Below, piece after piece: positions 1-49,393 of a stretch of DNA of 49,393 nt. The stretch covers positions 139,384 to 188,776 of the forward strand of contig WVWN01000001.1 of the NCBI GenBank assembly GCA_011773985.1, in the 5' to 3' direction. Below the pieces are notes generated by a model. The model had not been told where the DNA came from. It worked only from the letters and a program-made list of their open reading frames with translations, and did not search any database. Each line of letters starts with the position of its first letter. Position 1 is the first letter of the stretch. Source of the DNA: Candidatus Zixiibacteriota bacterium. GTDB lineage: Bacteria; RBG-13-66-14; B26-G2; WVWN01. The translations under genes and the position numbers were made by a program.

Positions 1-599
1 ACGGCCGGCAGCGCCGCGAGCAGTTGCTCGAAGTTGTAAACCGGCTTGAAGTGGCGCGTGTGAATGATGACGACTTCGTCTGCGGCTCGAGGGGCCCGCG
101 TCGTCATCGTGAAGACGTCCTCGTCGACGCCGAAGTGGTTCACGACAATTTTTTCCCGGTCGCCGCCCAGCGCGACGATGCGCGCCGTCATGTGGTCCGC
201 CATCGACGTTATGAGGTCCGCGCGCTTGAGGACGAACTCGATGCGCTTGCGGTGGAGCCAGGACCAATCCGGCTCGAGTAGGACGTCCGTCCCCCAAGCC
301 GACGCCGCCACCGGCCTCACGCCGCAAAGTATCCCCAGCGGCCCGTACGAGCCAAGTTCCTGGGCGGAGACTATGTCCGGATTTATGGCCCGGGCGAGTT
401 TCCGAACCGCCGGCAAGCACGCGAGGTATTTAATCATGAACTTGCGAGGCAGGCGGCTTTCGATAAAATAGGTCTTCCCCGGGACCGGCGGCCCCTCCTC
501 GAAGGTTATCAGGTGGCACTCGTGCCCCGCGCCGTGGAAGTACTCCACCCAGCGGTGCGTGTGGTTCAGCGAGCGGTCCGACAGGAAAAGGATCCTCAT
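1..599 (-). CDS. GT4-type glycosyltransferase, N-terminal part (runs off window)
   Basis: The reverse strand from the ATG at 597-599 is open to the window edge (about 199 codons; C-terminus missing). It starts MRILFLSDRSLNHTHRW and carries the features of the acceptor-side Rossmann domain of GT-B family 4 enzymes: a basic beta1 start, the stretch ISAQELGSYGPL, AWGTDVL, a VNHFGVDEDVF segment, and IHTRHFKPVYN opening the donor domain. GT4 enzymes transfer sugars from activated donors to glycans or lipids, so a cytosolic or membrane-surface role in envelope polysaccharide synthesis is likely. The start overlaps the nth stop by ATGA, so the two genes are probably translationally coupled. Acceptor and sugar cannot be told. 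Confidence 0.8.
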   Translation of the reverse strand, partial: MRILFLSDRSLNHTHRWVEYFHGAGHECHLITFEEGPPVPGKTYFIESRLPRKFMIKYLACLPAVRKLARAINPDIVSAQELGSYGPLGILCGVRPVAASAWGTDVLLEPDWSWLHRKRIEFVLKRADLITSMADHMTARIVALGGDREKIVVNHFGVDEDVFTMTTRAPRAADEVVIIHTRHFKPVYNFEQLLAALPA

Positions 600-1270
600 G
601 CGAACGTACCGCGCGAGGGGCAGAGGTAGGCCAACGCGCACGCGTCGCACGCCGGCCGCCGCGCGGCGCATACGTCGCGGCCGTGGCGTATTAAATTTAG
701 ATGGAGCTCGCGCGCGCGGCCCGGCGGGCAATACTCGTCCCAAAATTTATGGGCGGCGTCGGCCGTCGCCTTCGCCGGGATGAAGCCGAGCCTTTTAGTC
801 ACCCTTAGGATATGCGTATCCACCGGGAAGACGTCCCGGCCGAGCGAGAAGAGGAGGACGACGCGTGCGGTTTTGGCGCCGACGCCGGGTAGGGACGTGA
901 GCCACGCCTCCGCTTCGCCGTCCGCCATTTTTTTTAGGAAAGATAAATCCGTGTTGCCGCGCCGCCGCAGCACTTCCCGCGTCATCTCTTTCAAGTGGCG
1001 CGCCTTGACGCGCGCCAGGCCGCCGAGCCGGATGCTCGAGGCGACGGCCCGCACGTCCGCCGTCGCGAGGTCCTCGAGCCGCCCGAACCGGTCTTTCAAC
1101 GACGCGAAGGTCCGCGCGCTGTTCACGTCCGTGGTATTTTGGCTCAGGACCGTTTGCACCAGCTCGTCGAAGGGGGCCCGGCGCCGCCGCCGCGGCGTGC
1201 CGTACACGTCGGCCAAACGTTTCGCTATATCGGCAACGCGGCGCCTGTTTTGCGTGTCCTTGGCGGCCAC
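596..1270 (-). CDS. nth: Endonuclease III (DNA glycosylase/AP lyase)
   Basis: 224 residues, GTG start. The HhH-GPD fold is clear: the helix-hairpin-helix LPGVGAKTA (about 127-135) contains the catalytic lysine K133, VDTH carries the catalytic aspartate D151, and four cysteines at 201, 208, 211 and 217 (C-x6-C-x2-C-x5-C) form the [4Fe-4S] loop. Early residues TVLSQNTTD match the family. Length is normal for Nth (about 210). Function from family: excises oxidised pyrimidines and cleaves the abasic strand in base excision repair. It leads a two-gene minus-strand unit with the downstream glycosyltransferase (4-base overlap) and is divergent from the gene at 1366. Confidence 0.95.
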   Translation of the reverse strand: MAAKDTQNRRRVADIAKRLADVYGTPRRRRRAPFDELVQTVLSQNTTDVNSARTFASLKDRFGRLEDLATADVRAVASSIRLGGLARVKARHLKEMTREVLRRRGNTDLSFLKKMADGEAEAWLTSLPGVGAKTARVVLLFSLGRDVFPVDTHILRVTKRLGFIPAKATADAAHKFWDEYCPPGRARELHLNLIRHGRDVCAARRPACDACALAYLCPSRGTFA

Positions 1271-1365
1271 GCGAGGATAATAACATAACCGCGGTTCGCC
1301 GCCAACGGCCGCCGCGCCGGGCCCGAGGCCGATTTGACTTTCGCGCGTCGTCGACGCTTGTTATT

Positions 1366-3912
1366 ATGCGTAACGTTATGTTCGCCTCCCGACGTTTTCC
1401 GGCCGCGGCTTTTATTATCGCGCTGTTCTTCGTCTCCGGCGCCGCGGGCCTGGTGTACGAGGTCGTCTGGATGCAGATGCTCGCGGTGACGCTGGGCGGG
1501 ACGGCGCCCGCGGTGGCCGCGGTGCTGGCCGCTTTCATGGGCGGCCTCGCCCTCGGCAGCGCCCTCGGCGGCCGGTTGGTCGACCGGCTGGGCCGGCCGC
1601 TGTTTTGGTACGCGGGCCTGGAGTTATTCGTCGGCCTTTACGCGTTGGCGTTTCCGTACTTGTACCGCGGCGCCGACGCGTTGTATTTTGCGGCGTACGA
1701 TCCGGGGGCAGCCGGCGTCTTACACCTCTTGCGCTTCGGCGTCGCGTGTCTGCTTCTCTTGGCGCCGACGGCGGCGATGGGCGCGACGACGCCGGCGGTA
1801 GTCGCGGCGTTGAAGGAATACGGCGGCGGCACGTCGCGGTCATTCTCGGGCGCGTACGCCGCCAATACGGTGGGCGCCGCGGTGGGCGTATTGGTCGGCG
1901 GCTTTTGGCTGTTGTGGGCCGCCGGCGCGAGCGTGACGCTGAAGGTAGTGGCGTCGGCCAACCTTGCCGTCGCGGCCGCGGCCGTACTTATCGCCGCGCG
2001 CCTGGGCTCCGTTTCGGTGCGGGCCGCTGCGGCGCCGAGGCGGCCGGACGGCGCGCCCCTTTGGCGGGTTTTGCCCGCGGCTTTCGTCGCCGGCGCCGCG
2101 GCGCTTGCGGCCCAGGTTTTCTGGACGCGGGCGCTCGCCAACGTCGTAGGCTCGGCGACGTACGCGTTCGCGGCGATGCTCGCGGTGATACTGTTGGCCA
2201 TCGCCGCCGGCTCGGCTGTGCATCGGCGGTTAGGCCCGGCCGTCGGGGGGAGCTCGTGGTTTTACGGCGCGGCCTGCCTCGGGGCCGGCGCAAGCCTCGG
2301 CGTCAGCATCGTGGCGCTGCGCGTCGCGCCCCATTTCTTCCTTTTGATTTACGGCTCCTCGGCCGGCGGCTTCGCCGTGGCTCTGACGCTCGTCTTCGCG
2401 ATCGCCGCGGCCGTATTGTTTTTGCCGTCGTTCTTCTTGGGGATTATTCTGCCGGTGACGGTGGCCGCCGCGCGAAAGCAAACGACGGGACGCCGGGTGG
2501 GTTCGCTCTACGCGGCGAATACGGCGGGCGCTATCGTCGGCAGCCTGGGCGGGACGTTCCTTTTGTTGCCGGCGCTGGGGCCGGTGGGCGGCCTCCGCGC
2601 CGCGGCCGTAACGGCGGTGGCGGCGGCGTTCTTTTGGGGGCTCACGCGGCGCCGCGCGGTCTGGATGGGCCCGTTGGCGCCGGCCGTCGTATTGTTGGCG
2701 CTCGCGGCCCCCGGGCCGAGCCGCCATACGCTCGCGCTGGGCGCGGGGATAAGCCCGGGGTATTACCTGGACGAGGACGGGCGCCCCGATTTATCGGACG
2801 CCGCGCGCGAGGAATTGCTTTTTTACGAGGAGAGCGTCGACGCGTCCGTGGCCGTCGTGTCGTACGGCGCCATCCGTTCGCTCAAGATCAACGGGAAGAC
2901 GGTGGCCTCCACCAATTACGAGGACGTGCGCGTCGAGAAAGAGTTGGGCGGATTGCCCCTCGCGGCTTGCCCCGGCGCCCGGGAGGTTTTGGTTATCGGC
3001 CTCGGCACGGGGATAACGTTGGGGGCGATAACCGCCGAGGAGGGGCTGAGCCGCGTCGTGTGCGTCGAGATCAACCCGGCCGTGCCCGCGGCATCCCGCT
3101 TTTTCGACCACGTTAGCGGCGCGCCCCTCGACGACCCCCGCGTGGAGCTCGTGCGCGAAGACGGCCGCTCCTACGTGTTGGGCACGGCGAGGCGCTTCGA
3201 CGTAATAACTTCCGACCCCATCCACCCCTGGACCAAGGGTTCGTCGTCGCTGTTCACGGTCGAACATTTTCGTAATTGCGCGCGCCTCCTCAAGCCGGGG
3301 GGCGTGATGGCGCAGTGGCTGCCGGTTTATCAACTCGCGCCTGCCGATTTCCTTACCGCGGTCCGCTCTTTCCGCGAGGCGTTCCCCTCGGCGAGCCTCT
3401 GGTATACGGGCCGCGACACGATCTTGTTGGGCGGCCTCGACCGGACGCCGCTGCCGGAAGAACGCCGCCCTTATTTAATCGCGACGGCCGAGGCGCTCCG
3501 CCTCGCGACGGAGAAGGTATCGCCGAACACGGCGGACCGGTTAGCGCTTGAGTACACGGCGCCGCGCTCGCTCTACGAAAGAACGGACGTCGCCAACCTT
3601 GAGACGTTGAGTCGTTTGCGGGACGAGGCCGGCGACGAGCGGCACCGCGCCGTCGACGCGTTGCTCGCGGGCCGGCGCCTCTACCTCGCGGGCGACGAAC
3701 GCGCCGCCGCGGCCGCCTACCGGCGCGGCCTCGCGTTGTGGCCGGAGAACGAGGACCTCCGCCGGGGGTTGGCCGACGTTTACTTCGATTGGGCGCTCGC
3801 CGCGGCGAGCGAGGGTAATCCCGAGAGGTCGCGGGAAATGTTCGAGGCAGTTCTCGAGCTGACGCCGGGCGACGAGGCCGCGAGGGCTAATCTCGAGCGC
3901 CTGGCCCCTTAG
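1366..3912 (+). CDS. Membrane-fused spermidine/spermine synthase-like protein with C-terminal TPRs
   Basis: 848 residues in three parts. Residues about 15-450 hold a dozen or more hydrophobic helices of the transporter-like module often fused to spermine synthase domains. Residues about 480-720 are a Rossmann methyltransferase-type domain with the SAM loop VLVIGLGTG (near 541), the acidic VCVEINP strand, EDGRSYV and TSDPIHP, which holds the aspartate at the catalytic position. Residues about 765-845 look like two TPRs. An intact polyamine-synthase core suggests aminopropyl- or methyl-transfer at the membrane, but the substrate of these fusions is unknown. Start is ATG 1366; ATG 1378 is an alternative. 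TTGACT at 1334-1339 could be a -35 box very close to the start. The last 26 bases overlap the convergent gene. Confidence 0.85.
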   Translation: MRNVMFASRRFPAAAFIIALFFVSGAAGLVYEVVWMQMLAVTLGGTAPAVAAVLAAFMGGLALGSALGGRLVDRLGRPLFWYAGLELFVGLYALAFPYLYRGADALYFAAYDPGAAGVLHLLRFGVACLLLLAPTAAMGATTPAVVAALKEYGGGTSRSFSGAYAANTVGAAVGVLVGGFWLLWAAGASVTLKVVASANLAVAAAAVLIAARLGSVSVRAAAAPRRPDGAPLWRVLPAAFVAGAAALAAQVFWTRALANVVGSATYAFAAMLAVILLAIAAGSAVHRRLGPAVGGSSWFYGAACLGAGASLGVSIVALRVAPHFFLLIYGSSAGGFAVALTLVFAIAAAVLFLPSFFLGIILPVTVAAARKQTTGRRVGSLYAANTAGAIVGSLGGTFLLLPALGPVGGLRAAAVTAVAAAFFWGLTRRRAVWMGPLAPAVVLLALAAPGPSRHTLALGAGISPGYYLDEDGRPDLSDAAREELLFYEESVDASVAVVSYGAIRSLKINGKTVASTNYEDVRVEKELGGLPLAACPGAREVLVIGLGTGITLGAITAEEGLSRVVCVEINPAVPAASRFFDHVSGAPLDDPRVELVREDGRSYVLGTARRFDVITSDPIHPWTKGSSSLFTVEHFRNCARLLKPGGVMAQWLPVYQLAPADFLTAVRSFREAFPSASLWYTGRDTILLGGLDRTPLPEERRPYLIATAEALRLATEKVSPNTADRLALEYTAPRSLYERTDVANLETLSRLRDEAGDERHRAVDALLAGRRLYLAGDERAAAAAYRRGLALWPENEDLRRGLADVYFDWALAAASEGNPERSREMFEAVLELTPGDEAARANLERLAP

Positions 3913-4954
3913 GCCGTACGTTTGCGACGTCGAGAAGGATTTTTAATAAACCCGTTTGCTCGTAAGGCCAGATGAATTCGACGACGGCCTCGCGGGCGCG
4001 CGCGGCAACTTCGGCCGCCACGCCGGGGTTATTTAAAACAAAAATAATTTTCGCGGCGAGGGCCTCCGGGTCTTCGGGCGCCGCGAGGAAGCCCGTCTCG
4101 CCGTCGCGGATGAGCGTGGGGACGCCGCCGACCGCGGCGGCCACTACCGGTACGTCGGCCCACATCGCCTCGAGCACGCTGTTGGGGTGGTTGTCGTCGC
4201 GCGTGGAGTTGACCAATAGCGTGGCCTTTTCTAAAAGGCGCGCGAGTTCCCCGTGAGCGACGAAGCCGTGGAACCGCACGCGGCCCGGCGCTACCTCCCC
4301 GGCCAGCCGCTCGAGCTTTGGCCGGGCGTCGCCGTCCCCGCACAGGTGCAGCTCGGCCGCGGGAAACTTTTCGGCCACCCTTCCGAAGGCGCGAATCGCG
4401 AGGTCGACGCCGCCCACGTAATCGTGGCGCCGCGGGCAAAGGATGAACGGCGGCCCGTCTCCCGCGGGACGACGCTGGGGCAAGCGAGCCACGTCGACGA
4501 TGTCGGCGACGACGTGGGCGCGCATCCCGAAACTCGCGAAGACGCCCTGGAGGTAGCGCCCCGGGACGACGACGGCGCGCGCGAGCCGCGAGAACGGGCG
4601 CACGAGCCATCCCCACTTCTTAAAAAAGAATCGGGCCAGGCCGCCTTTATACATTAATACCGCCGGCGCTCCCAGAAGCCGCGCCGCGACGAGCGGGACG
4701 GCCGAAAACGCGAAGAACGACGCGTACGAGCCGCCGAAAATCAACGCCAGGTCGCAACCTCGCAGCTTCCGCAATTCCCGGAGCACGTGCAGGAACCGCG
4801 GCCCGCGCGGCTTGCGCCGGCCGAACGGGTTCGTGTTTATTTTGACGACGTGGGCGCCGTCGCGGGCCAGGACGTCGGCGAGCATCTCGGCCTGGTGGGG
4901 CATTCCTCCCGGCGGCGGCGGAAACCCGGCGACGACGGCGACTTTGGTTGTCAT
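3887..4954 (-). CDS. GT4 family glycosyltransferase
   Basis: About 355 residues from ATG 4954; a GTG two codons earlier (4960) is an alternative. The N-terminal domain starts VAVVAGFPPPPGGMPHQAE, typical of GT4 enzymes that contact the acceptor through a glycine-rich loop. The donor domain shows FILCPRRHDYVGGVDLAI, LHLCGDGDARPKLE and VRFHGFV. The nucleotide-sugar site appears as NSTRDDNHPNSVLEAMWADV, the E-x7-E-like region, followed by the glycine-rich VGGVP. No signal peptide; predicted soluble or peripheral at the inner membrane. It is convergent with the preceding gene, the two 3' ends overlapping by 26 bases. Probably an envelope glycan enzyme; substrates unknown. Confidence 0.9.
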   Translation of the reverse strand: MTTKVAVVAGFPPPPGGMPHQAEMLADVLARDGAHVVKINTNPFGRRKPRGPRFLHVLRELRKLRGCDLALIFGGSYASFFAFSAVPLVAARLLGAPAVLMYKGGLARFFFKKWGWLVRPFSRLARAVVVPGRYLQGVFASFGMRAHVVADIVDVARLPQRRPAGDGPPFILCPRRHDYVGGVDLAIRAFGRVAEKFPAAELHLCGDGDARPKLERLAGEVAPGRVRFHGFVAHGELARLLEKATLLVNSTRDDNHPNSVLEAMWADVPVVAAAVGGVPTLIRDGETGFLAAPEDPEALAAKIIFVLNNPGVAAEVAARAREAVVEFIWPYEQTGLLKILLDVANVRPKGPGARD

Positions 4955-5060
4955 GGCCACGAAGAATTTAGTCCTTGATATTTCGACGGTTTTGACCTAA
5001 TCATTTTATAAGGGATACGAATAAAAGTCAAATGCCGCGACGCCCCCGGGCCTCGGATTT

Positions 5061-6080
5061 ATGAGAATATTATTCGTTTTATTTGTATCGCTTTGGGCGG
5101 CGGGAAGTGCCGTCGGCGCGTGGTTTAAAAAAGCCGACTGGTTGGCCGCGGTGACCTACCACCAGCTCGAGGACGCAGTTTACCTCGACACGACGGGAGA
5201 GCTGCCGCCCCAAGTACGTACCGTGGGCCGGGCGGACGCCAACGTCGTCGCGTTCGAACTCGCCGACCTCCGCATAAATCCTCCCATCTACACGATGGCC
5301 CCGCGCGACGGCGTCGTGAACGACATCCGCCTGGAGGGGTTCGAGGAACGCGGCCGGTACCGCGTCGTGGTTACCGTCGAGACGACCAAGCCCTTTAAAT
5401 ACGAGCTGGAGAGGCGGCAACTGGAGGGCGACGTCTCGCAGGTGGTACTGAGGTTCACGGACGTTGACGTCAAGCGCTCTTTGCCGGACGTGGCGGGGAA
5501 AGCGCCGTTGTACGCTCGCCCGGCGAAGGACACCCAGGTCGTGGCCTTCGTCCCCTACCATACCTTCGTCGACGTTTACGACTACGCCAAGGGGATGTAT
5601 CTCGTCAAGACGCCGGACGGAACGTTGGGGTGGGTCCGGGGAAAAAATTTAAAAGTCAAAGGCGAAAACCCCTTCCTCGAGGAGGTCGAACGTCCGCCTC
5701 CCGTGGGCTTCCGGGACGGGATCGTCGCGGCCGCGAGAAAATACTTGGGTGCGCCGTACGCGTGGGGTGGCACGTCGCCAGACGGCTTCGACTGCTCGGG
5801 CCTCGTTCAAACGGTCTTCGCCGAGAACGGCTTCCAGCTTCCCCGCGGCGCGGGCGATCAGTACCGAAGGGGCCGCAAAATCTCCCAACGCCGTATGATG
5901 CCCGGCGACCTGGTTTTCTTCCGCACCTATACCTCGGGCCCTTCGCACGTCGGCATATACGTCGGCGACGGTAAGTTCATTCACGCCGAATCCTCGCCCC
6001 GCGGCGTTACCGTTACGCCGCTCCGCGACCCTTATTGGGAGGCGCGCTTCCTCGGCCCGCGCACGTGGCTCGCCGACTAA
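5061..6080 (+). CDS. Exported NlpC/P60 peptidoglycan hydrolase with AMIN-like and SH3b domains
   Basis: 339 residues. Residues 1-20 form a Sec signal peptide. Residues about 55-135 have the alternating beta pattern of an AMIN-like domain (VVNDIRLEGFEERGRYRVVV), and about 145-200 an SH3b domain ending WVRGKNLKV. The C-terminal NlpC/P60 domain (about 217-335) has GAPYAWGG, the nucleophile C245 in DCSG, H296 in SHVGIY and H308 in FIHA, so the catalytic triad looks intact. Family role: cleaves gamma-D-glutamyl-diamino acid bonds in peptidoglycan stems. The other domains probably bind the wall. It is a single gene, divergent from the GT4 gene; TTGACC at 4992-4997 is a weak -35 candidate. Confidence 0.92.
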   Translation: MRILFVLFVSLWAAGSAVGAWFKKADWLAAVTYHQLEDAVYLDTTGELPPQVRTVGRADANVVAFELADLRINPPIYTMAPRDGVVNDIRLEGFEERGRYRVVVTVETTKPFKYELERRQLEGDVSQVVLRFTDVDVKRSLPDVAGKAPLYARPAKDTQVVAFVPYHTFVDVYDYAKGMYLVKTPDGTLGWVRGKNLKVKGENPFLEEVERPPPVGFRDGIVAAARKYLGAPYAWGGTSPDGFDCSGLVQTVFAENGFQLPRGAGDQYRRGRKISQRRMMPGDLVFFRTYTSGPSHVGIYVGDGKFIHAESSPRGVTVTPLRDPYWEARFLGPRTWLAD

Positions 6081-6192
6081 GCGGATTAAGTTATCTCAAA
6101 TGTTAGGGGGGAGGGTCCCGCTCGAGCCGGCGAACGTCGCCCCCATCCTCGTGTCGCGACGTTACGCTCCAGGCCGTGGCCGTAAATAAAAC

Positions 6193-6222
6193 TTGGCGTA
6201 GCGTTCGGTCGTATGTTATAGT
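6193..6222 (+). promoter_or_regulatory. Sigma-70-like promoter for the 6282 gene cluster
   Basis: TTGGCG at 6193-6198 and TATAGT at 6217-6222 are separated by 18 bases. This would start transcription near 6229, about 50 bases before the GTG start at 6282. Confidence 0.5.
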
Positions 6223-6266
6223 GGCGCAATCGCTGGCGGCGGCGGCGCAATATTTTTATAATGCCC

Positions 6267-6272
6267 AGGAGG
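6267..6272 (+). promoter_or_regulatory. Shine-Dalgarno site that fixes the GTG 6282 start
   Basis: A perfect AGGAGG lies nine bases before GTG 6282. It also lies inside the frame opened by the ATG at 6261, so the upstream ATG is unlikely to be the real start. Confidence 0.75.
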
Positions 6273-6281
6273 TACTTCATC

Positions 6282-6836
6282 GTGGCGACTAAGATAAACA
6301 TCCCGGTGGACGACCCGAAGATAATCAAGAAACTGAAAGCGGGCGAGGAGGTCCTTCTCACGGGCCGCATGCTAACCGCGCGCGACGCCGCCCATAAACG
6401 GCTCGTCGACCTCCTCGACAAAGGCGAGCCGCTGCCGGTCGACCTCGACGGCGCCTGCATCTACTACGTGGGCCCTTCGCCCGCCCGCCCCGGGAACGTC
6501 ATCGGCTCCGCCGGCCCGACGACCTCCGGTCGCGTGGACCCCTATACGCCCAAGCTCCTGGAGCAGGGTTTGAAGTTAATGATAGGTAAGGGCAAGCGCA
6601 ACGACGCCGTCAAGGAGGCCATCAAGAAGTACGGCGCGGCATACCTCGCCGCGACCGGCGGCGCCGCGGCGCTGCTCGCGGACCGCATTAAGGCCGCGCG
6701 CGTGGTCGCCTACGAGGACCTGGGCCCGGAGGCCGTCCGCGAGCTCGAGGTCGAGGACTTCCCGGTGGTCGTGGTGAACGACGCGTCGGGCGGCGACGCG
6801 TACGTGGACGGCGTGAAGAAGTATAATCGCGAATAG
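6282..6836 (+). CDS. Fe-S fumarate hydratase/tartrate dehydratase-type beta subunit
   Basis: 184 residues from GTG 6282 (chosen because AGGAGG sits at 6267-6272). The protein matches the swivelling C-terminal/beta domain of class I fumarases: the early GEEVLLTGRMLTARDAAHKR, YYVGPSPARPG, the signature GPTTSGRVDPYTP, IGKGKRNDAV and a C-terminal VEDFPVVVVNDASG. In two-subunit enzymes this beta chain pairs with a 4Fe-4S alpha chain to interconvert fumarate and malate, or related diacids. No alpha subunit is present in the window. The next gene follows without a gap. The duplicated-fold transporter at 8182 may move the substrate, but this is only inferred from position. Confidence 0.88.
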   Translation: MATKINIPVDDPKIIKKLKAGEEVLLTGRMLTARDAAHKRLVDLLDKGEPLPVDLDGACIYYVGPSPARPGNVIGSAGPTTSGRVDPYTPKLLEQGLKLMIGKGKRNDAVKEAIKKYGAAYLAATGGAAALLADRIKAARVVAYEDLGPEAVRELEVEDFPVVVVNDASGGDAYVDGVKKYNRE

Positions 6837-7778
6837 ATGCCCGAAGACGAAAGCGGCACGGCGAAAATAAGCCGGCGCGAGTTTTTGAGGGCGGGCGCCG
6901 CGGCCGGCGCGTTCGCGGTTCTCGCGGGCGCTTTCCCCGAAGTAGTTTGGGCCGAGGAGCGGGAACTTCCCGACCTCTCGCGGTTGGGCGAACTCATAAA
7001 CCCCTTCGACGTCGCGGTCGCCCCCGACGGGACCGTATACGTCGCGAACGCGGGGCGCTACGGCATCGTTCAACTCGCGGCCCGCCGTAACCGGTACGTC
7101 GGCCTGGGCCCGGGCACCGCGGACGGCCGGTTCAACTTCCCTATGGGCATAGACGTAGCGGCCGACGGCGCGGTCTTCGTCGCCGACACCAACAACGGCC
7201 GCGTTCAGGTGTTCGACGCCGCCGGCAACCACCGCCGGTCCTTCGGTCGGCTCGGCTACCTGGACGGCGAGTTCCTGCGACCCAAAAGCGTTTGTTGTTA
7301 CGAGGCGGGCGCGTTGGTCGCCGATACGCGGAACCACCGCGTGCAATACGTCGACCTTAAGAGCACGAGGTTGGCTTCCGACGAGCCGGTTACGCGGGCC
7401 ATCCTCGGCGGCCTGGGCGACGGCCCCACGGACCTCAAGCTGCCGCGTTACGTCGCGGCCGACGCCGAGAAGCGCATCTACGTGGCCGACGCCGGGCACC
7501 ACGTCGTCAAGGTCTTCAACCTCGACGGCGACGTCGTCGCTACCGTGGGCGAGGGCGACTTCCGCGAACCGGCGGGTATTGCCGCGGCCGCGGACGGCCG
7601 GCTCTTCGTCGCGGACGCCGGCGCGGCGCAAGTTTTGGCGTTCGACGAGAGCGGCCACAAGCTCGGCTCGGTAAAAGGTTTGGAGAATTTAAAACAGCCG
7701 CGGGGCGTCGCGCTCGCGGACGATTACCTGCTGGTCGCGGACCCGAAAGCGGCGCGCGTTTTCATGGCCGAGGTTTAA
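6837..7778 (+). CDS. Tat-exported NHL-repeat beta-propeller protein
   Basis: 313 residues. The N-terminus carries a twin-arginine signal, SRREFL followed by a hydrophobic Ala/Gly stretch (about 10-40), so export in folded form is predicted. The rest is a series of about six NHL repeats, with repeated units such as PFDVAVAPDGTVYVAN, PMGIDVAADGAVFVADTNN, YVAADAEKRIYVADAG and PAGIAAAADGRLFVADAG, expected to form a six-bladed propeller. NHL propellers are binding scaffolds or occasionally lyases; no catalytic set is evident. Its ATG directly follows the TAG of the fumarase-type gene. Tat routing might reflect a bound cofactor, but none can be identified. Confidence 0.85.
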   Translation: MPEDESGTAKISRREFLRAGAAAGAFAVLAGAFPEVVWAEERELPDLSRLGELINPFDVAVAPDGTVYVANAGRYGIVQLAARRNRYVGLGPGTADGRFNFPMGIDVAADGAVFVADTNNGRVQVFDAAGNHRRSFGRLGYLDGEFLRPKSVCCYEAGALVADTRNHRVQYVDLKSTRLASDEPVTRAILGGLGDGPTDLKLPRYVAADAEKRIYVADAGHHVVKVFNLDGDVVATVGEGDFREPAGIAAAADGRLFVADAGAAQVLAFDESGHKLGSVKGLENLKQPRGVALADDYLLVADPKAARVFMAEV

Positions 7779-7782
7779 CGTT

Positions 7783-8139
7783 TTGACGGGCGATTACGGC
7801 ATATTGTTTTACGGCACCGCGGCGCTGCTCTTGAGCGCCATGGTCGTATTGGAGGTCTACCGCCTCCGCGCCGGGAGGCCGGGCCGCCTGCGGCGCTTCC
7901 TTACGGCCGAGGGCGCCTTCGGCCTGGCGCCCCGCCGTGCCGAGGTCGAGCTCGACGACGGCCGCGTCGTGGAGGCGGCGGTTCCCGGCTGCACGCAATG
8001 CGTTTGTCGCTTCAAGGCGGGCGACGCCGTGGTGGTCACGACGGCCGCGGGCCGGTACTACGTCGGTGCCGGCGTAGCGCGGGCGCGCGGGCCCCGCCGG
8101 GAATGCGCGCGCGACGTCGCCGAGGACGCCCGCTCGTAA
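7783..8139 (+). CDS. Small single-pass membrane protein with CxxCxC motif, unknown function
   Basis: 118 residues from TTG 7783, four bases after the previous stop. Residues about 8-25 form one membrane helix, followed by a basic segment, then a beta-rich domain (about 45-100). That domain contains CTQCVC (C-x2-C-x-C) and the strand pattern EVELDDGRVVEA...GDAVVVTTAAGRYYVG, which looks like a small barrel. I do not recognise a named family. The cysteine cluster could bind a metal or form a disulfide. Position suggests it belongs with the flanking Tat propeller and transporter genes. The TTG start has no strong ribosome site, so the start is uncertain. Confidence 0.6.
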   Translation: MTGDYGILFYGTAALLLSAMVVLEVYRLRAGRPGRLRRFLTAEGAFGLAPRRAEVELDDGRVVEAAVPGCTQCVCRFKAGDAVVVTTAAGRYYVGAGVARARGPRRECARDVAEDARS

Positions 8140-8181
8140 AAAATCTCCCAACCCTAAAGGTTCACGCGCAGCATCCCCCAT

Positions 8182-9849
8182 ATGGCCTTTACGATAATAG
8201 GATACGTTACCCTCGCCGTCTTCGTCGTCGTCCTGGTCCTGACGCTCTTTAGGAAGATAAACCTTCCCATCCAGACGGTTCTAATCCTCATCACGTTATT
8301 TAATATTGCCGTGGCCGTCGGCTTCCGCCTGACGACGGAGGGCAGGCCGGGCGCGCTCCTCTTGGGTAGCGAGCTTTTGAGCGGCATCATCCTCCACCCG
8401 ATAACGGCCCTTTTGGCGGGGCTTTTCCTGGCCGGCGCGCTCACGGCCTCGGGCGGCTTCGACGCCCTCAAGGTTATAATCGAGTGGCTCAAGAAGACGC
8501 CGCTCGGCCTGCCCGGCGCGATGGTCATCCTCATCAACTTGCCGCTCATCGCGATGTTGCCCTGCGGCCGCATTTTAGGGGCGGCGCTTTTGCCGCTGTT
8601 GTTCGCCTTCGGCCCGGAGGAGATGAGGGTCGTCTCGAAGGGCCAGCTCATCGTCCTCGTCGGCGCGTTCGCGCGCAACGCGTTCGGCTCGTGCGGGCCG
8701 TCGCCCATCGGCGGCGTAGGCCAGATCGGCGAGGGCTTCCTGGGCGCGCACTTCGCGACCGCGAGCCTGGGCATCTTGCGCGGGCCCCAGTCCTTCGCAC
8801 TGCTCCTCGGCACCGCCTTCATGGCGCTGTTTCTCAAAATAATTACGACGAAGATATACCCCGAGGACTCGGCGCTGCGCGACGCCCCTCCCGGCGAGGC
8901 GGCCGAGGCGCCCAAGGCCACGGCGCCGACGCGCGGTTACGTCTCGCTCGTCATCTTCGCCGTCGCGCTCCTCGTCTCGATATTCCAGCCCTTCGGCAAG
9001 TACCCCGTGCAGACGGTCCTCGTCGTCGCGTGCCTTTTGATAATTCTCCTCTGCCGCGTGAAGCTCACGGACCTTATGGCCGGGATAATGCTCATGCCCG
9101 TAACGGCGATGGCCGCGGGCTTTCTGGCCGCGGGCTCGCTCTACCTGACGGGCGGTTTCGACGCGCTCAGCAGCTTGCTCAAGGGGCTCTCCGACTTCCG
9201 CGTGCTGGGCATCGCCGGCATGCTCGCCGTCTTCGTCCAGATCCAGACCATAATACCGCTGAGCTGTTCGCGCATCTTGACCGCGGCGCTGGTGCCGACG
9301 CTCTACCTCTTCGGCCCGGCGGGCTTCGGCCTCGTAACCTGGACCCAGCTCGCGATCGTGATGTCGGCCTACATGATTAACGCGACGACGTCGTGCGCGC
9401 CGTCGCCTCTGGGCGGCGCCGGGATGATGGCCGAGGGGACGCTGCGCGCGGAGACCGGCTACCTCAAGGGGGCGTTCTCTTTCGCGGCGATGGCGGTGAT
9501 GGCGCCGCTCGCGGCCGTCTTCATGAAGTTCATCAACCTCGAGATATTCACGCCCGAGGGCTTCACGCAGAACCTTCCCGCGGTCCTCGTCGGCGCCGCG
9601 GTCGTCGTCGTGATCAACTTGATAATGATAAAGCTCGTCGGCGCGTTAACCGGCGCTAACATCCAACGCGGCTGGAACGTCCAGTTCGGCGTCTTTCTGA
9701 TAACGGGCGCGGTGGCGGGCGCGATGCTGGCCTTCGCGCTGTACGATTTCGACTGGGGCGCGGCCGCGCAGGGGGCCTTCGGCGGCCTGGTCGCCGCGTT
9801 GCTCATCGGTTCTATGACTCCCAAGGCCGTGAACGTGCCGAGGGGGTAG
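8182..9849 (+). CDS. Ion-transporter-like membrane protein with internal duplication
   Basis: 555 residues with about 14 hydrophobic segments. The two halves are visibly homologous. The first has GGFDALKVIIEWL, CGRILGAALLPLLFAFGP and SCGPSPIGGVGQIGEG; the second has GGFDALSSLLKGL, CSRILTAALVPTLYLFGP and SCAPSPLGGAGMMAEG. A hydrophilic linker (about 230-255) joins them. Paired short motifs entering the membrane from both halves are typical of ion-transporter-superfamily carriers, where they form the substrate and sodium sites, but I cannot assign a family. Organic anion transport is plausible because of the neighbouring fumarase-type gene. The ATG has no clear ribosome site. A terminator follows. 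Confidence 0.75.
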   Translation: MAFTIIGYVTLAVFVVVLVLTLFRKINLPIQTVLILITLFNIAVAVGFRLTTEGRPGALLLGSELLSGIILHPITALLAGLFLAGALTASGGFDALKVIIEWLKKTPLGLPGAMVILINLPLIAMLPCGRILGAALLPLLFAFGPEEMRVVSKGQLIVLVGAFARNAFGSCGPSPIGGVGQIGEGFLGAHFATASLGILRGPQSFALLLGTAFMALFLKIITTKIYPEDSALRDAPPGEAAEAPKATAPTRGYVSLVIFAVALLVSIFQPFGKYPVQTVLVVACLLIILLCRVKLTDLMAGIMLMPVTAMAAGFLAAGSLYLTGGFDALSSLLKGLSDFRVLGIAGMLAVFVQIQTIIPLSCSRILTAALVPTLYLFGPAGFGLVTWTQLAIVMSAYMINATTSCAPSPLGGAGMMAEGTLRAETGYLKGAFSFAAMAVMAPLAAVFMKFINLEIFTPEGFTQNLPAVLVGAAVVVVINLIMIKLVGALTGANIQRGWNVQFGVFLITGAVAGAMLAFALYDFDWGAAAQGAFGGLVAALLIGSMTPKAVNVPRG

Positions 9850-9872
9850 TCTCGTTTAATTAATATCACCTT

Positions 9873-9898
9873 GGCCGCCGTGTTCGCGGCGGCCTTTT
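9873..9898 (+). terminator. Rho-independent terminator
   Basis: An 8-bp GC stem (GGCCGCCG at 9873-9880 with CGGCGGCC at 9887-9894), six-base loop and T4. It ends the 6282-9849 unit. Confidence 0.8.
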
Positions 9899-9917
9899 CG
9901 CCGACGGCGGGTGAAAT

Positions 9918-10004
9918 ATGGCGGCGGCGTTACCATTAATCGTAAAAAGTACCGCGCTGCTCGAGCGCTGCGGCGTTATAACGGCCGGGGCCGACAATGA
10001 TTAA
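9918..10004 (+). pseudogene. Remnant of the 5' end of a B12-binding radical SAM gene
   Basis: An open frame from ATG 9918 to TAA 10002 encodes 28 residues. They align with the first residues of the protein at 12195: shared M-A-A, L-I-x-K-x-T-A-L, E-R-x-G-V. At DNA level 9951-9979 matches 12228-12256 at 27 of 29 positions by eye. Homology stops near codon 22 and the frame then runs into the start of the GT-C gene (overlap of eight bases with ATG 9997). This looks like the leftover of a duplicated radical SAM gene. It could alternatively now serve as a short upstream peptide for the GT-C gene. Confidence 0.6.
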
Positions 10005-12144
10005 CGGGCTCGGCGGCAAATCGCGCACCGGCGCGGCGACGAAGGCCGGGCGAAGGTTTTGGCTCTTCCTCCTGGCGCCCATATTAATAGGGGGCGCATT
10101 TCTGGTTGGCGCGGCCTTAGCGACGCAGGGTCGCGTGGACCCGCCCATCGACGACTCGTTGATATTCTTCCAGTTCGCGAAGAACACCGCGCGCGGATAC
10201 GTAATGACCTTCCAGGTCGGCGAGGGCCCGACGGCCGGGTGTACGTCGCTCCTGTGGATGTTGTATTTGACGGTCGGGTGGGGGGTCGGTTGGCGCGGCG
10301 TATTATTGGGCTGGTTTTCGGCGGCGTCGGGCATCGCGCTCCTGGTTATTTCCGTCGCACTAATTTACCGATTGTTGCGTACGTTCGAGGCCTCCTCGTC
10401 CGTCGCCGGCCTGACGGGGGTGTTGTTGGCCTCCACCGGCCCCGTCGTTTACGCGTATTTAAGCGGTGCCGAGACCGGCCTATTCACGACGCTCATTCTG
10501 GCGACGGTTTTTTTCGGCGCTCGGAAAGAGCTGGTTAGATTCGCCGTTTCGGCCGCGTTGTTAACTTGGGCCAGGCCGGAAGGCATAGTCGTGGCTTTAA
10601 TCTTGGTAGCGTGGTATTTTTGTTTATCCGGTAAACCCTCGGCACGATACGCGTGGCTTCTGGTCGTACCGGCGGCCGTAATAGCGGAGGGGACCTTTTT
10701 TTATTTTTCCACGGGAGAACTTTCGACGAATTCGTATTACGCGAAGTCGCCGTTGGCCGCATTCGCCGGTTCGCCGCGGCCTCCGGATTTCTACAAAATT
10801 AAACTTTGGCTCGAGCCGCTGCTCGCTTTAAAGGCCATTACCGGGAGCGCTTTCGGTTACGTCCCGCGGTACGCCCTCCGAATCGACGCCGCGTCGGCGG
10901 CGTACAAGGCCTCCGTATTTATTACGGCTTATATCCTCCGGCCGATTATCCTGGGGGGTTTTATCGCCGGCTTGGGCGCGGCCGCGTTCCGGGCCCGTAG
11001 GCTCGCTATACCAGTTTTCCTGGCCGCGGCGGCGGTTTTAACGGCGAACGCCGTGGCGTTGGGCGACTTTCATTTTTTCTGGCACCGCTGCCGTTACGGC
11101 GCGCCGCTTCTCGCGCTGGCTATAGTAGGCGTGGGATACGGCCTCGCGTACGCGGCTCGCGTTTTCCGGCTGGGGCCTTGGCCCGCGGCGGCGCTGGTAT
11201 TGGTTACGTTACCCACTACGTGGTGTTGGGGCGCGTGTTTCGCTAACGACTCGCGCTTCGTCTATTGCTTCTACGAGCCCGTCGTAAAATTTATTAAAGG
11301 GGAGTTGGGCCCCGAGGCGGTTATCGCGACGCACGACGCGGGGTACGTTTCTTATTATACCGATAACCGTATCGTCGACATCGGGGGACTTTGCGCGAGA
11401 CGCTACGCCGAGGCGCTACGGGCCGGCGACGGCGCGATCGTGGAGGCCCTCGAGCGCGAACGCCCCTTGCCGACCCTCTTCTTCATTTACCCGTACCGGG
11501 TGCAGGGGGTGGAGGCGACCGTAGCAGGCCCTTGTTTGAAATTTTATTGTAATGAGTCGTTCCAATCATATACTTGTAAGGCTTATTTCCCGGCTGACTT
11601 TAGCGATTGTGGCGCCGACCGGCCCCGACGCGTCGTCGGCGGGAAGGAGGTCGTCGATACGTTGGACGTGGCGGATTTGGATTCGGAGAGCGCTCACAAC
11701 TACCGGTGCGGGGCTTTCGTGTGTTTCGATTGCATGTGGGTGGTCGTGAGGGAGGACGGCACGGAAGAAGCTTACGAACAACGTTGTGCGCGTAGCGGCG
11801 TGACGTACGCGTTGCGCGCGAAATACAGAGGCGGCCGGGAGGCGGTGGACGGCGGCCGCGTGATCGCCGAATCCGAAGAGTTCACGGTGGCGACGAGCCC
11901 CGGCCGCGCGGCGACGCTCTTGATGCGGACGGACCGCCCTATAAGGAGGCCCGTGGCCGTCTATGTGAACGACGTCTTTGCCGGCCTTTGGCTTCCGCAA
12001 GGGCCGCGCGCGGGGGTCTGGAGGGAAGTCCGCTTCGATATTCCTTCCCGGCTAGTCGAGGGTAACGATACCATCCGGCTAATGTCTGAGCCTTTTGTTC
12101 ACGAAATAAACTATACGCCTTTCCATTATTGGGTTTTCCAGTAG
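9997..12144 (+). CDS. GT-C fold membrane glycosyltransferase-like protein (arabinofuranosyltransferase AftB-like)
   Basis: 715 residues. After an N-terminal helix comes a loop with the acidic pair IDDSLIFFQFAKN and then GEGPTAGCTSLLW, the arrangement of GT-C polyprenyl-phosphate-sugar transferases of the AftB type. About ten more membrane helices follow to residue 410. Residues about 430-715 form a periplasmic domain rich in cysteine (CLKFYCNESFQSYTCK, FVCFDC) that ends in a beta-sandwich-like segment. The acidic pair is the probable catalytic motif; sugar and acceptor are unknown. The gene uses more A/T-ending codons than its neighbours (many TTA, ATT, TTT), which may indicate a different history. 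No clear ribosome site. Confidence 0.75.
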   Translation: MINGLGGKSRTGAATKAGRRFWLFLLAPILIGGAFLVGAALATQGRVDPPIDDSLIFFQFAKNTARGYVMTFQVGEGPTAGCTSLLWMLYLTVGWGVGWRGVLLGWFSAASGIALLVISVALIYRLLRTFEASSSVAGLTGVLLASTGPVVYAYLSGAETGLFTTLILATVFFGARKELVRFAVSAALLTWARPEGIVVALILVAWYFCLSGKPSARYAWLLVVPAAVIAEGTFFYFSTGELSTNSYYAKSPLAAFAGSPRPPDFYKIKLWLEPLLALKAITGSAFGYVPRYALRIDAASAAYKASVFITAYILRPIILGGFIAGLGAAAFRARRLAIPVFLAAAAVLTANAVALGDFHFFWHRCRYGAPLLALAIVGVGYGLAYAARVFRLGPWPAAALVLVTLPTTWCWGACFANDSRFVYCFYEPVVKFIKGELGPEAVIATHDAGYVSYYTDNRIVDIGGLCARRYAEALRAGDGAIVEALERERPLPTLFFIYPYRVQGVEATVAGPCLKFYCNESFQSYTCKAYFPADFSDCGADRPRRVVGGKEVVDTLDVADLDSESAHNYRCGAFVCFDCMWVVVREDGTEEAYEQRCARSGVTYALRAKYRGGREAVDGGRVIAESEEFTVATSPGRAATLLMRTDRPIRRPVAVYVNDVFAGLWLPQGPRAGVWREVRFDIPSRLVEGNDTIRLMSEPFVHEINYTPFHYWVFQ

Positions 12145-12194
12145 CGCGCTTAAGACCCTTATATCCGGGGGTCCCTCACCGTGGGGGGAAGCCG

Positions 12195-13694
12195 ATGGCC
12201 GCGAAGTTTGTTTTAATAATAAAGGGGACCGCGCTGGTCGAGCGCTACGGCGTTATGATGCTCGCCGCGGCCCTCAAGCGGGCGGGGCATCGCGTGGAGC
12301 TGGCCCGGGCGCAGCGATTGGGCCTCGAGCCGTTGCGCCAAAGGGTCGCCGAGCTCGAGCCGGCGGCGCTCCTCTATAGCGCTATGACCGGCGAACATCA
12401 ATACTTGTTGGACGTCAACCGACGCCTGAAGGAGAGCTACCGCGGCGTCTCGGCCTTCGGCGGCCCGCACGCCACGTTCTTTCCGGAGATGATTTACGAG
12501 CAAGGCGTCGACGTCGTATGCCGGGGCGAGGGCGAGGAGGCCGTCGTCGAAATGGCGGACGCGCTCGCGGAGGGCCGCGACTACGCCGGCGTCGCCAACC
12601 TCTGGGTGAAGCGCGACGGCGTCGTCGTGCGGAACGACGTCCGCCCCCTGCTCGAGGACCTGGACGCGTTGCCCTTCGGCGACCGCGAGGTAATGTACGC
12701 GGGCGACGCCGACCTGCGCGACCACCCGACGAAAATCTTCTTCGCCATGCGCGGCTGCGTCTTCCGCTGCACCTATTGCTTCAACCACCGCTTCAACGAC
12801 ATGTACCGTGGCTTGGGGCACGTCTGCCGCGCGCGGAGCGTCGACAGCCTCCTCGCGGAGATGAAATACGTGAAGGCCCGGTGGCCGCTCCGCTACATGC
12901 AAATTGACGACGACACGTTTCTATTGCACAAGCGCTCGTGGCTCGAGGAGTTCGCCGAGAGATTGCCGCGCGAAGTGGGCGTCCCGTTTATGTGCAACGT
13001 GCGCGCGGATTTGTTGAACGCCGACAACCTCCGCTTGCTTAAGGCCGCGGGTTGCCACGCCGTGTGGATGGGCGTCGAGTGCGGCGACGAGCGCCTCCGG
13101 CGCGATTTCCTCAAGCGGCCCCACACGGACGAAGAGATTATCGCGGCCGTGACGTTGCTCCGGCGGCACGGCATCCGCGTCGCGACGCAGAACCTGTGCG
13201 GCCTGCCGGTGGAGGACCCGGTGGCGGCGGACGAAAAAACGCTCGCGCTCAACGTCGCCTGCCGGCCCGACTTCGCGTGGTCGTCGATATTCTACCCCTA
13301 TCCGAGGACCGAGCTCGGCGAGCGCGCCGTGGCCGGGGGATATTACGACGGTTCGCTGGACGACGTGCCGGAGACCAACAAGATCAATACGATGCTCGAG
13401 TGGGGCGACGAGTGGACGAAGTGGCGGCTCGAGAACCTCCATAAGTTCTTCGGCGTCGTGGCCGAATTCCCCTGGCTGTGGCCGCTCGTGCGGCGCCTCG
13501 TCGCCCGCAAGCCCAACCGCTTGTTCGTGTTGGTCTTCTTTTTATGGTACGGCTTCTGCTGGAAGACGAGAATCGAGAAGATACCCCTTACCCCCAAGAT
13601 CGTCTTTGCGCTTTTCAAGACGTTAATCCAGTACCTCCGCGGCGTCAAGGAGTTCGCTCCCGCGCCGGGCCGGGCGGCCGCGGCCGAAGTTTAA
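12195..13694 (+). CDS. B12-binding domain radical SAM protein
   Basis: 499 residues. ATG 12195 is chosen because GGGGGAA sits just before it; an upstream in-frame start at 12129 would overlap the GT-C gene. Residues about 5-135 have the cobalamin-binding fold without an obvious DxHxxG base-off histidine (GGPHATFFPE, CRGEGEEAVVEMADAL). The radical SAM barrel (about 180-400) has the cluster motif CVFRCTYC (C-x3-C-x2-C), DDDTFLL, and MGVECGDE. The C-terminal 100 residues are basic and hydrophobic, suggesting membrane contact. Family members include methylases and BchE-like cyclases. A short copy of this gene's start lies at 9918. The ICMT-like gene follows 13 bases later. Confidence 0.9.
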   Translation: MAAKFVLIIKGTALVERYGVMMLAAALKRAGHRVELARAQRLGLEPLRQRVAELEPAALLYSAMTGEHQYLLDVNRRLKESYRGVSAFGGPHATFFPEMIYEQGVDVVCRGEGEEAVVEMADALAEGRDYAGVANLWVKRDGVVVRNDVRPLLEDLDALPFGDREVMYAGDADLRDHPTKIFFAMRGCVFRCTYCFNHRFNDMYRGLGHVCRARSVDSLLAEMKYVKARWPLRYMQIDDDTFLLHKRSWLEEFAERLPREVGVPFMCNVRADLLNADNLRLLKAAGCHAVWMGVECGDERLRRDFLKRPHTDEEIIAAVTLLRRHGIRVATQNLCGLPVEDPVAADEKTLALNVACRPDFAWSSIFYPYPRTELGERAVAGGYYDGSLDDVPETNKINTMLEWGDEWTKWRLENLHKFFGVVAEFPWLWPLVRRLVARKPNRLFVLVFFLWYGFCWKTRIEKIPLTPKIVFALFKTLIQYLRGVKEFAPAPGRAAAAEV

Positions 13695-13707
13695 CTCGCG
13701 TTCGCCG

Positions 13708-14262
13708 ATGCGACTAGCGTTGGCATATATCGCCGTCGTAATCGTCGCCCGGATTTTGACTTTCGCCGGCAGGCCGCGGCGAACTTTCGGCGACGTCGTG
13801 AGGACGCTTCTCGAGCCGACGTTTCACTTATTGGCCTGGACGTCGCTCGCGGCGGTTGCGATGCCCCTTTTAGAATATATCGTATTAAGGCCCCGGCAAT
13901 GGCTGCCGTTGAACCTGGCGGGAGCGGCCCTTATTGTCGGCTCGGGCGTGGTGGCGCACGTCGCCAACCGGGCCCTCGGCGCGGCGTTTACGCCCTACGC
14001 GGACGCGCGTGCCGCGGCGAAGAGGGTAGTCACCACCGGCATATACCGCCACATCCGCCACCCTCTCTATACGGCGGGTTTTATGTTGACGGCGGGCGCG
14101 GCACTTATGTTATGTTCTAATATTTCGTGGTTCTTCACGGTGCTCTATTGGGCCGCGGTCGTCGTCCGGACGTTGCGCGAGGAGGAAATGTTGAAACGCA
14201 ACGTGGACGGTTACGTCGACTACATGCGGCTGACGAAGCGTTATCTGCCGGGGATAATATGA
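13708..14262 (+). CDS. ICMT/PEMT-family membrane methyltransferase-like protein
   Basis: 184 residues with four to five membrane helices. The C-terminal half has the family hallmarks: TGIYRHIRHPLYTAGFM (about 110-126), which binds SAM and shields the active site, and REEEMLKRNVDGYVDYM followed by RYLP near the end. In eukaryotes the family methylates isoprenylated cysteines; bacterial members mostly have unknown or lipid substrates, so no gene name is given. It sits between a radical SAM gene and the spermine-synthase-like gene, so three putative SAM-using enzymes are adjacent. Start ATG 13708 lies 13 bases after the previous stop. Confidence 0.85.
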   Translation: MRLALAYIAVVIVARILTFAGRPRRTFGDVVRTLLEPTFHLLAWTSLAAVAMPLLEYIVLRPRQWLPLNLAGAALIVGSGVVAHVANRALGAAFTPYADARAAAKRVVTTGIYRHIRHPLYTAGFMLTAGAALMLCSNISWFFTVLYWAAVVVRTLREEEMLKRNVDGYVDYMRLTKRYLPGII

Positions 14263-14293
14263 GGCGCGAGGAATCGAAGAGGGCCGAGGTGGC

Positions 14294-16864
14294 ATGAAGG
14301 TTCGCGGCGGCGTTTTCGCCGGCGTATTGCTGCTCTCCGCGGCGGTGTTGGCGCTCGAGGTCTACCTGACGCGCATATACTCGCTGATGGTCTGGCCCTA
14401 TATGGCTTTCCTCGTGGTCTCGGTCGCGCTGTTGGGGATAGGGGCCGCGGGGGCGGTGCTGGCCGCGGCCGGCTCGCGTTTCGCCAAAGACCCCCCGCGT
14501 ACGATGGCGACGTGCGCGCTCGCCTTCGGCGCGACCGCGCTCGTGGGCACCGCCGCCGTTGGCCATTTTCCCGCGGACTTGGGGCGTCCCCTTCTATCGC
14601 CGGGCACGCACCTCCCGGTGATTTTGTATTATTTAATATCGGGTACGCCCTTCTTTTTCGCCGGCTTCACGTTCGCCCTCGCGTTCCGCGTTTACGCCGA
14701 CCGGGCGCACCAAATTTATTTCTTCGACCTCCTGGGGGCCGCGGCCGGTGCCTTCGCCGTTGTGGGGGCGATGAACCTCGTGGGGGGCGCGGGTACGCTC
14801 GCGTTTACGGCGACCCTCGCCGCGGGCGCCTCGGCCGCCTTCGCCCGTTTTCGCGGCCGGCGTCTCGCCGCGGCCGTCGTCTTGGCCGGGGCGGGGATGG
14901 TCGCGGCCGGCGCGGCGCCGGCGCTCTTCTACGTGAAACCGTCCCCCCAGAAGTTCCTCCCGTTTGTGACCAAGGCCACGGGGGCCGGCATCGAGAAGAG
15001 TTACTGGAACGCGCTCGGGCGGGTGGATATCTTATCGGGGGGCAAGGCCAAAGACGCGCCTCCCCTCGGCGCTTTCCGCGGCATGAGCGCCCGCTACCAC
15101 GGGCCCTTCCCGGAGGTGAAGTGGATCGCCATCGACGGCGGCGCGGAAACGCCCGTGATCTCTTTCGACGGCGATTTCGATAAGCTGGTTTTTTTGGAAT
15201 ATTACCTCCCGGCCCTATCCTATCGCTTCAAGTCCCCCCGAGAAGTTCTCATTATCGGCCCGGGGGGCGGCGTCGACGTGCTCGCGGCCCTCAGGTACGG
15301 CGCCCGCCGCGTCGAGGCGGCGGAGCTTAACCCCGCGGTCGTCGCGGCAAACAGGGAATACTGCGCGGACCTTAACGGCGGCATCTTCAACCGGCCCGAC
15401 GTGACGCTCCGCGCCGCGGAGGGGCGGTCGTTCGTGAGGGCGACGCCGCGGCGCTACGACCTCGTCCAGCTCTCGTTGGTGGACACGTTTACCGCGGCGG
15501 CGAGCGGCGCCCACGCCTTGTCCGAGAACTACCTCTATACCGTCGAGGCGTTCCAGGATTACTATCGCCGTTTGCGCCCGGCGGGCATCGTTACTGTGAC
15601 CCGCAATTATTTTACTTTCGGCCACGAGTCGCTCCGGCTTGCCGTCATAGCCTACGAGGCTCTGAAAGTAGAAGGCGAGCGCCGCCCGGAAAATTGTATG
15701 GCTGTATTCACCAACGGCCTGCAAGCGAATATCATCGTGAAGCGGGGCGGCTTCAGCCCGGGCGAGGTCGACGAGCTCCAAGGCCTCGCCGCGGGTAAAT
15801 TCGGCACGCTGTGGCTTCCCGGGAAGCCGCAGCCGGCTCGAGCCTTCGAGAGGATCTACCGCGATTGGAAAGGGGACGCCCGCCTCTTTATAAAAAATCG
15901 GCCTTTTTCCGGCGCGGCGGCCCGACAGCTCGACCGCGACGCTCGCCTGCGCGGCTACCGCTTGCTCTATTCCTCGGCGTTCCTGCGCGGCGCTAATGAG
16001 TTCTCGGCTTTCTTTTTGACCGAGGATAGGGCACGCTTTTTCCGGCGATATTTTTACGACGTCCGCGCGCCGCGCGACGATAGGCCTTTTTATTTCTTAA
16101 CGTCGAAGTGGCGGAACCTCTACCTCACGGCCACGGTTACGGCTCCGCCCGGCTTTAAGGCGCGAACGGATTTCGTCGCCGTACCGCACGCCGGGCAATT
16201 CTTCTTGCTGGTCGCGCTGATAGAGGCCGCGGTACTATCGGCTTTGTTTATCTTGGTACCGGTGTATTTCTTCCGGAGGCGGGGCATCCGGCCGCGGCGG
16301 ACGTGGTCTTTCGCCGCCTACTTCCTGTTGCTCGGCGTGGGCTTTATGTTTATCGAAATACCGCTGATACAGAAGTTCACGCTTTATTTGGGCCATCCGG
16401 TCTACGCTTTTGCCGCGGCGCTCGCGACGCTTCTCGCCGCTTCCGGCGCGGGGAGTTTGGTCAGCGCGCGCTTGGGCGCGCGGCGGTGGCTGCCCTTCGT
16501 AGTGGTCGCCGCACTTGCGATTCTTTTCCCGCTGCTCACGGACCGTTTGCTTGCCGCGACTTTGGGCTGGCCCTTCGCCGCCCGCGTGTTCCTCGTGGTC
16601 GCCGAGTTGGTCCCGTTGGGGTTTTTCCTGGGGATGCCGTTCCCGGTGGGCATATCGGTCATAGCCGCGCGCGAGCCGGCGTTGATCCCCTGGGCGTGGG
16701 CCGCGAACGGGTGCGCTTCCGTGATCGGCCCGGCGGCCGCGGTCCTATTGGCGGCGACGGAAGGCCACAACGCGGTCCTTTTGGCCGCCGCGGCCTCGTA
16801 CGTTCTCGCGCTCGTTGCGCTGTATAGGTTTGCGAGGGCGCGGGCGCGGCCCGTACCCGCGTAG
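14294..16864 (+). CDS. Spermine-synthase-like domain between two membrane modules
   Basis: 856 residues. An N-terminal membrane module (about 8-215, six to seven helices) leads to an extended linker. A methyltransferase-fold domain (about 300-470) has the SAM loop VLIIGPGGGVDV near 321, AAELNPAVV and the segment RYDLVQLSLVDTF. A C-terminal membrane module (about 635-850, six or more helices) contains FMFIEIPLIQKFTLYLG. This membrane/Rossmann/membrane layout differs from the 1366 gene, which has TPRs at its end. The glycine-rich loop is intact, so SAM or dcSAM binding is likely. Reaction unknown. The next gene, a degenerate paralogue, starts 15 bases later, suggesting a heteromeric pair. Confidence 0.8.
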   Translation: MKVRGGVFAGVLLLSAAVLALEVYLTRIYSLMVWPYMAFLVVSVALLGIGAAGAVLAAAGSRFAKDPPRTMATCALAFGATALVGTAAVGHFPADLGRPLLSPGTHLPVILYYLISGTPFFFAGFTFALAFRVYADRAHQIYFFDLLGAAAGAFAVVGAMNLVGGAGTLAFTATLAAGASAAFARFRGRRLAAAVVLAGAGMVAAGAAPALFYVKPSPQKFLPFVTKATGAGIEKSYWNALGRVDILSGGKAKDAPPLGAFRGMSARYHGPFPEVKWIAIDGGAETPVISFDGDFDKLVFLEYYLPALSYRFKSPREVLIIGPGGGVDVLAALRYGARRVEAAELNPAVVAANREYCADLNGGIFNRPDVTLRAAEGRSFVRATPRRYDLVQLSLVDTFTAAASGAHALSENYLYTVEAFQDYYRRLRPAGIVTVTRNYFTFGHESLRLAVIAYEALKVEGERRPENCMAVFTNGLQANIIVKRGGFSPGEVDELQGLAAGKFGTLWLPGKPQPARAFERIYRDWKGDARLFIKNRPFSGAAARQLDRDARLRGYRLLYSSAFLRGANEFSAFFLTEDRARFFRRYFYDVRAPRDDRPFYFLTSKWRNLYLTATVTAPPGFKARTDFVAVPHAGQFFLLVALIEAAVLSALFILVPVYFFRRRGIRPRRTWSFAAYFLLLGVGFMFIEIPLIQKFTLYLGHPVYAFAAALATLLAASGAGSLVSARLGARRWLPFVVVAALAILFPLLTDRLLAATLGWPFAARVFLVVAELVPLGFFLGMPFPVGISVIAAREPALIPWAWAANGCASVIGPAAAVLLAATEGHNAVLLAAAASYVLALVALYRFARARARPVPA

Positions 16865-16879
16865 TCGCGCCGACCCGTT

Positions 16880-19216
16880 ATGGAGGAAAAAAGGCTAAGC
16901 CCGTATTTGGGTATGGGCGCGATTGTTGCCGCGGCGTTCGTTTACGCGGCATATTTGCGCCGAACGCTCGCCATAGCCGCGGGATACGACGCCGCGGCCG
17001 TAGCCGCGGCAGGCGCTTTTTTGGGCCTTGCCGTCGGCGCCGCGTTGGTGGCCGTCGTGGGCGAGCGGGCCGCGCGGAAGGCGCGCGCCACGTTGGCGTT
17101 GAACGCCTTAACCTTCGGCTTGGGAGCTTTCGTCGTCGGCGCCGTGGTAGCTCGCTTGCCCCTTCCCGCCGGCGGGGCTGGGGCGTGGTTCGTCTTCGCG
17201 GTTTACTTGGTCGCGGGCGCGGCGCCGCTCGGGTTCGTGGGTTTCGCGTTGGGGCTTGCGTTCCGGGTTTACGCGCGCGGGCCTAACCGCGTTTACGCGG
17301 CTTTTCTCGGCGGCGGCGCCGCGGGCGCGTTATTTGTGGCGGCGGCGTTTGACTTGCTCGGCCATTTGGGCGGCCTCGCCCTCGTCGCGGTTCTCGCGGC
17401 GGCGGGTGGTGCTTCTCTCTACGTCGGCGTCTCGAGGGCCGGCGTCGTCGCGTCCGCGGTTTTGGCGGCCGTCGCCGTCGTATTGGCGACGGCGGCGCCT
17501 GTTCTCTTCCGGCCGGCGGCCGCGCGCGAGAGCTTCCTCGGCGCCTCCGGGAACGTGCTCCGCGATGCGACGTGGAGCGCCGAGGCCCGGGCGGAACGTA
17601 CGGTCCCCGGCCCGGGCGAGCGGCGCGCCGCGGAAAAATTCACCGCGCTCAGTGCGGACCTCGTCGGCAGGTTGCCGGACCACGAGTGGCTCAGCGTCGA
17701 CGGCCGGCAGGCGGCGCCGGTGGTGAGGAAGAGGCCCTCCGCGGAATTCCTGGCGCGTTACGCGCCCGCGTTCGCGTGCAGGATAAAAGGGCCCGCGCGT
17801 GCGCTCATCCTGGGCGCCGACTTCGACGCCCGCGCGGTCGCGACGTTGTCGGGGGCGGAAGTCGACCTCTTCGTCGATGAGGCCGCGCGCAAAATTTTGG
17901 TACGTTCGGATTATCCCGCGGCCCTCGACGACGGCGGCCTCGTTACGTTACGCCGCGGCGACGGGCGCGCTTTCCTGAGGCGGCGGGCCGACAGTTACGA
18001 CCTTATCCTGCTCTCGCCGTCGCTCGTGCCCGCTCCCGCCGCGCTCGCCCCTACGCTGAGGGCCGATTATCTCCTGACGGTCGACGCGTTCCGCCAGTAC
18101 TATCGCGGCCTTAGCGCCCACGGCGCGTTGGCCCTTGTCGCCCGGGAGGGGCCGCGCCCGGGTTATACTTACAAGCTCGCGGCCACTCTTTACGAGGCTC
18201 TCCGGCGAGAGGGGGAGTTAAGGCCCGAAGATTGCATAGTAATTTTTAAGCGCGGCGATTTAGTTATAATATTCGCCGAGGCGGGCGGCTTCGGGCGGCT
18301 CGAGGTCGAGGGGTTGGCGGGCATCGCGGGTGAGTTATTCGAGCCGGTCTACTTACCCGGTAGGCCGCCGCCTCGGGCCGCCGGCGGCAAGACCTACGCT
18401 GCCCTGCTGACGACCGACGCCCGGAATAAAAGTTACGGCGAGTATCGTTACGACGTCCGCCCGGCGGCCGACGACAGGCCGTTCCCGTTCAAGTTGGTAA
18501 AGTGGGGTAGTCTTGAACTTTCGCCGCGCAGCACCGGCCAGTACTTCGGCCTCGGAACGTGCGTCGTTTTGGTTCCGCTGGGATTCGTATTCCTCTTGGT
18601 TCCGGTCTATTACTTCAGAAAACGGTCCGTACGGACGGGCGGCAAGGCCGGCTTCGCCCTGTGTTTCCTGTTCCTGGGGTCGGCTTTCGCCGCGCTGGCG
18701 ACCTCGCTCGAGCCCAAGGTCGCGTTTTACCTCGGCGGCGGCGCGTGGAGCGGGGCGGGGGCACGGGCGATGTTGTTAGGCGTGGCCGCGGCGGGGAGCT
18801 TGCTGAGCGGCGCCGTTGCGCGGCGGCGTTGGCTCCCGTTCGCGGTTGTGGCGGCGGCGACGTTGTTTTACCTCGCCGCATACGACGCGTTGTTCGCTTT
18901 GACCGGCGGTTGGACTTTCTTGGTGCGCTTCTACCTCGCGATGGTCCTGGTCGCGTTGGTCGGTTTCTTTTTAGGCGCGCTGGCTCCCGTAGCCCTCGCG
19001 GCCGCGGCCGGGCGTGAGCCGGCGACGTTGCCTTGGGTTTGGGCGGCGTACGTTTTCGGCTTCGTCTTCGCGGACGTCGGCGCGCTTATGCTGGCCGCGA
19101 CGGCCGGGTTCCGCGTGTCGGCCGCCGCGGCGTTCGCGTTAATTGTTTGCGGTTGGGGCGCTTTCACTTGGGCCGCGCGGAGTCAGCTGCCGCCGGTCGC
19201 GGGCGAGGCGGAATGA
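16880..19216 (+). CDS. Degenerate paralogue of the 14294 spermine-synthase-like membrane protein
   Basis: 778 residues with the same membrane/Rossmann/membrane plan as its upstream neighbour; shared marks include FALGLAFRVYARG, DLLGHLGG, DAFRQYYRGL, LYEALRREGELRPEDCIVIF and the final module beginning VPVYYFRKR. The SAM loop is lost: the position of GPGGG in the neighbour reads LILGADFDARAV (near residue 310), the acidic residue region reads LFVDEAA, and the catalytic segment reads LILLSPSLVP. It is therefore probably inactive and may act as a structural or regulatory partner. GGAGG precedes it closely. Its stop overlaps the next start as ATGA. Confidence 0.8.
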   Translation: MEEKRLSPYLGMGAIVAAAFVYAAYLRRTLAIAAGYDAAAVAAAGAFLGLAVGAALVAVVGERAARKARATLALNALTFGLGAFVVGAVVARLPLPAGGAGAWFVFAVYLVAGAAPLGFVGFALGLAFRVYARGPNRVYAAFLGGGAAGALFVAAAFDLLGHLGGLALVAVLAAAGGASLYVGVSRAGVVASAVLAAVAVVLATAAPVLFRPAAARESFLGASGNVLRDATWSAEARAERTVPGPGERRAAEKFTALSADLVGRLPDHEWLSVDGRQAAPVVRKRPSAEFLARYAPAFACRIKGPARALILGADFDARAVATLSGAEVDLFVDEAARKILVRSDYPAALDDGGLVTLRRGDGRAFLRRRADSYDLILLSPSLVPAPAALAPTLRADYLLTVDAFRQYYRGLSAHGALALVAREGPRPGYTYKLAATLYEALRREGELRPEDCIVIFKRGDLVIIFAEAGGFGRLEVEGLAGIAGELFEPVYLPGRPPPRAAGGKTYAALLTTDARNKSYGEYRYDVRPAADDRPFPFKLVKWGSLELSPRSTGQYFGLGTCVVLVPLGFVFLLVPVYYFRKRSVRTGGKAGFALCFLFLGSAFAALATSLEPKVAFYLGGGAWSGAGARAMLLGVAAAGSLLSGAVARRRWLPFAVVAAATLFYLAAYDALFALTGGWTFLVRFYLAMVLVALVGFFLGALAPVALAAAAGREPATLPWVWAAYVFGFVFADVGALMLAATAGFRVSAAAAFALIVCGWGAFTWAARSQLPPVAGEAE

Positions 19217-21000
19217 CGACGACGAAGCGAGTCGGCTTAGCGTTGCTTTTGTTGACGGCGTGCGGCGCGGCCGTTGCCGCCGCGGCCGAGACGGCGGACG
19301 ATATGTTGAAGCGGGCCGCCGAGCTCGAGGCGGAGGGCAAGCTCGCCGAGGCCGTGCAGCTCTACGGCGAAATTCTCGAAAAGTATCCGGACAACGCCCG
19401 CGCGTACAATAACTTCGGCGCGGTATTGCTCGCGGCCGGCAAGGTCGAGGAGGCGAAGTACGCGTTCAAAAAAGCCTCCGAGCTCGACCCGACCTATGAT
19501 AAACCTTTAAATAATTTGGGGTATATATATCTCGTGATCGAGGAGGACTACGAGAACGCCGGCCCGCCCCTCCTCGCGGCCACGGAGATGAACCCTTACA
19601 ACGAGTCCGCGCTAAACAATTTGCGCGCCTACTACGTCGTCCAGGACGCGTACAAAGAGGCCGCGGCGGAATGGGAGAAGCTGGCCCGCCTCGCCCCGGA
19701 TAATCCACGCATCAAACGCGACCTCGCGGTTATATACATTAGGTTGGGCGACTTCAAGGCCGCGGAGAAGTGGGCCAAGGCCACCCTCGCCCTCGACGCC
19801 GACGACGTCGACGCGCGCCTTAATCTCGCTTTCGTCTATCGTTTTACGGGCAGGCTCGCCGAAGCCGAAAAGCTCCTCGCCAAGTTGGCGCAAACGCAAG
19901 GCGACGAACCCGACGTGCTGATCGCGCTCCGCGACGTATACTACGCGAGCGGCAAGCTCGAGGAGGCGCTCGCGCCCGCGGAGGCTGTGACCGAACTCGA
20001 GCCGTCGGTGGCGGAAAACTACCTCGCCCTCGCGAGGATATATATCGAACTTCGCCGATACGACGACGGCCTCGCCGCCTGCGACCGGGCCATAGCTCTT
20101 CAGGACGACGCCGCGAGCCGAAACATGAAGGGTTTGGGATTGTACTTGGCGGGACGATTGGACGAGGCCGAGGGCGAACTCAGCCTCGCGGTCGCGCGCG
20201 ACGACCGCTTCGCCGACGCTCACCGGAACCTGGCCGACGTCTACTATCAGAAATGGCTCTTCCCCCAGGCGCTCGACCACTACGAGAAGGCGTACGCCAT
20301 CAACTCCCGCGACCGGCGGGCGCAGGTCATGAGGGGATATTGTTACTACCAATTGGGTGATTTGGAAAAAGCGGGGGCCGTGTTCGACGAGGCGTTGGCC
20401 GCGTCAGCCGAGGACGTGAAGGCGCTGAACGGTAAGGCCGCGGTGGTTCGGGCCCAGGGCGACGCCGAGGGCGCGCTCGCTTATTCCGTCAAAGCGTTGG
20501 CGGTGTCGCCCGACAACGCCGAGGCGTTGAATACCGCCGGCGTGCTTTCCGCCGAGGTCGGCGATTTCGAGGGGTCGTACGAATATCTCAAGAGGTTTAT
20601 AGCCCTCGGCCCCGAGCCGGCGTACGCGTACGCCAACTTCGGCGTCGCCGCCGTGCGCACCGGGCGTTGGGCCGAGGCGCGGGACGCCTTTGCCGCCGCG
20701 GTGGCGAAAGACGCCGACGACTTTCAGGCGCAAGCCGGCTTGGGTATCGCCGCCGCTGAGTTGAAGCAGTTGGACGAAGCCGAGGCCGCGGTCGCCGCCG
20801 CGGAAAAGATGAGCCCGGCGAACCCGATCGTGCTGTACGGCCGCGCGCTCGTGGCGGGTGCGCGGGGCGACGCCGCGGCGCGGGACGACTACCTGAGCCG
20901 CGTCCTCGAGCGAAAGAAAGAGTGGGACGAAGGGGGTCTGGTCGCGGACGTGCTTACGGCCTTCGTCTTCGAGCAAACCGTAGCGTCCGCGCCGGAGTGA
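19213..21000 (+). CDS. Exported TPR protein, probable lipoprotein
   Basis: 595 residues from ATG 19213, which overlaps the previous TGA. Residues 1-20 form a signal with LLTAC, an acceptable lipobox, so lipidation at Cys17 is likely. The rest is a TPR superhelix of about 15 repeats, for example AVQLYGEILEKYPDNARAY, ALDHYEKAYAINSRDRRAQ and AEAAVAAAEKMSPANPIVL. TPR arrays hold protein complexes together. Its overlaps with the membrane gene before it and the second TPR gene after it suggest a co-translated envelope assembly. Partners cannot be deduced. Confidence 0.85.
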   Translation: MTTTKRVGLALLLLTACGAAVAAAAETADDMLKRAAELEAEGKLAEAVQLYGEILEKYPDNARAYNNFGAVLLAAGKVEEAKYAFKKASELDPTYDKPLNNLGYIYLVIEEDYENAGPPLLAATEMNPYNESALNNLRAYYVVQDAYKEAAAEWEKLARLAPDNPRIKRDLAVIYIRLGDFKAAEKWAKATLALDADDVDARLNLAFVYRFTGRLAEAEKLLAKLAQTQGDEPDVLIALRDVYYASGKLEEALAPAEAVTELEPSVAENYLALARIYIELRRYDDGLAACDRAIALQDDAASRNMKGLGLYLAGRLDEAEGELSLAVARDDRFADAHRNLADVYYQKWLFPQALDHYEKAYAINSRDRRAQVMRGYCYYQLGDLEKAGAVFDEALAASAEDVKALNGKAAVVRAQGDAEGALAYSVKALAVSPDNAEALNTAGVLSAEVGDFEGSYEYLKRFIALGPEPAYAYANFGVAAVRTGRWAEARDAFAAAVAKDADDFQAQAGLGIAAAELKQLDEAEAAVAAAEKMSPANPIVLYGRALVAGARGDAAARDDYLSRVLERKKEWDEGGLVADVLTAFVFEQTVASAPE

Positions 21001-22184
21001 TGAAAAAGCTCGCGTCAGTTCCGGTAGCTTTAGCAGTATGCGTAACCGTCGCGTGGGGCCACGAGCACGCCGCCGGCCCCTCGCGCCAGGATTTCCTCGA
21101 GCACAGTTACGAGCTACTCGAGCAGCGTCAGCCGGAGAAGGCGACCGCCTTTCTACAACTCGCGCTCGAGCACTATCCGCTCGACGTCGAGTTGAATTTA
21201 CTCTATCTGGACGTGCTGCGCGAGGAAGGGCTGGAAGACCTCGCGCTGCCCTCGTACCGGGAAAGACTGGAACGGTACGGCGACGAACCGATAATATTAT
21301 TTGCGTTAGGTCGGCTCGCCGGGGACGACGCCGAAAGCCGGGATTGTTACGAACGCGCCCTTGCGGCCGACGACGACTTTACTCCCGCATACTGCGGCCT
21401 CGCGGAGCTGGCCTTACGAAGCGGGGACGTCGACGCCGCCCGGGGTGAGCTCGAGCGCGCGCGGAAGTCGGATCGGGACCTTTGGCGCGGGTACGCGTTG
21501 CGGGGGGAGCTTTATCTTGCCGAGGGCAAGCTTGAGAAAGCTCGCGAAGATTTCGAGCGTGCGCTCGCGGACGGACGGTACGCGCCCGGCGTGTATGCTG
21601 CGTTGGCCAGGGTTTATTACGAGATGGGCGACGCGGAAGGCGCCCGGGAGCAGTACCGTAACGCCCTCGCCTTGAGCGACGACCGCGGCGAGTACTTCCT
21701 CGGCCTTGCGAAGGCGCAAGAGGCGCTGGGCGAGGTGGACGCCGCGCGCCTCGCGTACGCGGCCGCGGCCTCGAATGCTTGCGGCGATCTGGCGTTGGCC
21801 GTCGAGGCGCGCAAGGGCGCGGGCCGCCTGGCCTTCGAGGCCGGCGACTTCGTCGACGCGGCGGAGCACATCACGTGGGCGGCGACGTTCGCGACCGACG
21901 ACGCGGAAATTTGTGCGTACCTGGGTAAGCTCTATTTACACGTCGGCAGGCCGACGGAGGCCGCCGCGGAATTCACCCGGGCAACGGAGCTGGAGGCCGG
22001 GAAGGGCGACTATTGGTATCTGCTCGGCCTGAGCCAGGCCCAGGCGGGAGAACTTGGCAGCGCCGAAGAAAGCCTCGAGCGTGCCGTCGAACTCCTACCG
22101 GCCGAAAGCGCCGTCGAGGCCGCGCGCGTACTTGAGGCCGTACGTGCGCGCCTAGCGGAGAGCGAGAAAAAACAGGAGGAATAA
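21000..22184 (+). CDS. Exported TPR protein
   Basis: 394 residues from ATG 21000, sharing one base with the previous stop. A Sec signal (about 1-20, MKKLASVPVALAVCVTVAWG) is followed by HEHA and then about ten TPRs, for example ARGELERARKSDRDLWRGY, AREDFERALADGRYAPGVY, AAAEFTRATELEAGKGDYW and AEESLERAVELLPAESAVE. A role as a periplasmic scaffold is likely. It completes the run of coupled genes from 14294 and is followed, one base after its stop, by a 50-codon membrane gene that has a strong ribosome site inside this gene's 3' end. Confidence 0.82.
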   Translation: MKKLASVPVALAVCVTVAWGHEHAAGPSRQDFLEHSYELLEQRQPEKATAFLQLALEHYPLDVELNLLYLDVLREEGLEDLALPSYRERLERYGDEPIILFALGRLAGDDAESRDCYERALAADDDFTPAYCGLAELALRSGDVDAARGELERARKSDRDLWRGYALRGELYLAEGKLEKAREDFERALADGRYAPGVYAALARVYYEMGDAEGAREQYRNALALSDDRGEYFLGLAKAQEALGEVDAARLAYAAAASNACGDLALAVEARKGAGRLAFEAGDFVDAAEHITWAATFATDDAEICAYLGKLYLHVGRPTEAAAEFTRATELEAGKGDYWYLLGLSQAQAGELGSAEESLERAVELLPAESAVEAARVLEAVRARLAESEKKQEE

Positions 22185-22185
22185 G

Positions 22186-22338
22186 ATGCCGTTCTTCATA
22201 TCGTTTCTGGTTGCGGGCACGGCAAGCGGAGTCATCATCGCGTTTGCCCTCGACATGCGCTCGCCTAAGCAGCTACTGCAGGGCGCGGTGGGCGGTTTTA
22301 TTACCGGTTTGATCATCGCGCTACTCCTGCCGCGTTAG
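22186..22338 (+). CDS. 50-residue two-helix membrane peptide, unknown function
   Basis: ATG 22186 to TAG 22336. AGGAGGA at 22174-22180 gives a near-ideal ribosome site with five-base spacing, which supports a real small gene. The peptide has two hydrophobic helices (about 3-22 and 32-48) rich in Gly and small residues, joined by a short polar loop DMRSPKQ, and ends LLLPR. Gly-rich helix pairs of this kind favour tight packing or oligomerisation. It is the last gene of the TPR unit, just before the promoter of the redox cluster. No family recognised; it may be an accessory subunit of either neighbouring unit. Confidence 0.65.
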   Translation: MPFFISFLVAGTASGVIIAFALDMRSPKQLLQGAVGGFITGLIIALLLPR

Positions 22339-22354
22339 TGACCCGCGTCACGAA

Positions 22355-22382
22355 TTGACGGTTGCTATCCGGCTTATATTAA
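22355..22382 (+). promoter_or_regulatory. Promoter for the redox gene cluster
   Basis: TTGACG at 22355-22360, 16 bases, then TATTAA at 22377-22382 in an A/T-rich patch, 26 bases before ATG 22409. It gives the 22409-26839 genes a possible start of their own. Confidence 0.4.
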
Positions 22383-22408
22383 TTTAAAATATATGAAAAA
22401 CGTCGCCG

Positions 22409-22990
22409 ATGCCCGAAGACGATAGAGACAAGGAAAAGCCGCGCGTAAAGTGGATACCGCGCTCGCGCGACGCCGACAAGCCGGCCGCTCTTCCCGGCAT
22501 CCACCGCTACGCCTCCTTCACCAACCTGAGCGACCGGATGACGACGCCCGCGCTCAACCGCGCCGTCATGGTCGGCATCGGCGCCGCGGTGGCGTTGGAC
22601 GTGCTCCGGCCCATCGCGCTTGGAATGTTCGACGCGGCGTATTGTTACGAGTGCCGCGCGTGCTACGCGACGCTGGAGAACTGCCCCGCGTCGATAACTT
22701 TCCAGGCCGAACTCACGGTCGCGTGTCGCACGATGGACTACCGGCGCTTTATAAACAACCGCGGCTTGCTGTGCATTCGCTGCGGCAACTGCAACGGCTT
22801 TTGCGTGCTACACCTCGACCTCGCCGGAATTTTCGGGAAGATGGGGCTCGCGACGGCCCGCGCGGTGAGGGCGGGCAAGGTCCCGTTCGACGTGCTCGAG
22901 CGTGCTCTCTACGAAGGGCTTATAGGCCGTGAATATATTGACGAGCTTTACGAATGGTATCGCTCGCGCGGGGGGCGGCGCCTTGCCTAA
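22409..22990 (+). CDS. Membrane-associated 4Fe-4S protein with atypical cysteine spacing
   Basis: 193 residues. A charged N-terminus (1-50) is followed by one hydrophobic helix (about 52-73) and then a cysteine-rich domain: CYECRACYATLENCP (C-x2-C-x2-C-x6-C-P) and CIRCGNCNGFC (C-x2-C-x2-C-x3-C), about 40 residues apart. This is a two-cluster ferredoxin arrangement in which the first cluster has six rather than three residues before the last cysteine. The remaining C-terminus is helical and has no cysteines. It is the first gene of a five-gene redox cluster and probably passes electrons at the inner membrane. The next gene overlaps its end. No precise family recognised. Confidence 0.75.
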   Translation: MPEDDRDKEKPRVKWIPRSRDADKPAALPGIHRYASFTNLSDRMTTPALNRAVMVGIGAAVALDVLRPIALGMFDAAYCYECRACYATLENCPASITFQAELTVACRTMDYRRFINNRGLLCIRCGNCNGFCVLHLDLAGIFGKMGLATARAVRAGKVPFDVLERALYEGLIGREYIDELYEWYRSRGGRRLA

Positions 22991-23960
22991 GTTCCGCCTA
23001 TCGTTCACCAACCGTTGGCTGCGACTCGCCTTCGTGCTCGCGGTCGTCGCCCTCACCTTCGCGGGCGCGCGGCTCGTCTCGCTCGGCCTGCTCTACGTCG
23101 GCCTTGCGGTATGGGCGTATAGGCGCTGGCGGGAGGGCAGCCGCGGCCTCGCGTACTTTTTGGCCGCGGCCTTGGTCGTCGGCGTCGGCCTTTACGGCTT
23201 CGCCGCTTTCGAGGTATGGAACATGCGCGCCTGGCGCGCGCGCCACTTCGACGATATGGTCTTGCTGGCCGAAGACGGAACGTACGAAGGTGAGGGCAAG
23301 GGGAGGCGCGGTCCGATTAAAGTTGAGCTGACCGTGAAAAGCCATAAGGTCGAGCGTTTCGACGTCGTCCGGCACTACGACACGATTCCTATCGCCTTGG
23401 GCGCGTTTGACGAACTAAAAGAGCTTTTGCGCGGCCGGTCGGACCTGGACGTGGACGCGGTAACGGGCGCGACGTATACGTCGTACGGCGCTATCAACGC
23501 CGCGCGGGACGCCGTGTGGAAGGGGGTCGCGGGCGCGCCGACGATATCGCTCGTATCGAAGGTAACGTTGTGGCTGACGAGCTTGAAGCTGCAACGCGTT
23601 ACGCTTCATTCGCTCGCCGTTTTATTTATCGTGGTCCTCCTCTTCGACTACACGATACAGGCGGCGCTGGTAGAGGGGACCGGCCAATCGCTCAACTGCA
23701 TGGACTGCCAGACCTGCGTCGGCGCTTGCCCGGTGAAGCGCGTGGAGGGCAAGCTCTTCCCGATGGAGATGGTGCTGAGGGCGCGCCTCGGCGACTACGA
23801 CGCGGTCGCGAAGTTGATGGAGTATTGCGTGGGGTGCGCCAAGTGCGCGGCCAAGTGCCCGGCGGGGATAAGCGCGCCGAGCGTCGCGGCCGCGGTGGCC
23901 CAATATCTGCGGAAGCAGAAGAGGGAAGAAGAGGCCGAGTTTTTCGAGGAGCGCGTGTAA
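22983..23960 (+). CDS. Transmembrane protein with covalent-FMN domain and two 4Fe-4S clusters
   Basis: 325 residues from TTG 22983, preceded by a G-rich ribosome site and overlapping the previous stop; an in-frame GTG at 22929 is the alternative. Two or three N-terminal helices (about 10-75) lead to an FMN-binding domain (about 95-180) carrying DAVTGATYTS, the flavinylation motif Dxx(S/T)GAxxT of NqrC/RnfG/NosR-type domains, in which ApbE links FMN to the last threonine. A further helix (about 203-225) precedes CMDCQTCVGACP and CVGCAKCAAKCP, two HdrC-like clusters. The layout puts flavin outside and Fe-S inside, so electrons can cross the membrane. No apbE lies in the window. Confidence 0.85.
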   Translation: MPKFRLSFTNRWLRLAFVLAVVALTFAGARLVSLGLLYVGLAVWAYRRWREGSRGLAYFLAAALVVGVGLYGFAAFEVWNMRAWRARHFDDMVLLAEDGTYEGEGKGRRGPIKVELTVKSHKVERFDVVRHYDTIPIALGAFDELKELLRGRSDLDVDAVTGATYTSYGAINAARDAVWKGVAGAPTISLVSKVTLWLTSLKLQRVTLHSLAVLFIVVLLFDYTIQAALVEGTGQSLNCMDCQTCVGACPVKRVEGKLFPMEMVLRARLGDYDAVAKLMEYCVGCAKCAAKCPAGISAPSVAAAVAQYLRKQKREEEAEFFEERV

Positions 23961-23996
23961 CGCCGGCCCGGGCGGCGGACGCGTTCAACGACGCGT

Positions 23997-24764
23997 ATGG
24001 CGCTAACTATTAAAATAAAAAAAGCTCACGTCATTTGGGCGTCGGTCGTGGTGGCGCTCGGCGCCGCGGCCTTCGGCTTTTTGGAGTTCTCGAGCACGAA
24101 CACGTTCTGCTACCTCTGCCACTTCGACGCGCGCTTCCAGGAGCCGTGGCGGGCCTCGGCCCACTTCAAGGAAGAAGTTACCTGCAAGGACTGCCACTTC
24201 GGCCCGGGCGTCTTCGGCCTCGTGGACGCCAAGTGGCTCGGCGTTAAAGACGCGGTAATGGCCGTAACCACGGCCGAAGACTTCAACAACATTGAGATCT
24301 ATGCGCAGTCGAAGGAAGATAAGTGTAAGAAGTGCCACAAGGCTTATAAGAAGGTGAACGTCGTCGCGGGCGCGGACCTCGAGCCGCCGCTCGCGGCGGC
24401 CGTCGTCTCGCTGGCCTACGACCATCAGCGCCACGACGACGTCCGAGAGGTCTGCGGCCGTTGCCACGACAGCGCCGTGTTCTTCGCGAGCGCGGACTAT
24501 GCGACGTGCGATTCGTGTCACGCGGGCCTGGTCCACAAGCTGGATGCGAAGTACGAGAGCGCGGTCCCGCGCGCCGATACCTGCAGCCGCTGCCATACCG
24601 GCCGGGTGCACGTATGGGGTGCCAAGGCTGCGGGCCTCGACGACGGCGGCACCTTCTTCTTCAACGATTGCCCGGCCAACGAGAAGACGATACGCGACGG
24701 CGTCCTTCCGCCGTCGGGCAATTGCGACCGTTGCCACCCGCCGCTCGCGCGAGCGGGGGAGTGA
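23997..24764 (+). CDS. Membrane-anchored heptaheme cytochrome c (NapC/NirT-like)
   Basis: 255 residues. An N-terminal helix (about 12-30) is directly followed by seven CxxCH heme-attachment sites: CYLCH, CKDCH, CKKCH, CGRCH, CDSCH, CSRCH and CDRCH. The first two are spaced as in NapC/NirT quinol dehydrogenases, which have four hemes; the extra three suggest a fusion-like extension or a distinct family. Additional histidines (SAHFKEE, YDHQRHDD) can serve as distal ligands. The hemes lie in the periplasm and would accept electrons from the FMN protein encoded just upstream, or from quinol. The terminal acceptor is unknown. Cytochrome maturation genes are not in the window. Confidence 0.92.
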   Translation: MALTIKIKKAHVIWASVVVALGAAAFGFLEFSSTNTFCYLCHFDARFQEPWRASAHFKEEVTCKDCHFGPGVFGLVDAKWLGVKDAVMAVTTAEDFNNIEIYAQSKEDKCKKCHKAYKKVNVVAGADLEPPLAAAVVSLAYDHQRHDDVREVCGRCHDSAVFFASADYATCDSCHAGLVHKLDAKYESAVPRADTCSRCHTGRVHVWGAKAAGLDDGGTFFFNDCPANEKTIRDGVLPPSGNCDRCHPPLARAGE

Positions 24765-24778
24765 GGTGAGCTGGCGTT

Positions 24779-25249
24779 ATGTCGCCCTATTTCAATTACG
24801 AGCCGCCGCGCTATCAGGTAACCCTGGACATAATACTCGACGAGGAGTTCCCCCCCGTCGCGCGGTGCCGCCTCCTTTCCGAGGGGATAAAACCCTATCA
24901 TCGGCTCGCGCTCGCGGAGGTCGAGATCGCGGGCGATAAAGGTTGCGTCGCCTGCGGCAATTGCGTCGACTCCTGCCCCATACTGAGGCGCGAGCCCGAG
25001 CGCCTCCAGAAAACGGAACAGCGTACGTCCATGGCGCTCGAGGCCGTCGTGGGCGAGGATTGCGAGCAGTGCTACGCCTGCATCCTCGCCTGCCCGCAGG
25101 TAGAGACGAACATCAAAGACTTCGTCGTCGACACGCGCGTCCCGGAGGTCATCGCGCCGTCCAAGACGATGACTTTCCTCGATAGATATTTGATGGCGGT
25201 CGTGGCCATGGCCATCGGCGTTTTACTCGGCCTGTTTTTAAGGACGTAG
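24779..25249 (+). CDS. Tail-anchored 2x[4Fe-4S] ferredoxin-like protein
   Basis: 156 residues. Two standard clusters, CVACGNCVDSCP (about 56-67) and CEQCYACILACP (about 98-109), each C-x2-C-x2-C-x3-C-P, are followed by a single C-terminal helix (about 136-154, ending LGLFLRT). The protein is therefore probably fixed to the inner face of the inner membrane by its tail. It starts 14 bases after the cytochrome gene. In HdrC- and SdhB-like systems such domains link a soluble dehydrogenase to membrane carriers, and that role fits here. No exact family assigned. Confidence 0.85.
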   Translation: MSPYFNYEPPRYQVTLDIILDEEFPPVARCRLLSEGIKPYHRLALAEVEIAGDKGCVACGNCVDSCPILRREPERLQKTEQRTSMALEAVVGEDCEQCYACILACPQVETNIKDFVVDTRVPEVIAPSKTMTFLDRYLMAVVAMAIGVLLGLFLRT

Positions 25250-25280
25250 CGGCGAGTTGTCACGCGCGACGAGCCCAGCT

Positions 25281-25287
25281 GAGGAGG
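25281..25287 (+). promoter_or_regulatory. Ribosome site that fixes the GTG 25296 start
   Basis: GAGGAGG eight bases before GTG 25296, inside the frame opened by TTG 25257. It favours the downstream start. Confidence 0.7.
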
Positions 25288-25295
25288 ATCTACCG

Positions 25296-25979
25296 GTGGA
25301 AGAAGTCGAAAAGGTAACGATAAGCATTATGGGGCGGAAGTACCGCGTGCCCGCCGGCCTTACCATCCTACAGGCGATGGAGTTCTCCGGATATCAGTTG
25401 GCGCGCGGCGTCGGCTGCCGGGGCGGCGTCTGCGGCGCGTGTTCGGCGACCTACCGCGTCCCGGAGGACTACCGTGTGAAATCGGGCCTCGCCTGTCAGA
25501 CCGTCGTCGAGGATAAGATGGAGCTGGTCCAGCTGCCGTTTTTCCCGGCCAACAGGGCCACCTACGAAGTCGAGGCGACCGCCCCGACCGAGAAGACACT
25601 TTTGGAACATTATCCCGAGATCGCGCGGTGCATGGGCTGCAACTCGTGCACGCTGATTTGCCCGCAGAACCTCGAGGTTATGGAGTTTATGTCCGCGGCG
25701 CTGCGCGGCGACGTAGAGACGGTGGCCAAACTTTCGTTCGAGTGTATATTATGCCGCCTTTGTACGACCCGTTGTCCCGCGGACGAGGTCCAACCTTACG
25801 TCGCGATTCTCGCGCGACGGCTTTACGGCCGGCACATCGCGCCGCCGTCGCCCCACGTCGCCAAACGCGTCGGCGAAATTATGGAGGGAAAATTCGACGC
25901 CGACCTCGCGGGGATGAAGGAGAAGAAGGTCGACGAGCTCCGGGAGATGTACAAGAGCCGGGACATAGAACCACAATGA
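25296..25979 (+). CDS. 2Fe-2S plus 2x[4Fe-4S] iron-sulfur protein (SdhB/HdrC-like)
   Basis: 227 residues from GTG 25296. An N-terminal plant-type 2Fe-2S domain shows CRGGVCGAC (C-x4-C-x2-C, about 42-50) with the fourth cysteine in GLACQ. The second domain has CMGCNSCTLICP and CILCRLCTTRCP, typical of HdrC and the C-terminal half of succinate dehydrogenase/fumarate reductase iron-sulfur subunits, except that both four-cysteine sets are complete. The C-terminus is charged and helical. It is soluble and probably receives electrons from a cytosolic donor (not encoded here) and passes them to the tail-anchored ferredoxin and FMN protein. Its stop overlaps the next start as ATGA. Confidence 0.88.
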   Translation: MEEVEKVTISIMGRKYRVPAGLTILQAMEFSGYQLARGVGCRGGVCGACSATYRVPEDYRVKSGLACQTVVEDKMELVQLPFFPANRATYEVEATAPTEKTLLEHYPEIARCMGCNSCTLICPQNLEVMEFMSAALRGDVETVAKLSFECILCRLCTTRCPADEVQPYVAILARRLYGRHIAPPSPHVAKRVGEIMEGKFDADLAGMKEKKVDELREMYKSRDIEPQ

Positions 25980-26839
25980 CGGCTAGGTTTATTACCTGGG
26001 CGATTGGCGCGGCGCTGGCCGCGGTTCCCGCCGCGGCCACCCACGGCATCCTCCTCGTCTCCGACCAGGTCGACGGCGTACCCAATCCCCAGTTGTTCGA
26101 CGAATATTATACGGGCGCGGTGCGCCAGGCCGGGTACACGTACGTTATGTGGGACCACTACGCCCAGGGCGAGCCGAGCTTCGAGGTCCTTCGGAAATAT
26201 AAAGTCGTAATATGGTTTACCTCCACCTCGGGCGACGCGCCCGCCTCCGACCCTATTCGCGGCAACATTACGCTCTCGCCCGCCGAACAGAAATCGCTCG
26301 TCGCGTTCCTCGGCCAGACGCCCGGTACGACGACGCTGATGCTCTCGGGTATGTACGTCGCCTGGAACTGCGTCGCGGACGCGCGGCGCGAGAGACAGTT
26401 CTACAAACCCTTATTCTCCGATTACCTCAGGCTCAAGTACCCTCGCGACAACTTCGACAATTGGATCAGAGTCAAGGACGATTGGAAGCTGGTGGGCGAA
26501 GGGCCTTGCCCCATCTTGAGGGGTAAGACCTATACCGTCAATTGGCGCCACCGTACGAATTGGCCGGACCAGCTCGAGTCGGCCGCCGGCGGCGCGCCCT
26601 CCGCCTGGTGGCAGGACCTCGAGCGCAAGCGCCATCATCGCGCCGTAATCCGCGCCGTGGGGAAGAAGGCCGACGGCGGGACTTACAAAATCGTCCTTTT
26701 CTCCTGCCCCTTCGAAAATATCCTGTATGACGGCGACCGCGTCGAGGTTATGAAAAACTTCTTGGATTGGGCGAAGCCCCTGTCCGAGGTCGCCGTCGAG
26801 CCTGCGAGCCTCGGCCGCGTCAAAGCCCTCTACCGTTAA
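25976..26839 (+). CDS. Exported protein with GATase-like domain and C-terminal SLGRVKALYR tail
   Basis: 287 residues from ATG 25976, coupled to the Fe-S gene by ATGA. A Sec signal (about 1-22) precedes a domain that starts HGILLVSDQVDG and continues YYTGAVRQAGYTYVMWD, YKVVIWFTSTSG and LSPAEQKSLVAFL. These resemble the glutamine-amidotransferase-like fold seen in secreted peptidase-associated and sorted proteins. Two or more cysteines (NCVAD, EGPCPIL, SCPFEN) could form disulfides. The final residues ASLGRVKALYR nearly equal the end of the protein at 32188 (ASLGRVKALFR), suggesting a sorting or anchoring tag. Its coupling to the redox genes is unexpected for a plain structural protein. Function unknown. 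Confidence 0.75.
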   Translation: MTARFITWAIGAALAAVPAAATHGILLVSDQVDGVPNPQLFDEYYTGAVRQAGYTYVMWDHYAQGEPSFEVLRKYKVVIWFTSTSGDAPASDPIRGNITLSPAEQKSLVAFLGQTPGTTTLMLSGMYVAWNCVADARRERQFYKPLFSDYLRLKYPRDNFDNWIRVKDDWKLVGEGPCPILRGKTYTVNWRHRTNWPDQLESAAGGAPSAWWQDLERKRHHRAVIRAVGKKADGGTYKIVLFSCPFENILYDGDRVEVMKNFLDWAKPLSEVAVEPASLGRVKALYR

Positions 26840-26865
26840 CGTCTTTCCGATTTCGCCGGAGGTAA

Positions 26866-27525
26866 ATGAACCTCTTCGACGCCGTTATAGAACCCATAGG
26901 TGCCTGGGCCATAAACGTAATCTCGACGCTCGGCTACGCGGGCGTCGTCGTCTGTATGGCCATAGAGAGCGCCTGCATCCCGCTCCCCTCGGAGATAATA
27001 ATGCCGTTCTCGGGGAGTTTGGTCGCGACGGGCCGCTTCGACTTGTGGCTGGTATCGCTCGCGGGCGCCTTCGGCTGCCTCGTCGGCTCGGTCGCGGCTT
27101 ACGCCGTAGGGTATTACGGCGGCCGGCCTTTCATCGAACGCTGGGGAAAGTGGGTGTTGCTGTCGGAGCGGGAGCTCGCGTGGGCCGATTGGCTTTTCAA
27201 TAAATATGGCTCGCTGACCGTCTTCGTCGCCCGCCTCTTGCCGGTCATCCGGACTTTCATCAGCTTGCCGGCCGGCATCGCGCGCATGCCGTTCGGTCGG
27301 TTTTGCCTTTATACCTTCGTCGGTTCGTTCCTCTGGTGCCTCGCGCTCGCTTACGTGGGCTTGGCGATGGGGGAGCGTTGGCCCGAGTTGCGTTACTATT
27401 TCCGCAAGTTCGACGTCGTCATCGGCGTCGTTATTCTCGCCGGCGTCGTCGCGTGGCTTTACTTGCACTTCTCGTACGTGCGTAAGAAAAGGAAGGCCAA
27501 GGCCGAAGCGGGCACGAGCGAATGA
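26866..27525 (+). CDS. DedA/VTT-domain membrane protein
   Basis: 219 residues, about five hydrophobic segments. The family pattern is present: IESACIPLPSEIIMPFSG (about 32-49) with its conserved acid and prolines, YYGGRPFIERWG, and FVARLLPVIRTFISLPAG (about 123-140) with the conserved arginines, followed by GSFLWC. DedA proteins act as lipid scramblases/flippases, some of them on undecaprenyl phosphate, and support envelope integrity. GGAGG lies five bases before ATG 26866. A lysine-rich C-terminus faces the cytosol. It may be co-transcribed with the preceding exported gene (26-base gap). Confidence 0.9.
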   Translation: MNLFDAVIEPIGAWAINVISTLGYAGVVVCMAIESACIPLPSEIIMPFSGSLVATGRFDLWLVSLAGAFGCLVGSVAAYAVGYYGGRPFIERWGKWVLLSERELAWADWLFNKYGSLTVFVARLLPVIRTFISLPAGIARMPFGRFCLYTFVGSFLWCLALAYVGLAMGERWPELRYYFRKFDVVIGVVILAGVVAWLYLHFSYVRKKRKAKAEAGTSE

Positions 27526-27526
27526 C

Positions 27527-27712
27527 ATGCGTTCCGAGCACGCCCACATCCATCTCGGCCGGAACGGCCCCCGCGCCAAAGCGGGCGAGGCCGCGGCGCG
27601 GGCGGCCTGGTCCTCGTTGCGGCGGGAGTTGCGCGTTTGGTATCGGCGGCTCGCGAAGAGGCTCCGAGACGAGCGACGGCGCGGGCCTCAGCGGTTGACG
27701 CGGCGGCCTTAG
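27527..27712 (+). CDS. Possible small very basic protein, doubtful
   Basis: 61 codons starting one base after the DedA stop. The predicted product is rich in Arg (LRRELRVWYRRLAKRLRDER) with a histidine-containing start (SEHAHIHLG). It has no good ribosome site and no recognised family; open frames of this size arise by chance in such GC-rich DNA. Position close behind DedA is the main argument in its favour. If it is rejected, 27526-27734 is a gene-free stretch holding only the promoter at 27695. Confidence 0.3.
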   Translation: MRSEHAHIHLGRNGPRAKAGEAAARAAWSSLRRELRVWYRRLAKRLRDERRRGPQRLTRRP

Positions 27713-27725
27713 GGCCGCTTATAAA
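27695..27725 (+). promoter_or_regulatory. Possible promoter for the PseG-like gene
   Basis: TTGACG at 27695-27700 and TATAAA at 27720-27725, spacing 19 (longer than ideal), ten bases before ATG 27735. Confidence 0.35.
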
Positions 27726-27734
27726 TTTACGTTT

Positions 27735-28742
27735 ATGGAGACGCTGTGGTTCCGCGTAGACGGCGGCCCGACCATGGGCCTGGGTCACGTCGCGCGCGCG
27801 TTGGCGCTGGCCGACGAGGCGCGGGCGCGGGGCTTCCGCTGCCGCTTCGCGCTGAACGACGACGCCGCGGCGCGCGCGCTGGTTGAAAGTCGGGGCTTCG
27901 CCGACGCGGCCTCGGTCCCGCCGTCCCTCGCCGACGAGGTGCGTTTTTTGGCGAAGGCGGTGGGCGGCGCGCCGCTCGTAACGGACTTGCGCGGAAGAGA
28001 CCCGTCGTTTTACCGGCTCCTGCGCGAGGCCGGCTTGTGGGTGTGCGCCGTCGACGATATGGGGGAGCCCATCGTCGCGCACGTCGTCGTGAACGGCGGC
28101 GCCGCGCCCTCGTTCGCGAACTACCAGGAACTCTGGCCGCCCCAGCGCTTTCTCGTCGGTACCCGCTACGTCCCGCTCCCGCGGCCTTTCGCCGACGAGC
28201 CGCCCGCCGCGGACGACCCGCATCGGACGCGGCTTTTGATAACCTTCGGCGGTTCCGACGCCGCCGATTACACGGGGCGGGCGTTGGAAGCCCTGGCCGA
28301 CGTGGAGCCGCTGGACGTGGACCTGGTATTGGGGCCGGCTTACCCGTACGTTCGCGCCGCCCGCGACCTAGCGGCCGCGAGCCCCCACCGCGTCGACGTG
28401 CACGCGCCGGCGCGGGAGATGTTGCCTTTGTACCACCGCGCGCGTATGGCGCTGGCCGCGGGCGGCATCACGCAATACGAACTCCTGAGCCGGGGGGTCC
28501 CTACGGTCTCCGTTCCCCACGTCGCGCGGGAGGCCGCGGAGAGTTCCGCCTTCGCCGAAGCGGGCGCGGTCGTAGCTCTTCGGGCCGAGGAGCTGCGGGC
28601 CGGCGGCCCGGTGGTCGAGCTTATCCGCGGTTTATGGGAAGATGATGGGCGCCGGCGCGCTATGGCGGCGGCGGGGCGCGCCTTGGTGGACGGCGGCGGC
28701 GCCGCGCGCGTCTTGGACGTGATTGTCGAGATGGCCCGGTGA
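27735..28742 (+). CDS. PseG-like UDP-sugar hydrolase/GT-B family protein
   Basis: 335 residues. The N-terminus WFRVDGGPTMGLGHVARAL matches the R-x-D-x-G-x2-x-G-x-GH-x2-R signature of PseG, which removes UDP from UDP-2,4-diacetamido-2,4,6-trideoxy-L-altrose in pseudaminic acid synthesis. Further matches are VVNGG, LLITFGGSDAADYT, and ALAAGGITQYELLSRGVP in the nucleotide site. No other pseudaminic acid genes (PseB, C, F, H, I) are in the window, so the exact substrate is uncertain; related GT28-like enzymes are possible. The next gene starts five bases after its stop. Confidence 0.78.
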   Translation: METLWFRVDGGPTMGLGHVARALALADEARARGFRCRFALNDDAAARALVESRGFADAASVPPSLADEVRFLAKAVGGAPLVTDLRGRDPSFYRLLREAGLWVCAVDDMGEPIVAHVVVNGGAAPSFANYQELWPPQRFLVGTRYVPLPRPFADEPPAADDPHRTRLLITFGGSDAADYTGRALEALADVEPLDVDLVLGPAYPYVRAARDLAAASPHRVDVHAPAREMLPLYHRARMALAAGGITQYELLSRGVPTVSVPHVAREAAESSAFAEAGAVVALRAEELRAGGPVVELIRGLWEDDGRRRAMAAAGRALVDGGGAARVLDVIVEMAR

Positions 28743-28746
28743 CGCG

Positions 28747-29619
28747 GTGCGTGCGGAGATAGAGGCGGCCCTTGGCGAGGGCGCGGTCGAGGTCGTGGCG
28801 GCGCGCGTGGCGGCGGAGCTCGGCGACGAGGCCGGCGCGCGGGCGCTTGCGGCGTTGTGCCGCGAGCGCGGTTGGGTCCTCCACCCGTGGGCCGGCGGCG
28901 AGCCGCCGTCGCGTACCCTCCCGCGCGAAGCGGTTTTGGTGACGCCCGGGCCCGGCCTTACGGGGGCGTTCGCGCTCGCCGCCGACGATTACTATTGCGA
29001 AGTCCCCGCGACTATGAGGCTAGCCGAGGTCGGCGCGCGCCTTCGCGAAACGCGGTTATGGCTGCCCTTCGCGACCGCGGCCGGCCCGGCGACGGCGGTG
29101 GGGGCGTTAGTGGCGGAATACGCGCGGAACGCGTTCGCGCCGGCTTACGGCGAGCTTCACCGCCTCCTCTTCGGCGTCTCTTTTATAAATGACGACGGCG
29201 AACTCGTATCGACCGGCCGCAGGACCATGAAAAGTGTTGCCGGCTACGACCTTTCGAAGCTCTTTCTCGGCTCGAGGGGCCGCGCCGGCCTGATCACGCG
29301 CGTGCGTCTTCGCTTGTTTCCGCGGCCGCGCGAGGCCGTTTTTTGGCGGGCGCGGGGGCGGGTTCCGGACACGGCCGAGTTGCCCCGGCGTTTATGCTGG
29401 CTCGAGGCGGACGGCGACGTATTGCTCTACGCCGACGGCCACGCCCGGGACGTCGAGGTCGTCGCGGGGCAGCTTCGCCTCTTCTGGCCCGGGTTGACGG
29501 AGGCGTCGCGCGGCGACCGGGCGCCCGAGGATTTCGCGGAAGCGGTCGGCGTGTCGCCGCGCCGGCCGGCCGCGGGGGCCGAGGCCGTCGGCCCCGGGGT
29601 ATCCGATTTATTCATCTAA
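28747..29619 (+). CDS. PCMH-type FAD-binding protein, short GlcE-like
   Basis: About 290 residues from GTG 28747; TTG 28723 is an alternative that overlaps the previous gene. The FAD-binding core of glycolate oxidase subunit GlcE is visible: ATMRLAEVGARLRET, TAVGALVAEYARN, and the strongly conserved RRTMKSVAGYDLSKLFLGS followed by LITRVRLRLFPRPRE. It is shorter than typical GlcE (about 350), with a compressed N-terminus and a short C-terminus. In the known enzyme GlcE works with GlcD (FAD) and GlcF (Fe-S); neither is here. It may be an orphan subunit or a distinct flavoprotein. No signal peptide. Confidence 0.72.
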   Translation: MRAEIEAALGEGAVEVVAARVAAELGDEAGARALAALCRERGWVLHPWAGGEPPSRTLPREAVLVTPGPGLTGAFALAADDYYCEVPATMRLAEVGARLRETRLWLPFATAAGPATAVGALVAEYARNAFAPAYGELHRLLFGVSFINDDGELVSTGRRTMKSVAGYDLSKLFLGSRGRAGLITRVRLRLFPRPREAVFWRARGRVPDTAELPRRLCWLEADGDVLLYADGHARDVEVVAGQLRLFWPGLTEASRGDRAPEDFAEAVGVSPRRPAAGAEAVGPGVSDLFI

Positions 29620-29630
29620 GCCGCGCGAAG

Positions 29631-29658
29631 GGCAACTTTTCGCCGGCATCTGCGTAAT
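29631..29658 (+). promoter_or_regulatory. Candidate ECF-sigma promoter (autoregulation)
   Basis: GGCAACTT at 29631-29638 contains the AAC core typical of ECF -35 elements. Fifteen bases later GTAATA (29654-29659) could be the -10 element. It lies 47 bases before the sigma gene, as expected for self-activation. Confidence 0.35.
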
Positions 29659-29705
29659 AGTATTAGGGACGGCGAGAGCCGTTCCGCTTTAATTTATTTA
29701 AGGTT

Positions 29706-30296
29706 ATGGAAACCGCGCCACCCGCGAACGTGGCCGAGGCCGAGGGCGCTCTCGCGCGACGCGCCGCCGCGGGCGACGAGGCCGCGTTCGAGGACCTCGT
29801 CGTTAAGTATAGCCGGCCTATCCTGGATTATTGCCGCCGCTTAGTGGGGGACGTCGCCTTCGCCGAAGACCTCGCCCAGGAGACCTTCGTAAAATTTTAC
29901 CTTGCCCTTCCCACTTTCGACCCCTCAAAAGCGGTCTCCCCCTTCCTATACCGCATCGCCCACAATCACTGCCTCGACTGGCTCCGCAAGAAGAAGGTGC
30001 CGACGGTCCCGCTGGTTTGGAAAGACGAAGCCGGGGAGGGTCTTCGGGAGGTCGACGCGCCGGACCTGACGCTCGCGCCCGACGAGCTCGTCGAACGTGC
30101 CGAGGTTCGGGAGGCCGTCGACGAGGCCCTCGCGTCGCTCCCGCCGACGTACCGCGGCGCGCTCATTATGCGGCACCGCGAGGGAATGTCGTACGAAGAG
30201 ATCGCCGAGGTGCTCGAGTTGCCGCTCGGAACCGTCAAGGCCCGCATCCACCGGGGCCGCGAAAAGCTGCAACAAAAATTGGCGAAATACGTATGA
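29706..30296 (+). CDS. ECF (sigma-E type) RNA polymerase sigma factor
   Basis: 196 residues. Region 2 is present with FEDLVVKYSRPILDYCRR, AEDLAQETFVKFY and YRIAHNHCLDWLRKKK; region 4 with LASLPPTYRGALIMRHREGM and the helix-turn-helix SYEEIAEVLELPLGTVKAR. There is no region 3, as expected for ECF factors. It redirects RNA polymerase to envelope- or stress-response promoters. The anti-sigma gene overlaps its stop (ATGA), and an AAC-type promoter candidate lies upstream. Likely target within the window: its own unit, including the bactofilin-like protein. Confidence 0.95.
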   Translation: METAPPANVAEAEGALARRAAAGDEAAFEDLVVKYSRPILDYCRRLVGDVAFAEDLAQETFVKFYLALPTFDPSKAVSPFLYRIAHNHCLDWLRKKKVPTVPLVWKDEAGEGLREVDAPDLTLAPDELVERAEVREAVDEALASLPPTYRGALIMRHREGMSYEEIAEVLELPLGTVKARIHRGREKLQQKLAKYV

Positions 30297-30913
30297 ACAT
30301 TTGGAGAAAGAAGATGGCGAGCGAGTGTTCGAAAGTCAAAGGTTTGATCCGGGAGGCGCTCGACGATGAGCTTGACGCGAAGGGCCGGGCGCGTTTCGAC
30401 GCGCATATCAAAGCCTGCCCGTCGTGCCGGCGCAAGTACGACGCGCTGGCCCGGGCCGTTGCCGTCTTCGCCGCGGCGCCCCGGCTCGAGCCTTCGCCCA
30501 CCTTCGTCGCCGACGTGATGCGCCGTGCTCGCCTCGCGAAGGCGCGGGAAGGTCGGCGGGGGCGCGTGCTCTCGTGGGTTACGGCCGCGGCCGCGGCCGG
30601 GGCTGCCGCCGGCGCGGTCGTTTTCTGGGGCGATTTCTTAAGGCCGGCCGTCGGTTCCGCGGCGGCCTCGCTCGCCAAGGGCCTGGTCGTGACGGCGGTC
30701 CACGGCTGGAAGGTTGCGAAGGCTTTCGCCGTCCCGACGGACGCGGTCGGGAAGGTCGCGTCGACGCTGGGACTGACGGGCTCGCATTTGGTTTGGGAAG
30801 GGGTCAGGGCGTCGCTCCCGGTTTATTTCGCCGCGTTCGTCGCCATCGCCCTTTTCTACCTAATGTGGCGCGCGTGGTTAAAGGCCGCGGCGCCGCGGAT
30901 GCTCTCCGCTTAG
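30293..30913 (+). CDS. Anti-sigma factor with zinc-finger domain, membrane-bound
   Basis: 206 residues from ATG 30293, overlapping the sigma stop. The N-terminus has a ZAS-type cluster (C11 and then FDAHIKACPSC, i.e. H-x3-C-x2-C). A first membrane helix lies at about 95-115 (Ala/Gly-rich) and a second at about 172-190, with a 60-residue segment between them that probably faces the periplasm. The layout fits an anti-sigma that holds the ECF factor at the inner membrane and releases it on an envelope signal. The rhomboid and SDH-type proteases elsewhere in the window are possible but unproven release factors. Confidence 0.88.
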   Translation: MNIWRKKMASECSKVKGLIREALDDELDAKGRARFDAHIKACPSCRRKYDALARAVAVFAAAPRLEPSPTFVADVMRRARLAKAREGRRGRVLSWVTAAAAAGAAAGAVVFWGDFLRPAVGSAAASLAKGLVVTAVHGWKVAKAFAVPTDAVGKVASTLGLTGSHLVWEGVRASLPVYFAAFVAIALFYLMWRAWLKAAAPRMLSA

Positions 30914-30950
30914 TAGCTTTAACGGGTGACGTCTTAAGAGGAGATAAGAA

Positions 30951-32042
30951 ATGAGAACGTTCATCCCGGTAACGGCTTTTATTATTTTAAACGTCCTCGT
31001 CGTCGCGTCGGGGCTTGCGCTGGCCGAGACGGCCGAGACCGCGGCGACCGCCGGTACCGCCGAGGTCCCGGCGACCGGCGAGACGGCCGCCACCCCCGAA
31101 GCGGCTTCGGCCGAAGAAGCCACGGCGGAAGAGGAGGGGGCGACGGAAGACCGCGTCGTCGTCGGCGAGGACCTGGTTATCGAAGAAGATGAAGTTATCA
31201 AAGGCGACGTCGTCGTCACGGGCGGGGATCTGACCGTAAACGGGGCCGTTACGGGCGACGCCGTATGCATCGGCGGCGACGCGACGGTGGGGCCGAAGGC
31301 GGATATCGGCGGCGACGCCGTGGCCATCGGCGGGAAGTTGACGGCGGCGCCGGGCGCGAAGATCGGCGGCGACCGCGTGTGCATAGGATGCGGCATCCCC
31401 GCCGTTAAAGAGTTTAAATTCATAAAGAAGGCGGACGAGGCAGTCGGCGGTTTGGCCGGCCGCATCGTGAAAGCCGTGACGGAAGTGGCCTTCTTCGCCT
31501 TCCTGATGTTCGTCGCGTTGCTGTTGACCGTCTTCCTGCCGCGCCAGTTCGGCCGCGTCGAGGAGCACCTCGCCGGCGACTTCCCGCGTTCGGCGCTCGT
31601 GGGCGTGGCGGCCTTGCTCCTCTGGCCGTTGGCGGTGCTCGTCCTCGCCGTAACCATAATCGGTATCCCGCTCGCCGTGCTCCTCATACTCGCGGTACTC
31701 GTCGCCTTGCTCGCCGGGTATATCGTGTTGGGGCGCATCCTGGGGCGCAAGCTGGTCGGCGAGCGGCACGTCATGCTCCAGGTCTTCGTCGGCCTGCTCT
31801 TCCTCCAAGGCGCCGCCCTCGTGGGCGACGCGCTCGCGTTGCCGGGCGGTGTCTTTAAGGCCGTGGGCGGCATCTTCGCCGGCATAGGATGGGTGATATT
31901 AATTGCCGGCGGCTTCATCGGCCTGGGCGCCGTCGTCTACTCGTACTTCGGCAAGCGGACGCTCGCCGAGACGGTGGCGGCGCGCGAGGCCAGGAAGGCT
32001 AATAGGGCCAATAAAACCGTGCCCCCCGCGAAAGCCCAATAA
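30951..32042 (+). CDS. Bactofilin-like beta-helix plus multi-helix membrane protein
   Basis: 363 residues. A signal peptide (about 1-25) is followed by an Ala/Glu/Thr-rich linker (about 26-65). A repetitive beta segment follows (about 68-145): GDVVVTGGDLTVNGAVTGD, CIGGDATVG, GGDAVAIGGKL and GGDRVCIG, the G-D-x-V-x-x-G-G pattern of polymer-forming (bactofilin-type) helices. Five hydrophobic helices (about 175-335) and a basic tail follow. Placed after the signal peptide, the beta helix would lie in the periplasm, unlike cytosolic bactofilins. AGGAGA precedes the ATG. It is probably the third gene of the sigma unit and an envelope-stress target. Exact role unknown. Confidence 0.75.
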   Translation: MRTFIPVTAFIILNVLVVASGLALAETAETAATAGTAEVPATGETAATPEAASAEEATAEEEGATEDRVVVGEDLVIEEDEVIKGDVVVTGGDLTVNGAVTGDAVCIGGDATVGPKADIGGDAVAIGGKLTAAPGAKIGGDRVCIGCGIPAVKEFKFIKKADEAVGGLAGRIVKAVTEVAFFAFLMFVALLLTVFLPRQFGRVEEHLAGDFPRSALVGVAALLLWPLAVLVLAVTIIGIPLAVLLILAVLVALLAGYIVLGRILGRKLVGERHVMLQVFVGLLFLQGAALVGDALALPGGVFKAVGGIFAGIGWVILIAGGFIGLGAVVYSYFGKRTLAETVAAREARKANRANKTVPPAKAQ

Positions 32043-32066
32043 CTCCTCTGGCGGAAAAGAAGGAAG

Positions 32067-32088
32067 CCCGGCCGCGAGGCCGGGTTTT
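32067..32088 (+). terminator. Rho-independent terminator
   Basis: CCCGGCC (32067-32073), GCGA loop, GGCCGGG (32078-32084) and T4. It ends the sigma/anti-sigma unit. Its core hairpin recurs at 32959-32974. Confidence 0.85.
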
Positions 32089-32187
32089 ATATTGGCGAAC
32101 CCCATTTTGCGTAGTTTTAGGGCGCAATATTTCGTATATTAAGAGCCGACGTAGCCTTAACGTTTTGGGATATCAGGAGGAGAACGC

Positions 32188-32829
32188 ATGAGAAAAGTAA
32201 ACGCTTTAGTAATTCTCTTAGCCGTCCTTACCATTTGCGTTCCCTCGGCGGGAGCCACCGGCGTTCAGGTTACGGTCGACAACGGCTCGACGGTAAATAT
32301 GTTCCCGTGGTGGCCGCTGGCCTTTCCCAACGGCTGCCGCATCCAGATGCTCTTCGACCAAAGCGCGATTAAATACGGCGGTACCGTTAACGAGTTCGAG
32401 CTACAAAAGAGTTCGGCGGGGACCGGTACTTTCGCGGGCGTGAAATTCTATCTCTGCCACACCGGCCTGTCCGCTTTGACGACCAACTTCAAAAACAACT
32501 ACGGCGGCAATACGCCGGTGCTCGTGGCCTCGTTTGCAAACTACGTCCTTCCGGCGCGGAGCGGTTTCTACCCGGTCCCGATGTCCGCGACGTTTACCTA
32601 TAATAATACCGACAACCTTATCCTGGAGATAACGTACGAGAGCAGCTTGGGCTCGGGGGGCGGCCTGTATTGCGGCAGTATGGCCACGTTCCACCGGTGT
32701 TTCGGGAGGGGCAGCTCGGCGGAGACCGGGACCGCCGACAAGTGGGGCTACAACGGCCGGATTTCGTTCTCTTACTATGCCGGCGCGGCGCCGGCCTCCC
32801 TCGGCCGCGTGAAGGCGTTGTTCCGGTAG
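32188..32829 (+). CDS. Exported beta-rich protein with C-terminal SLGRVKALFR tail
   Basis: 213 residues, with AGGAGG before ATG 32188. A Sec signal (about 1-23) precedes an all-beta domain: GCRIQMLFDQSAI, GTVNEFELQKSSAG, VKFYLCHTGLS, FYPVPMSATFTYNNTDNL and ILEITYES. This resembles the beta-sandwich found in secreted proteins that carry C-terminal sorting signals. The chain ends ASLGRVKALFR, matching the exported protein at 25976 over its last eleven residues except Y/F. No catalytic motif. It is a single-gene unit between two terminators, probably at the cell surface. Confidence 0.7.
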   Translation: MRKVNALVILLAVLTICVPSAGATGVQVTVDNGSTVNMFPWWPLAFPNGCRIQMLFDQSAIKYGGTVNEFELQKSSAGTGTFAGVKFYLCHTGLSALTTNFKNNYGGNTPVLVASFANYVLPARSGFYPVPMSATFTYNNTDNLILEITYESSLGSGGGLYCGSMATFHRCFGRGSSAETGTADKWGYNGRISFSYYAGAAPASLGRVKALFR

Positions 32830-32940
32830 GGGCGCAAGGCCGTGCGCCCGGAAAGACAAGGGCCTTAAGGCCCTTGTCGTAGGGGCCGACCTTCAGGTCG
32901 GCCCGTGTCGTTGGCGGCGGGCCGGCCTAAGGACCGGCCC
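32830..32940. repeat. Array of four consecutive hairpins
   Basis: Four inverted repeats lie head to tail. H1 is 32830-32849 (7-bp stem). H2 is 32856-32877 (a perfect 22-base palindrome centred on TTAA). H3 is 32883-32904 (9-bp stem, TTCA loop). H4 is 32919-32940 (7-bp stem). H1 and H3 start with related GTAGGGG sequences, and the GTAGGGGCCG near H3 is almost complementary to the CGGCCCTAC that ends H4, so a larger fold is possible. No coding frame fits. They resemble REP-type intergenic palindromes. Confidence 0.7.
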
Positions 32941-32958
32941 TACGTTAAAAATAAAAAC

Positions 32959-32979
32959 CCGGCCGCGAGGCCGGTTTTT
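32959..32979 (+). terminator. Bidirectional terminator
   Basis: CCGGCC, GCGA loop, GGCCGG (32959-32974), with T5 after it and A5 before it. It serves convergent genes on both sides. Core identical to the hairpin at 32068-32083. Confidence 0.75.
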
Positions 32980-33000
32980 ATCACCTTTTGGGTTATATAA

Positions 33001-34314
33001 TTACGGCGAGAAGTCGAACTTGTAGGTGAGGGAGGTGGCGCCCGCGGCGGGGGCGAAGCGCGCGCGCCGGGCCGCGGCCGTGACGGCGCTCTCCACCGCG
33101 GAGTTGCCGATCGCGGAGGAGACGACGTGGGCGCCGGTTACGGTTCCGTCCGCGGCCACTTTGATGCTCACGACGACGTGGCCGTCGAGGCCCGGCGTCT
33201 TCGCGAGCTCGCGGCTGTACGTGGCGCGCACGCCGCCCATGGCGCGGCTGAGGGCCCCGGTGATGGCGCCGCTCGAGCGCGCCGGGTCCTCGGCCCCCGC
33301 GCCCTCCGCGCGCAGCAGGCCCGCGAGCTTGGCCTTGCCCCGCGTCGTCGCCATCTTCCTCTCCGCGGGGACCTCCTCGGCCAGCTTGTCCCGCTCTTTC
33401 CGGGCCTTTTCGATCTCTTCCGCGATCTCTTCCGCTTCGGCTACGCGGCCCGCGTCTATCGCCGCCTTGTAACGGGCGGTGAGCTCGTCTATCATTTCCT
33501 CGAGGTCCGAGATGCGCGCCAGCTTGGCCGCTATCTCGCGGCCCGGCTTGTAGATGAAGAAATAATACGACGGCGCGCCGATTATGATCGCGAGGATGAC
33601 GACGGCCCCGGCCACGACCAGCGGCATGCGCCGCCGCCGTTTGATGGCCTTGCCCATCGAGGCGAGCTCGCGCTCCTCTTCCGCGAGACGCACGCGTTCG
33701 CCGTCGAGGCGCTCGCGTTCCCGGGCGAGCCTTTCCAGTTCGCGTTCGCGTTCCTCGGTGGCGCGGCGGACGTCTTCCTCCCGCTCGGTTATGATCCGCT
33801 TAACTTCCGCCTCGCGCTCCGTCGCGAGTTGGCGCAGCTCTTCGTCGTGCTCGGCCGTGAGGCGCCTTCTCTCCTCCTCTAACTGAGCTTCCAGACGCGT
33901 TAGCTCTTCCTCGCGCTCGGTGATCGTCGTCTCGAGGCGCGTTTGGAGCTCCTGCTCTTGCTCCTCAAGTTCGGCCCGTTCGCGCGTGAGGGCCTCCCGT
34001 TCTTCGGCGATGCGCTTTTCCTCCTCGACGCGGCCGACGGGGGAGAGTTCCATCGCCGGCCTGCCCTCCCTGATGCCGCCCAGCCACGCCGCGAAGGCGC
34101 CCCGCTCCCTTTTCTCGCGCGCCTCGTCGAACAGGGCCTTGAGGTGGACGAGGTTTTCCGCCCGGACCCACGCCCTCTTGTCGGCCATCCTGATGAAGTC
34201 GGTCCGGCGGAACTTACCTCGGTCGATCCAGGCCTTAACGTCGTCGACGGTAAGCGGGCCGTGCTCTTCGCCGTCGATGCGCAGATACAGTTCGACTTCT
34301 TTATTGTCGGCCAT
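33001..34314 (-). CDS. GYF_2 / coiled-coil / TM / TonB-like C-terminal protein (AgmX/PglI-like)
   Basis: 437 residues. The N-terminal GYF_2-type domain (about 8-60) reads YLRIDGEEHGPLTVDDVKAW then WVRAENL. A long charged coiled coil follows (about 95-225), then a basic stop RRRR and one membrane helix (about 230-253). A second, shorter coiled coil (about 258-325) leads to a C-terminal domain (about 350-437) containing LDGHVVVSIKVAADGTVTGA and AARRARFAPAAG, the pattern of TonB/AgmX C-terminal domains. The arrangement resembles myxobacterial AgmX/PglI (GltJ): cytosolic GYF, single span, periplasmic TonB-like end. It could couple inner-membrane energy or a motor to the outer membrane; ExbB/ExbD are not present here. 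Confidence 0.75.
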   Translation of the reverse strand: MADNKEVELYLRIDGEEHGPLTVDDVKAWIDRGKFRRTDFIRMADKRAWVRAENLVHLKALFDEAREKRERGAFAAWLGGIREGRPAMELSPVGRVEEEKRIAEEREALTRERAELEEQEQELQTRLETTITEREEELTRLEAQLEEERRRLTAEHDEELRQLATEREAEVKRIITEREEDVRRATEERERELERLARERERLDGERVRLAEEERELASMGKAIKRRRRMPLVVAGAVVILAIIIGAPSYYFFIYKPGREIAAKLARISDLEEMIDELTARYKAAIDAGRVAEAEEIAEEIEKARKERDKLAEEVPAERKMATTRGKAKLAGLLRAEGAGAEDPARSSGAITGALSRAMGGVRATYSRELAKTPGLDGHVVVSIKVAADGTVTGAHVVSSAIGNSAVESAVTAAARRARFAPAAGATSLTYKFDFSP

Positions 34315-34396
34315 ATTTGCGGGGGGTTTCGCTAAGATATTTTACGCGGCAAGTTAACATAGGCGCCGTTATAAATCAAGGACAAAGCGGACCGGC

Positions 34397-34963
34397 TCAA
34401 GGATAAAAGAAAAGGCCGAGCACCGCGTCGAAGGCCAAGTAATTGGCGGCGTCTACCAGGTCGCCGTCGTTCGTGGTCTTGTCGCCGCCGAAGGTAGAGA
34501 TGAAGCGGCCGCGGACGTCGAGGCCATAGTTTACGCCGAGGTAATATTCCATGCCCCCCTCGGCGAAGGCGCCCAGGCGGACCGATTTGTGTTCCTCGAG
34601 CCCGGCCGGCGCCGGGACCGTTGCCCGGGATACGGCCGCGGCGACGCCGCCCCCCGCGTAAGGCATGCAGGGCAAATATTCGAAGCGGTAGTGGGCGCCG
34701 AGGAGGACCGGTATAACGTCGTAACTTGCCTCGTCGGACCGGGCGAAGTCCTTGGGTTTATGGTTGAACCTGTAGGCCACGCCCGCGGTCAAGCTCGTGT
34801 TGGGCGTAAGGCAGAATATGCCGCGGCCGTCCGCGACGGCCGAAGTTCGCGCGATGTCGGCGAAGTCGCCTATGGGCACGGCGAGGCCGCCCGCCACGCC
34901 CATACCCCAAACGAGGGGCCACGCCGGCGCCGCGGTAATGAGGATAGCTGCGACGTAACGCAT
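34397..34963 (-). CDS. Outer-membrane beta-barrel-type protein
   Basis: 188 residues from ATG 34963, the start that gives a clean signal peptide (MRYVAAILITAAPAWPLVWG). The mature part alternates hydrophobic and polar residues: GVAGGLAVPIGDFADIA, TAGVAYRFNHKP, VLLGAHYRFEYLPCMPYAG, LGAFAEGGMEYYLG, and ends LAFDAVLGLFFYP, with an aromatic residue near the C-terminus as in barrel proteins. About eight strands are expected. No closer family recognised. It lies alone between the AgmX-like gene and the tRNA promoter, oriented away from the latter. Confidence 0.65.
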   Translation of the reverse strand: MRYVAAILITAAPAWPLVWGMGVAGGLAVPIGDFADIARTSAVADGRGIFCLTPNTSLTAGVAYRFNHKPKDFARSDEASYDVIPVLLGAHYRFEYLPCMPYAGGGVAAAVSRATVPAPAGLEEHKSVRLGAFAEGGMEYYLGVNYGLDVRGRFISTFGGDKTTNDGDLVDAANYLAFDAVLGLFFYP

Positions 34964-35060
34964 ATTTCGCCCTGCCTTTTTCAGCGTAGCGTACGCGGGC
35001 AACGTTGATTAATAGCACACGCGCCGCGGAAAAGCAAGGGCGCGTTGTTTCAGCTAAAAC

Positions 35061-35089
35061 TTGACTTTGCGGCCGCGGCCTAATATAAT
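35061..35089 (+). promoter_or_regulatory. Strong sigma-70 promoter of the tRNA-Leu gene
   Basis: TTGACT at 35061-35066, exactly 17 bases, then TATAAT at 35084-35089. The tRNA starts 13 bases downstream. Confidence 0.85.
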
Positions 35090-35101
35090 TTAAGGAAAGC
35101 A

Positions 35102-35186
35102 GCCGAAGTGGCGGAATTGGTAGACGCGCTAGATTCAGGATCTAGTGAAGGTTTACTTCGTGCGGGTTCGAGTCCCGCCTTCGGCA
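35102..35186 (+). tRNA. tRNA-Leu (anticodon CAG)
   Basis: 85 bases. The acceptor stem GCCGAAG (35102-35108) pairs with CTTCGGC (35179-35185), with discriminator A at 35186. The anticodon stem CTAGA/TCTAG encloses a loop with CAG at 35136-35138, which reads CUG leucine codons. A long variable arm and a GGTTCGAGTCC T-arm are present, as in class II tRNAs. CCA is not encoded. The TPR gene begins seven bases later. Confidence 0.95.
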
Positions 35187-35193
35187 AAACGTT

Positions 35194-37578
35194 ATGATAA
35201 AAAGTAAGTCTAATCGCTTTCGGAAAGCGGCCTCCGTACTCGCGGCCGCGGCTTTAATATGTGTTCCCGCGGCGGCTCAGGAAACGGCGGACCTGGGCGG
35301 CCTGCTCTACGAAGGTCAGAAGGCCCTCGCCGCGCGGGAATGGGGCGACGCTATCGCCGCTTTCGAGCGAGCGCTCGCCCTCGACGCCGCCAACGCCGAG
35401 GCGCTCCGCGGCCTGGCCGAGGCGCACGAGGGCGCCGGCGACTGGCGGGCCGCCCTCGATTATTACGGCCGGCTCGAGGCCGTCTCCGGGAAATCGGCCG
35501 AGGTCTCGTACAAGGTCGCCACCATAGCCGAGAAGCTGGGCGAACGCGCGCGCGCCGTCGCCGCCTACGAAGACGTCGTGCGGGCCGAACCGAATAACCT
35601 TAAAAGCTGGCGCGCTTTGGCGGACCTATACGCGGCCGGAAGCGATTACAAGAATCAGGCCAAAGCGCTCGAGGCCCTCGTCGCGCGCGCGGGCGAAACC
35701 GCGGACCGCCTTGCGCTCGCGGACCTTTACGAGACGAAGCTCGGCCGCGTTGGCGACGCCGTCGCCGAATACGAGAGGGTCCTGCGCGCCGAGCCCCGTA
35801 ACGTTCAGGCGCACGAACGCCTCGCGGCGATCTACTTCGGCCGCGGCGATTACGTACGCGCCGCGGAACACTACGAAGAATTGACCAGGATAAACCCGAA
35901 CGACGCGGATGCGTTTTGGAATCTCGCCCGCGCGCGGCTCGCCCTCGGCGACGAGCTCGGCGCGACCCGGGCCCTCGAGCGCGTGGTCAGCCTGCGCCCG
36001 CGCGACAGCGCCGCGCTCGTTATGCTGGGCACGCTCTACAACCGCGCCGAGGATTACGCCCGGGCCGAGCGGACCCTCGAGGACGCGCTGGCCGCGGGCG
36101 CGGGCGACGCCGAGGCCTATTGCCAACTGGGCGTCGCGCAATTCGGCCTGAGGGATGTCGCCCGCGCCCGCTCCTCGTTCGAGAAGGCCTTGGCCCGCGA
36201 CGACAACCACCCGCTCGCGCTGGAGCGTTTCAGCGAACTCCTCTACCGCGAAGGTGAATACGAGCGGGCGTACGAATACGCCGACAGGTTGGTTGGCCTG
36301 GACCGCAATAATATTAGGGCCCACCTTTACCGCGGCCTGGCCGCCGCGGCGACCGCGCGCTTCCCGGCCGCGGAGGAGAGCTTGGAGAAGGTCGTCAAGG
36401 CCGAGCCCTCCAACGTGGAGGCGCGCGTCGGCCTGGCCCGCGCGTACGTGGCGCGCGAGAGATATCGCCAGGCCAAGCACGTGCTGGAAGAGGTGGGCTC
36501 GCCGGGCGAATTGGCGGACCAGGTATATTACTACCTCGGCCGGGCCGCGGAGGGATTGAAGGATTTGGACCGCGCGGCGACGTACTACCGCAAGGCCGAA
36601 TCCGAAAACCCCCGCTACTACGACGCGTTCTTCCACCACGGCCGGATGGAACTCGGGCGCGAGAATTTCGCCGAGGCGGAACGGGCGCTCGAGCGGGCGG
36701 CCGAACTTGAGCCCAAGCGGCTCGAGGCGTTCCTGCTCTTGGGCGAGCTGTACGAGGCCACGGCGAGGTGGCCCGACGCGGTCGGCGTTTACGGCCGCGC
36801 GAAGGATGCGGACCCCGGCCATATCGAACCCTACCTCGGCCTCGGCCGCTCGTATATCGCCCTGGAGGATTGGAAACTCGCGGAGCGGGAGCTCAAGAAG
36901 GCCGTGGAGATAAACGCGGAATCCTTCGAGGCCCACTACCAGCTCGGCCGTTTGTATAAGGCGCGCGACCGCCTCGACGACGCGATAGGCGAATACGAGG
37001 AGGCGGTATGGCTCAACGGCAAGCACGTGCGCGCGCGCACGGACCTGGGTTACCTTTACCTGAGGAAGGACCGCTACAGCGACGCCGCCGCGGTCTTGAG
37101 GAAGGCTTGCGACCTGGACAAAAAGGACCTCGACAGCCATTACCTGTTGGCCATCGCGTACGAGAATATGGAGGCATACCCGGACGCCATAAAGTATTAC
37201 GAGAAGGCCCGGGCGCTGGCGCCACGGAATTACGACATCGAGAAAGCCCTCGCGACGTGCTATCGGCACAACGGCGACTACGACAAGGCGCTCGCGCTCT
37301 TCGACGAGATAAGGCGCGAGAAGGCCGACGAGCCGTTCGCGTACGAGATGGTGGCGGACATTTACCGCATCAAGGGGTCCGAGGCCAAGCGATGGCGCCG
37401 TTTCGACCGCGAGTTGGAGTATTACGAGAACGCGTCCGACTACTATCGCAAGTTCCTGAGCCTCGCTCCCGACGCCGAGAACCGCGTCTTCATACTCAAG
37501 TTCCTCGACGGCTACGAACACTATCGCCTCCTCCAGGCGCAGGAGCGCGAGGGCGTGGAGTTCTACGAGGAGTGGTGA
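35194..37578 (+). CDS. Large exported TPR protein
   Basis: 794 residues. A signal peptide (about 1-29, positively charged start then VLAAAALICVPAAAQ) is followed by about 18-20 TPRs filling the whole chain, for example AIAAFERALALDAANAEAL, AVAEYERVLRAEPRNVQAH, AERALERAAELEPKRLEAF and AIKYYEKARALAPRNYDIE. The array is periplasmic and probably a scaffold. ATG 35194 is only seven bases behind the tRNA 3' end, without a ribosome site, and no other start codon exists before the signal core, so the start is firm. Expression probably depends on read-through and processing of the tRNA-Leu transcript. Confidence 0.88.
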   Translation: MIKSKSNRFRKAASVLAAAALICVPAAAQETADLGGLLYEGQKALAAREWGDAIAAFERALALDAANAEALRGLAEAHEGAGDWRAALDYYGRLEAVSGKSAEVSYKVATIAEKLGERARAVAAYEDVVRAEPNNLKSWRALADLYAAGSDYKNQAKALEALVARAGETADRLALADLYETKLGRVGDAVAEYERVLRAEPRNVQAHERLAAIYFGRGDYVRAAEHYEELTRINPNDADAFWNLARARLALGDELGATRALERVVSLRPRDSAALVMLGTLYNRAEDYARAERTLEDALAAGAGDAEAYCQLGVAQFGLRDVARARSSFEKALARDDNHPLALERFSELLYREGEYERAYEYADRLVGLDRNNIRAHLYRGLAAAATARFPAAEESLEKVVKAEPSNVEARVGLARAYVARERYRQAKHVLEEVGSPGELADQVYYYLGRAAEGLKDLDRAATYYRKAESENPRYYDAFFHHGRMELGRENFAEAERALERAAELEPKRLEAFLLLGELYEATARWPDAVGVYGRAKDADPGHIEPYLGLGRSYIALEDWKLAERELKKAVEINAESFEAHYQLGRLYKARDRLDDAIGEYEEAVWLNGKHVRARTDLGYLYLRKDRYSDAAAVLRKACDLDKKDLDSHYLLAIAYENMEAYPDAIKYYEKARALAPRNYDIEKALATCYRHNGDYDKALALFDEIRREKADEPFAYEMVADIYRIKGSEAKRWRRFDRELEYYENASDYYRKFLSLAPDAENRVFILKFLDGYEHYRLLQAQEREGVEFYEEW

Positions 37579-37651
37579 CGTGGCTATCCCCGCGCCGAAC
37601 GTCGCCGCGAAAATTGATTTTATGTTTTAGCAAACCAAGGAGGAAGCGACC

Positions 37652-38179
37652 GTGAGAAAGACGTTGCTCGTAACGGCCGTCGCGGCGTTGGCGGCTCCCG
37701 CGTTAGGCGCCGATTTCAACAACGAGGTCGACGTCGGCATCCTCTCGTTGTTCTGGGGCAATTTCAATGCCCGCTACGAGCGAAACCTCAACGATTACAT
37801 ATCGCTTGCCGGCGGCGGCGGCTTCTCGCCGAACGGCTATTTGTTCGTAAGCGACGAGGACGTGGATTGGAAAGTTTACAACGTAAACGGCATCTTCAGG
37901 TTTTACCCGCTCGGGAATTTTCGCGGCCTTTATGCCCAGGCCGAGGTCAGCGGCGACTTCCACAACCTCAAGGATAAGTCCACCGGCGATACGGCGAAGG
38001 TTACGATGGTGACGCCCGCCGTCGTCGTAGGCTGGCGGTGGGTGATCGCGCAGCGCGCGACGATTACTTTGGGCGCGGGTTCCGGTTACGCCTCCGCGGA
38101 CCTCGAAGTCGGCGACGAGGTGATTAAATTCGAAGGCGTCCGGCCCCGCTTCGATTTCAACCTCGGCTTTATGTTCTAA
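37652..38179 (+). CDS. Outer-membrane beta-barrel-type protein, copy 1
   Basis: 175 residues from GTG 37652 with AAGGAGG just upstream. A signal peptide (about 1-20) precedes FNNEVDVGILSLFWGNFNA. Barrel-like strands follow, including GIFRFYPLGNFRGLYAQAEV, VTPAVVVGWRWVIAQRATI and a C-terminal FNLGFMF ending in phenylalanine, a classical BAM recognition residue. It is a tandem paralogue of the protein at 38499; shared marks are NNE-DV, RGYLFV/NGYLFV, DKSTG and VGWRWV. Function unknown. A terminator follows. Confidence 0.75.
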   Translation: MRKTLLVTAVAALAAPALGADFNNEVDVGILSLFWGNFNARYERNLNDYISLAGGGGFSPNGYLFVSDEDVDWKVYNVNGIFRFYPLGNFRGLYAQAEVSGDFHNLKDKSTGDTAKVTMVTPAVVVGWRWVIAQRATITLGAGSGYASADLEVGDEVIKFEGVRPRFDFNLGFMF

Positions 38180-38204
38180 CGGTTTTTATTTATACGAGTA
38201 GAAG

Positions 38205-38225
38205 GCGCCCCGGCGGGGCGCTTTT
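38205..38225 (+). terminator. Rho-independent terminator
   Basis: GCGCCCC (38205-38211), GGC loop, GGGGCGC (38215-38221) and T4. It closes the first barrel gene. Confidence 0.85.
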
Positions 38226-38498
38226 CGTTTTCGCGCCGGGCCGCCATTCGCGCGGGCGTCGAAGGGCGCGGCCCGGGCGATAGGCCGAGAGCCGATCTAA
38301 AATAAAGTTGACAATTAGGGCGGCACGTGTTAATTGTAGCGAGGAGGGCGCGCGGGAAAAAATAATTAAGGTCGAAAGCGGCCTCCCGGCGCGAGAGCGC
38401 GGCCGGGTGGCGTTCGGCAAGGGTAGGTGATGCGAGGTTACGTCTTCGAAGGGCCGTTTGCGACAAAAGTCGTTTTTAACGAATCGAGAGGAGGCACC
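38226..38498 (+). other. Promoter and long structured leader of the second barrel gene
   Basis: No gene is seen between 38180 and 38498. A perfect TTGACA (38308-38313) stands 16-17 bases before a weak -10 (TTAATTG near 38330-38336). Transcription from there would give a leader of about 155 bases, in which CCCGGC near 38385 can pair with GCCGGG near 38402. GAGAGGAGG at 38486-38494 is the ribosome site. The frame that opens at 38427 would place a long unusual extension before the signal peptide, so GTG 38499 is preferred. Confidence 0.45.
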
Positions 38499-39041
38499 GT
38501 GAGAAGGTTGTTTTTCGCGATAGCCGTTTCGGCTTTGGCGGTCGCGGCCGCGGTCCCGGCGCGGGCGCTATATTACAACAACGAGTTCGACGTCAGCCTT
38601 TTAGGTTTGGCCGTGGGCTTTTTTAACTTCAACATCGAGCACACCGAGAACGGCACCGTCTCCGGCTTCGGCGGCTTCGGCTATTCGCAACGCGGGTATT
38701 TATTCGTTGACGAGCCGGAAGGGATAACGTGGCGTTTCGTTAACCTCAAGGGCGGCGCGAAGTATTACCCGATGGGCGATTTCCAGAGCTTCGTCCTTTG
38801 GGGCGAGGTTAACGTCGGCTTTAACATCGTCGAGGATAAGAGCACCGGAGAGAGTTATACCGACGTCGCCATCGTCCCGGCCTTTCTGGTGGGTTGGCGT
38901 TGGGTGTTCGCGGGCCGGGGCACCTTAACGCCCGGCGTCGGCCTTGCCTTCGGCACCGAGGAAATCCACGCCGGCGACTACGTGATAGATACTTTTGGCA
39001 TTTGGCCCACCGTCGATTTGACCCTCGGCTTCTTGTTCTGA
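38499..39041 (+). CDS. Outer-membrane beta-barrel-type protein, copy 2
   Basis: 180 residues from GTG 38499 (GAGGAGG just upstream). The signal peptide (about 1-24, RRLFFAIAVSALAVAAAVPA) leads into YYNNEFDVSLLGLAVG. Barrel-type strands resemble those of the 37652 protein: SQRGYLFVDEPEG, GGAKYYPMGDFQSFVLWGEV, VAIVPAFLVGWRWVFAGRG and the terminal VDLTLGFLF. Conserved DKSTG in the same place shows common descent. The two genes are in tandem but each has its own terminator, so they can be regulated separately. Function unknown. Confidence 0.75.
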   Translation: MRRLFFAIAVSALAVAAAVPARALYYNNEFDVSLLGLAVGFFNFNIEHTENGTVSGFGGFGYSQRGYLFVDEPEGITWRFVNLKGGAKYYPMGDFQSFVLWGEVNVGFNIVEDKSTGESYTDVAIVPAFLVGWRWVFAGRGTLTPGVGLAFGTEEIHAGDYVIDTFGIWPTVDLTLGFLF

Positions 39042-39069
39042 CCGTTTTATGTTTTTATATAAACAAAGG

Positions 39070-39090
39070 GCGCCCTTCGGGGCGCTTTTT
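39070..39090 (+). terminator. Rho-independent terminator with UUCG loop
   Basis: GCGCCC (39070-39075), TTCG tetraloop, GGGCGC (39080-39085) and T5. From here to 39264 no gene is seen. Confidence 0.85.
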
Positions 39091-39264
39091 CTATTTAAAA
39101 TTATCACCTTAGCAGGCGCCGATACGCATCGCGACTTGCCGCGTCGCCGCCGGGCACTACTCGCCGCCGTCGTAGCGGCCTACCGCGTTCGCTCCCGCGT
39201 ACGGCGTAAACCCCCGGACGGGCACCGCCTTTCGCCCGCCGCTCGTTTCGGCCGTTACTTTTTA

Positions 39265-39762
39265 CTATATCGCAAACCGGATGCCCACCTCAATCTTGAA
39301 GGAGGCGTCCGAGTCGCTGCCGACGAAGAACAGGCCCCCCAGGTCGAGGTAGGGCGATACCGGCGAGCGAGGGATGTCGAAGTCGCAACCGAAGGCGAAG
39401 TCGATGTACGCGCCGGTGGCGCTCTCTACGCCCTCACCCCGGTCCCCCTCTTTTTCGAAGCGGTGCGCGAGGCCCAGGCCGAACGCGATGTGCGGTTGGA
39501 AGATGGGGTGTAGGTCCGGGATTACGTAAAACCTTCCCGCGGCGCCGCCGTATATCGCGCCGCCGCCGCCGAAGCCCACCATCAGCTCGGGCCCGAGGCA
39601 AACGTACTGCGAGAGCATGAAGTCGTATTCGCCCTGGATGAAACCTTCGGTGAGGCCGCCCGCGCCGATGCCCACGGATAAGCCGGACAACCCCAAGGGC
39701 CGCGCCCCGGCGGAGGCGGCCGCGGCCGTTATAGCGAATAGGGTGATAGCGCATTTACGCAT
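39265..39762 (-). CDS. Exported barrel-type protein of unknown function
   Basis: 165 residues, ATG 39762 with GGAGG just upstream. A signal peptide (about 1-20) is followed by Gly-rich amphipathic strands: GLSVGIGAGGLTEGFIQGEY, GPELMVGFGGGGAIYGGA, HIAFGLGLAHRFEKEGD, and AYIDFAFGCDFDIP, ending FKIEVGIRFAI. The pattern suits a small outer-membrane barrel of about eight strands. Not clearly related to the two barrel proteins upstream. It stands between convergent and tandem neighbours with no partner gene. Confidence 0.65.
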   Translation of the reverse strand: MRKCAITLFAITAAAASAGARPLGLSGLSVGIGAGGLTEGFIQGEYDFMLSQYVCLGPELMVGFGGGGAIYGGAAGRFYVIPDLHPIFQPHIAFGLGLAHRFEKEGDRGEGVESATGAYIDFAFGCDFDIPRSPVSPYLDLGGLFFVGSDSDASFKIEVGIRFAI

Positions 39763-39881
39763 ATGTTACCTCCGAGGATTTGGGCGATTAAACCTTTATT
39801 ATCGGGGAGTATAATAAACCCGGAACGTCGTCGCCACATTTATTTAGCGTCTGTTCTTGGGTTATATTTATTAAATCGAGC

Positions 39882-42527
<2,646 letters not shown>

Positions 42528-42577
42528 GTCGCTTATGACGTCGTATATTTTTAGGGAACGTTAGAACCTTTTATCTC

Positions 42578-42621
42578 ACATCCCCCCCTTGACCTCGCGG
42601 AGCGCCTCGCGGAACGCGGCG
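42578..42621 (-). repeat. Orphan copy R1 of the 3' end of the 43395 gene
   Basis: 44 bases matching 43395-43440 at about 38 of 46 positions by eye, with two bases missing, so the frame is shifted at the end. Read on the minus strand it encodes AAFREALREVK. It lies downstream of hicA. Confidence 0.75.
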
Positions 42622-42653
42622 GAGGCTGTTATAATCTCGTTAGCGGGTCCGCA

Positions 42654-42881
42654 TCATTTTCGTAAAGCCGCGAGAAATTCTTCGGGCGATACGCCCGCTT
42701 TTTTAATTAAACTCCTCAACGTGCCACGGGCGACTTCCGGGTGTTTCGGTACGGATAGCGTCGCGATATAGCGCGGTTTCGTTAAAATTATATGACTACC
42801 ACGGCGTCGCGCCACTTCCCACCCCAACTTCTCGAAGCCCTTTACAACGTCCCTCGGTTTCAGTATCGGTAATTCCGGCAC
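42654..42881 (-). CDS. hicA: HicA-type mRNA interferase toxin
   Basis: 75 residues, GTG start overlapping the upstream gene's TAG by one base. The HicA (YcfA-like, double-stranded-RNA-binding) fold is clear: FEKLGWEVARRRGSHIILTK, with the catalytic histidine at H30 in GSH, then VPKHPEVARGTLRSLIKKAG and SPEEFL. It cleaves mRNAs when free of its antitoxin. Here the antitoxin gene comes first, the less common order. The orphan repeat R1 lies 32 bases past its stop. Confidence 0.92.
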   Translation of the reverse strand: MPELPILKPRDVVKGFEKLGWEVARRRGSHIILTKPRYIATLSVPKHPEVARGTLRSLIKKAGVSPEEFLAALRK

Positions 42882-43087
42882 TAAACCTTTACCTCGAGCT
42901 CACGGACGGCGACGGTAAGCGGCATTCCCTTCTCGGCGCGGACTTCCAGGCACTCCTTGATGGCGTCGCGGATGTTTTTCTCCGCTTCTTCCTCGGTCGC
43001 TCCCTGGCTCACGCAGCCGGGGATAGCCGGGCACTCCGCTATGAAGACGCCGTCTTCGTCTTGATATATCGTTATAAAAAGTTTCAT
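42881..43087 (-). CDS. hicB: HicB-type antitoxin
   Basis: 68 residues, ATG 43087 with AAGGAG upstream. The HicB partial RNase H fold is seen in IYQDEDGVFIAECPAIPGC, then the helix SQGATEEEAEKNIRDAIKEC. The C-terminus has a short strand (LTVAVRELEVKV) and no evident helix-turn-helix or ribbon-helix-helix DNA-binding domain, so this is the short HicB form. It neutralises HicA, to which it is coupled by a one-base overlap. R2 lies upstream of its ribosome site. Confidence 0.9.
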   Translation of the reverse strand: MKLFITIYQDEDGVFIAECPAIPGCVSQGATEEEAEKNIRDAIKECLEVRAEKGMPLTVAVRELEVKV

Positions 43088-43112
43088 AACGTCGGCTCCT
43101 TTAGGTTTAGTC

Positions 43113-43158
43113 TCACATCCCCCAACTGAACTCGCCTACGAGCTCCCGGAACGCGGCG
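43113..43158 (-). repeat. Orphan copy R2 of the 3' end of the 43395 gene
   Basis: 46 bases matching 43395-43440 at about 36 positions by eye. Read on the minus strand it encodes AAFRELVGEFSWGM and a stop, in the same frame as the real gene's end. It lies 14 bases past the DUF2283 gene's stop. Confidence 0.75.
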
Positions 43159-43172
43159 CACCGAGGGCGGTT

Positions 43173-43385
43173 TTACTTGGCCTCCACGGGCATGGAAATA
43201 TTGATATCGAAGAGTTCCTTTAACGCCGTACGCCGGCTCACGTCGAGTATTTCGATCCCGAGCACGGTTCCGCCGGCGTCGAGGTCCAGGATGATCCCGG
43301 GCGAGGGCTCCTCGTTCCGGTCGAACTCGCCTCCGCGGAATTGAATATACATCGCGTCGGCCTCTTTATCGTAAGTTATTTTCAT
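43173..43385 (-). CDS. DUF2283 family protein
   Basis: 70 residues. The start MKITYDKEADAMYIQFRGG and the middle IILDLDAGGTVLGIEILDVS are the hallmark of DUF2283, a small beta-rich family often found near toxin-antitoxin genes and whose function is unknown. It lies between repeat copies R2 and R3 and in the same direction as hicBA, so it looks like a second small cassette of the same kind. No partner toxin is recognised beside it. The ribosome site is weak. Confidence 0.85.
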   Translation of the reverse strand: MKITYDKEADAMYIQFRGGEFDRNEEPSPGIILDLDAGGTVLGIEILDVSRRTALKELFDINISMPVEAK

Positions 43386-43394
43386 CTTACCAGT

Positions 43395-43440
43395 TCACAT
43401 CCCCCACTTAACCTCCCGCACCGTCTCCCGGAACGCGGCG
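43395..43440 (-). repeat. Repeat copy R3, the functional gene 3' end
   Basis: The last 46 bases of the 43395-43898 gene, encoding AAFRETVREVKWGM and the stop. It is the probable source of R1 and R2. Confidence 0.7.
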
Positions 43441-43898
43441 AGCCGGATGCGCCGCGGCCCCTCGGCGAAGCGCGCCAGCTCGAGCTCGTCCTCCACGACG
43501 TCCGCCACGCCCCAGCGCGTGTTCCAGAATAGAAAGGGCCGGTACAGGCCGCCGAAGTCGCGCCGGCCGAATATCACGTACTGCTCGCCGACCTTGAACT
43601 CGAAGGCGACGTCGTGGCCGCCTTCGCCCTCCGCGTCCGGCACCTCGTACGTCGGGTCCACCCACCCCTTGTTTTCAAAGTCCCCCCAGTAGACCTCGCG
43701 GACCTCGACGCGTACCGGCCCCTCTTCCGGGACCTCCAGGACCTTGACGCGGACGATGTTGGGCGAGCGGCCGATGGCCTCCTCGAGCGTGGGCACTTCC
43801 GCCGGCGGCCACTTCGCCGCTGCCAACGCCGCCAGCGCCGCCAGCGCCCCCGCCACTTTCCCTGGTCCCGGTTTTCGCCCTCCCCGTTCGAACGTCAA
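43395..43898 (-). CDS. Exported protein of unknown function
   Basis: 167 residues from TTG 43898, overlapping the dehydrogenase stop by four bases. An N-terminal basic stretch and Ala-rich helix (about 14-30, VAGALAALAALAAA) act as a signal or anchor. The mature part (about 35-135) is beta-rich: NIVRVKVLEVPEEGPVRVEV, FEFKVGEQYVIFGRRDFGG and FLFWNTRWGVADVV. This resembles exported domains that report on cysteine-free beta barrels, but I cannot name a family. Its last 46 bases (R3) recur as R1 and R2 beyond the small cassette genes downstream. Confidence 0.7.
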   Translation of the reverse strand: MTFERGGRKPGPGKVAGALAALAALAAAKWPPAEVPTLEEAIGRSPNIVRVKVLEVPEEGPVRVEVREVYWGDFENKGWVDPTYEVPDAEGEGGHDVAFEFKVGEQYVIFGRRDFGGLYRPFLFWNTRWGVADVVEDELELARFAEGPRRIRLAAFRETVREVKWGM

Positions 43899-44890
43899 TA
43901 CCCCCGCTCCTTGTCCACTTTCGTCTCCGGCTCCTCGCCCGCCAGGAATTTTTTGAAGTTATCCACGAAGAGCCTCGCCATCCGTTCCCAGTAGTGCGGC
44001 GTGACGCCGGCGACGTGGGGCGAGATGATGACGTTGTCGAGGTTGTAGAGCGGGTGGTCGGGGGATAGCGGTTCCGTCTCGAAGACGTCTAAGCCGGCGC
44101 CGGCGATCCACCGGTGGCGGAGCGCCTCGAGCAACGTGTCCCCGCGCACCAGCGGCCCGCGCGCCACGTTTATTAAATAGGCCGAATCCTTCATCAGGCG
44201 GAACTCGTCGACGCCTATCATGCCGCGCGTCTCGTCCGTCAGCGGCACGCACAGCACGACGAAGTCCGCGCGCGAGAGCAGTTTCGGAAGGCCGTCGGGT
44301 GTCAATACCTCGTCCACGTTCTCGACCTCGCCGCCGTGGCGGTTGACGCCGACGACGTGCATGCCGAAGGCCTTGCCGAGGCTCGCGACCGCGCGGCCTA
44401 TGTGCCCCAGGCCGACGACGCCCAACGTCAGGCCGCGTAGCTCGAGTATGTTGTAGACGACGTTCAGACGTGCCCAACGCCGCTCGTGCTGGTTGGCGAA
44501 TGCGAGCGCGAGGCCCCGGGCAAAGGCCAGTATCATCGCGAAGGCGTGCTCGGCTACGGGCCCGCCGTGGATTCCCACCGACGACGTAACCAATACCGGG
44601 CTCTCGACCAGCGCCGGGTGGAGCGCGTCGTCCACGCCCGCCATCGCGAAGTGCACCCACCTGAGCCGCTTGGCGCGGCGCAGCAGCTCCGGCGCGAAGT
44701 GCCACACGATCGCGACGTCGACGTCGCCGATTTTATCCTCGAAGTCTTTTTTCCCCAATGAACGCATTAGCCGGTAACTGTTGGCGGGTATATCCGTGGC
44801 CGCGAGCGCGTCGCGAAGGGTGCTGTAGGGGTCCGCGTCGTGCGAGAGCGCGACGACGATGTTGAGCGGCTCATCTTTTTCACCGGCCAT
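43895..44890 (-). CDS. D-2-hydroxyacid dehydrogenase family protein
   Basis: 331 residues, ATG 44890. The NAD-binding Rossmann domain has TLGVVGLGHIGRAVASLG (GxGxxG at 160-165). Catalytic residues are in place: R244 in NVARGPLV, E271 in DVFETEPL and H292 in ISPHVAG. The family reduces 2-ketoacids or oxidises D-2-hydroxyacids; glyoxylate/hydroxypyruvate reductase-like members look like this. The specificity residues cannot be judged. The gene is followed by the exported unknown with TTGA overlap, and preceded by the PLD-like gene (24-base gap), but there is no obvious metabolic link. Confidence 0.92.
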   Translation of the reverse strand: MAGEKDEPLNIVVALSHDADPYSTLRDALAATDIPANSYRLMRSLGKKDFEDKIGDVDVAIVWHFAPELLRRAKRLRWVHFAMAGVDDALHPALVESPVLVTSSVGIHGGPVAEHAFAMILAFARGLALAFANQHERRWARLNVVYNILELRGLTLGVVGLGHIGRAVASLGKAFGMHVVGVNRHGGEVENVDEVLTPDGLPKLLSRADFVVLCVPLTDETRGMIGVDEFRLMKDSAYLINVARGPLVRGDTLLEALRHRWIAGAGLDVFETEPLSPDHPLYNLDNVIISPHVAGVTPHYWERMARLFVDNFKKFLAGEEPETKVDKERGY

Positions 44891-44914
44891 AGTTTCTCCG
44901 CTCTCCTTCGCGGC

Positions 44915-45415
44915 CTACTTCGTGAGGTTCCAGATGAAGTCGAAAAATTCGACGTATTGCGCCGCAAGCTCGGCGTCGTCTATTACGACGACGTCCGTCA
45001 TCGGCGACGCCGGCGCGTCCTCGATAAAGGGGTAGGAGCCGACGATGACTATACGTTCGTCCAGCACGAGGAAGCGGTCGTAGAGGTTGAATTGGCTGCG
45101 GTCGTACATGACTTCGACGCCGCCGCTTTTGAGATAGTCGCCCAGCGCTTGACCCACGAGCAGGTTTCGCCGGTCGCCGTCGACGACGACGCGAACGCGC
45201 CGCCCGCGCTTCGCCGCGAAGATGAGCGCGTCCGCCATGCTGTAGTCGGTGAAGCGGTCCATCGCGACGACGACGTCGTCCTCGGCCTCGCCGATGATTA
45301 CGCGAAGCCTGTCCCGTACGGATACGTCCTGGCCTAGCCAGATTTCTATTTTGGCGTGCGCCGCGGCCGCGGCGAGCGCGAGAAGGAGTATCGCGACGCC
45401 AATTTTTTTCTTCAT
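44915..45415 (-). CDS. Exported PLD-like protein with altered catalytic motif
   Basis: 166 residues from ATG 45415, which gives a clean signal peptide (MKKKIGVAILLLALAAAAAHA). Length and fold fit single-domain Nuc-type phospholipase D/nucleases, which dimerise around one HxK motif each: RVRVVVDGDRRN, LKSGGVEVMYD. At the active site, where H-x-K-x4-D is expected, the sequence is LYDRFLVLDERIVIVGSYPF (about 111-130). His is replaced by Tyr and Lys by Arg; the Asp and the GS remain. Hydrolysis is doubtful; a binding role is likely. Its promoter matches that of the 45524 gene. Confidence 0.75.
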   Translation of the reverse strand: MKKKIGVAILLLALAAAAAHAKIEIWLGQDVSVRDRLRVIIGEAEDDVVVAMDRFTDYSMADALIFAAKRGRRVRVVVDGDRRNLLVGQALGDYLKSGGVEVMYDRSQFNLYDRFLVLDERIVIVGSYPFIEDAPASPMTDVVVIDDAELAAQYVEFFDFIWNLTK

Positions 45416-45433
45416 TATTCGATACCTCGGGGG

Positions 45434-45463
45434 AATATAGCATAATACGGGCGAGAGCCGCAA
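45434..45463 (-). promoter_or_regulatory. Promoter of the PLD-like gene
   Basis: On the minus strand, TTGCGG (45463-45458), 18 bases, TATATT (45439-45434), 18 bases before ATG 45415. It has the same design as the promoter at 47153-47182. Confidence 0.6.
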
Positions 45464-45472
45464 CAGCGATAT

Positions 45473-45507
45473 AAAAAAGGGCGCCCCGCGGAGCCTGTTT
45501 TGGCGCC
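45473..45507 (-). terminator. Terminator of the 45524 gene
   Basis: On the minus strand GGCGCC (45507-45502) can pair with GGCGCC (45485-45480), with a 16-base interior, followed by T6 (45478-45473). The stem is less tight than others here. Confidence 0.45.
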
Positions 45508-45523
45508 GTATTCACTGCAATAT

Positions 45524-47131
45524 TTAAAAACCCGAAGCGCCGGGAGTTATTACGTATATAATTTCGCTCACGTCGGCGCCGGCGTACGAGCCGACGGCGC
45601 GCCCTTCGGCCAGAAGACGTTCGCCCAACTCCCGCAGCGGCGGCCCGCCTATCCCCGGGAACGCCCGCTCGCCGACGTATACCGCGCGGCCGTCGTCGAA
45701 TTCCCCGCGTATCAGCTTCTCGATGTGGCGCGCCGCCTTTTCGCCGTCGCCGCGGCACGCGTTCACGACCCAGTTCGGCGACCGCACGCGCCGAACGCCG
45801 CCGAAGTACCGCGCGTACGTCACGGCCGGCGAATTTGCGAGATAAGCCAAAGCGTCTTCGGGAATGATGCGGCTGACCGCGAGGCCGGCGCGGTAATCCG
45901 CGTTCGCCTGAAGGTCCGGAAGACGGGATATGCCGTCGCGCCAATTTACGTTGGTTATCCCCAGCCACGCCAAGGTAAGAGCTATTAAAGATATAAGGTG
46001 CCACCGCCTGCCGCGCTTCGACGAGGCGACGGCGACCGCGGCCGCGAAAGTGGCGGCCGGGAACAACCAGTATCCTACATAGCGCGGTAGCCACCATAGA
46101 ATAAAACCCGTATACGTAAGGAACGAAACGGCGACCAGGATTAACGCTCGGCGTTCCGGGCCGTGCGTGAGCCGAAGCCATAGATTCGCCCCGCAAAAGG
46201 CCACGCCCAGCCACAGCGGCAAGGCGACGCGAAGGTGGCGTACGTCCTTTTTTATAAAGGGCGCCGCGAAGTTGTCCCAAAAAGCGTTGACGTAGAAAAC
46301 GCGCGCGAAGGCGTCGGCGCCCGCGGCGACGTTCGGCCAGGAGAAGCCGCCCCACCGTTTCATGCGGGCGTACGAGAAAAACCATTCGACATAATCGCCC
46401 GCCCCCTCGAAACGGAGGAACGCCGCCGGGAGGACGACGTAGCCGAGGACGAAGGCCCCGGCGTACCCGCCCGCGAAGGCGAGGGCCTTTTGGCGACGCG
46501 CGGCTCCCGTCGTAAGAACGTATATAAAGGCCGCGGGAGCGAGGAGGATGTTTAGTTGCTGGATTAAAGCGGCCCCGGCACAGGCCGCGCCCGCCAGCGT
46601 CGCCGCACTCGTCCCTCGCGACGGTACCTGCGCCGCGGCGTAGAGGCCGACGAGGGCCGCCGCGGTTCCCAGCGTATATACCTCGACGCCCGCGGCGTTT
46701 GCCCAGTAGGCGGCCGCGGTCGCGACGGCTAACCCGGCGAGGAGCGAGGCCGTCCGCGACGCCCCCAGCTTGCGGCACACCAAAAACGTAAACGCAACGC
46801 CGACCGCGCCCGCCAGCGCGTTTAAAAAGTGCATCGGCCCGAGCGCCCGCCCGTCGTACCCCAGGAGGCGCGCCACGGCGTACGCGAGCCGACATATCGG
46901 ATTGTACAGGACGTGGTGGGGATGCAGTAGCTGTTGCGCCGTGCCGTTCTCGACGACCTCGGCGTAGGCGACGGCGTCGAAGCTGTAAAGGGCGTTTCGG
47001 ACGCGTAAATATAATAACAGCGCGGCCAGGCCCAGGCCCCCGCTCAAGGCCCAATCAAGGCGAGGGCCCGCGTCGCGCGCGGCCTCGAGCAGGCGTTCCA
47101 GCTTGCGTTTGGCGGCGTCCGCTTTCTTCAT
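45524..47131 (-). CDS. Multi-spanning GT-C-like membrane protein
   Basis: 535 residues, ATG 47131, with about eleven membrane helices between 30 and 400 and a C-terminal soluble domain of about 130 residues. The first loop after helix one contains NALYSFDAVAYAEVVENG and HPHHVLYNP; an acidic residue and histidines in this loop are typical of GT-C enzymes (PMT, DUF2723-like) that use polyprenyl-phosphate sugars. WWLPRYVGYW and SPNWVVNAC lie later. Substrate unknown; it may join the GT-C protein at 9997 in envelope glycan work. The motif match is looser than in that protein. It has its own promoter and terminator. Confidence 0.68.
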   Translation of the reverse strand: MKKADAAKRKLERLLEAARDAGPRLDWALSGGLGLAALLLYLRVRNALYSFDAVAYAEVVENGTAQQLLHPHHVLYNPICRLAYAVARLLGYDGRALGPMHFLNALAGAVGVAFTFLVCRKLGASRTASLLAGLAVATAAAYWANAAGVEVYTLGTAAALVGLYAAAQVPSRGTSAATLAGAACAGAALIQQLNILLAPAAFIYVLTTGAARRQKALAFAGGYAGAFVLGYVVLPAAFLRFEGAGDYVEWFFSYARMKRWGGFSWPNVAAGADAFARVFYVNAFWDNFAAPFIKKDVRHLRVALPLWLGVAFCGANLWLRLTHGPERRALILVAVSFLTYTGFILWWLPRYVGYWLFPAATFAAAVAVASSKRGRRWHLISLIALTLAWLGITNVNWRDGISRLPDLQANADYRAGLAVSRIIPEDALAYLANSPAVTYARYFGGVRRVRSPNWVVNACRGDGEKAARHIEKLIRGEFDDGRAVYVGERAFPGIGGPPLRELGERLLAEGRAVGSYAGADVSEIIYVITPGASGF

Positions 47132-47152
47132 TTTTTAAATAAATTTGTTTGT

Positions 47153-47182
47153 AATATAACACGGCTCCGCGCGCGGCCGCAA
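47153..47182 (-). promoter_or_regulatory. Promoter of the GT-C-like gene
   Basis: On the minus strand, TTGCGG (47182-47177), 18 bases, TATATT (47158-47153), 21 bases before ATG 47131. It directly follows a terminator, as at 45434-45463. Confidence 0.6.
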
Positions 47183-47191
47183 CGGCGATAT

Positions 47192-47214
47192 AAAAAAGCC
47201 GGCTCGGAGCCGGC
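47192..47214 (-). terminator. Rho-independent terminator
   Basis: On the minus strand, GCCGGCT (47214-47208), CCG loop, AGCCGGC (47204-47198), T6 (47197-47192). It ends the 47237-47590 fragment. Confidence 0.85.
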
Positions 47215-47236
47215 GAGTCTAACAGGCTACCTAGGT

Positions 47237-47590
47237 TCAATGTTTTAGAGGTTTAAATTTATAAAGGGCGCGCCAACTCGAAATCCAGACTTCGTCGCCC
47301 CCGAGCGTGTTTACGCTCAACGGCCCGAGGTCGTGCGTCCTTACTTCTCGCCAATTTTTACCGTCGTGACGTAAGGCGGCATAAGGGGCTACGGCCCAAC
47401 CGTCGTTTTCGCTAGCGAAGTGGACGCTTTGGAGGTAGGAATACGGGTCCTCGACATTTTCTTTAGAATCCCTCTTCCAATCGCCTCCGTTTTCGTCCCA
47501 ATGGAATAAATCGTAGCTGGCCGGGATTTCGGCGTATCCGGGAAACCCGCCTACGGCCCATGCGCGGTTAACGGCCGTCGCGGCGTACAC
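47237..47590 (-). pseudogene. Fragment of a BNR/Ycf48-like exported protein
   Basis: 117 codons from GTG 47590, with an in-frame TAA just three codons upstream. The product has no signal peptide, yet it carries the repeat signature of secreted BNR/Ycf48-like propellers: NRAWAVGGFPGY and SVHFASENDGWAVAPYAALR, then DEVWISSWRALYKF. Only two to three blades are present where a propeller needs six or more, so it appears to be the C-terminal remnant of a larger gene. Its base composition is visibly more A/T-rich than its neighbours'. A proper terminator follows. It may still be expressed. Confidence 0.55.
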
Positions 47591-47622
47591 CTCATTTTAA
47601 TTTAAACGAACTTCGTGTTATT

Positions 47623-47647
47623 AAACCGCCCTCGCGGGCGGCTTTTT
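47623..47647 (-). terminator. Hairpin between the SDH-type protease and the BNR fragment
   Basis: CCGCCC (47626-47631), TCGC loop, GGGCGG (47636-47641), flanked by AAA on one side and T5 on the other. Probably ends the minus-strand protease unit. Confidence 0.5.
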
Positions 47648-47668
47648 AGCGCGTATAAATAATTTACG

Positions 47669-48520
47669 TTAGTCGCCCTTCGCGCCCTTCTCCGCCTCAG
47701 CCGGCGCCTCGCGGCGGTAGGGGACCGGGACGTACTGCACCGTCGGCTCGGAACGCTTCGGCTGCGGGAAGTACGACATGAACTGGTATATCTCAGCCGG
47801 CATCTCCTCCGAGACCGTGAAGCCCAGCTCCTTCGCCTGCTCGAACGTTATCGCGTAGTCGTGGGTCCAGGTCCCTTTCGTGAGCTTGACCGCGAGCTCG
47901 TCCGCGGCGTGTATCTCCATATGGCGGGCGAGGATGTTTTTGACGCGTTCGCGCAGTTGCTCGAGGGCCTTTCTGGCGACGTCGGCCATGATGAGCGTCT
48001 GGTCGTCTATTTGCCCCGGGCGCTTGAGTTCCGTGACTTTTATGACCGAGGCCGCGGGCATGCCGGCGACCTGCGGGTCGATGGGGCCGAGGACGGCGTT
48101 GGGCGCCATCACGATTTCGTCCGCGGCCAGCGCGATGAGGGTCCCCCCCGACATCGCGTAGTGCGGCACGAAGACCGTTACCTTGGAGGGGTGGCGCAGG
48201 AGCGCCGAGGCGATCTGGTCCGTCGGGAGGACGAGGCCGCCGGGGGTATGGATGATGAAGTCGATGGGGACGTCGTCCGCGGTGAGGCGCACGGCCCGCA
48301 TGACCTCCTCGGCGTCGTTAATATCTATGAAGCGCATTATGGGGAAACCCAAAAGGCTCATCGTCTCCTGGCGGTGGACCATCGCGATGACGCGGCTCTT
48401 GCGGCGCCGCTCGATGGCGCGCATCGCGCCCAGCCGCCGGCTCTCCAGGAACTTCCGCTGCAGTATGGGCAGTACGAGTACGAGTATTATGAATATCCAA
48501 AATATGCTCGTTAGGCTCAT
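47669..48520 (-). CDS. SDH-type ClpP-fold membrane serine protease
   Basis: 283 residues. An N-terminal membrane helix (about 4-22) precedes a ClpP/crotonase-fold domain. Conserved features are FIIHTPGGLVLPTDQIA (oxyanion region), VPHYAMSGGTLIALAAD with the likely nucleophile S124, VLGPIDPQ, and LTKGTWTHDYAI. This is the SDH_protease pattern (PF01972 type), the SppA relatives with a Ser-Asp-His site. The C-terminus is Pro/Glu/Lys rich. It probably cleaves membrane or peripheral peptides. The rhomboid gene lies 36 bases upstream on the same strand, so two membrane proteases probably share a transcript. Confidence 0.88.
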   Translation of the reverse strand: MSLTSIFWIFIILVLVLPILQRKFLESRRLGAMRAIERRRKSRVIAMVHRQETMSLLGFPIMRFIDINDAEEVMRAVRLTADDVPIDFIIHTPGGLVLPTDQIASALLRHPSKVTVFVPHYAMSGGTLIALAADEIVMAPNAVLGPIDPQVAGMPAASVIKVTELKRPGQIDDQTLIMADVARKALEQLRERVKNILARHMEIHAADELAVKLTKGTWTHDYAITFEQAKELGFTVSEEMPAEIYQFMSYFPQPKRSEPTVQYVPVPYRREAPAEAEKGAKGD

Positions 48521-48556
48521 GTTTCCCTCCGCGGGGCCGCGGCTCCGTTCGTCACG

Positions 48557-49264
48557 TTAAGGCGCCACCATATAACGATGCCGCCGGCATTTCGGGAAGA
48601 TGCAAATCAGGACGACGCCGACGACGAAGCCCCCAATATGCGCCCACCAGGCGACGCCGCCCGCAGTCGCGCCCGCCAGGTCCAAAACGCCCGTGAACAG
48701 CTGAATCACTACCCATACGCCGAGGTATATCCACGCCGGGACCTCGACGAACCACGCGTAGAAGATAACCGGTACCAGCGTGAGGACGCGCGCCCTGGGG
48801 TAGAGGACGACGTACGCGCCCATTACCCCCGCGATGGCGCCCGAGGCGCCGATGGTCGGGACGGCCGAACCGCCCGAGACCGCGGTTGTCAGGAACGCGT
48901 GGGCCAGGCCGGCGCCGACGCCGCAAAATACGTAGAACAGCGCGTAGCCGACGTGCCCCAGCCGGTCCTCGACGTTGTCGCCGAATATCCACAAAAAGAG
49001 CATGTTGCCGATTATGTGGAACCACCCGGCGTGGATAAATATAGAGGTGAAGAGCGGCCCCACGCCGGCGAGGGCCGACGCCGGCGCGGAGAAGTCGACG
49101 GCCAGCAGGCGCGCGGGAATAAGGCCGAAGTGGTTTATGAACGCCTCCAGGCGCGCCGGCCCCATCGTCAGCTCGAAATAGAAGACAAGGGCGTTAACGA
49201 GGATGATGGCGATGTTTACGAACGGGAAGCGCTGCGCCCGGGGGCTGTCCTTGATGGGTATCAT
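48557..49264 (-). CDS. Rhomboid family intramembrane serine protease
   Basis: 235 residues with six to seven helices. The rhomboid marks are HAGWFHIIGNMLFLWIFG (about 78-95), the catalytic GASGAIAGVMGAY with S141, and WWAHIGGFVVG with H209, giving the Ser-His dyad. A cluster of basic residues ends the chain (KCRRHRY). Family role: cleaves transmembrane substrates within the bilayer. It is the promoter-proximal gene of a unit with the SDH-type protease. Both are candidates for releasing the anti-sigma at 30293, but this is only an inference. Confidence 0.95.
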   Translation of the reverse strand: MIPIKDSPRAQRFPFVNIAIILVNALVFYFELTMGPARLEAFINHFGLIPARLLAVDFSAPASALAGVGPLFTSIFIHAGWFHIIGNMLFLWIFGDNVEDRLGHVGYALFYVFCGVGAGLAHAFLTTAVSGGSAVPTIGASGAIAGVMGAYVVLYPRARVLTLVPVIFYAWFVEVPAWIYLGVWVVIQLFTGVLDLAGATAGGVAWWAHIGGFVVGVVLICIFPKCRRHRYMVAP

Positions 49265-49337
49265 ACCGCGGTTATATTACCAAATAATTAGTATAAAATT
49301 AAACGAAAAAATCACGCGGCCGTGGCGGGCCCCGCCC

Positions 49338-49366
49338 TTGATTTACCCGTAGCAGTGTGCTAAATT
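49338..49366 (+). promoter_or_regulatory. Sigma-70-like promoter reading out of the window
   Basis: TTGATT at 49338-49343, 17 bases, TAAATT at 49361-49366. A purine-rich GAGGGGAAGG follows at 49372-49381, so a gene may begin at or just past the window edge. Confidence 0.55.
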
Positions 49367-49393
49367 CTTACGAGGGGAAGGTTGCTTAAGTGG

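Follow-up and report, generated by a model that had tools for sequence, protein, structure and literature searches.

Four adjacent genes (A–D) of the window, the whole stretch of 49,393 nucleotides of DNA analyzed here, probably encode the electron-carrying membrane part of a fumarate reductase of the Tfr type, which might also act as a succinate dehydrogenase; the fifth gene, E, would encode its FrdB-like subunit, with the flavoprotein FrdA being encoded apart. The assignment of A–D as a partner that replaces Hdr is based on the pairing of E with FrdA, on operons that include FrdA, and on the mutual exclusivity, within loci, of Hdr genes and A–D. The proposal is also supported by the position of FrdA beside sucC and sucD, by its conserved fumarate-site motifs, and by the presence of ApbE and cytochrome c assembly genes. 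As far as the cited sources show, this would be a known FrdAB-type enzyme with a new membrane partner arrangement.

The window comprises positions 139384–188776 of contig 11 of genome G000 (assembly of 2.68 Mb, 91% complete). CP070633 ('Candidatus Coatesbacteria bacterium bin961') is among the relatives of G000 in the same genus. A sequence-only reading had described here a five-gene transmembrane electron conduit, and the five ORFs were indeed found where it had put them, all on the forward strand and with the described domain content. The A protein (22409..22990) has one TM helix and two 4Fe-4S-like motifs, CxxCxxCx6CP and CxxCxxCx3C, but no family match above the cut-off; it is conserved within Coatesbacteria, where the first motif is CxxDxxC in the sister family f5, and also in a second phylum. 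B (22986..23960) is a membrane protein with a predicted outer FMN_bind domain (39 bits, cut-off 22) and, at the predicted inner side, two 4Fe-4S clusters (a Fer4_8 match and two C-terminal CxxCxxCx3CP clusters). Its motif DAVTGATYTS contains the predicted FMN attachment residue Thr182 (codon 23472..23474, forward strand, numbering from GTG 22929); comparison with homologs placed the start of B not at this GTG but at TTG 22986, with a 5-nt overlap with A. C (23997..24764) is a heptaheme cytochrome c with seven CxxCH motifs, an N-terminal signal sequence serving as membrane anchor and a NapC/NrfH-like N-terminal region (Cytochrom_NNT, 37 bits, cut-off 24; also Cytochrome_C7); a PDB profile search with C gave no match. 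D (24779..25249) is an HdrC-like tail-anchored 2x4Fe-4S protein with a Fer4 dicluster domain and a C-terminal TM helix, and E (25296..25979) carries Fer2 (2Fe-2S) and two 4Fe-4S sites (Fer4), its start being corrected from TTG 25257 to GTG 25296 by homology and by the preceding Shine-Dalgarno sequence GAGGAGG.

Hydropathy and charges suggest that in B an Arg-rich loop and the Fe-S domain face inside and the FMN domain outside, and that C is anchored with its hemes outside. AlphaFold2 models built from alignments of three sequences had pLDDT of 43 (B) and 31 (C), too low for judging interfaces. As a transmembrane route between FMN and Fe-S, B offers a single TM helix, which speaks against the membrane-module assignment.

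The same A–E order was observed in three same-genus genomes with 73–93% identity, and the dN/dS ratios are 0.08–0.24 across all five genes, demonstrating purifying selection; hence the set is not a chance arrangement. The heptaheme C is missing from the f5 operon described below. The packing is tight in the window, but in two same-genus genomes an NHL-repeat gene lies between B and C. An NHL-repeat protein with a TAT signal is also encoded in the window (6837..7778, forward strand), and related NHL proteins occur upstream of T-A-B (for T, see below) in the second phylum; its tie to the system is a weaker link. A scan of the genome contigs with B retrieved two loci of the same genus, besides two FMN_bind proteins that are unrelated, and the sole match of B among plasmids was a generic FMN-binding protein.

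The probable catalytic partner was identified in f5, another Coatesbacteria family (G008–G013). There the operon, whose order was pieced together from contigs several of which are short, reads A-B-lipoprotein-D-E followed by a FAD_binding_2 flavoprotein of about 600 aa; genes for a cytochrome b6 and for a hexaheme protein come after the flavoprotein on the longest contig. Among named families this flavoprotein matches TfrA best (343 bits, short of the equivalog cut-off), then SdhA/FrdA and L-aspartate oxidase. Its G000 ortholog, FrdA, is encoded on contig 4 (3898–5538; 547 aa, 61% identity) and adjoins sucC; in G003, G005 and G006 FrdA stands beside sucC and sucD. TfrA is again the best named match of FrdA (317 bits, the equivalog cut-off of 718 being unreached). 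FrdA retains the fumarate-site motifs HPTG, TExxRG, RD, HY..GG and HGxNRL, has Asn in place of the covalent-FAD His and lacks an export signal. Twelve of the 14 Coatesbacteria genomes have both E and FrdA, and the other two have neither; one of these, G002, has an ordinary Sdh operon and is the only genome of the 14 with Sdh_cyt anchors. The absence of C from the f5 operon and the location of FrdA outside the cluster in the genus of the window count against the proposed assignment; due to the latter, the E–FrdA link in this genus rests on homology.

Outside Coatesbacteria, a search of 372 sampled genomes with the E profile yielded 32 places in 31 genomes. In all 31 places that were read, E adjoins an FrdA/TfrA-like gene of the fumarate reductase/succinate dehydrogenase type, and E with FrdA matches the FrdA/SdhA plus FrdB/SdhB core of complex II. 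Together with the f5 operon and the G000 ortholog beside sucC, this fails to support the idea that the genes form a system apart that lacks a terminal enzyme, as they had been interpreted from sequence. It also bears on a reading in which A–E act as a stand-alone conduit, fed by a general donor in the cytosol and delivering to acceptors in the periplasm, while D and E connect to various enzymes. Although A–E are contiguous in the window without a catalytic gene, and Fe-S relays can be shared, such a conduit is very improbable given the constant E–FrdA adjacency, the perfect co-occurrence of the two in Coatesbacteria and the presence of FrdA in the f5 and second-phylum operons.

The neighborhoods of E fall into different types. 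D is missing from 29 of the outside loci. Of these, 23 contain HdrA/HdrB/MvhD genes and eleven an MvhA-like [NiFe] hydrogenase gene, and none contains A, B, C or T; conversely, no Hdr genes were found in membrane-type loci. In four genomes of the second phylum, two of which harbor outside E loci and two of which were added, the membrane set is accompanied by FrdAB and a Qrc-like module. Three of them (G327, G388 and G389) have T-A-B-(QrcC-, NrfD-, QrcB-like)-heptaheme C-D-E-FrdA in one cluster, the contig of G388 beginning at A, and in the fourth, G048, the same cluster is probably split across two contigs. When C of the window is compared with the second-phylum heptaheme C, all seven hemes align (28/24% identity; hhalign probability 98.7). 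On the tree of E the membrane type requires two changes, and it may have a single origin. If confirmed, the same FrdAB core would switch partners, being coupled to soluble Hdr/hydrogenase proteins in some cases and to a membrane/periplasmic set in others.

The T gene (about 8182..9849, forward strand) encodes a 555-aa polytopic membrane protein with no Pfam, NCBIfam or PDB match, a PDB profile search included. In nine loci from two phyla, the gene immediately upstream of A encodes a homolog of T (identity to T of 64–65% in the second phylum and 41–45% in f5), and in the genus of the window T is found 12.6 kb upstream of A. Just ahead of A, a 50-aa two-helix ORF (about 22186..22338, forward strand) duplicates the hairpin at the C-terminus of T. 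BLASTP alone finds this similarity weakly (E 0.007), and comparison with shuffled sequences gives z of 7–10, with the same segment matched in four T proteins; the ORF is conserved in L034 and L035. The T-A adjacency and the hairpin copy ahead of A suggest that T, or its C-terminal hairpin, works with A. As judged from this conservation, T is a predicted membrane partner belonging to the A–E set.

A, B and T could also form a membrane complex of their own with another job, being mere neighbors of a D-E-FrdA fumarate reductase. The nine T-A loci are in line with this, as is G003, where the stretch read contains D-E but none of A, B and C; A and B are therefore not always needed. A second locus of the same genome contains another pair, E'-FrdA', with HdrA, MvhD and a HydG/AsrB-like NADH module. 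The independence of A, B and T seems improbable, however, as A-B and D-E share a cluster in the genus of the window, in f5 and in the second phylum, while A and B are missing from all 29 Hdr-type or unlinked loci.

B has the features of an ApbE-flavinylated protein, an FMN_bind domain with the [ST]GA[ST] motif, and G000 contains an ApbE gene; from the sequence we infer that FMN is covalently attached to B. The [ST]GAT motif is present in all nine B proteins of Coatesbacteria and in none of the four from the second phylum. Because the second phylum, which lacks it, has the Qrc-like module, FMN and Qrc might substitute for each other as links; the correlation spans two lineages only. Genes for c-type cytochrome assembly were found in all genomes, G000 included, and the same-genus genome G004, in which genes were read on 1.6 Mb of the chromosome, encodes 9- and 10-heme cytochromes in a cytochrome b6/Rieske/PetD-like cluster. 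Futalosine menaquinone genes were found in none of the 14 Coatesbacteria genomes; the UbiA family matched in all 14, a match that is not specific.

In the membrane-module reading, electrons from the periplasm would enter the seven hemes of C and then reduce the FMN that the outer domain of B carries. At the inner face the Fe-S clusters of B and A would take them over; the tail-anchored D would then transfer them to E, and E would pass them to the FAD of FrdA and so to fumarate. The assembly of A–E and FrdA as one complex, the covalent FMN, the topology, the order of the chain and its direction are all what we infer. The earlier proposal of a transmembrane conduit thus keeps its membrane route, which would join cytosolic Fe-S clusters, a probably flavinylated domain and periplasmic hemes, while the flow from the cytosol to the periplasm becomes one possible direction, the evidence slightly favoring the reverse.

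Fumarate reduction appears to be the more likely direction, because the covalent-FAD His is missing, the closest named family, TfrA, is reductive, and G004 retains a separate canonical SdhAB in addition to the FrdA/E system (G005 probably holds one too, by flavoprotein match). According to PMC10238741, covalent attachment of FAD makes the potential of the flavin higher and is a requirement for oxidizing succinate. These observations make it rather unlikely that the same complex runs as a succinate dehydrogenase, sending electrons outward to periplasmic hemes or to the second-phylum Qrc-like quinone module. Outward flow would fit the known reduction of menaquinone by Qrc with electrons of periplasmic cytochromes (PMC6303296), and no FrdA/SdhA family member besides FrdA was found in G000 except NadB. 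FrdA adjoins sucCD genes in four genomes, but sucCD works both ways in the cycle.

Complex II enzymes are classified by the membrane anchor. To our knowledge, the classes described so far rely on quinone sites, in some cases accompanied by hemes b or Fe-S. We tentatively consider, as a possibility somewhat short of even, that the system represents a new class of complex II, in which cytosolic FrdAB is wired to the periplasm by covalent FMN, 4Fe-4S clusters and a heptaheme cytochrome. Fumarate reduction would then be fed directly by periplasmic cytochromes and charge would be moved across the membrane, without a quinone site of its own; T may couple it to the movement of ions or dicarboxylates. 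If confirmed, this would be a complex II anchor made of flavin, Fe-S and c-hemes. The model offers a testable function for an uncharacterized flavinylated protein and heptaheme cytochromes of uncultured phyla, and flags the unannotated membrane protein T as tied to the system.

The arrangement was not found in the literature on Coatesbacteria metabolism and on Qrc-linked fumarate reductase, in a coverage largely outside subscription papers. Surveys of flavinylated systems, in their accessible parts, describe ten systems, none with cytosolic FrdAB and a heptaheme partner (PMC8238504, PMC11334425). In line with the sequence-only reading, which had recognized no standard complex, A–E do not resemble the Rnf, Nqr, Nos or Nap systems. 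A relative of Rnf/Nqr was rejected since RnfA/D/E and NqrB/D/E are absent among the cluster neighbors read. The NapH-like, NosR and PceC systems (PMC8238504) share with B an outer FMN_bind domain followed by a TM region and inner Fe-S; PF12801 (Fer4_5), which defines the NapH-like systems in that survey, has no match in A or B. A NosR/PceC-type system was rejected, as NosZ, a dehalogenase and a nitrite reductase are absent and the partner is FrdAB. The extracytosolic FMN-containing fumarate reductase-like enzymes in the same survey also combine a flavinylated domain with an FrdA-family enzyme, but that enzyme is located outside the cell; here FrdA lacks an export signal and the Fe-S chain is cytosolic, and this identity was rejected.

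With Qrc (PMC6303296) the system shares a membrane-anchored multiheme cytochrome c, and QrcB-, QrcC- and QrcD-like genes are present in the second-phylum cluster; it differs by its seven hemes and cytosolic FrdAB. The NrfD/QrcD-type protein (PF03916) has no match in the 14 Coatesbacteria genomes, so Qrc was rejected for G000. Similarly, the core of FrdA and an FrdB-like subunit is that of complex II, whereas none of the six anchor classes A–F in a review of complex II resembles A–D (PMC10238741): an Sdh_cyt (SdhC/D-type) anchor is absent from G000, no quinone-site subunit was recognized in the window system, the second cluster of E has four Cys, and the FAD of FrdA is predicted to be non-covalent. 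The closest known systems include TfrAB and its Hdr-linked homologs; in tubeworm symbionts, for instance, tfrAB is accompanied by flxABCD-hdrABC (PMC6315080). TfrA is the best named match of FrdA, the layout of 2Fe-2S and two 4Fe-4S clusters recurs in E, and homologous pairs occur with Hdr/MvhD; however, E ends after its two 4Fe-4S sites, with no match to the C-terminal CCG (HdrB-like) domains of the TfrB type, and in place of an Hdr or CCG partner the window cluster has the membrane set of FMN, Fe-S and heptaheme proteins.

The secreted protein encoded directly 3' of E, the FrdB-like gene of the five-gene cluster A to E (25976-26839 in the window; L111:10411-11265), has no Pfam or NCBIfam family. 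As it holds this position in each of the four genomes of the window's genus, and also in the Coatesbacteria genome G003, it may be a member of the A-E system.

T, a polytopic membrane protein without annotation (8182-9849), is associated with A in two phyla, and a stand-alone copy of its C-terminal hairpin lies immediately upstream of A (22186-22338); T may be a candidate for a transporter-like or ion-coupling role. An NHL protein with a TAT signal precedes T in the window (6837-7778) and likewise in the second phylum, and in two same-genus genomes an NHL-repeat protein is inserted between B, the FMN_bind protein, and C, the heptaheme cytochrome (L034:11087-12055; L038:13092-14057).

The second-phylum B proteins (L163, L177, L178 and L179) carry GFVFRN(E/Q)R in place of the flavinylation motif, yet retain the remainder of B. 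The window's own genome contains a further FMN_bind protein of about 440 aa (contig 67, 48902-49129; L002), unrelated to the A-E cluster.

Possible electron partners of C are encoded in the same-genus genome G004 by two multiheme cytochrome clusters (both spanned by L216-L218), with 4 to 10 CxxCH motifs: one at 398-401 kb, the other at 431-437 kb, where genes for cytochrome b6, a Rieske protein and a PetD-like protein are also present.

FrdA-like flavoproteins of the sister family f5 (L047:7356-9161 and its f5 relatives) contain an N-terminal helix-hairpin-helix insert (HHH_3), which is missing in the window genus and the other aligned sequences. G004 also encodes a canonical SdhA (790 bits to sdhA_forward) with an SdhB-like gene (L238:14296-17452), adjoined by a 229-aa membrane protein; Sdh_cyt had no match in this genome, and the locus would encode a second complex II of unassigned anchor type. 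The second FrdAB-like pair of G003, E'-FrdA' (L110, 1910000-1929000), is accompanied by HydG/AsrB-like and ShyB/AsrA-like genes, HdrA and MvhD, with 19- and 9-heme cytochromes nearby, and this set looks like a soluble fumarate reductase, NADH- or Hdr-linked.
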